Shown: positions 1-48,369 of the stretch, piece by piece
How positions within the stretch are numbered: the stretch's first letter is position 1
How the letters are laid out: each line of letters begins with the position of its first letter
Assembly: GCA_016935665.1 (NCBI GenBank)
Contig: JAFGQN010000058.1
Coordinates: 1-48,369 of the forward strand
Direction: 5' to 3'
Length of the DNA stretch: 48,369 bases
From: Deltaproteobacteria bacterium
Lineage (GTDB): Bacteria > Myxococcota_A > Polyangia > JAAYKL01
Notes under the pieces: model-generated
Told to the model about the DNA's origin: nothing
The model's input: only the letters and a program-made list of their open reading frames with translations
Database searches by the model: none
Position numbers and translations under genes: made by a program

Positions 1-552
1 GATATAAATTTCTCTGGTTCGCCACAGGGGGCCTCCTTCTTAAAAAAAAGGTTTGCCCCTATTCGGCCGTTTTTTGATTTTGTTGCAGAAATTGTGACTA
101 AAATTTATTTTTATTTGGGAGGGAATGGAAGGAATTGGTGGAAACAGCTGAATTCTCGATGGAAATTGCATTTCAAGGTGCAAGTTTTATGGACGGATGG
201 ATGTACGGGGTAAACGATTGGGCAAAGCAATGCTCAACTTATTGAAAATAGAACTTTGAACCTGATTCTCGAAAGACTATGGTTGACTGTGAATAGTTTT
301 AATTACAATTCGGTTTCATGGTACTTTCGTCGCGGATTTAAAATAGTTAAGAAAAAAAATGAACATGGGCAGTGGATTTGTCATGGATGACTATCTCATG
401 GATAAAAGTATTTATTCATTTTGAAACTCTCTGTGGTCTGCACAGTTATTTCGCGCTTCGCTGATTCCTGTTTTATTTCGGCTGCCCCAATAGCGTTGTA
501 ATTCCAAAGACAGTAAGTAACTATTCCCGAACACTACGCAGGGAGATTGTCG
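1..552. other. Intergenic region without a recognisable gene
   Basis: No reading frame with recognisable protein character is seen upstream of the esterase. The stretch is AT-rich, especially after base 240. Near the left edge a GGGGGC/GCCCC pair around an A-run, followed by a T-rich stretch at about 72-84, could be the remains of a terminator for a gene lying outside the window, but the pairing is poor. The promoter of the esterase should lie here; I could not pick a convincing one. Confidence 0.5.
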
Positions 553-1650
553 ATGAGGTCGATTGCGCCGGACCACGCGTGTATCAGGTATGTGGGGCGA
601 GTGGATTTTTCAAATTCTCAAATGCCATCTTTTTCGTTTCCGGGCGTTAATATTCGAATTCGGTTTCGCGGGCGTACGCTTCAAGCGCTGCTGTACGATA
701 ATGCGCCCACTAACGATGATTCTCAAGCCAACTGGTTTGCCGTGGTGGTGGATGGCGAGATGACCCGGCGTTTGAAAATCTGCCGCGACAATCATATGTA
801 TTGTCTGGCCGAACATTTGTCGGATGCGGTGCACGAGGTGATGCTGTTTAAACAGAGTGAGAGCGGCACCTGCGCGGCGCCCAATGTGGGCAAGGTAACG
901 TTTGGTGGCTTTATGGTGGATGATGATGCGACACTGCTGGAGCCGGCCAGTCGATCGCTGCGAATGGAGTTTGTTGGCGGTTCGATTACGTGTGGTTACG
1001 GAAATCGCATCTCCACGTTTCGGCCGGGAAACTACTCGCCCAGCACCGAGATGTCTGATGCGTTTATGGCGTACGGCGCCATTGCCGCCAGGATGCTCAA
1101 TGCCGAATACGTGGCGGTGGCGTATTCCGGTCGCGGTGTGGTTCGCAACAGCGGTGACGTGAACGCGCTCACCATACCGGATATGTACCTGAAGACGCTG
1201 CCGGATGACCCGAGTGGGAGCAGTTGGAATCCCGATGGATACATTCCGGATATTGTGGTTGTTAATCTGGGAACCAATGATTTTTCCCGGGGGATGACAT
1301 CGGGGAGGGCGCAGGATGCGCTGGAGCAGCGGTTTGTACAGCGGTATCAGGCGTTTTTACATAATATGATGCAGTATTACCCCAGGGCGCGGTTTGTTCT
1401 GGTGATGGGACCGATGCTGTCCAACCGATATTTTTCAGGATGCAACGTGCGCAAAATGGTGCGTCGATGTCTGCGTAAAATTGTGGATGCATCCAATCAA
1501 AGCGGGGGAAGGCGTGTCAGTTGGCTCGAAATGTCACCTCAGCAGCCGCCCTATGGTGTGGACTATCATCCCACCATTTCAACCCACACAAGAATGGCCC
1601 GACGGCTGGCGCTGTTTATTCGAATCGCGCAGAGATTGTTGTGGGATTGA
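553..1650 (+). CDS. SGNH/GDSL esterase, carbohydrate esterase family 2-like
   Basis: Likely deacetylates a sugar polymer such as acetylxylan. The layout matches CE2 enzymes: an N-terminal beta-rich jelly-roll half (residues about 10-125) and a C-terminal SGNH hydrolase half. The nucleophile block GGSITCGYG places Ser144, block III is GTNDF, and DYHPT gives His339 with Asp337 (numbering from ATG 553). A TTG lies in frame 6 bases upstream, but GGGAG at 541-545 is well spaced only for ATG 553. No signal peptide is visible, which is odd because CE2 esterases are usually exported. It is not in an obvious operon; a 118-base gap separates it from the next gene. The GH10 wreck at 21 kb shows that the lineage once had other xylan-related genes. 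Family call is good; substrate is inferred. Confidence 0.8.
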   Translation: MRSIAPDHACIRYVGRVDFSNSQMPSFSFPGVNIRIRFRGRTLQALLYDNAPTNDDSQANWFAVVVDGEMTRRLKICRDNHMYCLAEHLSDAVHEVMLFKQSESGTCAAPNVGKVTFGGFMVDDDATLLEPASRSLRMEFVGGSITCGYGNRISTFRPGNYSPSTEMSDAFMAYGAIAARMLNAEYVAVAYSGRGVVRNSGDVNALTIPDMYLKTLPDDPSGSSWNPDGYIPDIVVVNLGTNDFSRGMTSGRAQDALEQRFVQRYQAFLHNMMQYYPRARFVLVMGPMLSNRYFSGCNVRKMVRRCLRKIVDASNQSGGRRVSWLEMSPQQPPYGVDYHPTISTHTRMARRLALFIRIAQRLLWD

Positions 1651-1768
1651 GTCATATCGTTGCCCCATATTTGGGATTCCCGCCGCCACACCGCCCCTTT
1701 GGATTTGTCTTGATGCCATTTCCTTTATATATTGTGTTTTCAAGAGTTGCATGGAAGAGGAGTAACCG

Positions 1769-2530
1769 ATGATTAGCGTACAACAATCTGTGTACATGAA
1801 TTTATATATTCTGGCCCTGGCCGATGGGCGGGTGGATATGCGGGAAGCCGATTTTTTATCCAGGTTCGCTTTCGCTGCGCACATTTCTGAGGCACAGCAA
1901 CGGGAATGGCAAGCGCTGGTCCAGTCCCAGCAACTGCAGTTTGTTCCCGTGGCGTCCAACGGAGGCGTGGCCGAAGCGCTGGCGCTGTTTGCACGGATGG
2001 TGCGGGTCGACGATGAGTTTGTGTCGCAGGAACAGGAGGCTTACCTGCTGATGGGAAAAGCGCTGGGGTATTCCGACGAAGAACTGGGAAACGCGCTGCG
2101 GACCTACTGGAACGAGGATCCCTCGTTTGATATGTCGGCCATTTTTGCCCCGGATAATGCCCCCGCCCCAAATGGCCAACCGCGTATTCTGGTGATTTCG
2201 GACGACCAATCCGATTTGGAACGACTGGAACGCTCTGCCAATCAATGTAGCGTCGTTTATTGCCATCTTGCGGAAGCCGGCGCACATATTCAGGATGCCC
2301 ATGTGGTACTGTTTCAGGCAGCAGATGACCCTAAAGCCTCATTGGCGAGACTTGAGCAGTTGAAACGGATTTTCACGGATGTGCCAGTGGCGTTTATCGC
2401 CCGCAGAGACCAGGCGGCACAGATTGGCTATCTGCTCGAAAGCGGTGCGGATAAATGTTTTGTAAAGCCGCTGTTTCAAAACGAACTCAACAAAGCCATG
2501 CACGATTTGCTGCAAACCCAGGAAAGCTGA
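1769..2530 (+). CDS. TerB-like domain fused to a degenerate response-regulator receiver
   Basis: The first ~125 residues are acidic and helical and resemble the TerB/DjlA N-terminal fold (ALADGRVDMREADF, then a second repeat-like ARMVRVDDEFVSQEQE). After a short linker, residues from about 138 read as a receiver domain: RILVISDDQSDLERL supplies the acidic pair, and CFVKPL supplies the conserved Lys. The phospho-acceptor Asp is missing: the beta-3 segment is HVVLFQAADD instead of the usual LLD pattern. The Thr/Ser position is Ala (VAFIARR). It therefore looks like a pseudo-receiver that signals by protein contact. ATG 1769 has GAGGAG just upstream. It is followed after 6 bases by a DUF2721 membrane protein, so the two probably form an operon. 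Role unknown. Confidence 0.65.
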   Translation: MISVQQSVYMNLYILALADGRVDMREADFLSRFAFAAHISEAQQREWQALVQSQQLQFVPVASNGGVAEALALFARMVRVDDEFVSQEQEAYLLMGKALGYSDEELGNALRTYWNEDPSFDMSAIFAPDNAPAPNGQPRILVISDDQSDLERLERSANQCSVVYCHLAEAGAHIQDAHVVLFQAADDPKASLARLEQLKRIFTDVPVAFIARRDQAAQIGYLLESGADKCFVKPLFQNELNKAMHDLLQTQES

Positions 2531-2536
2531 CTCCCG

Positions 2537-2935
2537 GTGCCCGATATGCAATTGACACTGACCACCCCCGCTGTTCTGTTCTCCGCCATCTCGCTTTTAA
2601 TGCTCGCCTATACCAACCGCTTTCTCGCTTATGCGACCCTTGTGCGTGGACTTCATGATAAATATCTGGAGCAGAAGCAAAAAAGGATTCTGTATCAGAT
2701 AAAAAATCTTCGATTGCGTCTTCGCCTGATCCGGTCCATGCAAATCGCCGGCATAAGCAGTCTGCTGCTCTGCGTGGTCACTATGTTCCTGGTATATATT
2801 CAGGTACTGCGCATAGCGGAGTTTGTGTTTGGGGTGGCACTGGTCCTGCTGATGGTTTCCCTTGGGATACTGATTTGGGAAATTCAAATTTCGGTGAATG
2901 CGCTGGATGCCCAAATCGATGACTTGAAGGAGTAA
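2537..2935 (+). CDS. DUF2721 family membrane protein
   Basis: A 132-residue protein with the DUF2721 pattern: an N-terminal hydrophobic segment (about 9-32), a polar stretch rich in Arg/Lys/Gln (RGLHDKYLEQKQKRI), then two further membrane segments (about 72-93 and 97-115) and a short acidic tail. It starts at GTG 2537; an in-frame ATG at 2546 is an alternative. It starts 6 bases after the TerB/receiver gene and is probably co-transcribed with it. Function of the family is not known. Confidence 0.75.
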   Translation: MPDMQLTLTTPAVLFSAISLLMLAYTNRFLAYATLVRGLHDKYLEQKQKRILYQIKNLRLRLRLIRSMQIAGISSLLLCVVTMFLVYIQVLRIAEFVFGVALVLLMVSLGILIWEIQISVNALDAQIDDLKE

Positions 2936-2938
2936 TTC

Positions 2939-3709
2939 TTACAGTTGCTGCGCATCTCCACAACTGGAAGGCGCAGTGTTTTCGATGGGTTCAATCTTCC
3001 CACCCCCCGTGACGTCTCGCTGCAGACTGGGGTCGCCGAAATAGGCCACTTTACCCAGCCCTTTGACAGTCGCTTCCAGATTTTCTGCGGCATTTATCGT
3101 CACTTTTCCCATGCCATTTACCCTGATACTGGCGGTTCTCAAACAAAGATGGCTGAAATTTCCCTGCCCCAGACCGGAAATTCTGAAATTGAGATGGTTC
3201 GCTCTCCCTTCTATGGTTAATTTTCCGGTGCCATCCATTTGCGATTGGATGCTTTGGGCCTGTACTCCGTTGATATCAAGCCTTCCAACGCCGGAGAGCC
3301 GGATACGAAGTTCATCGACAGGACTGCCCGACATATTGATGGAAATGTTTTCGGTCAGCGATGCGGTGATCCCCGTTAGTCTGGGCGTGACGATGGTCAC
3401 CTGCAACTGCTGTTTTTGAATTGAAGCCTTTGGGGCCTGTATTCGCAATGCGTTGTTTATAACGCGCACCTTCACGGCGTCGACCACATTATCGTCGCCA
3501 CTTAAAAGCACTTCGTAGTTGGCGCCCACTTGCAGGGTGATGTTCATTTTTCCCGACACAATTATTTGTTCAAACGGGGCAACCGTTCGCGTCTCCTGGC
3601 TGCGAATTCCAGAACCCACGGCATGACTGCACGATACAATCAATATTGAAATTGAGAACCAGACAATTGCAGGGACGCCACCCAATCTGTTGTTCATCAT
3701 AATCTTCAT
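2939..3709 (-). CDS. Lipoprotein with a DUF2807 (head GIN) adhesin-like domain
   Basis: The reading frame extends further upstream, but ATG 3709 is preceded by a strong GGAGGGG site and begins a good lipoprotein signal: MKIMMNN, a hydrophobic core, then ILIVSC with the lipid-modified Cys. The mature part matches DUF2807: FEQIIVSGKMNITLQVG at the start, LLSGDDNVVDAVKV, then repeated short beta strands forming a beta-helix (GRLDINGV, GKLTIEGR, GKVTINA, GKVAYFGDP). Such proteins sit at the cell envelope and their role is poorly known. It converges with the DUF2721 gene, leaving 3 bases between the stops. About 256 residues. Confidence 0.8.
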   Translation of the reverse strand: MKIMMNNRLGGVPAIVWFSISILIVSCSHAVGSGIRSQETRTVAPFEQIIVSGKMNITLQVGANYEVLLSGDDNVVDAVKVRVINNALRIQAPKASIQKQQLQVTIVTPRLTGITASLTENISINMSGSPVDELRIRLSGVGRLDINGVQAQSIQSQMDGTGKLTIEGRANHLNFRISGLGQGNFSHLCLRTASIRVNGMGKVTINAAENLEATVKGLGKVAYFGDPSLQRDVTGGGKIEPIENTAPSSCGDAQQL

Positions 3710-3782
3710 TTTCCCCTCCTGCTTAAAGCGGTTGCGCATCTTGTCTGTTGAACAGCGCAATTCTCCAGAACTGTTACCCGGA

Positions 3783-3822
3783 AAATAAAAAAGGCGCCCC
3801 GGGGGTTGCCGGAGCGCCTTTA
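3783..3822 (-). terminator. Rho-independent terminator of groEL
   Basis: On the minus strand a GC-rich stem (AAAGGCGC-TCCGG paired with CCGG-GCGCCTTT) closes a short loop and is followed by TTTATTTTC. It lies about 35 bases after the groEL stop. Confidence 0.9.
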
Positions 3823-3856
3823 TGAACAATCAGGGTCTTAATTCGACCAATGGGGA

Positions 3857-5533
<1,677 letters not shown>

Positions 5534-5598
5534 TTAATGAAGTCCCTGCCGCTTTCTGTGAGATGGGCCGACTTCGGGTTCACGTTTCCTTAATTTAT

Positions 5599-5889
5599 TT
5601 ATTTTTCCACAACTGCGAGAATGTCATCTTCACGGAGAATAATCAGCTCTTCGCCATCGACTTTGATCTCCGTCCCCGCATATTTGCCAAAAAGAATGAT
5701 GTCGTCTTTCTTGACATCCATACCAGTGGCTTTTCCTTCGTCACTCTTTTTCCCTGGACCAACTGCCAGTACTTTACCTTCGAGCGGTTTTTCCTTGGCG
5801 GAGTCGGGGATGATAATCCCACCAGCGGTTTTTTCCTCAGAGTCCAGTCGTTTAATAATTACGCGATCCTGTAGTGGCTTCAGTGCCAT
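5599..5889 (-). CDS. groES: 10 kDa co-chaperonin GroES
   Basis: GroES caps the GroEL cavity. The protein starts [15 protein letters not shown] and carries the mobile-loop region ([18 protein letters not shown]) and the closing ILAVVEK. An in-frame ATG 12 bases upstream (5901) exists, but that ATG overlaps the GGAGG site that serves ATG 5889 at 5-base spacing, so 5889 is the better start (96 residues). It is the first gene of the groE operon. Confidence 0.97.
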
Positions 5890-5975
5890 AGCATCCTCCA
5901 TTTTCTAAACCATTTCGATAGGTTTGGTTATTGTTGACAGCCGATGCGAACCATACCATGGCGTCGGCGATGGTC

Positions 5976-6003
5976 ATAGTAATCACCCAAAGGGGGTTGT
6001 CAA
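5976..6003 (-). promoter_or_regulatory. Sigma70-like promoter of groESL
   Basis: Minus strand: TTGACA (5998-6003), 16-base spacer, TACTAT (5976-5981), about 87 bases before the groES start. The spacer contains the near-palindrome ACCCCCTTTGGGT. No CIRCE element (TTAGCACTC-N9-GAGTGCTAA) is seen between promoter and gene, so HrcA control is not supported. Confidence 0.6.
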
Positions 6004-6169
6004 TCCCAGGTGGTATAAAAAATAGTGTGCCGGTTGGTGAATGCATTTAATTAATGTTAGATGTGCTTCTAATATACGGTTTTATTTTATAATTAGCTGA
6101 AAAATGATTCGGAACACGGTGTGCGTGTGGCGATGGCGTTCCTGTTGTTTGATTTTAGTCTGGAAAAAC

Positions 6170-6198
6170 TTGATTGATTGTCCTCGGAGTGGTAATAG
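6170..6198 (+). promoter_or_regulatory. Promoter of rpsB-tsf-pyrH
   Basis: TTGATT (6170-6175), 17-base spacer, TAATAG (6193-6198). The predicted transcript would start near 6205 and carry a leader of about 145 bases before rpsB. Confidence 0.55.
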
Positions 6199-6204
6199 AG
6201 CCGC

Positions 6205-6350
6205 CTTCGGCAATGTCGCCGAAAATACGCACGTCCTTTCTGATGCATTGCATCAGCCCATTTCGGGTGTTTTGCGTGAGGCAAAAATGTTTTGGGATAA
6301 TGGACGGAGGTGGCCGCCCCATTGGTCGGTCAATCAACCCGGAGGAAATC
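6205..6350 (+). promoter_or_regulatory. Structured 5' leader of rpsB
   Basis: The untranslated leader contains several hairpins: GCCGCCTTCGGC near 6200, the exact palindrome CTGATGCATTGCATCAG at 6240-6256, and TTTTGC-gtgag-GCAAAA near 6279-6295. A GGAGG site at 6341-6345 precedes rpsB. In other bacteria ribosomal protein S2 represses its own mRNA through the leader; that this leader does so is an inference from position and structure. Confidence 0.5.
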
Positions 6351-7193
6351 ATGTCAGAAGAAACAGCCGCAACGGCAAAAAAAGAACTTGTTAGCTTAAG
6401 AGAACTGCTTGAAGCCGGTGTTCATCTCGGACACCACACCAAACGTTGGAATCCCAAAATGGCGCAGTACATTTTTGGCTCCCGCAACAACGTTCATATC
6501 ATCGACTTGAGAATTACACAGAAGTTGTTCAATCAGGCGTACGAGACCATCGAAAACGTGGTTGCGAAAGGCGGTCAGGTATTGTTCGTGGGAACCAAGC
6601 GTCAGGCCACCGAAGTGGTTGCAGAGGAAGCCGATCGTTGCGGCATGCATTACGTGACACACCGCTGGCTGGGTGGCACTCTGACCAACTTCGCCACTAT
6701 TCGCAATACCGTTGACCGCATGAAAAATATTGAAGAAATGCACAAGGACGGCACCTTTGATGGCTTTGTTAAAAAAGAGCGTCTGAAAATCGACAAAGAG
6801 TATGTGAAGCTGGTGAAATTTGTGGGTGGTATCAAGGCTATGGAGGTCCTTCCTTCCGCTATTTTTATTGTAGACCCCCACAAGGAGTACAATGCGGTTG
6901 CGGAAGCCAAGCGAATCGGTATTCCCGTTGTGGCGCTGATTGACACCAACAGCGATCCGGATGAAATCGATTTGCCCATTCCCGGCAACGATGACGCCAT
7001 CCGAACCATTAAGCTGATCACATCAAAAATGGCTGATGCAGTAAACGCCGGTGTAAAACGTCGTCGGGAAGGCGCCAAAGCCTCTGCCACTGCTGCACAG
7101 GGTGACGGCCCCAAAGTTGAAGTGTCCAGACGGCCACGCCCTGCAACCAGAAGTAAAGCCCCCGCATCCAATAAAGAGCAGGATGCAGAATAA
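6351..7193 (+). CDS. rpsB: 30S ribosomal protein S2
   Basis: Ribosomal protein S2. Motifs include [29 protein letters not shown] and [11 protein letters not shown]. The frame is open upstream, but GGAGG at 6341-6345 sets the start at ATG 6351 (280 residues). The last 45 or so residues, after the normal S2 core, form a basic Ala/Lys/Pro-rich extension. It heads the rpsB-tsf-pyrH cluster, a gene order common across bacteria. Confidence 0.98.
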
Positions 7194-7249
7194 TTTTTTG
7201 TGAGATATTGCTGTGATCCTGTCGCAGCTATTTTGAAAGGATTTGAGCT

Positions 7250-8167
7250 ATGGCAAAAATTACCATGGATATAATTAAAGAACTTCGTGAACGAACTGCC
7301 GCAGGAGTGGTTGATTGCAAAAAAATTCTCGCTGAAACCGACGGTGACATTGAGAAAGCCATTGAAGAGCTGCAAAAACGAGGTATCGCCAAAGCTGCCA
7401 AAAAACAGGGACGCATCGCGGCGGAAGGCAAAGTGGGCATGTTCGCAGAAGAGGGCGGCAAACTGGTCGCGCTGGCTGAAATAAACTGCGAAACAGACTT
7501 TGTTGCCAAAGGTGAGAAGTTTGAGGAATTGTACAACACCATCGCCAAACAGGTGGCTCAGATGAAAACCGGCGACGTGTCTGCGGTGCTCGCTGCCAAT
7601 TATCTGGGCGATGAGAAAATTACGGTTGAGCAGGCCATTACCAATTTTACAGCCGCCACCGGAGAAAAAACCACATTGCGTCGCGTTGCCTGCTTCGAGA
7701 CAGCCAATGGTTGTGTGGGAAGCTACAATCACGATGCCGGTCGTATTTGCGTGATGGTGGATGTGGCCACCAGCGACGCTTCGTTGGCCACCAGTGATGA
7801 TTTTGTCGAGATGGCCAACGATGTGGCGATGCACATTGCCGCCATGAATCCGTCCTATGTTCGCGCAGAAGAAATTCCCGCTGCGGACGTGGAGAAACAA
7901 ACGGAAATTTTCACCGCTCAAGTGATTGAGGAAGGCAAACCCGAAGCCATCGCCCCCAAAATTGTGGCAGGCAAAGTGGGTAAATGGAAAAAGGAAAACT
8001 GCCTGGTTGACCAGATCTTCGTCAAAGACAATGATCTGACTATCGCCAAGCTTCTTGCCAAATTTGGTGACGACGTAACCATTCGCAAGTTCGTCCGATA
8101 CGAAGTGGGCGAGGGTATGCAAAAACGAGTCAACGATCTCGCCGCTGAAGTCGCGGAGATGATGTAA
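7250..8167 (+). CDS. tsf: Elongation factor Ts
   Basis: Nucleotide exchange factor for EF-Tu. The N-terminal UBA-like segment (IKELRERTAAGVVDCKKIL), the EF-Tu contact motif TDFVAKGEKF and the closing coiled segment are all present. Length of 305 residues is normal. It lies 56 bases after rpsB with an AAAGGA site before ATG 7250, and 7 bases before pyrH. Confidence 0.98.
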   Translation: MAKITMDIIKELRERTAAGVVDCKKILAETDGDIEKAIEELQKRGIAKAAKKQGRIAAEGKVGMFAEEGGKLVALAEINCETDFVAKGEKFEELYNTIAKQVAQMKTGDVSAVLAANYLGDEKITVEQAITNFTAATGEKTTLRRVACFETANGCVGSYNHDAGRICVMVDVATSDASLATSDDFVEMANDVAMHIAAMNPSYVRAEEIPAADVEKQTEIFTAQVIEEGKPEAIAPKIVAGKVGKWKKENCLVDQIFVKDNDLTIAKLLAKFGDDVTIRKFVRYEVGEGMQKRVNDLAAEVAEMM

Positions 8168-8174
8168 TCCATCC

Positions 8175-8888
8175 ATGTCCAAAGACTCGCTAAAGGTAGT
8201 CCTCAAGTTGTCTGGAGAGGTTCTGGCGGGAGATGCCGGCACTGGAATCGATGGCGCAACTCTCGATGCAACCGCACAGCAGTTGGTTAAAGCCCAGAAG
8301 GAAGGCGCCAGAGCGGCGTTGATTCTGGGCGGTGGCAACATCTTTCGAGGGTTGGGCGCTGCTGCGGAAGGTATGGACCGCGTCACGGGCGATGAAATGG
8401 GAATGCTGGCCACCGTGATAAACGGACTGGCACTTAAAGATGCCATTTTGCGTGCCGGGGGGCAGGTTCAGCTGTTCACCGCGCGACCGCTGGGACCTAT
8501 TGGCAAACCCTATGTTCGGGACGATGTCAAACAATGTATGGATGCCGGCACATTGGTGATTTTGGCCGGTGGCACTGGGAATCCCTTTTTCTCAACAGAT
8601 TCCGGCGCGGCCCTTCGTGCAGCGGAACTGGGATGCGATTTGTTTTTAAAAGGGACCAAGGTGGATGGCGTTTATGACAAAGACCCGGCCAGACATGCCG
8701 ATGCCCTTCGATACGACACGTTGTCCTTTGACGAGATGATTGAGAAAAAGCTGGAGGTCATGGATTTGACGGCCGCCACGTTGCTGCTTCAGAATAACGT
8801 CAGTGCGCTGGTCTATAAAATGACTGAACCCAATGCCATCTACAATGCCGCTCTGGGCAAATCGGATGGCACTCGACTCCATCCATAA
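8175..8888 (+). CDS. pyrH: Uridylate kinase
   Basis: UMP kinase of pyrimidine nucleotide synthesis, amino acid kinase fold. Seen motifs: KLSGEVLAGDAGTGID at the N terminus, LGGGNIFRGLG, GTGNPFFSTDSGAALRA and KGTKVDGVYDKDP. 237 residues, as expected. It is the third gene of the rpsB-tsf-pyrH operon. frr, which often follows, is absent here; the next gene is convergent. Confidence 0.97.
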   Translation: MSKDSLKVVLKLSGEVLAGDAGTGIDGATLDATAQQLVKAQKEGARAALILGGGNIFRGLGAAAEGMDRVTGDEMGMLATVINGLALKDAILRAGGQVQLFTARPLGPIGKPYVRDDVKQCMDAGTLVILAGGTGNPFFSTDSGAALRAAELGCDLFLKGTKVDGVYDKDPARHADALRYDTLSFDEMIEKKLEVMDLTAATLLLQNNVSALVYKMTEPNAIYNAALGKSDGTRLHP

Positions 8889-8944
8889 CGCGTTTCGTTT
8901 CTTTTCACAGCTGATGTGATCGTGATTTTTGTGGTGTCCCGCAA

Positions 8945-10534
8945 CTATTCCGGCGCTGCATTCAATGTGATGACGAAAACCGTACCGATACCCAGTTCAC
9001 TCTCCACTTCAATGCCGCCATTGTGATTTTTCAGGATATTTCGAACAATAGATAGCCCCAGACCGGTGCCTTTGCCCACATCTTTAGTGGTGAAGAACGG
9101 TTCAAATACCCGGCGAAGGTGCTTCTTTTCAATGCCACATCCGGTATCGCGAACGGAAATAACAATCATGGCTTCCGGTGCACGGCGTGCCGATATAACA
9201 ATCTGTCCGGTGTTTTCTCTCAGCGCGTGACAGGCGTTGGTCACAAGATTCACAAACACCTGTTCCATTTGCCCTTCGATTCCAAAAAAACCTGGAAGAT
9301 TGTCTTCGCACTGAATGGTGACGTCGGCGTTGGTTTCCCGAATGACGTGTTCACAAAACGAAACGGAACGGCGAATAATTCTTTCCAGACTTAGAAAATC
9401 CGGGCTATCAGCGGATGGCCGGGCATACGCCACCAGATCCCTGGTAAAGGATTTGATTCTCTCTGCGCCATCGATGATGCTTTGCATCTTCTGGCGGTCG
9501 GATTCTTCTATTACGGGGGCCAGTTTGCGGGAGAGGTAATTGGCATAAACGGAGATGGAGGTCAGCGGGTTGTTCAGCTCATGGGCCACCCCGGCGGCCA
9601 CCTGTCCAAGCGTGGCCAGTTTTTCCGAATGGATAACCTGCCGCTGAAGGTCTTTTACCATGGTTAAATCCTGCCCCACGAAAATAACTCCTTCAACCTG
9701 TCCCAGTGAATTATAAACCGGTGCGGAATTGAATGCGATGTGGGCCACCTCGTCGCTGTTGTCTTTAAAGGGAAATTTCATTTCGATGTTGGTTGCCGGT
9801 TCGCCATGTATCGCGCTGAGTATGAACGGCAGCAATCTGGCCCGGTTGGCTGAAGGGACCAACGCCAGGAATTCCATTCCCATGATCTCTTCGCGGGTAA
9901 GCCCTGTGAGCGTTTCAAATGTTTTATTCAGCAGATATATTTTGCCGTCACGATCCACCACCACCACGGGGGCATTGGCGTTGTCGAGCAGTTTTTTCCA
10001 GTAGTTTTTAAGCACGAGCGTGTCGCTCATGAGTTTGGTGTTTCGAAGCGATGCCACCAGAAGATGAACGAACGGTAAAGATGCATTTCGATAGACTTCG
10101 AGTTTGTCGGTGGCTTCCCTAAGTTCCAGATTCATCATTCCGTAAAGATTTTTTCTGTCACAGAGCAGCAAACCGAATCCCGCAGCGCCTTCTTCAAAAA
10201 TTGGGACATACGCGTCGTGCTGAGTGATGTCCGCCTGCGATAGAACCAGATCTCGTTCTCCATCTTTCAGTGTGAATCCTTCCAGCGCCCGAGACGTAAT
10301 GCGAAAGTGCTCCCGCTCAGACGCCTTGAGGCGACCGTTGGCGTAAACCAAATCAAAATGGTGGCTTTCCTCTTTCAGTAGACGAAAGCTGAGCAGACAC
10401 TCGGGAAACAGTTTTTCGAACGTGTTTGCAAATAATTGCAGTAACTCGTCCTTGGCCATTGTAACGTGAATTTCCTGAGAGACAGCAACAAGGGACTGGA
10501 TAAACAGAGGGCTGGTGGATAGAGAATTGATCAT
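8945..10534 (-). CDS. Sensor histidine kinase with GAF-like and PAS domains
   Basis: A soluble 529-residue kinase. The N-terminal ~170 residues look like a GAF-type sensor. A PAS domain follows (from about 180: NANAPVVVVDRDGKIYLLNKTF). The DHp H-box is GVAHELNNPLTSI, and the ATPase domain is complete: N-box NLVTNACHAL, DTGCGI, FFTTKDVGKGTGLGLSI. No membrane segment is seen, so it senses an internal signal. Its ATG shares one base with the stop of the upstream kinase-like gene (TGATG), so the two are translated together. No response regulator lies nearby. It converges with pyrH. Confidence 0.88.
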   Translation of the reverse strand: MINSLSTSPLFIQSLVAVSQEIHVTMAKDELLQLFANTFEKLFPECLLSFRLLKEESHHFDLVYANGRLKASEREHFRITSRALEGFTLKDGERDLVLSQADITQHDAYVPIFEEGAAGFGLLLCDRKNLYGMMNLELREATDKLEVYRNASLPFVHLLVASLRNTKLMSDTLVLKNYWKKLLDNANAPVVVVDRDGKIYLLNKTFETLTGLTREEIMGMEFLALVPSANRARLLPFILSAIHGEPATNIEMKFPFKDNSDEVAHIAFNSAPVYNSLGQVEGVIFVGQDLTMVKDLQRQVIHSEKLATLGQVAAGVAHELNNPLTSISVYANYLSRKLAPVIEESDRQKMQSIIDGAERIKSFTRDLVAYARPSADSPDFLSLERIIRRSVSFCEHVIRETNADVTIQCEDNLPGFFGIEGQMEQVFVNLVTNACHALRENTGQIVISARRAPEAMIVISVRDTGCGIEKKHLRRVFEPFFTTKDVGKGTGLGLSIVRNILKNHNGGIEVESELGIGTVFVITLNAAPE

Positions 10535-12171
10535 CAGGAATCCTCAGGGGCGTCGTTGGAACCACTGGACCGCTCGAGATCGATGATTTTCGAACGCCCC
10601 ACATAATCTTTGGTGGTGTATTCGGTTAATTTGCTCAATTTTCGGACGATTGCAGTCATGCGATCCACTTCCTGCTCCATGGCATTCAACAGTCGTGTCG
10701 TATGACCCTCGGAATCGCTCAGCACCCTTTTGAACATGGCAAGGCTGGTGAGTACTGCCGTCAGCGGCTGGTTCAGTTCGTGTGCAGCGGCTCCCGCAAC
10801 TTCCATAATCGCGGTTTGCTTTTCGGATTTTATTAATTGCTCCTGAGCTTCCACCAACTGTTTTGCCGTCATGCGTTCTTCGGTGACATCACGCATGGTC
10901 AGCAGTGTCATGCCCTCGGAACCGAGCAGTGCCGCAGAAGTGGACACTATTTTTTTGGCAGATTCGGTATCCGTTGGGGCGAAAATCTGAAGGTCGATGG
11001 ATATGCGTCGTCCACGTTCGCTTTGCTCAATCAGAGATTCAAACTGGGAAATTTGATCCTGAGGCAGCAGGTTGAAAAACGGAACCCCTTTTATCTCGGA
11101 CACCTGATGCCCCAAAATGGCGGCGCCTTCGGGATTAATGAAGACCACCACTCCGGAATCGCTGAGGACCACCATGCCGTCCACGGCGCCATTGAAAAAA
11201 TCCTCGTAGGGTTGCAACGCGGCCAAACGGTTTTGCGCCTCGTTTTGAACGCGTTTGATTTGCTGGTCCTTTTTATGCAGAGATTCGGTGATTTCGTGAT
11301 TTCTAAGGGCGATTGCCGTGGCGTTGGCCACAGTTTGACAAAACACCAGCTCCCGCTGATGAAACATCTCACGTTTGTCTGAATACCGAAGGAAGATGAC
11401 GCCAAGAACGTTGTCTTCTTCAACAATGGGAAACAGAGCGATGGATTTAACGCTAACGCTGCGTAACTTGGGCAATACGCTGTGCAGCACCTTGGAATCG
11501 GTTACGTCGGAGACGATCAGTGGGCTGGCAGTTTCCACAACACTTTTGATTTCGGGATATCCATCCAGATTGATAATTAAATCCTGAATTTCAGCATCAT
11601 CGCTGGAGGCAATCACCAGTCCCAGGTCGCCCTCCGGCCGGACCAGTACCACTGAACCTCTGTCCGCATGCAATTCCGCAGACAAAATGGAGATCATGTC
11701 GTACAGGCTATCGAGCAGATCTCCGGTCCCAACCAGCTTGGATGTGATCTCGATGAGCATCCACGAATCGCGAACCTTAAAGGCCAGTTGTTCAGCGGTG
11801 GAGATGCGTTTGGCCTGGGCGCCCACTCGCGCCAGCAGACTGAATACAGTAAAGGGGGACACCAGCACATCGTCAACTGAGGCATTCATGAGTTGACCCA
11901 CCAAATCTGTATAGCCGTCGATGATGGCGATAATGCCAACCTGCCTGGACTCATTTTCGCGCAGCGCCTGGCAGAGTGCGAGCACTTTTTCAACGTTTAG
12001 TTGCGTATCAATCAGAAACAGCCGGCTGAGGCCGGTTTCCACTGCCTGAATGGCTTCTTCTTCTGTAGAAATCAGCACCAGAGAACAATCCGCTTGTTGT
12101 AACCCCTCTTTAATTTTCTGGTGTAACTGAATATCTGCGGTCGCGAGTGCGATAGTTTGCGGCTGAATCAT
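10534..12171 (-). CDS. Receiver-GAF-PAS-DHp protein lacking a histidine-kinase ATPase domain
   Basis: Domains in order: a receiver-like domain (about 1-130, with LFLIDTQL at the acceptor position but Ser in place of the conserved Lys, VLVSPF), a GAF domain (about 140-290), a PAS domain (about 330-440, GAVDGMVVLSDSGVVVFINPEG), and a DHp helix with the H-box AAAHELNQPLTAVL. The protein then ends within about 60 residues: there is no N-box, DxG or GxG motif, so it cannot bind ATP like a kinase. The frame opens at TTG 12207, but ATG 12171 follows a promoter so closely that the mRNA may be leaderless. It overlaps the next kinase gene by one base. A partner role for that kinase is inferred. Confidence 0.8.
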   Translation of the reverse strand: MIQPQTIALATADIQLHQKIKEGLQQADCSLVLISTEEEAIQAVETGLSRLFLIDTQLNVEKVLALCQALRENESRQVGIIAIIDGYTDLVGQLMNASVDDVLVSPFTVFSLLARVGAQAKRISTAEQLAFKVRDSWMLIEITSKLVGTGDLLDSLYDMISILSAELHADRGSVVLVRPEGDLGLVIASSDDAEIQDLIINLDGYPEIKSVVETASPLIVSDVTDSKVLHSVLPKLRSVSVKSIALFPIVEEDNVLGVIFLRYSDKREMFHQRELVFCQTVANATAIALRNHEITESLHKKDQQIKRVQNEAQNRLAALQPYEDFFNGAVDGMVVLSDSGVVVFINPEGAAILGHQVSEIKGVPFFNLLPQDQISQFESLIEQSERGRRISIDLQIFAPTDTESAKKIVSTSAALLGSEGMTLLTMRDVTEERMTAKQLVEAQEQLIKSEKQTAIMEVAGAAAHELNQPLTAVLTSLAMFKRVLSDSEGHTTRLLNAMEQEVDRMTAIVRKLSKLTEYTTKDYVGRSKIIDLERSSGSNDAPEDS

Positions 12172-12178
12172 GTAATGC

Positions 12179-12207
12179 ACTATATCTGTTAATCGCCAAA
12201 AGCTCAA
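12179..12207 (-). promoter_or_regulatory. Promoter giving a possibly leaderless kinase-pair mRNA
   Basis: Minus strand: TTGAGC (12202-12207), 17-base spacer, TATAGT (12179-12184). Only 7 bases separate the -10 box from ATG 12171, and no Shine-Dalgarno sequence precedes that ATG, so transcription may start at or next to the start codon. Confidence 0.5.
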
Positions 12208-12410
12208 TCAAAGACAATTTGATAATGGCCGTAAGTGCACATTCCATACGAATTGGGTTTCAAGAGTCGCCTGTTGATGGATGTGTCTCATATCCCATGG
12301 ATTGTTTCAATGCAGATGAGACAGTTCACAATATTGTAATACAAACCCGGTGATGATTCTTCGGGGGAGGATGCAGAGACATCACTGGGCGGATATTTGC
12401 GGGCAACTCA

Positions 12411-12444
12411 TTTCGACGGCGAAATCATAATTCGATGGTATAGT
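12411..12444 (+). promoter_or_regulatory. Putative cysK promoter/operator
   Basis: A TATAGT -10-like box at 12439-12444 lies about 80 bases before cysK. Just upstream is the inverted repeat TTTCG-N4-CGAAA (12411-12424). No good -35 box is visible, which would fit a promoter that needs an activator. The rest of 12208-12525 shows no gene. Confidence 0.35.
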
Positions 12445-12525
12445 ACTTGCTAATTCCTCGTTTCGTAATCAATGGATACATAGCTCGCTGTTTGAGCGGG
12501 TTGAGTTCGAATGAAAGGATTGGGA

Positions 12526-13449
12526 ATGTCACGAATTGCGAATAATATTACTGAGCTAATTGGGGGGACGCCCCTGGTAAAATTAAATCGTATGGCGCCG
12601 GCGGATGCCACGGTGCTGGTCAAGCTGGAGTCGTTCAATCCACTGTCCAGTGTGAAGGATCGTATTGCCGCCAATATGGTGGCGGCTGCGGAAGCGGCTG
12701 GCAAGATAAACAGTGACACCACTCTGGTTGAACCCACCAGTGGCAATACCGGAATCGGGTTGGCGTTTGTGTGCGCCGCCCGCGGGTATAAACTGGTTCT
12801 AACCATGCCGGATACGATGAGTGTCGAACGTCGAAAAATGCTGGCGGCGCTTGGCGCCAAACTGGTGTTGACGCCAGGCAATGAAGGGATGAAAGGAGCT
12901 ATCTCCCGCGCCGACCAAATAATGGCCGAGAACGAAAATCATCTGATACTGGGGCAGTTTTCCAATCCGGCCAATCCGCAAATCCATCGAGAAACGACGG
13001 CGGTTGAAATCTGGGACGACACGGATGGTGCGGTGGACATTTTCGTGGCGGGTGTTGGTACCGGTGGCACCATAACCGGTGTAGGGGAGGTTCTCAAGAA
13101 ACGCAAAGCCGGCGTGAAAATCGTAGCCGTTGAACCGATGGACTCGCCTGTTATTTCGGGTGGCGCCCCTGGATCCCATAAAATCCAGGGAATTGGTGCC
13201 GGGTTCATTCCCGAAAACCTGAATCTGGCCATTGTCGATGAAGTGATTAAAGTCGACCATGCGGATGCCGGAAAGACGGCCCGTGAGCTTGGCCAGACAG
13301 AGGGTATCCTGGGGGGGATTTCTTCGGGGGCAAATGTCTATGCGGCCCTGCAGCTGGCCAAACGACCTGAAAACATAGGAAAAACAATTGTGACTGTGGT
13401 ATGTGACACGGGCGAACGGTATTTGAGCACATGGCTTTTTGAACAATAA
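12526..13449 (+). CDS. cysK: Cysteine synthase A (O-acetylserine sulfhydrylase)
   Basis: PLP enzyme that makes cysteine from O-acetylserine and sulfide. The PLP lysine is Lys44 in [16 protein letters not shown] binds the substrate, [10 protein letters not shown] binds the cofactor phosphate, and GGISSGA closes the site. AAAGGA upstream favours ATG 12526 over the in-frame ATG 12511; this gives 307 residues. cysE follows 28 bases later, so the operon makes both the acceptor and the cysteine. Confidence 0.96.
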
Positions 13450-13477
13450 CGGTTAATTCCCAGCAGGAGTGACGCAT

Positions 13478-14470
13478 ATGACTGATCGCAAACGACACCA
13501 ACACAGCTGCTGCACCGCACCACCACCGCAGCAACCGAATGCAGATGAGAACAGAATTCAGCTGGCTGAAATAGTTAATGAACTTTGCAGTCACTGCGGG
13601 GACTCGAGATTGAACGGTTTTTCCAGTCCCAAGCCCATGCCGCTGCCCAAACGGGACAAGATTGTTCAGATTGTGGAAGAACTTCGCAGCGTCCTTTTTC
13701 CCGGGTACTTTGGCACATCCAACATTAACGTGGAGAACATGCGTTTCCATGTGGGCTCCGCTCTTGATCATCTTTTAAGGACGTTTGCCGAACAGGTTCG
13801 ACGAGGATTGTGTTTCAGGTGTCCGCAGGTGAATGCGGGCGACGCCAAATGTTTCGACTGCGAGCAGAGGGCTGTGCGGATTACCAATCAGTTTACGGCT
13901 CAATTGCCCAATATCCAGCGCATGCTTGCAGCGGATGTACAAGCGGCCTTTGAAGGAGACCCGGCGGCAAATACGCCGGATGAAGCGATTTTCTGTTACC
14001 CGGGAATTCTGGCGATTACCAATTACCGGCTTGCCCATGAGCTTTACAAACTGGATGTGCCGGTGATTCCCCGCATTATCACCGAGCACGCTCACAGTAT
14101 CACCGGGATTGATATTCATCCTGGGGCGCAAATTGGCGAAGGTTTTTTTATTGACCACGGTACCGGTGTGGTGGTGGGAGAAACCTGTATATTCGGCAAA
14201 CACGTGAAGTTGTACCAGGGCGTTACACTTGGGGCCAAAAGCTTCCCCAAAGACGTGGATGGCAATCCGGTGAAAGGCATACCACGCCATCCGATTCTGG
14301 AAGACGATGTGACAATATACTCAAACGCCACTATTTTAGGACGGGTGCGCATTGGTCAAGGATCGGTCATTGGCGGCAACGTTTGGCTGACCCATGGTGT
14401 GCCACCCTACAGCACTGTGACTCAGGCGCGATTGCGTGAAGACGCCTGGAGCGACGGCGGCGGCATCTAG
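13478..14470 (+). CDS. cysE: Serine O-acetyltransferase
   Basis: Makes O-acetylserine from serine and acetyl-CoA, the substrate of the cysK product next to it. The C-terminal third shows left-handed beta-helix hexapeptides (GIDIHPGAQIGEGFFIDHG, VVVGETCIFGKHVKLYQG, GSVIGGNVWL) typical of the family. The helical N-terminal part is long (total 330 residues against about 270 in E. coli) and includes a Cys-rich stretch (residues 108-127 with CFRCP and CFDC) plus an N-terminal CC pair. AGGAG at 13465-13469 sets ATG 13478. The extra cysteines could bind metal; that is speculative. Confidence 0.92.
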   Translation: MTDRKRHQHSCCTAPPPQQPNADENRIQLAEIVNELCSHCGDSRLNGFSSPKPMPLPKRDKIVQIVEELRSVLFPGYFGTSNINVENMRFHVGSALDHLLRTFAEQVRRGLCFRCPQVNAGDAKCFDCEQRAVRITNQFTAQLPNIQRMLAADVQAAFEGDPAANTPDEAIFCYPGILAITNYRLAHELYKLDVPVIPRIITEHAHSITGIDIHPGAQIGEGFFIDHGTGVVVGETCIFGKHVKLYQGVTLGAKSFPKDVDGNPVKGIPRHPILEDDVTIYSNATILGRVRIGQGSVIGGNVWLTHGVPPYSTVTQARLREDAWSDGGGI

Positions 14471-14523
14471 ATGCAAAATGGGGATTGCGGATTGATAGCT
14501 ACTGTCTGGAAAGAAGGGGCATG

Positions 14524-15756
14524 ATGCCCGAGATACTCATTTCTGTTTTTGTCGAATCATTTACCTTGTTTGCAATGATGGCGCCCTATCTGCTACTCGG
14601 TGTCGTGGCAGCTGGCGCAATGCATGTGCTGTTGCCTGTTGATTTCGTGTCGAAGCGATTGGGGCAAAAGAGTGTTGGCGTGGTTTTTAAGGCGGGCGCG
14701 CTGGGCGTCCCCATTCCGCTTTGTTCCTGTGGTGTGGTCCCGGTCGCCGCATCGCTGCGTAACAATGGCGCCAGCAAAGGCGCAACGGTCAGTTTTCTGG
14801 TAACGACACCCACCTCCGGTGTGGATTCCATGTTTGCCACCTGGTCGCTGCTGGGGTGGCCGCTGATGGTGTTGCGGGTGTCCGCATCGTTTATTCTGGG
14901 AATTGTAGCCGGCGTTTTGACAAATTTTGCAGACCATGACGCTGCGGCGCCTGTGCCTGTCAAACAGGAACGCGCCAGAACTGATAAGGTATCTCCGGTC
15001 ACCAGCGCCATCCGGTATGCGTTTACAGAATTATACGAAGGCATCTCCAGACCATTGCTGGTGGGTACCCTGCTTGGAGGAATTATAACTGCGCTGATGC
15101 CGGCCGACTTGCTTTCCCAAACTGTGGGGACCGGCGCACTGTCCTATCTGGTGATGCTGGTTGTGGGAATTCCGCTCTACGTCTGTGCCAGTGGTTCGAT
15201 ACCATTGGCTGCGGCGCTACTGGCCAAGGGAATCAGCCCCGGAGCGGCGCTGATATTCCTTATTGCCGGGCCGGCCACCAATGCGGCAACGGTCACGATC
15301 ATTTCGAACATGCTGGGCAAAAAAACGCTGCTTATTTATCTGGCCGTGCTGACGCTGGGCACACTGGGAATGGGAGTGGCGACGGATTGGGTGTTCACTG
15401 CCGCCCAATTTTCGTCACCGGTAATCGAGCACGCGCATGAGCATGGCGAAGTTGCATTTGACTGGTATGAGATTGTGTCTGCGACCGGTTTGCTGGCGCT
15501 GTCGTTTTATTATCTTTTGCAGCCGATTGTTCGTAAACTGAAAACCCGAAAAGGAACGAATATGATTGAACTCACCGTAAACGATATGACCTGTGGTCAC
15601 TGTGCGAAAAACGTTGAGAATGCCGTGTGCCAACTGGATGGAGTCAAATCTGTAACGGCCAATCCCGACAATAAAAAAGTGCTCATCGATGCGGATGAGA
15701 CCCAGCTGTCAGCGCTAAAAGAAGCCATCACCAAAGCGGGATACACTCCACAGTAA
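14524..15756 (+). CDS. SO_0444-type Cu/Zn efflux permease fused to an HMA domain
   Basis: About eight membrane segments in two halves, each with the family motif: PIPLCSCGVVPVAASL in the first half and VGIPLYVCASGSIPLAAALL in the second; also PTSGVDS and GPATNAAT. This is the permease family (DUF318) seen in SO_0444 metal exporters. After the last helix, a soluble heavy-metal-associated domain of about 65 residues begins at MIELTVNDMTCGHC, with the metal-binding CGHC. AAGGGG fits ATG 14524 best; 14521 is an alternative. It follows cysE by 53 bases and may belong to the cysteine operon, which would link metal handling with thiol supply. Substrate is inferred. Confidence 0.85.
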   Translation: MPEILISVFVESFTLFAMMAPYLLLGVVAAGAMHVLLPVDFVSKRLGQKSVGVVFKAGALGVPIPLCSCGVVPVAASLRNNGASKGATVSFLVTTPTSGVDSMFATWSLLGWPLMVLRVSASFILGIVAGVLTNFADHDAAAPVPVKQERARTDKVSPVTSAIRYAFTELYEGISRPLLVGTLLGGIITALMPADLLSQTVGTGALSYLVMLVVGIPLYVCASGSIPLAAALLAKGISPGAALIFLIAGPATNAATVTIISNMLGKKTLLIYLAVLTLGTLGMGVATDWVFTAAQFSSPVIEHAHEHGEVAFDWYEIVSATGLLALSFYYLLQPIVRKLKTRKGTNMIELTVNDMTCGHCAKNVENAVCQLDGVKSVTANPDNKKVLIDADETQLSALKEAITKAGYTPQ

Positions 15757-15855
15757 CACCACAGCCTACCCACGATTTTGGGGGACGAAAAGCCAAACAG
15801 GTTCAAGGGGAAGCCGTTGCTTCCGGACTGGGTATGGATTTGGGCAGTGCTCGAA

Positions 15856-17202
15856 TCAGCGTGAGGAGATGGGGATGTACTGTTTCATGGTGGTCACATT
15901 TTTATATGCCGGACGCATGATTCGTTTTTGAACAAGGATTTCTTCGATGCGGTGGGATACCCATCCGGCCATTCTCGCCATGGCAAACAATGGCGTATAG
16001 ACTTCTCTGGGAATATCCATGCAGTCGTACACAAATCCGCTGTAAAAATCCACGTTGGGCGCCACCACCTTGCCGCCTCCCTTGAATTCGGCAAATGCTT
16101 CGGGTACAACAGCTTCGAGTGCGGCGTAAAGTGCGAATTCGTCGTTGCGCTTTTTCTCCTGAGCCAGTTGTTGGGCGTATTTTTTTAAGATTTTCGCTCT
16201 AGGATCGCTCAATGTGTAAACGGCGTGTCCGAAGCCGTACACTTTACCGGAGCCATTGCCGGCTTCTCCATTGAGTATTTCCAGAATATAGGCGCGCAGT
16301 TGCTCTTTGTCGGTCCAGTCTTTTACGTTGGCTTTAATGTCGTCCATCATCTTCATGACAAACAGGTTGGCGCCGCCGTGCAACGGACCTTTTAAGGAGC
16401 CGAGTGACGCGGCAATGGCAGAGTAGGTATCGGTACCGCTGGACGTCACCACACGGGCTGCAAATGTGGAGTTGTTACCACCACCGTGGTCCGCATGAAG
16501 AACCAGCGCCGTATCCAGCACTGTGGCCTCGGTTTCCGTAAACTCGCCATTGTCGCGAATGAGACTGAGAAAGTTTTCGGCGGTGGTGTATTCCGGGTTG
16601 GATTTGTGAATGATCAGGCTCTTGCGTTTGAAGGCCTCCAGATATACCCGGTATGCATACGCCACAATGCTGGGCACTTTCGCCACCAAATCCACCGACT
16701 GACGCAACAGATTGTCCAAGGAGATGTCGTCGGGGTTTTTGTCCGACGAATACAAAGTGAGCACGGAACGGGCAAGTGCATTCATAATATCGGGTGTGCG
16801 GAAAGTGGAAAGTTGATCACGAACAAAGTTCTTAGGCAGTTCGCGGTGACTGGCCAGTAGTTTCTGGAAAAATGTGAGCTCTTCATTGTTGGGCAGCTTA
16901 CCGGCCAGAAGCAGATAGGCGGTTTCTTCGAACATGGCGTGTTTGCCCTGAAGCGGCGCATCGGAGTTTACCAAATCGTTTACATCGTATCCGCGGTAGA
17001 ACAGTCGACCTTCAACCGGGACCACTTCCTCGTCGTACTTGGTATAGCCCATTACACTGGAGATTTCGGTTAATCCTACCAGTACACCACTGCCATCTTC
17101 ATTTCTTAATCCGCGTTTTACATTAAATTTTTTAAACATATCGTTGGAAATCGAGTCGTTTTCAGCAACTTCCCGACTGAGTGTTTCAAAAAATTTTTCC
17201 AT
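15856..17202 (-). CDS. gltA: Citrate synthase
   Basis: Condenses oxaloacetate and acetyl-CoA in the TCA cycle. Catalytic signatures are visible: VLHADHGGGNNSTF (first His), the GFGHAVYTLSDPRA block (second His) and the Asp-containing VDFYSGFVYDCM region. The N-terminal segment VEGRLFYRGYDV is the usual one. 448 residues. GGAGG sits 7 bases before ATG 17202. It converges with the metal permease. The close family 2-methylcitrate synthase cannot be fully ruled out by reading alone. Confidence 0.92.
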   Translation of the reverse strand: MEKFFETLSREVAENDSISNDMFKKFNVKRGLRNEDGSGVLVGLTEISSVMGYTKYDEEVVPVEGRLFYRGYDVNDLVNSDAPLQGKHAMFEETAYLLLAGKLPNNEELTFFQKLLASHRELPKNFVRDQLSTFRTPDIMNALARSVLTLYSSDKNPDDISLDNLLRQSVDLVAKVPSIVAYAYRVYLEAFKRKSLIIHKSNPEYTTAENFLSLIRDNGEFTETEATVLDTALVLHADHGGGNNSTFAARVVTSSGTDTYSAIAASLGSLKGPLHGGANLFVMKMMDDIKANVKDWTDKEQLRAYILEILNGEAGNGSGKVYGFGHAVYTLSDPRAKILKKYAQQLAQEKKRNDEFALYAALEAVVPEAFAEFKGGGKVVAPNVDFYSGFVYDCMDIPREVYTPLFAMARMAGWVSHRIEEILVQKRIMRPAYKNVTTMKQYIPISSR

Positions 17203-17394
17203 AGTTGTTCCTCCATGTGCACAGGGCCTATGTCCATTACGATAGGTGTTGTTATATGAGTAACTTAATCTAACCAGCGCAGCTTAATGCAGAATGCCGG
17301 TAGGGATGTGATGATTTTTTTGCATAAATCAGCAACTTACTCTCATTTACACCATTTTTTTGATTTTGGGGAGGGGGGGATGCGTTTTTTTTTT

Positions 17395-17409
17395 GTTTCG
17401 TAACGAAAC
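17395..17409. promoter_or_regulatory. Perfect inverted repeat upstream of gltA
   Basis: GTTTCG-TAA-CGAAAC is a perfect 6-base inverted repeat about 195 bases upstream of the gltA start, between helD and gltA, beside a T-run. It has the size of a regulator binding site. A T-run on the plus strand precedes it rather than follows it, so it does not look like a terminator for either strand. Confidence 0.35.
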
Positions 17410-17496
17410 TGTGCTTATTTTGCGATATTTCGAAGAGGTTGATTCGGGGAAGTCCTTTGTTGGACGGCTCCACAGGGCCGCACACTCTTTCTGGAC

Positions 17497-19575
17497 TTAA
17501 ATGGCGCCAGCTTTGGGGATGAACGTTGACGGCGTCCCGGAGTGAGTCAGGGTGAGTCGGTGCATGGCGCGTGTACATGCTACATACAACAGGTTTTTCT
17601 CCATTTCGTTGACATAGTTCTGGTGCGTCACTTCGGGAATCACGACATGATCAAATTCCAGCCCCTTTGAAAGGTGAGCGGTGCAAATCGTGATTCCGTC
17701 TTCGAATGCCGTACTCTGAGCAGTCAGCAAGTGGGCATCCGGATGATGGCGAATGATGGCTGTATGGAGTGTCTCCGTCTGCTTTTGGGATCTGCAGATG
17801 ATGCCCAGCGTGCGATGCGGTCCCTGGGTGAATCGCTCCAGTTCCAACAGGAGATGCGCGCGTTCCGCCTTTGGGGTTTTGCAGGGTATCACCTGTGGGG
17901 CCGAACCGTGTCGCATTACGGGTATCAGATTGGTATTCGGTGAAATGGCGTTGGCAAATTGAGTGATTTCATAGCTGGAGCGATAGCTTTTATGCAACTG
18001 TACAGATTCCGCCTGCGGGAACACTGTGCCAATAGTTTCTGCTCTGGAGGAACTGTACGGATTGACGGATTGAAACGCGTCCCCAAGAATTGTTTTTTCA
18101 CAGTCAAAAAGGCTCGACAAAACAGCATACTGAATCGGGGTGTAGTCCTGCATTTCGTCCACCAGCAGATGCTTGACATCCGTGTATGGGGAGTCAACGC
18201 CTTCCAGGTGCATTTTCAGATAAATGAGTGGGAAAACGTCTGTGTATTCCAGTCGGCCCCCGGATGCCGGTTTAAACAGATGCGGCTTTTCCATCCATGC
18301 AAACAGGTCTTTGTAAAATGCCCTCAGCGTGGATTTTTTTGTCATCTGTCCAATGGCGCGTTTCAATTCCGCACGTTCGGAGGTGGCCAGTTCGACCCGG
18401 TAGTTGACCCATATTTCGTGTTTCACCTTTTCGGCAGTCCATTTGATTCGTTTGGTCAAAGGCAGGTCCGCGCGTTTGTTGAATGCAAGCTCCACCACCC
18501 CTGCGGGTACGGAATAGTTGCCAATAAATATATCGGTGGGCGTGAACCGGGTGGCCTTTATGTGGCCAATGTACGCATCCAGCTGTTTCATGAATTCAAC
18601 AGTGGATTTAACAGCGATGCGGTCGCGCATGGCGTCGTCGCCTTTTTCCAGCAGCAGGTTGGTCTGTTCAACGAAGCTCTGAAACCGTACCTTTCGCTCC
18701 AACAGCTCATCCGCCAGCTGTTCCATACCCAGTTCGGGGATCTGTTCTTCGCCCAGCTCGGGCAGCACGTTGGAAATGAAGTCGCCAAACACTTTGTTTG
18801 GAGAAATAATGAGAATATCTCGTGCGGTCAGCGTATCTTTGTGCCGATAGAGCAAAAAAGCGATGCGATGCAGGGCAATGGAGGTTTTGCCTGACCCGGC
18901 GACCCCCTGGATAATGAGCACAGGGGCGTCTTCATTGCGAATAATGGCATTCTGATCCCGTTGGATGGTGGCCACAATGTTCTTCATGCGGTCATCCGAC
19001 GTGCGGCTGAGTTCTTCCTGGAGCACATCGTCCATAATGTTCAGGCCGCTTTCCAGCACAAATTCCATTTGACCATTGCGAATACGAAACTGGCGTTTGA
19101 GCTCCAGTTCACCTTCCACAATGCCCATGGGGGAGTTGTATTTCGCAGGGCCCAGTTCGTAGTCGTAAAACATCGTGGATACGGGCGCGCGCCAGTCGTA
19201 GATAAGATTTTCGCGGGTCTTTGCGTCCTGAAACGTATGAATTCCCACGTAGATTTTCAAAGGAACGCTTTGGTTTTGGTTTTTTCGGAAATCGATGCGA
19301 CCAAACCAGGGGGATTGTATCAATTTGGCGATTCGCGCCATGCTCCCCTTTGCCACTTCGCCACTTTGCACAATCTGCTGGGCCGCCAGCCGGGTGGAGA
19401 CTTTCTCCGCGTGATCCATGTCGCTGCGATTTTCCCACAAATAGGTTTTCTGGTCTTTGGCTTCCCTTGCATATCGCTGTGCGCGGTCGCTTAGCGCCTC
19501 ATATGCCAGTCTCAATTTCTGCTGCACTGCTTTAAGCTGTCCCTGTTCTTCTGCGTGCGTTCTGGTATTCTTCAT
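17497..19575 (-). CDS. HelD-like superfamily 1 helicase/ATPase
   Basis: Resembles HelD, which binds RNA polymerase and recycles stalled complexes, rather than a DNA-repair UvrD. Features: an N-terminal coiled coil (residues about 5-70), the HelD-typical segment IYDWRAPVSTMFYDYELG, Walker A IQGVAGSGKTSIALHR, motif II LLVDEMQDYTPIQ, motif III ILGDAFQSVNP, and the C-terminal motifs TAHLSKGLEFDHVVIP and LLYVACTRAMHRLTL. The frame starts at 19629, but ATG 19575 gives the natural start (692 residues). It stands alone; gltA lies 294 bases downstream. Confidence 0.85.
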   Translation of the reverse strand: MKNTRTHAEEQGQLKAVQQKLRLAYEALSDRAQRYAREAKDQKTYLWENRSDMDHAEKVSTRLAAQQIVQSGEVAKGSMARIAKLIQSPWFGRIDFRKNQNQSVPLKIYVGIHTFQDAKTRENLIYDWRAPVSTMFYDYELGPAKYNSPMGIVEGELELKRQFRIRNGQMEFVLESGLNIMDDVLQEELSRTSDDRMKNIVATIQRDQNAIIRNEDAPVLIIQGVAGSGKTSIALHRIAFLLYRHKDTLTARDILIISPNKVFGDFISNVLPELGEEQIPELGMEQLADELLERKVRFQSFVEQTNLLLEKGDDAMRDRIAVKSTVEFMKQLDAYIGHIKATRFTPTDIFIGNYSVPAGVVELAFNKRADLPLTKRIKWTAEKVKHEIWVNYRVELATSERAELKRAIGQMTKKSTLRAFYKDLFAWMEKPHLFKPASGGRLEYTDVFPLIYLKMHLEGVDSPYTDVKHLLVDEMQDYTPIQYAVLSSLFDCEKTILGDAFQSVNPYSSSRAETIGTVFPQAESVQLHKSYRSSYEITQFANAISPNTNLIPVMRHGSAPQVIPCKTPKAERAHLLLELERFTQGPHRTLGIICRSQKQTETLHTAIIRHHPDAHLLTAQSTAFEDGITICTAHLSKGLEFDHVVIPEVTHQNYVNEMEKNLLYVACTRAMHRLTLTHSGTPSTFIPKAGAI

Positions 19576-19786
19576 GCTTCTCTTCCGAATGTCGTTTATG
19601 CCCCGCGCTCCAATGATCGCGCACCGCAAAATACAGTTGGGTGAAACAGCGCGTCAACCGTCGAATTGGATTATCTTTTTTTCTGGCACACATATTTCGA
19701 GCGCAGTCTGCCACATCAGACTTATGTGCTTGAATTTGCGTATGTTGTTATCGGGTGTCCCTTTTTAAACAGCAACCAGTTTCGTT

Positions 19787-20191
19787 TCAATTGTCTTTTA
19801 ATGGGAGTTTTTCGGGAAAGATGATTTCAAAGCCCCTTTCGGAAATGCGGCTGTAGACAGGCTTCATGGCCTTGTTCATGGTTTTGGGACAACTGAAACG
19901 CCCGCTGTGGGATCAGTCGCTTTTGGACCCGAATTGGGTCTTTCACAACAATGATGTTGTCTGTTGGAATCGCCGGTTTTTTTTAAAGTTGTTCAATCCC
20001 CGACCTTTGGCGTATTGAGTCGATGGCGCGTGAAAAAACAGGGGATACTCTTTGATTCCATTGATCGGATGCAAAAACCAGAATGTGGAAAACGTTTCCA
20101 TAATAAAGTGGCCATAACGATAGTAAAAATTACCCAGATATATCCCCTTCTCAGACACCGTTCCAAGGCGGACGATGAGACGTGATCGCCA
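19787..20191 (-). pseudogene. Remnant of a GT61-type (DUF563) glycosyltransferase
   Basis: Three minus-strand reading frames join into one recognisable piece. The first carries GNFYYRYGHFIMETFSTFWFL, the typical glycosyltransferase 61 GHF-E-L pattern. After a frameshift near the A-run at about 19978-19985 the text continues PAIPTDNIIVVKDPIRV and QRAFQLS. A second shift near 19890 gives MNKAMKPVYSRISERGFEIIFPEKL and ends at 19787. Both ends of a normal gene are missing. It is clearly dead unless the assembly has errors at both sites. Confidence 0.7.
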
Positions 20192-20326
20192 TTAACAATC
20201 GGTTTTTAATGGTGAAACGGTAGTGGCGGCGGTGACACGCATGTGTGCCGGAGTGCGCTATTTTGCAATTGATATATGGATTTTTCAGGTGGGCGTCTTA
20301 TACTGGTATCTTGATGCTAGATAATA

Positions 20327-20356
20327 TTGCCACGCTTTTAAAAGGATTGGTATAAT
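20327..20356 (+). promoter_or_regulatory. Promoter of the rubrerythrin gene
   Basis: TTGCCA (20327-20332), 18-base spacer and a perfect TATAAT (20351-20356), about 46 bases before the ATG. No clear PerR or Fur box is visible. Confidence 0.65.
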
Positions 20357-20402
20357 CCGAAATAATTTTTTTTTATCGAATGTCAGAAAAGGGAATTGAA
20401 TC

Positions 20403-20909
20403 ATGCAAGGGATGAAAGTAAAAACAGAAGAGAATCTTCATAGAGCGTTTGTTGGAGAAGCCACCGCCGCCCTGCGCCTCAAGGGGTATGCGGAAAAAGC
20501 CGACAAAGAAGGGTATCCGCAAATGGCGCGCCTGTTTCGGGCCATCAGTGCTGCAGAGGAAATTCACGCCTTGAAGCACCTGCGTATTCTTAAGATTATT
20601 AAATCCACACAGGAAAATCTGCAGGACAGTTTTGAAAGCGAAACTAAAATCAGCGAGGGCATCTATCCCGAGCTCATTAAGGTGGCAATTGCGGAAGGAC
20701 ATAAAGCCGCTGAAATCAGTTTTTCACAGGCCAGAGACGCCGAGGAAGTGCATGGCAAGCTGTACAAAAATGCCATCGAACACATGCTCGACGATACAGA
20801 GTCCGATTATTACGTGTGTTCCGTATGTGGCTATGTTCATGTGGGCAAGCCTAAAGAGGATTGTCCCGTGTGCAACGTATCGCCCGACAGATTCCTGCTT
20901 ATCAGTTGA
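20403..20909 (+). CDS. Rubrerythrin
   Basis: Non-heme iron peroxidase that removes hydrogen peroxide in anaerobes. The di-iron four-helix part has the Glu/His ligand motifs (AFVGEATAALR, AAEEIHALKH, IAEGHKAAE, ARDAEEVHGKLY). The C-terminal rubredoxin-like knuckles are CSVCGYVH and CPVC, which bind a single iron and deliver electrons. 168 residues, normal for the family. ATG 20403 has AGGGA upstream. Monocistronic, with its own promoter and a possible hairpin terminator about 100 bases later. Confidence 0.95.
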   Translation: MQGMKVKTEENLHRAFVGEATAALRLKGYAEKADKEGYPQMARLFRAISAAEEIHALKHLRILKIIKSTQENLQDSFESETKISEGIYPELIKVAIAEGHKAAEISFSQARDAEEVHGKLYKNAIEHMLDDTESDYYVCSVCGYVHVGKPKEDCPVCNVSPDRFLLIS

Positions 20910-21006
20910 GCCGCGTTTTTTCGATTATGCAACATATATCCAATATTGATGAAATCATGCAATATCGCCATTGATAGAAATATTCGCAATGCTTAATAAT
21001 CGGTCG

Positions 21007-21029
21007 TTCCCCGCTGGGGGAGCGGGGAA
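21007..21029 (+). terminator. Hairpin after the rubrerythrin gene
   Basis: A perfect 9-base stem TTCCCCGCT/AGCGGGGAA closes a GGGGG loop. No T-run follows, so its role as a terminator is uncertain. Confidence 0.4.
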
Positions 21030-21065
21030 TCATCCCCTAAGTCGTTTCATAGAGAGGAGAACACG

Positions 21066-21603
21066 GTGACGGCGAATCTGACGGCTTCAGATAACGGCGT
21101 TTAAACGGTCACGGCCAAAGCAGTGGACATTGCCGGCAATGAAGGGGAGGGCAGTGAAAGAGTTCTGGTGGCGATTGATAACCGTTTCTTTGGGAGGGCC
21201 ACTGCGGGTGAGAATACGTATATTAATGTATTGAATAACCTTAAATCAGATCACGCCCGAGAACACGGGCAAATGGGACAGTATCGAGAGCACCCGAGAC
21301 GAAATGGATTGGACTCTGCTGGATTTGGCCTACAACACCGCCAAAGAAAACGGTTTGCCTTTTAAATTTCACACGTTTGTCTGGGGCAACCAGTCTCCGG
21401 CCTGGCTGGCCACGCTGAGTGCTGACGAGCAACAGGTAGAGTTGGAAGAGTTTATGACGGCTGTGGCCGAGCGTTACTCCGACATTGCCATCATTGATGT
21501 GGTGAACGAACCTTTGCATGCACCGCCCGTTTACAAAGAAGCACTCGGCGGTGATGGCGCCACTGGCTGGGACAGGTTACTGTGGCCAGCGGCATATGGG
21601 TGA
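21066..21603 (+). pseudogene. Broken Ig-like/GH10 endo-beta-1,4-xylanase gene
   Basis: The text begins with a bacterial Ig-like strand set (VTANLTASDNGV), hits an in-frame TAA at 21102-21104, continues TVTAKAVDIAGNEGEGS and enters a glycoside hydrolase family 10 domain (FFGRATAGENTYINVLNN). A one-base frameshift near 21240 is needed to read the next GH10 block (NQITPENTGKWDSIE). The frame then runs through KFHTFVWGNQSPAWL and the acid/base signature VVNEPLH and stops right after ALGGDGATGW, so the C-terminal half with the nucleophile Glu is gone. Three separate lesions mean a dead gene. It was probably a secreted or surface xylanase. Confidence 0.8.
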
Positions 21604-21714
21604 AAATCGCGGGAACCGTGGAACTCCCCGATTGCGTTGTTGAATCGGTTCAGCTGTATGCCGACATCCGTCGAAGCGTGCAGAGCAAGCGAAGGTGGGC
21701 TCCGCAATATTTTC

Positions 21715-23415
21715 TTAAAGCAGCAAATACCGAAATAATGCGTCGATGACCGGGACTGAGCGCCGTGAACGATAGCGATCGAGTGGCGCCGGAACGACAG
21801 GGGTGCATTCATTGAAATCGCCCCGGATGCGGTCACGAACGGCAATGCCATAGTCGGCGCATTGAATGAAAAATTCGTTTTCCAAATCGGCTCTGGCCGA
21901 CCGCAGCGTGAGGTTGTAGGAACCCATAGCCACATAGTAACCGTCCATTACCAGAATTTTTGAATGCATGATGGCGCGGTTGAAACCGTGCAGTTGTACG
22001 CCAGCCTCTGTCAGTTCGGGGTAGTAGCGATCGCACTCTGTTCCCAGTACTTTGGTGTCATAGTGATGAGGGACCACCATTTGAAACTCGGGTACGTTTG
22101 CGGCCAGACCGGCCCAGTATTCCAGCAGGGATGCGTCGGCCGGATAGCAGTGCTCCACGTAAAAATTTTTTGTAGCCATCCTGGGCAACTGCAGCAGGCG
22201 TTCCTTTATAGGATTTTTTCCTTCGGACACCGGGCGAACATCAAACCCAAAGAATGTGGCAAGAAATCCTTTCCAGTTTTTTGCGATGGGCAGTTTGACA
22301 CCGCCGGGGATGGTAGCCTCGATGGCGACTGCCGCGTTGCCCACGCGTTTGGCTGGTGGATTGTAAAACGAATCGGTATAGTCGTACATGTCGCCACCGC
22401 TCAACATCCAGCGCTGGGCGAACATTTGGTTGAGCTGGCGGACAGCGCCCCCTTCCAGAATGGCCGAGTTATCGTGCCACTGCCAGTTGCGCCAGTTCAC
22501 ATTGGGATCCTCATGCAGCTCGTTTTCATAAAAATAGCTGTCCGCCAGATTCTGACTCCCGATAAACGCCCGGTCCCCATCCACAATGACCATTTTCCGG
22601 TGGTCCACATTGGAAAAACCAAACGTGCATTCCCGGTCGATCATGGCCTGCTCCTGCGCCCAGTCATCGGGAATACCGCGACTTTTGAGCCACTGAAAAT
22701 AGGCTTTCTCGTTCTTGACGCCCTGCGCCCGCAAATCCCGTCGCCGCCAGTGGCGACCGATGGGAACGTTATTAATGAAAGGAACGTTGTTTTCTTTTAG
22801 TTCGGCAATGATTTTTTTGCGCACGTACATGTCGTTGAACAGCCACGAACGCAGTTCTGAAAAGCGGCTGACAAAACCGGTTCCGGAGGGAGAGCCGGAT
22901 ATGACAAATCCGGTGGCGCAGAACATGATGCGGACTTTAACGCCCTCTTTCACTTTGCGCGCCAGCAATCGGGCCAGCTTCAGCCCCGCCTGTCCCCCGA
23001 CGATATATGTGGAAATATGAATGTATTTTTGGGCACTTTCGAGAATTTCAAAGAACGCTTCGTTGGCTTGTGGACCGCCCCAGACCGGTCTTACACGGTT
23101 GCCATAACGCTCCAGGTTACTCAGTCTCAAAATAATATCTTCAAATTGGGACACCCCAAAATCTGAAACATCGAGTAACTGCCCGAGGCTGTTGAAGCGG
23201 CCTTCCTGCCCGCGACGTTCCAGCAACGCGTTTCGCGTCCGGGGGGCGATTTCGTAAGGATCCTCAGTTCCTTCTCCCCATCCAGGGATGTATGTTCGGT
23301 CATTGATGCATCCCACGGGGGGCAGATTGAGATAGGCCATCAAAGCCTGTGTCATTTCCGGGGTGAGGTGCTGGAGGTGTTCGGGACCAAGAGGATTACG
23401 TGTGTTGTGTATCAT
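21715..23415 (-). CDS. Phospholipase D-like protein with two HKD motifs
   Basis: Two HKD half-sites are present: VDHRKMVIVDGDRAFIGSQN (His near residue 270) and MHSKILVMDGYYVAMGSYN (near 482), both with the downstream GS-N. The PLD superfamily moves phosphatidyl or phosphodiester groups; cardiolipin synthase and nuclease forms share this layout. The N terminus lacks a signal peptide and membrane helices; it carries a helix-hairpin-helix-like piece (FNSLGQLLDVSDFGVSQFEDI, about 75-97), as in ComEA or type II secretion K proteins. Between the motifs is an insertion of about 200 residues. 566 residues. Exact substrate unknown. No operon partners. Confidence 0.8.
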   Translation of the reverse strand: MIHNTRNPLGPEHLQHLTPEMTQALMAYLNLPPVGCINDRTYIPGWGEGTEDPYEIAPRTRNALLERRGQEGRFNSLGQLLDVSDFGVSQFEDIILRLSNLERYGNRVRPVWGGPQANEAFFEILESAQKYIHISTYIVGGQAGLKLARLLARKVKEGVKVRIMFCATGFVISGSPSGTGFVSRFSELRSWLFNDMYVRKKIIAELKENNVPFINNVPIGRHWRRRDLRAQGVKNEKAYFQWLKSRGIPDDWAQEQAMIDRECTFGFSNVDHRKMVIVDGDRAFIGSQNLADSYFYENELHEDPNVNWRNWQWHDNSAILEGGAVRQLNQMFAQRWMLSGGDMYDYTDSFYNPPAKRVGNAAVAIEATIPGGVKLPIAKNWKGFLATFFGFDVRPVSEGKNPIKERLLQLPRMATKNFYVEHCYPADASLLEYWAGLAANVPEFQMVVPHHYDTKVLGTECDRYYPELTEAGVQLHGFNRAIMHSKILVMDGYYVAMGSYNLTLRSARADLENEFFIQCADYGIAVRDRIRGDFNECTPVVPAPLDRYRSRRSVPVIDALFRYLLL

Positions 23416-23677
23416 GTTCCATATGTGCTTTCAGCCGGTTTCAGTCCAGGCCGGGCGAATATAATTCCTCCATGGCAGGATTGCAACCGCGATATGTATT
23501 GTGACACGGCGGAACATCGGTAGTTGAATTGTTCAATTGTGTATCAACTGGCGCGTTTTTGTACATTATTGTATGTTGCACGGCAGGGAAACGGGCTGTT
23601 TTTGATGGCATTAAAAATGCAAAAAAGACGGCACGTAGGACGGCATTTCATTTTAGTACACATGGCAGGGACGATTT

Positions 23678-25987
23678 ATGGCAAAAAGAAAACGAACTCA
23701 TTTTCAGTTGCTTTGCGACATCGGCGAATTGGCGCATCTGTTGTCGGATACAGCCGATATTGGCATGTTTCTCGAACAGTCCGTTGATTTGGTCGCTCGA
23801 CATCTACAGGCGGATGTCTGTTCGATCTATTTGTTTGATGATCGGGAAGATGCATTGGTGTTGAAGGCCACCCACGGATTGAATCGCAACGCGGTGGACG
23901 TGGTGAAGCTGAAAAGCGGTGAAGGTCTGGTGGGCATATCATTTGAGGTGTTCGCGGTCATCAATGACGGTAACGCGCAGGAAAATCCCAATTTCAAGTA
24001 TTTTGCAGAGGCAGATGAAGACAAGTTCCACTCGTTCATTTGTGTGCCCATTCGGCGCGGTGTGGAGAAAATCGGTGCACTGGTGGTTCAACACAGCGAA
24101 CGCAACTGGTTCGGCGATGACGATGTTCGAGCCCTGAAGGCCGCCGCATCCCAGTTGGCAGGGTCCCTGGAGGATGTTCGCGTGCTGATGGAAGTGGGGC
24201 AGGCGGGAAATTTGCCCGTGGCAGAACCGGAAATCGAAGAGACACCGCTTACAGCCGGCAGCCTGATAAAGGGCACAAGTGGCGCGGCGGGATATGCCTA
24301 CGGTGATGCGTTTGTGATGCAGAAGGCGCGCAGTGTGCTTCTTCGGCGGCGCATCGAATCTCAAAAAGAATGTACCAGGGCCGATTTTGAGAGCGCGTTG
24401 GAAATGACTACCCGGGAGTTGCAGTCGCTGCAGGAGGGCTTTGCCAGGCGGTTGCCGGAAAGCGCTTCGCTGATATTCACGGCCCACTTTCTGATACTGA
24501 AGGATCACAGCTTTACCGGTCGCATGGCGACACTGATAGATGAAGGCACGGCGCCTGTGGACGCCGTAAAAACCGTGGCGCTGGACTATATTGCGCTGTT
24601 CCTTGAAAGTCCCCATGTGTACATGCAGGAGAAGGCACTGGATGTGGAGGATTTGGCGCTGCGCATTCTTTCGCACATGCTGGACGAAAAGGCGGATGAA
24701 ATTCGCCCCCAGAAGATTTTTATCGCTTCGGAGCTGTTTCCCTCTGACGTATTGAAACTCGCATCCGGCGAAGTGCCGGGAATTGTGCTGGTGGGTGGTG
24801 GCATCGCCTCCCATGTGGCCATTTTATGCCGTTCGCTGCAGATTCCCCTGATTATTTCGGATGAAGCCCGACTTTTGGAGTTGAAGCCCAAAACGAGTTT
24901 GCTGATGGATGCGGATGTGGGGAATATCTACGTGAATCCAGCTGCTGAGACGGTGGCGATTTTTGAGCAGAAGCAGCGCGCCCACCAGAGTGTCAGTGCC
25001 AAAGGGGCCTGGATGGGTGAAGCGACATTTACGGCAGATGGCAAAAAAGTCACGTTGATGGCAAATATCAATCTGTTGAGCGAAATTTCGCTGGCGACTA
25101 CTCTCAAGGCCGAAGGCATAGGATTGTATCGAACGGAGTTTCCGTTTCTTATTCGAAGTACATTTCCATCGGAAGCGGAGCAGTACGTGATTTACAAGCG
25201 GTTGTTTGACAGCATGCCGCACCGGACGGTGACCATTCGCACCCTGGATGCGGGAGGCGACAAAGCTCTGGCGTATTCCAATGTTCAGGCCGAGGAAAAT
25301 CCGGAGCTGGGGCTTCGATCGATTCGATTTTTGCTTCGACATCGGGAGGTGTTTGAAAACCAGGTGCGTGCCATATTGCGCGCAGCCGCAGGTGCAAAAG
25401 ACGCACGACTCATGTTTCCGCTGATATCGTCTGTTGATGAGTTTCGCGCCGCCAAAAAAGTGGTCACTGACTGCATGGCGGCTCTTTTTACCGAAGGCTC
25501 GGAATATAATAGTGGATTGAAAATCGGCATGATGGTGGAGTTGCCGGCGGTGCTTGAAATTCTGGATGTTTTTGCCAGGGAAGTGGATTTTTTCTCCGTG
25601 GGCACCAACGATTTTGTGCAATACATGCTGGCTGCCGATCGCACCAGCAAGTTGGTGGCCGACTATTACAACATGCATCATCCCGCGGTATTAAGGGGAT
25701 TGGCGAATATTGCACGAACTGCCAACGCTGCCAATGTACCCGTCTCCATTTGCGGGGAGATGGGGCGTCATGTGGCGTATCTGCCATTTCTCATTGGTAT
25801 TGGCATCCGGCAGTTGAGTGTGGACCCGCAATTTTTGCCCGATGTTCAAAAGACCATTGGTCATATTAATTTTAAGGAAGCGGAAATTCACGCCAAACGA
25901 CTGTTGGAAATGGGGGCCATTAGCGACATTTCCAGGGAGATTGATACTTTTTCCGCGTTGTTGCGAACCGCGATTGAAGCCGCGTGA
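23678..25987 (+). CDS. ptsP: PtsP-type PEP-protein phosphotransferase (GAF-enzyme I)
   Basis: Nitrogen-PTS enzyme I that takes phosphate from PEP and passes it to an NPr/HPr carrier. An N-terminal GAF domain (about 10-160) precedes the enzyme I parts. The phospho-His region GGGIASHVAILCR puts the active His at 379. The PEP-binding barrel has GLYRTEFPFL, TLDAGGDKAL, MMVELPAV, SVGTNDFVQYMLAADR and the catalytic Cys692 in SICGEMG. 769 residues. No ptsO/HPr gene is nearby. The only other PTS domain in the window is the EIIA part of the APC permease at 39.8 kb. Upstream, TTGAA-TTG-TTCAA at about 23524-23536 could be an operator. Confidence 0.93.
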   Translation: MAKRKRTHFQLLCDIGELAHLLSDTADIGMFLEQSVDLVARHLQADVCSIYLFDDREDALVLKATHGLNRNAVDVVKLKSGEGLVGISFEVFAVINDGNAQENPNFKYFAEADEDKFHSFICVPIRRGVEKIGALVVQHSERNWFGDDDVRALKAAASQLAGSLEDVRVLMEVGQAGNLPVAEPEIEETPLTAGSLIKGTSGAAGYAYGDAFVMQKARSVLLRRRIESQKECTRADFESALEMTTRELQSLQEGFARRLPESASLIFTAHFLILKDHSFTGRMATLIDEGTAPVDAVKTVALDYIALFLESPHVYMQEKALDVEDLALRILSHMLDEKADEIRPQKIFIASELFPSDVLKLASGEVPGIVLVGGGIASHVAILCRSLQIPLIISDEARLLELKPKTSLLMDADVGNIYVNPAAETVAIFEQKQRAHQSVSAKGAWMGEATFTADGKKVTLMANINLLSEISLATTLKAEGIGLYRTEFPFLIRSTFPSEAEQYVIYKRLFDSMPHRTVTIRTLDAGGDKALAYSNVQAEENPELGLRSIRFLLRHREVFENQVRAILRAAAGAKDARLMFPLISSVDEFRAAKKVVTDCMAALFTEGSEYNSGLKIGMMVELPAVLEILDVFAREVDFFSVGTNDFVQYMLAADRTSKLVADYYNMHHPAVLRGLANIARTANAANVPVSICGEMGRHVAYLPFLIGIGIRQLSVDPQFLPDVQKTIGHINFKEAEIHAKRLLEMGAISDISREIDTFSALLRTAIEAA

Positions 25988-26026
25988 GGGATTGACTTTC
26001 ATCGGTAAGACCCGTATTAGCTCCAC

Positions 26027-26491
26027 ATGTTTTTGGGTGCGCGCAAAATGGGACAACTGGGCGTATGGATTCTTCTCTTATTCTGGAGTGGATGCGCAAC
26101 CCATTCGTTTGTGCAATTTAAAAAGCAGATAGTCTCTCGCACAAATGAGGTGATTGTCACGTTTTACGATTCCAAATACATGAATGGTCAAACCATCCGC
26201 AAACTGACCGAGTATCGGGTAGATAATCAGCAGGAGGTCGGCCGTTTCCGAAAATTTATTCGGCGACTGAAATTGAGGCAAGAGGACTGTCGCCGTGATG
26301 GTCGCATGACGTTTGTGGGCAAAGATGGTGTGGTGCAACAAATGTCGTTTAACCTGGACAACCGCTGCGTGGCGCTGGATGGGGATTTGGCGCAGGACGA
26401 CAGTAAAACGCGGCGGCACAGATTGTCGCTTCGCGGCGCATCGTGGCTTCAATCGCTAAAGGCGCCCATTGGATTGGGAGAGGAAAAATGA
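26027..26491 (+). CDS. Small hypothetical lipoprotein
   Basis: A hydrophobic leader (GVWILLLF) ends in the lipobox WSGC, so the mature protein should be lipid-anchored. Two starts are possible, ATG 26027 and ATG 26048; the second gives a tighter signal peptide and neither has a strong ribosome site. The mature ~125 residues are polar and basic (EVGRFRKFIRRLKLRQEDC) with one Cys pair (EDC and NRC). Not recognised. It follows ptsP by about 40 bases and overlaps a 39-codon frame by ATGA. Confidence 0.6.
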   Translation: MFLGARKMGQLGVWILLLFWSGCATHSFVQFKKQIVSRTNEVIVTFYDSKYMNGQTIRKLTEYRVDNQQEVGRFRKFIRRLKLRQEDCRRDGRMTFVGKDGVVQQMSFNLDNRCVALDGDLAQDDSKTRRHRLSLRGASWLQSLKAPIGLGEEK

Positions 26492-26607
26492 CACGCCCAT
26501 TGTCTCCCCCAAAAAAATGCGCGCTGGTGCTGGATATTCTGGATGGTGAAATCACCGTTGAGGAATCCGTCCGATTTGCAAATCAGCGTGCAGGATGCAC
26601 CTTTTAA
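26488..26607 (+). CDS. Possible 39-residue protein overlapping the lipoprotein stop
   Basis: ATG 26488 overlaps the TGA of the preceding gene (ATGA) and follows GAGGAAA. The predicted peptide contains CALVLDILDGEITVEESVR, which resembles the first helices of a helix-turn-helix but stops too early to make one. It may be a small protein or the start of a gene truncated here. Confidence 0.35.
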   Translation: MTRPLSPPKKCALVLDILDGEITVEESVRFANQRAGCTF

Positions 26608-26685
26608 ATCGCCAAAAATTGACTGTTCAGCTTACGATTTAACTGTTTTAACCCACAGATTCTTCTGAAGACCCGATAAATGAAT

Positions 26686-28632
26686 TTAAGCCAGGATTTG
26701 AGACATCATTTCGGCCAGGTTTTGTTTGCGAAATGGCTTCTGAAGAAAGCCGGCAGCGCCTTCAGTGATCAATTCATTGGCCAGTGCATCTTCGCTGTAT
26801 CCCGAAGCCAGTACCACTCGCACGCTGGGATTGATTTCCTTGAGGCGTCTGAACGTTTTACTGCCATCCATTTTGGGCATTATCATGTCCAGGATAACCG
26901 CATCGACCTGGTCGTGGTGGTCCGTGTAGTATGCCACCGCTTCCATTCCGTCCTGGCAGGACGTCACTGTATACCCCATCCGGATCAGCATTTCGGCAGT
27001 CATTGCCCTGAGCATTGATTCGTCATCCACCAACAGGACGTTTTTTTTCTGTGATGCGGCCCTGTCATCCGGTGCAGGGTGCGTGTTGTGTTCCCAATGA
27101 ACTGATTCGATGTTGGCGGCTTCTGTGAGGGGTAAATAAAGATGTACTGTGGTGCCTTGACCCAGGGTGGAGCTGATGACCATGTCTCCTTTATGGTGCC
27201 GAATTGTGCCATATACAACAGATAGTCCCATGCCGGTGCCTTTTCCAGCTTCCTTTGTTGTGTAGAACGGTTCAAGCGCTCGGGCCAGCACATCCGGTGA
27301 CATGCCTTTGCCATTGTCTTCCACTTCGACGACCGAATACACACCATCCCTTAAATCGATGGAGTTGCTGGCGCGATATATGTCGTTGATTTCGACTGTT
27401 TTTGTCGAAAAGCGAATCCGACGTTGGCCCTGGTCCATCGCGTCTCGCGCATTCAGAGCAAGATTCAATATGGCGTTTTGCAGTTGTGACGGTGACCCTT
27501 TGACCCACAATGGTTGATCGGCGAAATCGGTGACCAGTTCAATCTGTCTATCAATTGTGTGATGCAACAGTGTGATCACTTCCGAAATCAGTTCATGCAA
27601 GTCGATGGGTACCGCATGAAATGTGCCTTTTCTGGCGAAGGCAAGCAGTTGACTGGTCAAATCGGCGGAACGTTTCGCGGCATTGATGATTTGTTCCGTG
27701 TACTCCAAAAGCATGGGTTCTTGTTGCAGGTGTTCACTCAGCAAATCTGCAAATCCCAAAATGCCGCTCAGCTGATTGTTGAAATCGTGGGCGATCCCTC
27801 CTGCCAGCTGGCCTACCGCCTGCAGTTTTTCGGACTGTCGCAGTTTTTCTTCGAGCAGTTTTGTTTCCGTGACATCCAACACCACGGCAAATATCAATCC
27901 ATCGTCCACCTTTGGAAAAGAACTCCAGCTCAACCACTTGTATTCGCCATTTTTCGAACGATACCGATTTTCAAAGTTGAGTAACACGCCGCCCTGCATC
28001 AATGTTTCGCCCGCCTGAATTGTGGCGTCCCTGTCGTCGGCGTGAACGAACTCCAGCCAGGGTTTGGCTTTCATTTCTTCTGCGGTCCAGCCCAGAGTTG
28101 TTGTCCAGGCAGGGTTCAGTTTTTTTAAATAGCCATCCAGCCCGGCAATACACAATAGTCCGGGAGACAATTGAAAAAACATGTCAAGGTCCCGTTCCGC
28201 AATCATCCGCTGCGCCATTTCCTGTTCGAGTTCCGCATTTATTTTTTCAAGCACGATGTTTTTTTCGAGTAGTTCCTGCGATCGTTGGCGGACAAGCTCA
28301 TCGAGTTTCAGCTTTTCATCGGAAAGCAACTGGTCATGTTCGTTCTTTTCAATGATGACCCCAAGCATGCTCACCGCATTCCGAAGCAGCGCCTGCTCGA
28401 TATTGCTGCGGCTGGATATGTCACTGGAACACACAATGTAGCCGTGTACCTGACTGAGCGTATTTATTGGAAAGACTCGTCCATCCGCGTAGGGGGGATT
28501 GGCCACGAATTTCACGTCCGCCAATTGAAAAATATCGGCCATCGCTTCGAGAAACATTTTGATTATCTGTTCCCTCTTTTTGATTTGGGACAGATTCAAA
28601 AGCAGCAGGAAGAGTTCATGGGGTAAATTCAT
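26686..28632 (-). CDS. Hybrid histidine kinase (PAS-DHp-ATPase-receiver)
   Basis: 648 residues, soluble. The first ~100 residues are a degenerate sensor, then a coiled coil rich in Glu/Leu (about 100-145). A PAS domain (about 150-260: [21 protein letters not shown]) comes next. The H-box is [17 protein letters not shown], followed by N-box [16 protein letters not shown] and [13 protein letters not shown]. The C-terminal receiver is complete: LLVDDES, phospho-acceptor in [18 protein letters not shown] and QKPF. It lies 11 bases after the MEDS sensor gene and likely works with it. Confidence 0.92.
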
Positions 28633-28643
28633 TTAACACCGAT

Positions 28644-29303
28644 TCAAGCCCTGTTTTTCTTTAAAAACTGCGGTGCATTCTCTTTGAGCCAGATGTCCGG
28701 GTCCTGGTAGTAGGGATTCTCGGTAATCACCCCTTTGTTGATAACAAATGGATGGGTTCGCAACACGTTCATTATGATGTCCCCGGTGAATTTGGTAACA
28801 TTGTACATGCAAATGGAAATCCATGGCTTCCCTGGAATAAAATAGTTTAACCGGGATTCGTAGACCATGAGATGTTCCTTTCCGGGAATGGCTTCAAGTG
28901 CCCATACCATTTCGGCGGTGGCGCGGATATTTCGGGGGCCATTTTTCTGGCTCTGTTCGAAGAATTTTCCCAGTCCATCATCCATTGCGTCGGGCGAGAA
29001 AACGCCGTTTGGGTAGTAAAGTTCTTTGGCCGACTGAACCTGAAATATATTGGGATCATTCAGCAGTTTTTCGCACTGCGGGCAATGGGCGGAAAGTTTC
29101 GATGAAAATTCCGCCATCGTCTGCTCTGTTTGGCAATACAGCTCAAGGTCGCCTTCTTTGGCCCCCTGACTGAGATACCCGAGCAATATGTGGTCTCGCT
29201 CCTGTTCCGTTTCATACAGGCCGGCAATATGGGTGCCCCAGTTGCAGCTGTAACCACCAAATCCAAGGTTCATTAATGGTTGATTAGATGTTGTTACTTG
29301 CAT
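28644..29303 (-). CDS. MEDS-domain sensor protein
   Basis: Matches the MEDS (DcmR-type sensory) domain: an opening WGTHIAGLYETEQERDHILLGYL, then a Walker-like core ELYCQTEQ and a late MVYESRLNYFIP region. About 219 residues from ATG 29303, which has a GGGGGGT stretch upstream. Such domains bind small ligands or redox signals and often sit with histidine kinases; here it is the first gene of a two-gene unit with the hybrid kinase. The direct role as its input is an inference. Confidence 0.75.
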   Translation of the reverse strand: MQVTTSNQPLMNLGFGGYSCNWGTHIAGLYETEQERDHILLGYLSQGAKEGDLELYCQTEQTMAEFSSKLSAHCPQCEKLLNDPNIFQVQSAKELYYPNGVFSPDAMDDGLGKFFEQSQKNGPRNIRATAEMVWALEAIPGKEHLMVYESRLNYFIPGKPWISICMYNVTKFTGDIIMNVLRTHPFVINKGVITENPYYQDPDIWLKENAPQFLKKNRA

Positions 29304-29506
29304 GATACCCCCCCATGGGCAATGAACGTACAACAGCTCCATGAGCTGGATACGCTCAATACTAATATAGTCATACTATGTCACAGAATGAACACGGCTC
29401 AATTTTTCGACGAGGCCCAGTCCCATGGTGGATGCCGAAAAGGACAGACCCCTTCTCGAATCGCACATCTCCATATCACAGAAAAAAACCGAGTATCCGC
29501 AGACGG

Positions 29507-29546
29507 GAGTGCAAAAAAGCCGGAAAAAACCGCCTTTTTTGCACTC
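29507..29546. repeat. Long inverted repeat at the head of the 41-bp array
   Basis: GAGTGCAAAAAAG (29507-29519) pairs with CTTTTTTGCACTC (29534-29546); after one mismatch CGG pairs with CCG around an A6 loop. The right arm is the TTTTGCACTC core of the tandem repeat that follows. Confidence 0.85.
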
Positions 29547-29720
29547 ACGCGGCGTTTTAACCCAAAAAAACCACCTTTTTTGTACTCACGCGGCGTTTTA
29601 ACCCCAAGAAACCGGGCATTTTGCACTCACGCGGCGTTTTAACCCCAAAAAACCGGGCATTTTGCACTCACGCGGCGTTTTAACCCCAAAAAACCGGGCA
29701 TTTTGCACTCATGCGTCGTT
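29541..29720. repeat. 41-bp tandem repeat, four full units and a partial fifth
   Basis: The core GCACTCACGCGGCG recurs at 29541, 29582 (GTACTC variant), 29623, 29664 and 29705 (ATGCGTCG variant), an exact 41-base period. Each unit reads core, GTTTTAACCCC, an A-run, CCGGGCA, T-run. The period is not a multiple of three, so it is unlikely to encode repeated protein. The two units starting at 29623 and 29664 are identical. Outer units carry more changes, as expected for growth from the middle. Confidence 0.9.
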
Positions 29721-29929
29721 TCAGACGGAGCAAATCCGATCTCGATTTGGCTACTCAGGAACACGGTTCCTGGGGTATCTTTTTTCTCGCCAAAGGGGAG
29801 TGACAACCGATTTTCAGATAGTTCAAGTTAAATAATCAGCGGTTAAAACCACGTGTGACGCATTTGGAGCAGATACACATGCTCCAAGTCCTTGTTCCGG
29901 AGGGACGCACTTTTCAGCACACCCACCCG

Positions 29930-29983
29930 TCGCGACTCGCTCGCGACCCCGGCAACTTATTTTGCAATGCAAAATGAGCAGTG
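29930..29983. repeat. Dispersed repeat, copy 1 (~55 bp)
   Basis: GTCGCGACTCGCTCGCGAC, then CCCGGCAACTTATTTTGCA and ATGCAAAATGAG. A close copy lies at 30793-30848. It contains the palindromes GTCGCGAC and TTTGCAATGCAAA. The rest of 29721-30117 holds no recognisable gene. Confidence 0.7.
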
Positions 29984-30117
29984 CACGACAAATCATTTTG
30001 TGTAAATAAAAATGATTGAGAGAGTGAGAGGGAACGGGGTACATAGACGATTTCAAGGGACGTCACTCCCTATTCCAAACGTCCCGAGCTTTTAGCCTCG
30101 GCACGAGCAAGCGTTTG

Positions 30118-30543
30118 TTAGCGCAATTTTTTTTGATAAAAATTTTCCAATATTGTTTTGACTTCTGAAAAATCATGCACAGAAAGGGAATTTTTTTCAA
30201 TATCCTTCAACGGGATACATATCGAATCTTCGATCCAAAACAAGATCACAATTCTGTCTTTTGGGGTCAATTCTTTACCTGACATTGAATTGTATTGTTC
30301 GAGTGGCCACATTATTTCATGCAATTTCCATGTTGAGCTAGTCCAGTAATCATCTATTAAACCAATAATAATATCAGATTCGTTTATTCTTTTTTCAATT
30401 AACTCATACGATGAGAACTCGTTGCTACGATGACAGGGAATCTGATTCTCTTCAAATAATCTTAAAAGATCGTTTCGTTCTTTTTCGTATCTTTGTGAGC
30501 GAGAAATCGATTCAATTACTTCGAATTCAGACAGATAAATCAT
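30118..30543 (-). CDS. TIR-like single-domain protein
   Basis: 141 residues with the TIR order of strands and helices: IYLSE at the start, helix EKERNDLLRLFEEN, then the block ELIEKRINESDIIIGLIDDYWTSSTW and KLHEIMWPLE. In the last block Glu76 lies where TIR NADases carry the catalytic Glu (W-x3-E-I). A further strand RIVILFWI follows. The gene is much more AT-rich than its neighbours, a sign of transfer. Its ATG lies about 10 bases after a group II intron 3' end, with AGGA in between. No partner gene of a defence system (for example a STING, SIR2-like or NLR protein) is adjacent. The fold call is by pattern only; a nucleoside deoxyribosyltransferase-like fold is an alternative. Confidence 0.5.
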   Translation of the reverse strand: MIYLSEFEVIESISRSQRYEKERNDLLRLFEENQIPCHRSNEFSSYELIEKRINESDIIIGLIDDYWTSSTWKLHEIMWPLEQYNSMSGKELTPKDRIVILFWIEDSICIPLKDIEKNSLSVHDFSEVKTILENFYQKKLR

Positions 30544-30555
30544 ATTCCTCCACGG

Positions 30556-30637
30556 GGCGTCCGGGTAGATCAGGGGGGCTTTGTGTCGCCTCCGTCGCCC
30601 CCTAAGAACCGGACAAGACAGTTTCCCGTCATTCCAA
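30556..30637 (-). mobile_element. Group II intron 3' end (domains V-VI), copy A
   Basis: Minus strand: a domain V-like hairpin (30606-30637) with the GGGAAAC cap and the ...TTGTCCGGTTC 3' strand, then TTAGGGGG and a domain VI-like stem ending CTGATCTACCCGGACGCCCC. This matches the usual order in bacterial group II introns. The 5' strand of domain V is damaged (TTGGAATGAC), so it is probably inactive. The shared boundary with copy B stops at the GGGGCG end next to the TIR-like gene. Confidence 0.7.
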
Positions 30638-30646
30638 GGGGCCCCT

Positions 30647-30790
30647 TTAAGCCTTCGTTTCGCGGAAGACCGGCGGTTTAAAACTGGCAGGAAATGGGTT
30701 TATGTTTCTGCTTTTCCTGAGCATAATGAAGTACTCTTTATACCTTGAATCAAAGGGATTTGCATCTGCTTTGATCTTTATGTATTTGAC
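30647..30790 (-). pseudogene. C-terminal tail of a group II intron maturase
   Basis: Minus strand, ending just before domain V: KYIKIKADANPFDSRYKEYF, then FKPPVFRETKA and a stop. The K-I-K-x-D-A-N-P-x-D pattern is typical of the C-terminal end of group II intron reverse transcriptases with an HNH-type end. The reverse transcriptase domains are gone; the 400 bases upstream hold nothing recognisable except a dispersed repeat (30793-30848). Confidence 0.6.
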
Positions 30791-30792
30791 CA

Positions 30793-30848
30793 GTCGCGAC
30801 TTGTTCGCGACACCCGGCAAATTAGTTTGCATTGCAAAATGAGTGAGA
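30793..30848. repeat. Dispersed repeat, copy 2 (~55 bp)
   Basis: GTCGCGACTTGTTCGCGAC, CCCGGCAAATTAGTTTGCA, then TTGCAAAATGAGTGAG; a near copy of 29930-29983. It abuts the maturase tail. Bases 30849-31236 show no gene. Confidence 0.7.
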
Positions 30849-31236
30849 GGGGCGCAGTGTTTCAGATTCGTCGCGGAGATAACACTTTGGTGGTGTCAAT
30901 TGCCGTTTTAGAGTAACAGGACAATTGGCACTCGGTTTTTGGCTGTTTAAGGTAACGGTTGGCTATCTGGACTGCCGTTTTTCCTGGGACCGCCACGCTC
31001 CAGCTCCGCTCTGCGATTCCAGGCACTGCGCAACTGCGGAGCTGAAGCCTGGCGTTTCCAGATGGGCCGCGTCATCAACCCTTGAAAAGAGAATGGCATT
31101 CCGCCCCTGTGCCCCAGTATGATCACGCCATGATGATCGTCGCCTGCCAAGTATTTACGCACCATCACATTTCAACAAATCTGAGGGCGCCACCATGAAC
31201 AGCAACCTCTTCAATATTTTGCCGTTGTTACGCGAT

Positions 31237-31689
31237 TCATGCGTGTTTCTGTTCAAAATACTCTCTTGTTAAAAAGGAGTATGCAACTATTAAAACAATA
31301 ATCTGAATAAATGTCACGATCACTGTGGTTGTCTCAAAGTAGCTGACGAAGAAAAATGGTGCTTCATTAAATCCAGCATATAATGAATGCAGGACGACAA
31401 TTACTCCATACAAATGTCTAGACCACTTTTTCCAGAACAACATTCCAACGACCGCAGTAGTCAAAAGAGAAATATCTAACCAAATTAAGGGTGGAACCAA
31501 AGAGAGACCCCTAAGCCCGTACCAAAAAAAAACATCTTCATGATCCCGTCCAATATCCCAGAACATGTATGGCCTTATCAAAATCACAAAACTGCATATG
31601 CTTGAAAACACAAGAACATCTCGAAACACTTTTATGTAATTAAAACCTGGCACTGATTCGTTCCATTCTTTCTTGACGCGTACCGCCAT
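31237..31689 (-). CDS. Small membrane protein of unknown function
   Basis: Up to 150 residues with four hydrophobic segments: about 25-42 (VLVFSSICSFVILI), 60-85, 92-110 and 120-140 (VTFIQIIVLIVAYSFL), then a short charged tail (TREYFEQKHA). Not recognised. The AT-rich coding sequence contrasts with the GC-rich intron remnant that ends about 45 bases upstream of the ATG, which suggests transfer. No good ribosome site precedes ATG 31689, so an internal start is possible. Confidence 0.55.
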   Translation of the reverse strand: MAVRVKKEWNESVPGFNYIKVFRDVLVFSSICSFVILIRPYMFWDIGRDHEDVFFWYGLRGLSLVPPLIWLDISLLTTAVVGMLFWKKWSRHLYGVIVVLHSLYAGFNEAPFFFVSYFETTTVIVTFIQIIVLIVAYSFLTREYFEQKHA

Positions 31690-31734
31690 GTTTCACGGGC
31701 GCCTGACCTCGCGTCAGCGCGGTTGGGTGTCCAC

Positions 31735-31808
31735 GTTCCGAGTAGAAGCCGGGGTTTCCCCCGACGTCCCCAAAAGACCCGTGCGTGATGATTTCCCTCA
31801 CACGGTTC
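31735..31808 (-). mobile_element. Group II intron 3' end (domains V-VI), copy C
   Basis: Minus strand: domain V hairpin GAACCGTGTGAGGGAAAT with its 3' strand ATCACGCACGGGTC (31776-31808), then TTTTGGGG and a domain VI-like stem (GTCGGGG-GAAA-CCCCGGC) ending TTCTACTCGGAAC. It is a different intron lineage from copies A and B, with a better preserved domain V. Upstream is a further hairpin (ACCGGAG-agaacg-CTCCGGT). No maturase tail was recognised next to it. Confidence 0.65.
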
Positions 31809-31917
31809 CTCGTAACCGGAGCGTTCTCTCCGGTTGCCGTTTCGCTGACAAGGCCGCCGGCGCATGACATTGCTGCCCTCAGCATGTTTGCGCAATCCTC
31901 GGTTTGGGAAGTGGGAG

Positions 31918-32208
31918 ATGGTTTCGATATACATTGTCAAATTTCTCCCATTTAACATGCCCGTTTCTTGTGCGCCTGCCAAGCCTGATCTTGTCTCCTG
32001 CTCAAAGGCGTTTGAAAAAAAGTATGGTTCTGACCGGGATGTTGTGATCACTAGTAGTGCGAAATCCGAACTGGAAAAGAACGATATAAAAGGTCCATCG
32101 ATATTTAAAAAAGACAAAGCAGCTGGATTGGTCAGATTAAAGCAAAACAACCAATTGGTGTTAAGCACTCTTGCCGCATATGACAGCATTTTCAAAGAAA
32201 ATAAATAG
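31918..32208 (+). CDS. Possible small hypothetical protein
   Basis: A 96-codon frame whose second half is polar and protein-like (FEKKYGSDRDVVITSSAKSELEKNDIKG). No family recognised and no convincing ribosome site, so it may be a gene fragment. Further along, 32246-32349 on the same strand reads ALTPGMYCPFKVTSLNDAG and stops, another fragment-like piece. Bases 32350-32396 hold nothing. Confidence 0.3.
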   Translation: MVSIYIVKFLPFNMPVSCAPAKPDLVSCSKAFEKKYGSDRDVVITSSAKSELEKNDIKGPSIFKKDKAAGLVRLKQNNQLVLSTLAAYDSIFKENK

Positions 32209-32396
32209 CGGCAAAAGCCTAATCGGGTAATCGGTTTTTTTTCGGCATTGACCCCCGGCATGTATTGCCCGTTCAAGGTCACCTCATTGAACGATGCGGG
32301 CACCCCTATCTGCACCACCGAAGATCTCAAGGGCGTGTTTTACCTGTAGCCCGCAGTTGCCGCCGACATCCCCGTCCAACTCCGACCGCCAACCCA

Positions 32397-33722
32397 CTAC
32401 GCCACCACACCGCACCATTCCAACGCGCTGATGGCATAGGTTTTGGCCGCGATCATCAGCTCTTCGATATCCACAAACTCATTGACGGCGTGAGCTACCA
32501 GAATGCTTCCCGGGCCATAGGTAATAGCGGGAATCCCGCGGGCATTCAGATAGGCGGCATCATTGACAGCGGTGAATCCCTGAAACACAGCGGACGTTCC
32601 GGTCGCCGATTCGTGGGCTGCAGCGCAGATGGTGCACAGGGGAAAATCCACATCCACATTGAACGGCGGCCAGTGGAGCATCCATTCCACCTTCGGCGGA
32701 TTCTTTTCAAGCCACGGGTCGAGACTGGCGGCCTTTTGAATGTAGGTTTCGATTTCCTTTTTCACGTTCTCGGAATTCTCATGAGGCGGAAACCACACGG
32801 CATAATCCATCTGGCAGTATTCCGATACGATGTACGGGTTTGGCGTACCGGCTGGACCACCTTCAATGACACCGGGATGAATGGTAAACTGTCCCGGCAA
32901 AAACAGCGGATGGGTTTTAGTTATGCCCCACTGCTGTTCCAGCTGTTGAAGCGCATTTAAAATCAACACGCCTTTTTCAATGGCATTGACACCAATTTTA
33001 CTACCGCTTCCGCCCGGACGCATAATATGCCATCGCACCGAAGAATGGGTGGACTTTCCGATACAGCTTATCCGCATCCAGAAGAGCCCGCAACTGGACG
33101 GCTCCACTGCGAGATTCACCGGCGGACCCGAGGGTTCCGAGACAATCGCTCCATCCGCAAGGTATCCGCGATCAATCACCGCGGTGGTGCCCAGTTCATG
33201 ACTCATGGTCTCCTCCCCCACGACACTTTCAAACAGCAAATCCCCCCGCAGCCGGAATCCGGCGCTGACGATTGCCTTTGCCGCCATCACCTGGGCGCAC
33301 AGGCCGCCTTTCATGTCGCAGGCGCCGCGACCATAAATTCTTCCCTGTTCAATTTTTCCACTGAACGGATTACCCCATTTCCAGTCATCGAAATTTCCCA
33401 CCGGTACCGTGTCGATGTGTCCGTTGAAAATCAGCGAACGGCCACCGCCTTCACCCGTGAACGTCGCCACCAGATTGGTTCGATCCAGTTCCACCTCGAA
33501 CATGTCAATCGATGCGCCAAGCGGCGCCACCACATCCCGGAGAATTTCATTGCATCGTTTCTCGCCACCCAGCTCAGCTTCAGTGTCCACTCCCGCACTA
33601 AGCGGATTGATGCTCCGAGTCTGCACCAGCTTCTGGCACAGCTCAATCAGCTCATCCCTCGAGTCTTCAATGACGTCAGAAACATGATTTAAAATCGATT
33701 CACTAACTTTAATGTTTTTCAT
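32397..33722 (-). CDS. M20 family metallopeptidase (ArgE/DapE-like deacylase)
   Basis: Zinc hydrolase that removes an acyl or aminoacyl group from an amino acid. Metal ligands are visible: His and Asp in FNGHIDTVPVGN, Asp in GRGACDMKGG, Glu pair in VVGEETMSHELGT. A lid domain follows (from about 200), and the last ligand His is in GPGSILVAHAVNEFV. The frame extends to 33770, but GGGGG just before ATG 33722 sets the start (441 residues). It is divergent from the aryl-pyruvate operon; a role in releasing amino acids for that pathway is inferred. Substrate cannot be read from the sequence. Confidence 0.88.
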   Translation of the reverse strand: MKNIKVSESILNHVSDVIEDSRDELIELCQKLVQTRSINPLSAGVDTEAELGGEKRCNEILRDVVAPLGASIDMFEVELDRTNLVATFTGEGGGRSLIFNGHIDTVPVGNFDDWKWGNPFSGKIEQGRIYGRGACDMKGGLCAQVMAAKAIVSAGFRLRGDLLFESVVGEETMSHELGTTAVIDRGYLADGAIVSEPSGPPVNLAVEPSSCGLFWMRISCIGKSTHSSVRWHIMRPGGSGSKIGVNAIEKGVLILNALQQLEQQWGITKTHPLFLPGQFTIHPGVIEGGPAGTPNPYIVSEYCQMDYAVWFPPHENSENVKKEIETYIQKAASLDPWLEKNPPKVEWMLHWPPFNVDVDFPLCTICAAAHESATGTSAVFQGFTAVNDAAYLNARGIPAITYGPGSILVAHAVNEFVDIEELMIAAKTYAISALEWCGVVA

Positions 33723-34251
33723 GCTATCCCCCTTTTTTTTAACGATTGTTGTATATCTGGCCATATCCATTCCCGAATACAGGCCGCAAAAAAGCCAGTT
33801 GAAATCTACCTTCTATTCATTATGATTCCTGTTATTCCGCTCAAGTTTGATTTCGTAAACATGAAAATCGCATTCATCCAAAAAAAATGGCATCAGAATC
33901 CGCGCTCCAAGCTGAAAATATTGAGACAATATCGCGTTATCATTGAGAGCCGTGATGGCTGTTCTGTGAAGCTGGTTAATGCGGAAATATGTAGACAATT
34001 TATCCGTGGCAACCAGTTAAATTGTGCGAAGGACCATGATTTTGGAATGCAAAGACGCACCAGTGCATTGTGCTATATTGTTGGCCAAAGCGTTTTCGGG
34101 CAATCTCTGTCCAAATAAATAGTCCGCTATTAATACAAGGGACTAATACAGGGGACGGAGAACTTCGATATTGAAACAAAATCTGCAGGACAGTCCATCG
34201 CGCCAAAATGAAAGGGCGAAACGCAAAATAGTTCGTTATTGGTCAGTATTG

Positions 34252-34280
34252 TTGTTATTCGGGCGATCAATTGATATCAT
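34252..34280 (+). promoter_or_regulatory. Promoter of the iorA-iorB-paaK-ACT operon
   Basis: TTGTTA (34252-34257), 17-base spacer, TATCAT (34275-34280), about 37 bases before the TTG start codon. The remaining stretch 33723-34251 shows no recognised gene; a plus-strand frame at 33822-34118 (98 codons) has no known relative. Confidence 0.5.
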
Positions 34281-34317
34281 GTGTTTTTTCGTATTTTTTT
34301 TAATTAAGGAGACAAAA

Positions 34318-35907
34318 TTGACACGCAAATTTTTGATGGGTAATGAAGCGGTGGCTTTGGGCGCATTTCATGCTCGCGCGAAACGGGGAACCGGCTATCC
34401 AGGAACGCCTTCCAGCGAAATTCTCGATGTGTTTAATCGTTTGGGCGGCGCTGCAGCCTGGGCGCCGAATGAAAAAGTGGCAGCCGAAGTTGCGCTTGGC
34501 GTAGCCTTTGCGGGTACGCGCGCATTCGTTACCATGAAACATGTGGGGCTTAACGTGGCGGCGGATGTATTGTTTACTGCGGCATACAGTGGGGTGGACG
34601 GCGCACTGGTGTTTGTTGTGGCCGATGACCCTGGCATGGCGTCAAGTCAAAATGAACAGGACACGGCTCGCTATGCTGTGGCGGCCGGGGTTCCCTTGCT
34701 GGAACCCGCTGATTCCCAGGACGCCTACGATTTTACCCGTCTGGCGTTTGCTGTTTCAGAACGATGGAAAATCCCGGTGCTTATAAAGCTGACCACTCGG
34801 GTTTGCCATTCGGGAACGGTGGTGGTGCCACGCCCTGAAGATGCCGAGGCCCCTGTAGCGAAATTTAATAGAGATATAAAAAGCCACGTGATGGTTCCCG
34901 GACATGCGCGCCCAGCCCATCGACAGCTCAGAAAAAAACTTGCGGAAATCGCGGAGTGGAATATCAAAGAAGGCCCCAATCGGCGAATCGAAGGATGCGG
35001 AGACCTCGGCATTATCACTGCAGGAGTCGCGTTTGCCCACGCGAAAGAGGCCGCGCCCGACGCTGCTTTTTACAAAGTGGGAATGAGCTATCCGCTTCCA
35101 ATGAAAAACCTCATCGAATTTTGCAACGACATGAAGCGAGCGGTGGTAATTGAAGAAAACGATCCCTGCATGCGCGACGCCATTCTGGCGGCCGGTGGAA
35201 ATTTGTCACATGTGTCGGAGGAAATGCGCTTTGGCGAGCTGAATGTCCATCGCATTCGGGGGCTGCTTTCAGATGATACGCCGGAAGTACAGCCGGTTCC
35301 ATCCGGAAAGCCTCCTGGACTCTGTGCCGGATGCCCCCATGACAGGGTTTTTCGCATATTAAAGCAAAACGACTGTATTGTCGCTGGAGACATCGGTTGC
35401 TACACTTTGGCGGCGCTTCCACCACTGGAAGCCATGGACACTCAGATTTGTATGGGCGCTTCCATTGGCATGGGATTGGGGCTTCGCCACGCATTGCCCG
35501 AAAAGGACGCCAGACGAGTTGTCAGTGTGATTGGTGACAGCACTTTTGTTCATAGTGGCCTGACAGGGTTGGCGGAGATGGCGTATAACGTCCCAAAGAC
35601 CGGTCACGTGCTCCTTATTCTCGACAACGGCACTACCGCGATGACCGGTCAACAGGAACATCCCGGCACCGGACGCACTCTGGATGCAGAGCCCGCCAGT
35701 CAACTGGATTATGCAAAAGTGGCCAAAGCAATGAACATTCCAAATGTGTTTGTTTTTGATGTGGTAAAAGAAAAGGACGCATTCGAACAGGCGCTAAAAA
35801 ATGCGCTCGCCAAAAATGAACTCACCGTCATTATTGCACGGCGTCCCTGTGTGCTGGCAGCCGCAAGGTTGGGCGCGCAAAAAAAACCGAAAGGAGGCGC
35901 CCTGTGA
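34318..35907 (+). CDS. iorA: Indolepyruvate:ferredoxin oxidoreductase alpha subunit, lacking the ferredoxin domain
   Basis: Thiamine-diphosphate enzyme that oxidises aryl pyruvates (from Phe, Tyr, Trp) to aryl-acetyl-CoA with ferredoxin as acceptor. Opening FLMGNEAVALGAFHARAK and TGYPGTPSSE match the pyrimidine-binding part; GLCAGCPHD and the ThDP site GDSTFVHSG with NGTTAMTGQQEHPGTG follow. The start is TTG 34318 with AAGGAG 6 bases before it. The protein ends at residue 529 right after RRPCVLAAARLG and has none of the C-terminal CxxCxxC ferredoxin clusters usual in IorA. It overlaps iorB by four bases. Confidence 0.9.
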   Translation: MTRKFLMGNEAVALGAFHARAKRGTGYPGTPSSEILDVFNRLGGAAAWAPNEKVAAEVALGVAFAGTRAFVTMKHVGLNVAADVLFTAAYSGVDGALVFVVADDPGMASSQNEQDTARYAVAAGVPLLEPADSQDAYDFTRLAFAVSERWKIPVLIKLTTRVCHSGTVVVPRPEDAEAPVAKFNRDIKSHVMVPGHARPAHRQLRKKLAEIAEWNIKEGPNRRIEGCGDLGIITAGVAFAHAKEAAPDAAFYKVGMSYPLPMKNLIEFCNDMKRAVVIEENDPCMRDAILAAGGNLSHVSEEMRFGELNVHRIRGLLSDDTPEVQPVPSGKPPGLCAGCPHDRVFRILKQNDCIVAGDIGCYTLAALPPLEAMDTQICMGASIGMGLGLRHALPEKDARRVVSVIGDSTFVHSGLTGLAEMAYNVPKTGHVLLILDNGTTAMTGQQEHPGTGRTLDAEPASQLDYAKVAKAMNIPNVFVFDVVKEKDAFEQALKNALAKNELTVIIARRPCVLAAARLGAQKKPKGGAL

Positions 35908-36395
35908 ACGACAGAACAATTAACGTCCGGATCGCTGGTCTCGGAGGCATGGGCGTTCTCAGGTCTTCCCTGATTTTGGCGGAACTTGCGTTTCGAAATG
36001 GATTGGATGTAAAGAAATCCGAAGTCCACGGAATGGCTCAACGCGGGGGTTCGGTCTGCAGTGATGTCCGGTTCGGCGTCGCGGTCGGCAGCCCCATGAT
36101 TCCTTCGGGCGAAGTGAACTATCTCATTCTCATGGAAGAGGCCGACCTTCCGCTCTATCAAATGGATTTGAGCGCAGACGCCACTGTTTTTACCGCATCG
36201 CAGATTCCGTTAACACGCCTGGCCACAAAACGCGCTTTGAACATCGCCATGCTTGGATTGCTCAGCAGCGAACTCGATTTTTCACAGGATGCCTGGCGCG
36301 ATGTCATTCACGACTATTTGCCTCCTAAAATTCACGCGGCCAACGATGATGCGTTCGCACTGGGCCGCGCCATCGCACAAGGAGAAAAACAATGA
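35904..36395 (+). CDS. iorB: Indolepyruvate:ferredoxin oxidoreductase beta subunit
   Basis: The small gamma/beta-type subunit of the 2-oxoacid oxidoreductase family. GLGGMGVLRSSLILAELA and KKSEVHGMAQRGGSV are the family's signature. 163 residues, shorter than the usual ~190-200. It overlaps both neighbours by four bases (ATGA), so subunits are made together. Confidence 0.9.
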   Translation: MNDRTINVRIAGLGGMGVLRSSLILAELAFRNGLDVKKSEVHGMAQRGGSVCSDVRFGVAVGSPMIPSGEVNYLILMEEADLPLYQMDLSADATVFTASQIPLTRLATKRALNIAMLGLLSSELDFSQDAWRDVIHDYLPPKIHAANDDAFALGRAIAQGEKQ

Positions 36396-37717
36396 CGACG
36401 CATATTCACCCGGAGTCCATGCCGGACTATCTCGATTTAAATGCTTTACGCAAAGTGCAACTTGAAAGACTCAGGCACACGGTGAGCCGTTGCTACGAAA
36501 ATGTCGCGTTGTTCCGCAGCAGAATGGAAGAAGCCGGAATCACGCCTGCAGACATCGGTTCTCTTGAAGATGTGCACAAACTGCCTTTCACGGAAAAATC
36601 CGATTTGCGGGACACGTATCCGTATGGTCTGTTTGCGGCGCCGATGGCCCAGGTCGTTCGCCTTCATGCGTCAAGCGGCACAACAGGCAAGCCGATTGTT
36701 GTCGGTTACACAAAAGCAGACCTCGACGTGTGGAGCTCGGTGATGCTGCGCTCCTTTGCGGCCACCGGCATTACACACGGAGATGTCATTCAGAATGCAT
36801 ATGGTTATGGACTGTTTACCGGCGGACTGGGCGCGCATTATGGTGCAGAACGTCTCGGTGCCACAGTTGTGCCAATTTCAGGCGGCAATACTGAACGTCA
36901 AATCATGGTGATGAAGGATTTCGGTGTCACCGGTGTATGTTGCACTCCCAGTTACTTTGTTCATATTATCGAAAAAATTAAGGCGGGCGCTTTTGGGTTT
37001 GAAGACCTGAAGGTCCGTGTGGGCATATTTGGCGCCGAGCCCTGGACTTGCGAGATGCGCAACTACATCGAACAGGAATCCGGCATTAGAGCCTTTGATA
37101 TTTATGGTCTTTCCGAAATTATCGGACCAGGCGTGGGAATTGAATGCCCGGAGCAGGCCGGACTGCATATCTTTGAAGACCACTTTCTCATGGAAATCGT
37201 TGATCCCCAGACTGGCGAACCGCTTCCCGATGGAGAGGAAGGTGAGCTGGTTTTTACCACGCTCACCAAGCAGGCGTTTCCAATGATCCGCTACCGCACA
37301 CATGACATCACCTCGATTATAAAGGAAAAATGCGACTGCGGTCGCACCATTAAGCGTATTAAGAGAATCCGATCCCGCAGTGATGACATGATGATCATTC
37401 GAGGGGTAAATGTATTTCCGTCTCAAATTGAGGCGGCGTTGCTTTCGTTGCGGGAGACGTTGCCCCACTACCAGATTATTCTTACCAATAAAGGGGGGCT
37501 CGATCAAATAGATGTCGAGGTTGAAGTTATGCAAGACCTTATTGGTGACCGGATTCGAGAAATAGAAGAAATGCGAAAACGCATTTCACACGCCATCGAA
37601 AATATTATCGGTTTGCGGGTACCGGTCCATCTGGTGGAACCAGGAGCCATCGCACGCAGTGAAGGCAAGGCGAAGCGTGTCGTAGATCGACGCAACAAAC
37701 AGGGAGGCGCCCAATGA
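36392..37717 (+). CDS. paaK: Phenylacetate-CoA ligase
   Basis: Adenylate-forming enzyme that links aryl-acetate with CoA. The P-loop LHASSGTTGKPIVVGYT, the core YGLSEIIGPGVGIEC and the hinge region RYRTHDIT are as expected. 441 residues. A set of Cys residues in KCDCGRTIKRI is typical of PaaK. In an IOR operon the enzyme may run in reverse, conserving the thioester made by IorAB as ATP, as in archaeal and other anaerobic amino acid fermenters; direction is an inference. Confidence 0.93.
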   Translation: MTTHIHPESMPDYLDLNALRKVQLERLRHTVSRCYENVALFRSRMEEAGITPADIGSLEDVHKLPFTEKSDLRDTYPYGLFAAPMAQVVRLHASSGTTGKPIVVGYTKADLDVWSSVMLRSFAATGITHGDVIQNAYGYGLFTGGLGAHYGAERLGATVVPISGGNTERQIMVMKDFGVTGVCCTPSYFVHIIEKIKAGAFGFEDLKVRVGIFGAEPWTCEMRNYIEQESGIRAFDIYGLSEIIGPGVGIECPEQAGLHIFEDHFLMEIVDPQTGEPLPDGEEGELVFTTLTKQAFPMIRYRTHDITSIIKEKCDCGRTIKRIKRIRSRSDDMMIIRGVNVFPSQIEAALLSLRETLPHYQIILTNKGGLDQIDVEVEVMQDLIGDRIREIEEMRKRISHAIENIIGLRVPVHLVEPGAIARSEGKAKRVVDRRNKQGGAQ

Positions 37718-38166
37718 AACTCAAACAAATTTCTGTTTTCCTGGAAAACCGTCCAGGGCACCTGAATCAGATTTGCGGTGTTCTAAAAGAGGCGAACATC
37801 AATCTGGTAACGCTAACGCTGGCAGACACCAGCGAATTCGGTTTGCTGCGGCTTATCGTGCGCGAATGGGAAAAAGCGCGCGCGGTGCTTGAGAATGCGG
37901 GATATGCAGTCAACGTCACGGAGGTCATCGCTATTGAGGTGCCCAACGAACCGGGAGGTCTACATCGAATCCTTCAGGTGGCCAGCAAAGGCAGATTGAC
38001 AGTGGAGTACATGTATGCCTTTACTTTTGGGCGCAACGGCAACACACAAATTGTCTTTCGCTTTAGCAATATGGAACGTGCCGCCGAAGTACTCACCTCG
38101 GCGGGAATTAATGTATTGTCTGCGGTGGAGTTTTACGAGGAAAACAGCCTGGGGAATTGCAGTTGA
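37714..38166 (+). CDS. Tandem ACT-domain protein
   Basis: Two ACT domains in 150 residues: the first begins KLKQISVFLENRPGHLNQIC, the second ALEVPNEPGGLHRI-like (residues about 70-145). ACT domains bind amino acids. As the last gene of the ior-paaK operon it probably senses an aromatic amino acid and modulates the ligase or oxidoreductase. Overlaps paaK by four bases. Confidence 0.88.
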   Translation: MKLKQISVFLENRPGHLNQICGVLKEANINLVTLTLADTSEFGLLRLIVREWEKARAVLENAGYAVNVTEVIAIEVPNEPGGLHRILQVASKGRLTVEYMYAFTFGRNGNTQIVFRFSNMERAAEVLTSAGINVLSAVEFYEENSLGNCS

Positions 38167-38236
38167 AATATGCGGCAGTGGGATAGAGAAGGAACTGAAA
38201 AGTATGTCAATTGAAAACACATGACCCCTTAATCCT

Positions 38237-38563
38237 TCAGCGCAACAGTCTTTTAAACAGAAGATCCTCAAGATTCCGCCGTCCATCTGCAACAACAACA
38301 ATCAGGACAGTTTTGTCATCGATTTCGAAGATAATTCGCCACGGCGAAATTATTAGTTCTCGATACTTGGTTATTCCCTGATTTGCTAACTCTGGTACAA
38401 CACGGCATCGTTCGGGTTCGAAATAGGGAGACGAAACTCTTTCTCGAATTTTCTTAACGGATTTTAACGCTGATGTGGGACTTTTCTCTGCAATAAACTC
38501 GGAAATATCAATCAAATCTAATCTGGCTGGTCCTGCCCAATTAACTCTGAATTTTTTCCTCAT
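38237..38563 (-). CDS. RelE/ParE-family toxin
   Basis: 108 residues. The start FRVNWAGPARLDLIDISEFIAEKSPTSA is the usual first strand and helices; CRVVPELA-N and KYRELIISPWRIIFEID are the core strands, and VLIVVVADGRRNLEDLL closes the fold. The Arg in the PWRIIF block is typical of ParE/RelE toxins. It overlaps the antitoxin gene by four bases. Confidence 0.9.
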   Translation of the reverse strand: MRKKFRVNWAGPARLDLIDISEFIAEKSPTSALKSVKKIRERVSSPYFEPERCRVVPELANQGITKYRELIISPWRIIFEIDDKTVLIVVVADGRRNLEDLLFKRLLR

Positions 38564-38835
38564 CTATCCTTTAACCTTTTTTCCAAATCATTGAAGACGT
38601 CTTCGTTTGACATGATGTCACCACGACGAATCGCATCCTCACTTTGGGAAATCATCTTCATTAAAGTCAACGCTGTCCGCATTTCTTCGAAACTGGCAGG
38701 ATCTTGAAGAACTGCTTTGGCCTCTCCATTTTGCGTAATTACAACATGCCGATGGGTTTCGTTGACCTGTTTTAACAGATCCGATGCTCGAGCCTTCAAA
38801 TAAGTAATTGGTCTAATGTCTGTTTCTAATGACAT
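38560..38835 (-). CDS. Phd/YefM-family antitoxin
   Basis: 91 residues: the N-terminal DNA-binding part has IRPITYLKARASDLLKQV and HVVITQNGEAKAVLQD, the Phd/YefM hallmark, and a charged C-terminal tail that would wrap the toxin. First gene of the toxin-antitoxin operon and probably its autorepressor. A group II intron end lies about 60 bases upstream. Coding sequence is more AT-rich than the neighbouring operon. Confidence 0.9.
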   Translation of the reverse strand: MSLETDIRPITYLKARASDLLKQVNETHRHVVITQNGEAKAVLQDPASFEEMRTALTLMKMISQSEDAIRRGDIMSNEDVFNDLEKRLKDR

Positions 38836-38895
38836 TTTTCACCTCCAGACTGAAAATAATACCATATTCGGTCCGGTGGTCAAGCTGCAATTTGG

Positions 38896-38977
38896 AGGGG
38901 CGTCCGGGTAGATCAGGGGGACTTACGCCCCCCGTCGCCTCCTAAGAACTGGACAAGATAGTTTCCCATCATCCGGC
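38896..38977 (-). mobile_element. Group II intron 3' end (domains V-VI), copy B
   Basis: Minus strand homologue of copy A over about 125 bases: domain V TGCCGGATGATGGGAAAC with ...TTGTCCAGTTC (38946-38977), TTAGGAGG, and a domain VI-like stem ending CTGATCTACCCGGACGCCCC. The two copies share the same right end (GGGGCGTCC on the plus strand), after which flanking DNA differs. Confidence 0.7.
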
Positions 38978-38987
38978 AGGGGCCCCT

Positions 38988-39026
38988 TTAAGCCTTCATG
39001 TCACTGAAGACCGGTGGTTTAATGTT
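38988..39026 (-). pseudogene. Last residues of a group II intron maturase
   Basis: NIKPPVFSDMKA and stop, in the same position relative to domain V as FKPPVFRETKA of copy A. The rest of the reverse transcriptase is missing. Confidence 0.55.
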
Positions 39027-39803
39027 CGTTTGTCCGCACTTCGCGCAAGCGCTTCTTTGGATTGTCAATTCCAAAGATATTTTTAAAGCGTCAACCCGCC
39101 GAAGCCCTGGCGAAGGCGGGCAAACATCGATTGATATAGTGTTTTCAACCCAATACTCGACACAGAAAATGAGAGCGCCACCATGACCAGCGTTTGCTTT
39201 CCAACTTTGCCGTTTAAAACCGCATCCTCAGGATACGAACACACCGTTGCGCTTTCATTCGACAAAAACACCGTCTCCATTTTGAACCTCACCGATTTCA
39301 CCTCTGACGCATTGGCAAAAAGACTGGATCAATCTCAGAATTCAGACTGCGTCCGACCTTGGACTTCTGGTATAATTTTAGATGGCTTTAGACTTTCCGG
39401 GGACGCAGACTTTCGGGGACGCAGCTCTACAGACTCGGTCGATGCAGCTTTGGCGACACCTTGGTTGGGCCTTGCAGGCGCGCAGTAAAAAATGCTCGAA
39501 TTCCCGCAATTTCGCTGGCGAAATCAAACCAGAAGCCGTTCCAGTCTGCAAGTTGAGAACTTCAGCGCTCCACTTTGAAGCATCCGGGCATCTGAAGCTT
39601 CCAACGCAGTAAAAATATGGGAAACTGTTGAAAAAGAGTAACAAGCGGGGGCTGGCCTTAATGCCTCTCTATGGCTATGCTGTCGAGTAGAGCGCAAAAT
39701 TAAACGGATACTATTGCTCTGTCCGGCGCGGTTTGCAGCCGCTATCGAAATGATCCGGATTTGTGTAAGTGATAGAGGAGAGAATAAATGGGAAGGAATG
39801 ACG
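39027..39803. other. Accessory spacer with fragments, no certain gene
   Basis: At 39171-39190 the sequence GAGAGCGCCACCATGACCAGC nearly repeats 31183-31203 (GAGGGCGCCACCATGAACAGC); both could be the start of a duplicated gene, but the frames diverge at once. A 101-codon frame at 39183-39488 is not recognised. At 39398-39424 the words GGGGACGCAG repeat in tandem. The promoter of the permease gene must lie near 39700. Confidence 0.4.
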
Positions 39804-41636
39804 ATGCTTAAAAAGGATTTGAAAATGTTGGATGTCTTCTGCCTTGCGGCGGGGGCCATGATTAGTTCGGGACTCTTTGTCCTTCCGGGGATTGCATACG
39901 CCATGGTGGGACCTGCGATGATTCTCTCCTACGCCATGGCCAGCGTGTTTATGATTCCGGCCATGCTGGCCCAGGCGGAACTGGTTACCGCGATGCCTAA
40001 AGCGGGGGGCAGCTACTTTTTTATAGAACGCAGCCTTGGCCCGTTGGCAGGCTCCTGGGCGGGTCTGTTAAACTGGATTTCAATTGCGCTCAAAGCGGCG
40101 TTTGCACTCATTGGAATTGGCGCCGTTGGGGCCCAGTTCATCCCGGGGGCGACCCCCTTGACCATGAAGCTGATTGCGATTTTGGGCTGTGTGGTGTTCA
40201 CGGTGCTAAACCTTGTCAGTGTTAAAAGTGTTGGCCGATTGCAGATTTTTCTGGTGGTGGGGCTCCTGTTGATTCTGGTTCTGGTCGTTGGGGCCGGGGT
40301 GCCGCAAACCAACAGCGCGGCCTACATCCCGTTCATTCAGTCGGATCTCAGAAGCATCTTCGCTGTCGCCGGCATGGTGTTTGTTTCGTTTGGCGGGTTG
40401 ACCAAGGTGGCCAGCGTGGGCGAAGAAGTGACCCGTCCGGACATCAATATCCCCAGAGGAATGTTTTTGGCGTTCGGGGTGGTCAGCGGCTTGTATATCG
40501 TTGTCATTTTCGTTACAGCGGGCACGGTGCCGCCTGAGATACTGTCCGGGTCACTGGTCCCCATTTCAGAGAGCGCCCGGGTATCCCTTGGAAGAGTGGG
40601 AATGATTATCGTGGACGTTGCGGCGCTTTTCGCCTTTATCACTACGGCCAATGCGGGCATCCTGTCGGCGTCCCGGTCGCCCATGGCCATGAGCCGGGAC
40701 GGGCTTTTGCCCGCGTTCCTTTCAAAAACCAGTAAGCGGTTTGGTACGCCCCACGTGGCGGTTATCATCACAGCCATTTTTATTATTTCGGTAATTGCGG
40801 CTTTATCCATTGAGGATTTGGTGAAAACGGCGTCCACGATGATGATTCTGATGTTTATCCTGGTGAATGTGGCAGTGATTATCATGCGCCAAAGTGGCAT
40901 GCAGAGCTATCGGCCCGTGTTCAGAACGCCCCTTTATCCCATTTTGCCCATACTTGCGATTGTGCTCTATTCGTTCCTAATCGTTGAGATGGGAACCATT
41001 CCTCTTCTGCTCACGGGCGCTTTTGGTCTGATTGCCAGCGTCTGGTTCACGTTTTATGTATGGCGACGCATTCGGCGGGAATCTGCTTTGGTTTACATGG
41101 TCAAACGCATTTCTGCCAAAGCCATTTCTCGCACCACTCTGGAGGACGAACTCCGTCAGATATCCCTTGAGCGCAGTGGCGAGGAGCTGGATCGCTTTGA
41201 CCGGCTCATTCAGAAATGTACGATTGTCGATGTTGACGAAAAAATGGATGCGAAGGGGCTGTTTCAAAAAATGGCAAAAGTGCTGGCGCCGCGACTCGAT
41301 GTCGATGAGGATGTCCTGTACAATGGATTCCTCTCCCGAGAGGAAGAATCGAGCACCGTTATCCAGCCAGGCCTCGCCATCCCCCATATGATTATCGAGG
41401 GAGAAAAGCGGTTTGACATTTTGCTGGTGAGGTGCCGTGAAGGCGTGCAGTTTTCTGAGCTCCAGCCACCGGTAAAGACCATCTTTGCGCTGATTGGCTC
41501 CATGGATGAACGAAACTATCATTTGCGTGCGCTGATGCGTATCGCCCAGGTTGTGCGACATCCCGAATTCGAAAGTCGCTGGATGGCGGCAAAGAGCACG
41601 GAGCAATTGCGTGACGTGGTTCTGTTGAGTAAATAG
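39804..41636 (+). CDS. APC-family permease fused to a PTS EIIA domain
   Basis: The first ~440 residues are an amino acid/polyamine/organocation transporter: about 12 membrane segments, with the APC opening FCLAAGAMISSGLFVLPG and GEEVTRPDINIPRG. After a charged linker (RISAKAISRTTLEDEL), the C-terminal ~150 residues are a fructose-type EIIA domain: LFQKMAKVLAPRL, LSREEESSTVIQPGLAIPHM with the phospho-His, and FALIGSMDERNYHLRALMRIA. AAGGA upstream supports ATG 39804 (39798 is near). About 610 residues. Phosphorylation of the EIIA part could gate transport; PtsP encoded at 23.7 kb is a candidate phosphate source through an unseen carrier. Confidence 0.87.
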   Translation: MLKKDLKMLDVFCLAAGAMISSGLFVLPGIAYAMVGPAMILSYAMASVFMIPAMLAQAELVTAMPKAGGSYFFIERSLGPLAGSWAGLLNWISIALKAAFALIGIGAVGAQFIPGATPLTMKLIAILGCVVFTVLNLVSVKSVGRLQIFLVVGLLLILVLVVGAGVPQTNSAAYIPFIQSDLRSIFAVAGMVFVSFGGLTKVASVGEEVTRPDINIPRGMFLAFGVVSGLYIVVIFVTAGTVPPEILSGSLVPISESARVSLGRVGMIIVDVAALFAFITTANAGILSASRSPMAMSRDGLLPAFLSKTSKRFGTPHVAVIITAIFIISVIAALSIEDLVKTASTMMILMFILVNVAVIIMRQSGMQSYRPVFRTPLYPILPILAIVLYSFLIVEMGTIPLLLTGAFGLIASVWFTFYVWRRIRRESALVYMVKRISAKAISRTTLEDELRQISLERSGEELDRFDRLIQKCTIVDVDEKMDAKGLFQKMAKVLAPRLDVDEDVLYNGFLSREEESSTVIQPGLAIPHMIIEGEKRFDILLVRCREGVQFSELQPPVKTIFALIGSMDERNYHLRALMRIAQVVRHPEFESRWMAAKSTEQLRDVVLLSK

Positions 41637-41971
41637 TTTAATCAAACAGTAAGGACACTGAAATGATAAGTCGTCGCCCTGATATGTCTGGGCAACAGCT
41701 GGCGTCGTTTTGGATATGAGAATGGTTTCGAAATGGGTAGCTCCCTGCAGTGGGCCCCCTGCAGCAGTCAAATTTAGAATATTGTTCGAATTTAGCCTGC
41801 CCTTTGATTACTACCGACGCATCCTGACCGGGGCGGTATCGTACATTCTGCACTGGATATATGCAACATCTGACCTTTCAGTCAAAGGCAGAACGAGATG
41901 TGATACCAGGACAGCTCATAGTTGGGGACAATAGCAGTGCAGGGGACCGGTGGTATAAAAAAGGGGGCTGT
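41637..41971. other. Intergenic region, nothing recognised
   Basis: Two convergent genes end here. CTGCAG-containing words repeat at about 41746-41766, but no terminator with a T-run, RNA or protein-coding gene is seen. Confidence 0.5.
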
Positions 41972-43345
41972 CTACTCCACCAGTTCCGTGATCATTGTTT
42001 CTTTGATCTCGGCAGCATAACCGTTGATGTCTTCCTGGTCGGGGCCTTCTACAAGGACACGGGCTTTGGCTTCGGTGCCGGAGTAGCGAACGAAGACGCG
42101 GCCGTTGTCGCCCAGTTTTTCTTCGAAGCCGGTGATGACGGCCTGGGTTTTGGGGCATTTGTCGAGGGGGACCCGTTTGGCTACCTGGAAGCTGAGCAAA
42201 CACTGGGGAATGCGCTGCATAATTCCGCCGGCCAGTTCGGACAGCGGTTTTTCCTCTTTGACCATGATGGCCAGAATCTGCAGCGCGGCCAGAATGCCGT
42301 CGCCGGTGGTGGAATGGTCGGTGAAAATGAGGTGTCCCGATTGTTCGCCGCCCAGGTTGTAGTTGCCTTTGCGCATGGCTTCCACCACGTAGCGATCGCC
42401 CACTGCTGTTCGCAGGACTCGGCCGCCGCGGCGTTTGATGGCTTTGTCGAGGCCAAGGTTGCTCATGACGGTGGTGACCACCGTATTGTCATTGAGGGTT
42501 TTTTCTTTAATCATGTGGGAGGCACACAGTGCCATGACGGCATCTCCATCCACCACTTGTCCTTTTTCGTCAATGAGAATGAGCCGGTCGGCGTCGCCAT
42601 CCAGCGTGACACCCAGATGGGCGCTCTGTTCCAACACCTTGATGGCGGCCTTTTCGGGATGCAGCGCACCGCAGTTGTCGTTGATATTGACACCGTTGGG
42701 CGACGTTCCCAGCGTGGTGAGGGTGGCGCCCAACTCTTCGAATACCAGTGGCGCGGTTCTGTATGCCGCACCATTGGCGCAATCCACCACCATGCGAATG
42801 TTGTCCAGACTGAGGTCCTTGGGAAAGGTGTGTTTCAGCTCCACCACGTATCGTCCCAGGGCGTCGTCAATGCGAATGGCTTTGCCAACGGCGTGTCCCA
42901 CTGGAACATCTCCATTCCAGCCCGCATTGTCGAGAATCATTTTTTCCAAATCCAGCTCCACTTTGTCGGGTAGTTTGAAGCCATCGGACCAGAACAGTTT
43001 GATGCCGTTGTCGTTATACGGATTGTGGGATGCCGATATGACCACCCCTGCGTCTGCGCGCATGGATGACGTGATAAATGAGATGCCGGGAGTGGGCAAT
43101 GGTCCCACCAGCATGACTTCGCCACCCATTGAACAGATGCCGGAAGCAATCGCTGTTTCCAGCATGTATCCGGAGATGCGTGTGTCTTTGCCAATGACAA
43201 TGCGAGGCGATTTTCGCTTGCCGTTTACTCGTGCCACATGCGTGAGCGCGCGCCCAAGGGCCATGGCTATCTCACCGGTCATGGGATAAATGTTGGCGGC
43301 GCCTCGAATGCCATCGGTTCCAAATAGTTTTCGTTTTGTGGTCAT
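41972..43345 (-). CDS. glmM: Phosphoglucosamine mutase
   Basis: Converts glucosamine-6-phosphate to glucosamine-1-phosphate for cell wall and lipopolysaccharide sugars. Opening [13 protein letters not shown], the phospho-Ser loop [15 protein letters not shown], the metal loop [10 protein letters not shown] and the sugar loop [10 protein letters not shown] mark GlmM rather than a phosphomannomutase. The phosphate-binding end is [15 protein letters not shown]. 457 residues, normal. Downstream of an unrelated membrane-protein gene, 64 bases away. Confidence 0.95.
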
Positions 43346-43409
43346 TGTCTGTTTCCTGTTTGTTTTAAGGCGTGTCTTTTATGATTCGTCTAAACGGGCG
43401 AGGCGCACT

Positions 43410-44453
43410 TTAGATTTCTGCAATCCGCGCGTCAATGGCTTTGAGAAGTTCGTTTTTGGTTTTCCCGTATTCCATCCACGCTTTAACAATTGTGTTGCTC
43501 AACTCCGTTTCAAAGGATTTCCGGGACAGATCCAGACAATTATTGATGGAAAATACGGATTTGGTGTCCTGATTCAACCCATCTTCCTTTGAGTATTTTT
43601 TAACGGTTTCATCATAGACAATATCCGGCTCGGTCGGCTTGCCCAGGTTGTCCAGACATTCAAATGCCACGCGGCGAAACCACCCGGCCTGCTCGTCTGC
43701 GATGGCGCACGTGTCTTTGATGCGCAGGCTGAGATCAACCGGATCGTAGTCAATAGCGGATTTATTTTTCTGCGCCAGAATACAGTTCACGGTTTTCAGA
43801 TATTTAGCTGCGCCGGCTTTGAATTTGTCTTCTTTGGGTTGCCCCTGCGCTCCCGCCCACTGTTCACTCATCTCAGTCAGTTTGGAGCGGTTTTCCAGAT
43901 AGTTTTCGTATAGGGCCACTTCATTAGTGAATTTGTTCCACGTTTCCAGCAGATTTTCAAGAGCGCGTGAATTGGCTTTTAATTCGGGGAGCATCAGCTC
44001 AGACGCTTCCAGCATTTTGTATTTTGGAATAGCACCTTCCAGAATCGGAATGGCTTTTTCCTTGAGATGCTTATTGTAGGCGATGGAGCTGACTTCCAGA
44101 TATTCGGTAATCTTTGTTTCAAAATCCACGTTGGTTTTCATGAGGTTAAGGTCCAGTTTCGCCGCTTTCCAGAACTCTTCGTATCCCGCGTTGTGCTGGG
44201 TGGCAAAATCGGCCTTCAGTTGCTCCAGCGCGTCGATTTTACTTTGCTTTTGGGAATAAAAAATAAATCCACCAATACCTGCGGCCACCAGAATGATAAC
44301 CACCAGAATGGCCACCATACGCTGACTCTTGTTCGAAATATCAATGTCGTCCATCGGATCCGGTGACATGGGCGCGCCGGGCTGTGGCGCATCTGGCATT
44401 TCGCCCATTTCAGAGGGATTCGGGTTATTTCCTTCATTGAATTGATCGTTCAT
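43410..44453 (-). CDS. Single-span membrane protein of unknown function
   Basis: An acidic Pro/Asn-rich N terminus of about 45 residues (NEGNNPNPSEMGEMPDAPQ) precedes one membrane helix (VAILVVIILVAAGIGGFIFY), then about 280 residues that are helical and charged, probably outside the cytoplasm, with three Cys (NCILAQ, DTCAIA, NNCLDL and FECLDN nearby). GGTGGAGG five bases before ATG 44453 sets that start; the frame opens at GTG 44465. 347 residues. Not recognised. May share a transcript with glmM. Confidence 0.65.
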   Translation of the reverse strand: MNDQFNEGNNPNPSEMGEMPDAPQPGAPMSPDPMDDIDISNKSQRMVAILVVIILVAAGIGGFIFYSQKQSKIDALEQLKADFATQHNAGYEEFWKAAKLDLNLMKTNVDFETKITEYLEVSSIAYNKHLKEKAIPILEGAIPKYKMLEASELMLPELKANSRALENLLETWNKFTNEVALYENYLENRSKLTEMSEQWAGAQGQPKEDKFKAGAAKYLKTVNCILAQKNKSAIDYDPVDLSLRIKDTCAIADEQAGWFRRVAFECLDNLGKPTEPDIVYDETVKKYSKEDGLNQDTKSVFSINNCLDLSRKSFETELSNTIVKAWMEYGKTKNELLKAIDARIAEI

Positions 44454-44669
44454 TTCAGCCTCCACCTATTGTTTTCATTAAAATACGTTGTTTTTAATTA
44501 GAGCGAGAAATGATAGCGAACCAGGGGTAATTGTCAAATTGTCATTGTTTAAAGAGTTCGGGAATTTTGGGATTGGTAAAGAAACTTTTTGCCTTTTTAA
44601 GGAAACTCTCTTGAAACCCTGGGCGGCTCGTGCTAAATGGCAGCAGACTCGAATTACGGGTTTCATTAT

Positions 44670-44762
44670 GACCCTGACAACGGTTACCCTTGAATCCGCC
44701 AGGCCTTGACGGGAGCAACGGTATTGGACTAACCGGGTGTCAGGGTCGCTTTTTTTTTTTTT
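44670..44762 (+). ncRNA. ffs: Signal recognition particle RNA (4.5S, small bacterial type)
   Basis: A single long hairpin: GACCCTGAC (44670-44678) pairs with GTCAGGGTC (44739-44747), then CGGTTA with TAACCG. The top shows the conserved Ffh-binding part, CCGCCAGGCC ... GGGAGCAACGG, with the asymmetric loops CCAGG/GAGCAA. The end loop is UGAC (closed U-G), which fits the alternative URRC class rather than the common GGAA. A run of 13 T (44750-44762) terminates it. The RNA pairs with Ffh to target membrane proteins. It is the only plus-strand gene between two minus-strand genes. A confident promoter was not found in 44454-44669. Confidence 0.88.
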
Positions 44763-44832
44763 GACCCCCTCACACCAGAGAAATGACGGCATAACTCGCG
44801 GGACACTCATGTCTGCGGCGTTATCGTGGATG

Positions 44833-45912
44833 TTACTTTTTTTTGAGTTTGGACCGTTTAGGGGGTTTCTTTTCCGGCACGAGGTCTGGGGCGTCGATGC
44901 CTTTGGGGGCGCTTTTCTGATTGCCTTCGAAGTCATAGTGGCATCGGACCCAGTGATTTTCGCCAACCGGTCTCGGTTGCGGTACCAGTGTTTTACAACG
45001 CATATCGGTGTAGGGGCAGCGCGGATGGAAATGGCAGCCAGTGGGCGGGTCGAGTGGTGAAGGGGGTTCACCGGGGAGCAGGTGCAGGTTTTCCCTTAAA
45101 TCCGGATTCTTTGACAACTGTGAAAGCATTAGCGCATTGGTGTACGGATGTTTGGGCGTTTTAAACAAAAGGTCGGTGGGCGCGCACTCCACAATTCGCC
45201 CAAGGTACATGACCGCCGTTCTGTTACACATGCGACGAACGGTTTTCATATCGTGCACAATAAACAGAAACGCCACTTTCAACTCTCTTTGAACAGACTC
45301 CAGAAGACTGAGAATCTGTTCCTGGCTCGCCAGATCCAGAGCCGTCACCGGCTCATCTGCGATAATGAACTTTGGCTCAACGGCCAGAGAACGCGCAATG
45401 GCGATGCGCTGTTTTTCGCCCCCTGAAAACTGATGGGGATTTCGATCGAGGGAGGACACCGGTAGTCCCACCATGTTGAGCAACGCGGCAATATGTGCTT
45501 TGAGAGCCCTGCCGCGAAGATTTTTTTTGTGGGCAGTAATGGCCTCGGTAAGCGTGTTCTCCACTGTGAATCTGGGATTGAGGCTGGATGCCGGATCCTG
45601 AAAAATCATTTGCATCTGCCGTCGCTTTCGGCGCAGTCGTCGTCCTTTGATACGGGTAATATCTTCCCCCTGGAAAAGGATGTCACCGTCGGTGGGGGTT
45701 TCAAGGCGCAGCAGAAGTCGTCCCAGTGTACTCTTGCCACACCCGGATTCTCCCACCAGCCCCACAGACTCGCCTGCGGCAATATATAAAGACGCTCTGT
45801 CCACTGCCTGGACCAGCCCCTTTTTGGTGCTGCCCGTCTGAAATCCAAGACGCGACGAGTACGATTTACTGACTTCAACGGCTTCGCTGATTATTTCGAG
45901 GGTGTCATTCAT
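44833..45912 (-). CDS. oppF: Oligopeptide ABC transporter ATP-binding protein, OppF type
   Basis: ATPase of a peptide/nickel-type importer. Walker A GLVGESGCGKSTLGR, signature FSGGEKQRIAIARSL, Walker B FIIADEPVTALD, and the C-terminal oligopeptide extension with CPYTDMRC. About 359 residues with a basic C-terminal tail (KKPPKRSKLKKK). It overlaps oppD by four bases. No permease or binding-protein gene lies in the window. Confidence 0.92.
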   Translation of the reverse strand: MNDTLEIISEAVEVSKSYSSRLGFQTGSTKKGLVQAVDRASLYIAAGESVGLVGESGCGKSTLGRLLLRLETPTDGDILFQGEDITRIKGRRLRRKRRQMQMIFQDPASSLNPRFTVENTLTEAITAHKKNLRGRALKAHIAALLNMVGLPVSSLDRNPHQFSGGEKQRIAIARSLAVEPKFIIADEPVTALDLASQEQILSLLESVQRELKVAFLFIVHDMKTVRRMCNRTAVMYLGRIVECAPTDLLFKTPKHPYTNALMLSQLSKNPDLRENLHLLPGEPPSPLDPPTGCHFHPRCPYTDMRCKTLVPQPRPVGENHWVRCHYDFEGNQKSAPKGIDAPDLVPEKKPPKRSKLKKK

Positions 45913-46919
45913 CGACTGTGTTGCCTGACTGTTTTTGCGGCTGCTTTTTTGTTGTGTAAAAAGCAGCGAACACTGCGATTGCTGTCTATCATGGTTTCAT
46001 CGGGTGTTGCGAGGTGACATGCCTTTTGAGCCCACTTGCAGTCCTCCAGAAATGGGCAGGCGTTTTCAGTGCTCTTTTCCTCGGCGACAGAAGTGGCCAC
46101 CTGCATTTTTCCGCCTTTCATGTCTCCAGACAGCATGGCGGCGGTATAGGGGTGGGCCGGATCTTTCAACACATCCCGAACAAGTCCATCTTCCACAACG
46201 ATTCCCCCTTTCAGCACCGCCACTCTATCTGCGAGTGCCGCCACAACACCCATGTCGTGACTGATGAGAAACACCGACATGCGCAAATCCTGAATCAATC
46301 TGGATAGCAAATCCAGTATTTGCGCCTGCACGGTACTGTCCAGGGCCGAAGTGGGTTCGTCTGCCAACAGTAAATCCGGCCTGCAGGCAAGCGCCATCGC
46401 AATCACCACCCTTTGGCGAACGCCGCCCGACAGCTGGTGTGGCAGTTGTCGATACCGGCGCATTGGATCGGGCACTCCCACCAGCTCCATCAGTGACAGT
46501 ACCTGTTCCCGGGCCGCGCTTCTGCCCAGACTTTTATGCAGTCTAAGGGTTTCGCCAATTTGTTTGCCCACCTGCATCAATGGATTCAGCGATGTGGCCG
46601 GCTCCTGATAGACCATGCCGATTTGGTTTCCCAGTATTTTGCGCATGTTCCCATGCGACAACTGGAGCAGATTGGTCTGCTGAAAAAGAATTTCCCCCGA
46701 CGTAATGCGCGCCACGGTGGGCAGCAGATTCAGCACAGAATATGCCGCCAGCGTTTTGCCACTGCCGGATTCTCCCAGCAGTGCCACGGTTTGTCCGCGC
46801 TGGATGTTCAGACTCAATCCCTTTAGCACAGGACGGGGCGCAACGCCGGTAATCTTCACATGAAGATCTCGAATAGACAAAATAGGCCTTTGGGCCTTAT
46901 GCGGTTTGGCAGTACTCAT
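45909..46919 (-). CDS. oppD: Oligopeptide ABC transporter ATP-binding protein, OppD type
   Basis: Partner ATPase. Walker A ALLGESGSGKTLAAYSV, signature LSGGVRQRVVIAMAL, Walker B LLLADEPTSALD, and the extension with CPFLEDCKWAQKAC, possibly binding metal. The frame is open to 47075, but MSTAKPHK at 46919 is where homology starts (336 residues); no strong ribosome site is seen there. First gene of the pair. Confidence 0.9.
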   Translation of the reverse strand: MSTAKPHKAQRPILSIRDLHVKITGVAPRPVLKGLSLNIQRGQTVALLGESGSGKTLAAYSVLNLLPTVARITSGEILFQQTNLLQLSHGNMRKILGNQIGMVYQEPATSLNPLMQVGKQIGETLRLHKSLGRSAAREQVLSLMELVGVPDPMRRYRQLPHQLSGGVRQRVVIAMALACRPDLLLADEPTSALDSTVQAQILDLLSRLIQDLRMSVFLISHDMGVVAALADRVAVLKGGIVVEDGLVRDVLKDPAHPYTAAMLSGDMKGGKMQVATSVAEEKSTENACPFLEDCKWAQKACHLATPDETMIDSNRSVRCFLHNKKAAAKTVRQHSR

Positions 46920-47037
46920 TGCAGGCAACTCTACCAGAAAAAAATGAAAAAATGCAGTTTGCTGCGGTACTTTTGCCGACGGCCGTCGGCAAACGCCTGA
47001 AGATGGAATTTGGCAGCGTTGGCAATTGGCTTTGGGG

Positions 47038-48018
47038 TCAATCGTCGATGGAGTCACAATCCACGATGTGGGCATCGTCGTTCAATTCAGAGAAGTAAGT
47101 CCCGGTGACGTCCATGGTGAATCCCTCTCCAAAATCTTCATCAAAATTCCAAAGCACGAGTGTGTTGCCATCGTATAGCAGCTGTCTGGATGGAGTGAAT
47201 TTGCGTTTGTATCGCGCCACTGTCGAAATGCGAATTTCATCGAGGTAACCGTTGAGATAGCCGGTTTTTCGAGGGTGGAGTATGGCGCCAATAATAACGT
47301 CATCAGCGATGGGGCGGGTATCTTCATTGACAGTGTCCGAATCAACCTGCTCACCGTTTAGAAAAAATCGATGTTTCGTTGGGGTATGTACGTACGCCAT
47401 GTGAATCCATCGTTCCGTATTCAGCATGTGATCGTCCACCAGGGCTTCATAACCGGATGCGGTGTGACCAAAACCGGCCATGGGTTTGTCTCTTCCCTCC
47501 ATGCTGTCATACTGGGCATACATGAAATAGGCGGAGATGGACGTACTTTCGTCCGCGCCGCGCAAAATGGGATGCAAACCCGTATCATCATCCCGATACC
47601 AGACCCATGCCTCCATGGTCCACTCCTCGGAAAAGTGAAAGAGATCATCGTTATGACGAATGCGAACATAGTCTCCTTTTCCATCCAGCGCCAGGCAGCG
47701 ATTGACTGGTGGGGACACGTCTGAATCCGGGCGCCCTGTATCCTTATTTGGGCTGTCCGAATCTTTCGAAGAAGAATTGCTGCGGGTATCGCTGTCAGTG
47801 GACGCTGTATCGCGATCTGTCGATGTGGTGACAACGTCGTCTGTTTCCTGGTCGGTTTCATTTGGGTTGTGATCCTGCCATCGCCCCTGAATATCTTCGA
47901 TTTCATAGCAGCCCATGGCAGTGACACACATACTGCATATGCACAGAAGAAGCCGATTGACGGATCGGTTGGCCTGTGCTGTCTTCATAAGAAATTGATA
48001 GTAATATTGAGTGATCAT
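47038..48018 (-). CDS. LamG-type lectin-domain lipoprotein
   Basis: A lipoprotein signal ends in VTAMGC. Next comes a disordered linker rich in Asp, Ser and Thr (DTASTDSDTRSNSSSKDSD), common in surface lipoproteins of uncultured deltaproteobacterial lineages. From about residue 108 a concanavalin/LamG fold follows: CLALDGKGDYVRI, EEWTMEAWVWYR, ERWIHMAYVH, RFFLNGEQVDS, NGYLDEIRISTVARY and LVLWNFDEDFG. It probably binds carbohydrate at the cell surface. The start may be ATG 48018 or 47988. Two Cys at the ends of the domain may pair. Confidence 0.8.
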   Translation of the reverse strand: MITQYYYQFLMKTAQANRSVNRLLLCICSMCVTAMGCYEIEDIQGRWQDHNPNETDQETDDVVTTSTDRDTASTDSDTRSNSSSKDSDSPNKDTGRPDSDVSPPVNRCLALDGKGDYVRIRHNDDLFHFSEEWTMEAWVWYRDDDTGLHPILRGADESTSISAYFMYAQYDSMEGRDKPMAGFGHTASGYEALVDDHMLNTERWIHMAYVHTPTKHRFFLNGEQVDSDTVNEDTRPIADDVIIGAILHPRKTGYLNGYLDEIRISTVARYKRKFTPSRQLLYDGNTLVLWNFDEDFGEGFTMDVTGTYFSELNDDAHIVDCDSIDD

Positions 48019-48095
48019 TTTTTTCGTATTCTTGCTTTTTTATTAATGGCTGACTCTATCTAAGGTCCATATATATGAAAAACGAGAACCATATG

Positions 48096-48123
48096 ATTGC
48101 ATACATTAACAAAAAACTGTCAA
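48096..48123 (-). promoter_or_regulatory. Possible promoter of the LamG lipoprotein gene
   Basis: Minus strand: TTGACA (48118-48123), 16-base spacer, TGCAAT (48096-48101), about 78 bases before the first start. The -10 box is weak. Confidence 0.4.
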
Positions 48124-48247
48124 TAAAACGGGCTTTTATGCGTAAGTGGGTTCATTCTGAAGATGTAAAAAAACAGTTTGGGCCCCATTTATTGTGAAAA
48201 TTGTAACCATCAATTGAAAATTATGAAATTGCGACTCAAATAAGTGC

Positions 48248-48275
48248 TTGACACAGAAAATCACTCGTGTAAATA
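48248..48275 (+). promoter_or_regulatory. Promoter of tRNA-Leu
   Basis: A perfect TTGACA (48248-48253), 16-base spacer and TAAATA (48270-48275) preceded by TG, 17 bases before the tRNA. Bases 48124-48247 hold no gene. Confidence 0.6.
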
Positions 48276-48292
48276 AGCTGTCGTCCGAAGTC

Positions 48293-48369
48293 GCGAAAGT
48301 GGCGGAACTGGTAGACGCGCAGGCTTCAGGTGCCTGTGTCCGCAAGGATGTGGGGGTTCGAGTCCCCCC
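48293..48369 (+). tRNA. tRNA-Leu (anticodon CAG), cut by the window edge
   Basis: Acceptor strand GCGAAAG, D arm GGCGGAACTGGTAGAC, anticodon stem CAGGC/GCCTG with loop TTCAGGT (anticodon CAG, reading CUG), a long class II variable arm, and the T arm GGGGGTTCGAGTCCCCC. The 3' acceptor strand lies beyond the window. Confidence 0.95.

Follow-up and report, generated by a model that had tools for sequence, protein, structure and literature searches.

A coupled sensor pair from myxobacterial relatives that is probably a natural two-protein histidine kinase

The window analysed here, a stretch of DNA of 48,369 nucleotides, carries two overlapping genes on its minus strand; the first encodes P1, a sensor protein that ends in a phospho-accepting DHp (HisKA) domain without a catalytic ATP-binding (CA) domain, and the second encodes P2, a complete sensor kinase. 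The two are probably a natural two-protein kinase rather than the product of a broken gene, because the pair has been retained throughout a class of myxobacterial relatives. With somewhat more belief than doubt, we propose that P1 and P2 form a natural split kinase of the HisKA type, in which the CA domain of P2 would phosphorylate the His of P1 and the sensory inputs would converge on P1~P. If this is true, the pair is a widespread, single-copy HisKA split kinase in which acceptor and kinase each have sensors of their own, with natural fusions and with lineages that have no adjacent kinase.

Results

The stop of P1 and the start of P2 have one base in common, as the sequence-only reading of this DNA had stated; in TGATG, the same A belongs to the stop TGA of P1 (10534-10536) and to the ATG of P2 (10532-10534) (Table 1). 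The start of P1 is the ATG at 12171, which is also used by the orthologue L031, with a TTG at 12207 as a possible alternative. The pair is flanked by two plus-strand genes that we take, from their sequences, to be pyrH and cysK, and a search for a viral origin returned no phage match. A close relative's P1, 84% identical, is found in a record of assembly JAFGXQ01, which is among the Myxococcota genomes from Zodletone spring (PMC11821767).

Table 1. Positions of the two genes, their domains and motifs, and the small DHp-like proteins of related loci
Feature	Position	Strand	Basis
P1, DHp-only protein, 545 aa, pseudo-receiver–GAF–PAS–HisKA, without CA	10534..12171	-	ORF + Pfam
P1 degenerate receiver, residues 1-124	11800..12171	-	residue check; Pfam Response_reg sub-threshold
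P1 GAF, residues 151-291	11299..11721	-	Pfam
P1 PAS, residues 322-433	10873..11208	-	Pfam
P1 DHp (HisKA), residues 441-516	10624..10851	-	Pfam HisKA 3.6e-8 + family alignment
P1 His464 codon CAC, predicted phosphoacceptor, 155/155	10780..10782	-	family alignment
P1 C-terminal tail, residues 518-536, signature YxTxxYVGxxxIxDL	10564..10620	-	family alignment
TGATG, P1 stop / P2 start overlap (coupling)	10532..10536	-	sequence
P2, complete sensor kinase, 529 aa, GAF-like–PAS–HisKA–HATPase_c	8945..10534	-	ORF + Pfam
P2 N-terminal region, residues 1-175, GAF-like, weakly assigned	10010..10534	-	GAF_2 in 5/40 homologues
P2 PAS, residues 179-294	9653..10000	-	Pfam
P2 DHp, residues 309-373, His318 codon 9581-9583	9416..9610	-	Pfam + alignment
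P2 CA (HATPase_c), N, G1, F, G2 boxes intact	8957..9277	-	Pfam + alignment
Small His-to-Asn proteins	G000:C170:37466-37765 (L185); G000:C162:7526-7816 (L186); G001:C493 (L187); G001:C290 (L188); G002:C3 (L189)

Pfam bears out the earlier description of P1 as a protein with GAF, PAS and an intact H-box and without an ATPase domain: GAF, PAS and HisKA are present, HATPase is absent, and His464 lies within HELNQPL. P2 had been described as a full GAF–PAS kinase, which stands for the kinase part, as PAS, HisKA and HATPase_c (E = 8e-26) are all found by Pfam, His318 lies within an intact H-box (HELNNPL) and HisKA is followed by a HATPase_c with the N, G1, F and G2 boxes of a complete sensor histidine kinase. 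Its N-terminus is only GAF-like, since Pfam gave no GAF match in the first 175 or so residues of the window's P2 and GAF_2 in only five of 40 homologues. The domain order of P2 is that of the NtrB/AtoS-type PAS–HisKA–HATPase kinases, and its best NCBIfam match is AtoS (280 bits against an equivalog cut-off of 646); unlike those kinases, P2 has no adjacent response regulator and is coupled to P1.

The receiver of P1 is degenerate in the window. Where a canonical receiver has an acidic pair, the phospho-Asp, a Thr/Ser and a Lys, P1 has T, A, D, I and S, so that in the window's family the phospho-Asp position alone is retained, and the Response_reg score of 18.2 bits lies below the Pfam cut-off of 30.2. 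The sequence-only reading was right that this receiver is atypical and has no conserved Lys; its further suggestion that the receiver adds to the picture did not hold up, because across 155 P1 proteins all five catalytic residues are present in 48 (10 of these unpaired with a kinase), the domain is degenerate in 67 and it is undetected in 40, and so it does not belong to the core. Of the 117 adjacent pairs, 82 have a P1 whose receiver is degenerate or undetected, from which we judge that the pair works without it. By this comparison the degeneration seen in the window is a trait of its lineage, and the receiver is dispensable, an optional input. On the same count we rejected the receiver as a defining part of the pair, and also the idea that phosphate is generally relayed through the receiver of P1 itself.

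The P1 family occurs as one copy per genome in 232 of the 318 genomes of the class (Myxococcota) searched with a profile of the P1 DHp and tail at E 1e-20, and the P1 DHp and tail profile at E 1e-15 found it in 65 of 237 genomes sampled across the phylum. A scan of genome contigs retrieved only close relatives and one distant Paenibacillus match, and no description of the family was found in the literature. When 68 full-length members were scanned with Pfam, HisKA and PAS were present in all 68 and none matched any HATPase model. The P1 frame contains no CA domain at 152 of 155 loci, the other three being fusions to the partner, and the orthologues end shortly past the same conserved tail. The window's own genome provides an internal control, as its other retrieved HisKA proteins continue into a CA domain unless the retrieved DNA stops short; P1 and some small DHp-like proteins with a His-to-Asn change depart from this rule. 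Because HATPase is missing from all 68 homologues scanned, the absence of the CA domain from P1 is, as judged by this family-wide comparison, ancestral. The earlier reading had reasoned that homologues of the first gene with an ATPase domain would point to a local truncation, and none was found. That P1 is a kinase truncated locally, through gene decay or faulty assembly, is hardly credible, as nothing speaks for it beyond the missing domain itself, and we rejected a local truncation on the class-wide lack of the CA domain.

We identified how P1 is associated with its kinase by counting a locus as paired when a CA-bearing reading frame follows P1 on its strand by no more than 3.5 kb. By this measure the 155 P1 loci comprise 117 with a CA-bearing kinase directly downstream, three with a fusion in the same frame, 28 with none adjacent and seven at a contig edge. 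A possible P2 start lies no more than 20 nt from the P1 stop in 109 of the 117 pairs, most often as a 4-base overlap (68 pairs). The three fusions (L168, L182, L183) all have the order DHp1–tail–DHp2–CA; L168 is a PAS–PAS–DHp1–tail–DHp2–CA protein of 624 aa, L182 and L183 are 1135 aa each, and L182 reads receiver–GAF–PAS–DHp1–tail–linker–DHp2–CA. Fusion of two genes classically points to proteins that work together. Whether the pair is conserved as a unit, a question left by the sequence-only reading, can be answered from these 120 adjacent or fused loci: as gene order and overlap indicate, the two genes are kept together, their translation is coupled, and in some genomes they are fused.

The 28 genomes with P1 and no CA-bearing kinase within 3.5 kb downstream count against a fixed two-protein kinase, and the P1 genes in them keep both the His and the tail. 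A search of these genomes with a P2 profile gave modest matches, the best at 1e-77 and none at 1e-60 in 17 of the 28, on a scale that has no true-orthologue baseline score. With no strong P2 orthologue elsewhere in the genome, P1 would there have to depend on other kinases or on a receiver, and we take these unpaired genes as an argument that P2 is not the only kinase able to act on P1.

The phospho-accepting His of P1 is invariant (155 of 155), the adjacent Glu at +1 is kept in 152 and Gln is found at H+4 in 154. The Glu is replaced by Gln, Arg and Lys in three members of family f29 (L171, L179 and L180), all of which keep the His. We take f29 to be Bradymonadia. In HisKA kinases, the kinase reaction requires Glu(+1), which the phosphatase reaction does not, and Thr or Asn at H+4 is required for the phosphatase reaction only (PMC3510030). 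With His and Glu kept and Gln at H+4, P1 looks as if it has been retained for phosphorylation by a CA domain, and its phosphatase function would be reduced or absent; it departs from the bifunctional H-E/D-x-x-T/N motif, to which P2 conforms with Asn in 116 of 120 partners. Loss of phosphatase function in P1 is a prediction, to be read with the caution that Gln at H+4 occurs also in FixL-type kinases.

The partner kinases are complete. Of 40 scanned with Pfam, all have HATPase_c and 39 have HisKA, and across 120 partners the N-box Asn and the G1 Asp are invariant. Their own His is kept in 118 of 119 that are readable, the gap in L201 being a frame artefact (the record segment begins out of frame) that was excluded from the losses; as P2 almost always keeps this His, it is presumably able to act alone. 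The one loss is in L069 (G036, partner kinase 7276-8958), where the His of P2 is Ala in a diverged DHp (GVLAELDDPMMS), the CA domain is intact (HATPase_c 6.6e-25), and the neighbouring P1 has an intact His and no detected receiver. To judge from these residues, acceptor and kinase are both intact in that pair only when the CA of P2 is combined with the His of P1. L069 is one genome, with no close relatives to confirm the loss, and the other P1 genes examined in its order have no adjacent kinase, so that P2 there may be decaying.

The C-terminal tail of P1 is near-invariant, at the level of the P1 H-box, with Y518, T520, Y523, V524, G525, D531 and L532 all but invariant, and it sits where a CA domain would begin. 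It aligns by eye with the linker and first strand that open a CA domain (AYARPSADSPDFLSLERII in P2), after which P1 stops, and this suggests a docking role for the tail, which we propose as a candidate docking element. An AlphaFold model of the P1 monomer from four orthologues is poor (mean pLDDT 55, with DHp and tail below 50) and was read for secondary structure alone, which is consistent with receiver, GAF, PAS and a helical hairpin. A similar tail, KYQSKPYMHGKIVDLEPSS, is carried outside the phylum by a 219-aa receiver–DHp protein without a CA domain on plasmid pHRM2a of Desulforapulum autotrophicum (L280:4644-5303), annotated 'response regulator' and placed directly after a 1316-aa PAS hybrid kinase.

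Discussion

The results allow us to propose a series of linked steps for signalling through the pair. P2 would bind ATP and its CA domain would phosphorylate the His of the P1 DHp, besides or instead of its own His, in a P1:P2 complex that possibly contains mixed DHp dimers. The input of the P1 GAF–PAS and that of the P2 sensor region would thus converge on P1~P, which would donate its phosphate to a response regulator encoded elsewhere. From the H-E-x-x-N of P2 against the H-E-x-x-Q of P1, we predict that P1 acts mainly as phosphodonor and P2 as kinase/phosphatase. Phosphorylation of P1 by the CA of P2, which the sequence-only reading had suggested for a possible heterodimer of the two, is indirectly supported by the invariance of the His and the near-invariance of the Glu. 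Mutual information between the P1 DHp and the P2 DHp–CA was calculated for 120 pairs (effective number 67), and its top pairs appear to reflect clade differences.

The unpaired P1 genes and the pHRM2a relative keep alive another reading, in which P1 serves as a hub for histidine phosphotransfer, as Spo0B and ChpT do or a DHp that takes the part of an HPt in a relay. Its His would be phosphorylated from its own receiver, where that is canonical, or from the receiver of another protein and would pass the phosphate on, with P2 as one of several upstream kinases. The 28 unpaired genes with an invariant His, the canonical receivers among the P1 proteins (ten of them in unpaired genes), the REC–DHp relative with its similar tail beside a sensor kinase, and the three f29 members that have the His without the kinase-required Glu all agree with such a hub. 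However, Glu(+1), which is tied to the kinase reaction (PMC3510030), is otherwise kept, the receiver is degenerate or undetected in most pairs, and the fixed partner is a full kinase and not a receiver protein; we consider a hub rather unlikely. Residue conservation bears likewise on a regulatory role, in which P1 would be a pseudokinase-like subunit that forms a DHp heterodimer with P2, its sensors modulating P2 and its own His being unused (compare RetS/GacS and DivL/CckA). One coupled unit does make two sensor proteins, and P2 is complete alone, but a His and a Glu without a use should hardly persist class-wide at the frequencies found here, which makes this explanation quite improbable.

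The split kinase that we favour has to be compared with those already characterised. Split kinases have been defined and modelled with CheA3/CheA4 of Rhodobacter sphaeroides, and modelled to allow ultrasensitive, switch-like signalling (PMC3591291). In that system CheA4 phosphorylates CheA3 in trans (PMC3591291, PMC6829392) and, as in P1–P2, the phospho-accepting His and the ATP-binding catalytic domain are on two proteins. CheA3/CheA4 are however of the CheA type with an HPt P1 domain, belong to a chemotaxis cluster, and CheA4 has no His domain of its own, whereas P1–P2 uses a HisKA DHp and P2 keeps a full DHp–CA core. Hik36/Hik43 of Synechocystis, called a split histidine kinase and found to interact by two-hybrid (PMC7656254), has a similar division with the HPt on one protein and the CA on the other, but is of the CheA/PilL type and not HisKA, is encoded by genes that lie far apart and has no GAF–PAS sensor halves. 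Both characterised split kinases that we found in the literature are of the CheA type. Measured against them, P1 and P2 have acceptor and catalytic domains on separate proteins, asymmetrically in that P2 keeps its own HisKA, and belong together at the 117 adjacent and three fused loci among 155; inability of the partner to autophosphorylate alone is not what its sequence indicates, as the His, Glu and CA boxes of P2 are nearly always kept, with L069 as the exception. On these features the pair fits the expectation for a split kinase of the HisKA type, although an asymmetric one, since P2 retains its own DHp.

In SMART, 1556 of 42417 HisKA proteins were counted without HATPase, 711 of them with an HE/DxxN/T motif, and some were suggested to be split kinases (PMC3591291). 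This set includes proteins of P1's kind, but no family or partner was named in that count. With Gln at H+4, P1 is not among the 711 'bifunctional' proteins, and it has a defined partner and a signature tail. Through P1, proteins with HisKA and without HATPase, long counted, would become open to testing as a family and not as annotation noise. A DHp-like helical hairpin with a His and without a working CA domain is used in relay by Spo0B, ChpT and RedE of Myxococcus. P1 differs from these in its several sensor domains and its kinase-type H-E-L-N-Q box.

Small stand-alone DHp-like proteins of about 94-104 aa, in which the phospho-accepting His is Asn (e.g. ASINDLNQPLTS), are confined, among 59 relatives, to the window's genus. 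Their best matches outside their own group are to the P1 DHp, so that they look like phospho-dead copies of it and are possibly decoys. We tentatively entertain a wider reading, about which we are more doubtful than convinced, that P1–P2 is a previously undescribed single-copy family of HisKA split kinases, common to the class, in which the conserved tail defines the DHp-only half, takes the place of its CA domain and binds the partner kinase as a docking element, and to which the phospho-dead decoys would add control in the window's genus. Several f29 genomes (L163, L172, L173, L177 and L184) also encode, some 1.5-4 kb downstream of P1–P2, a CheY-like protein that stands alone (e.g. RKVMILDDNILDVMEVE) and is a possible phosphate target.
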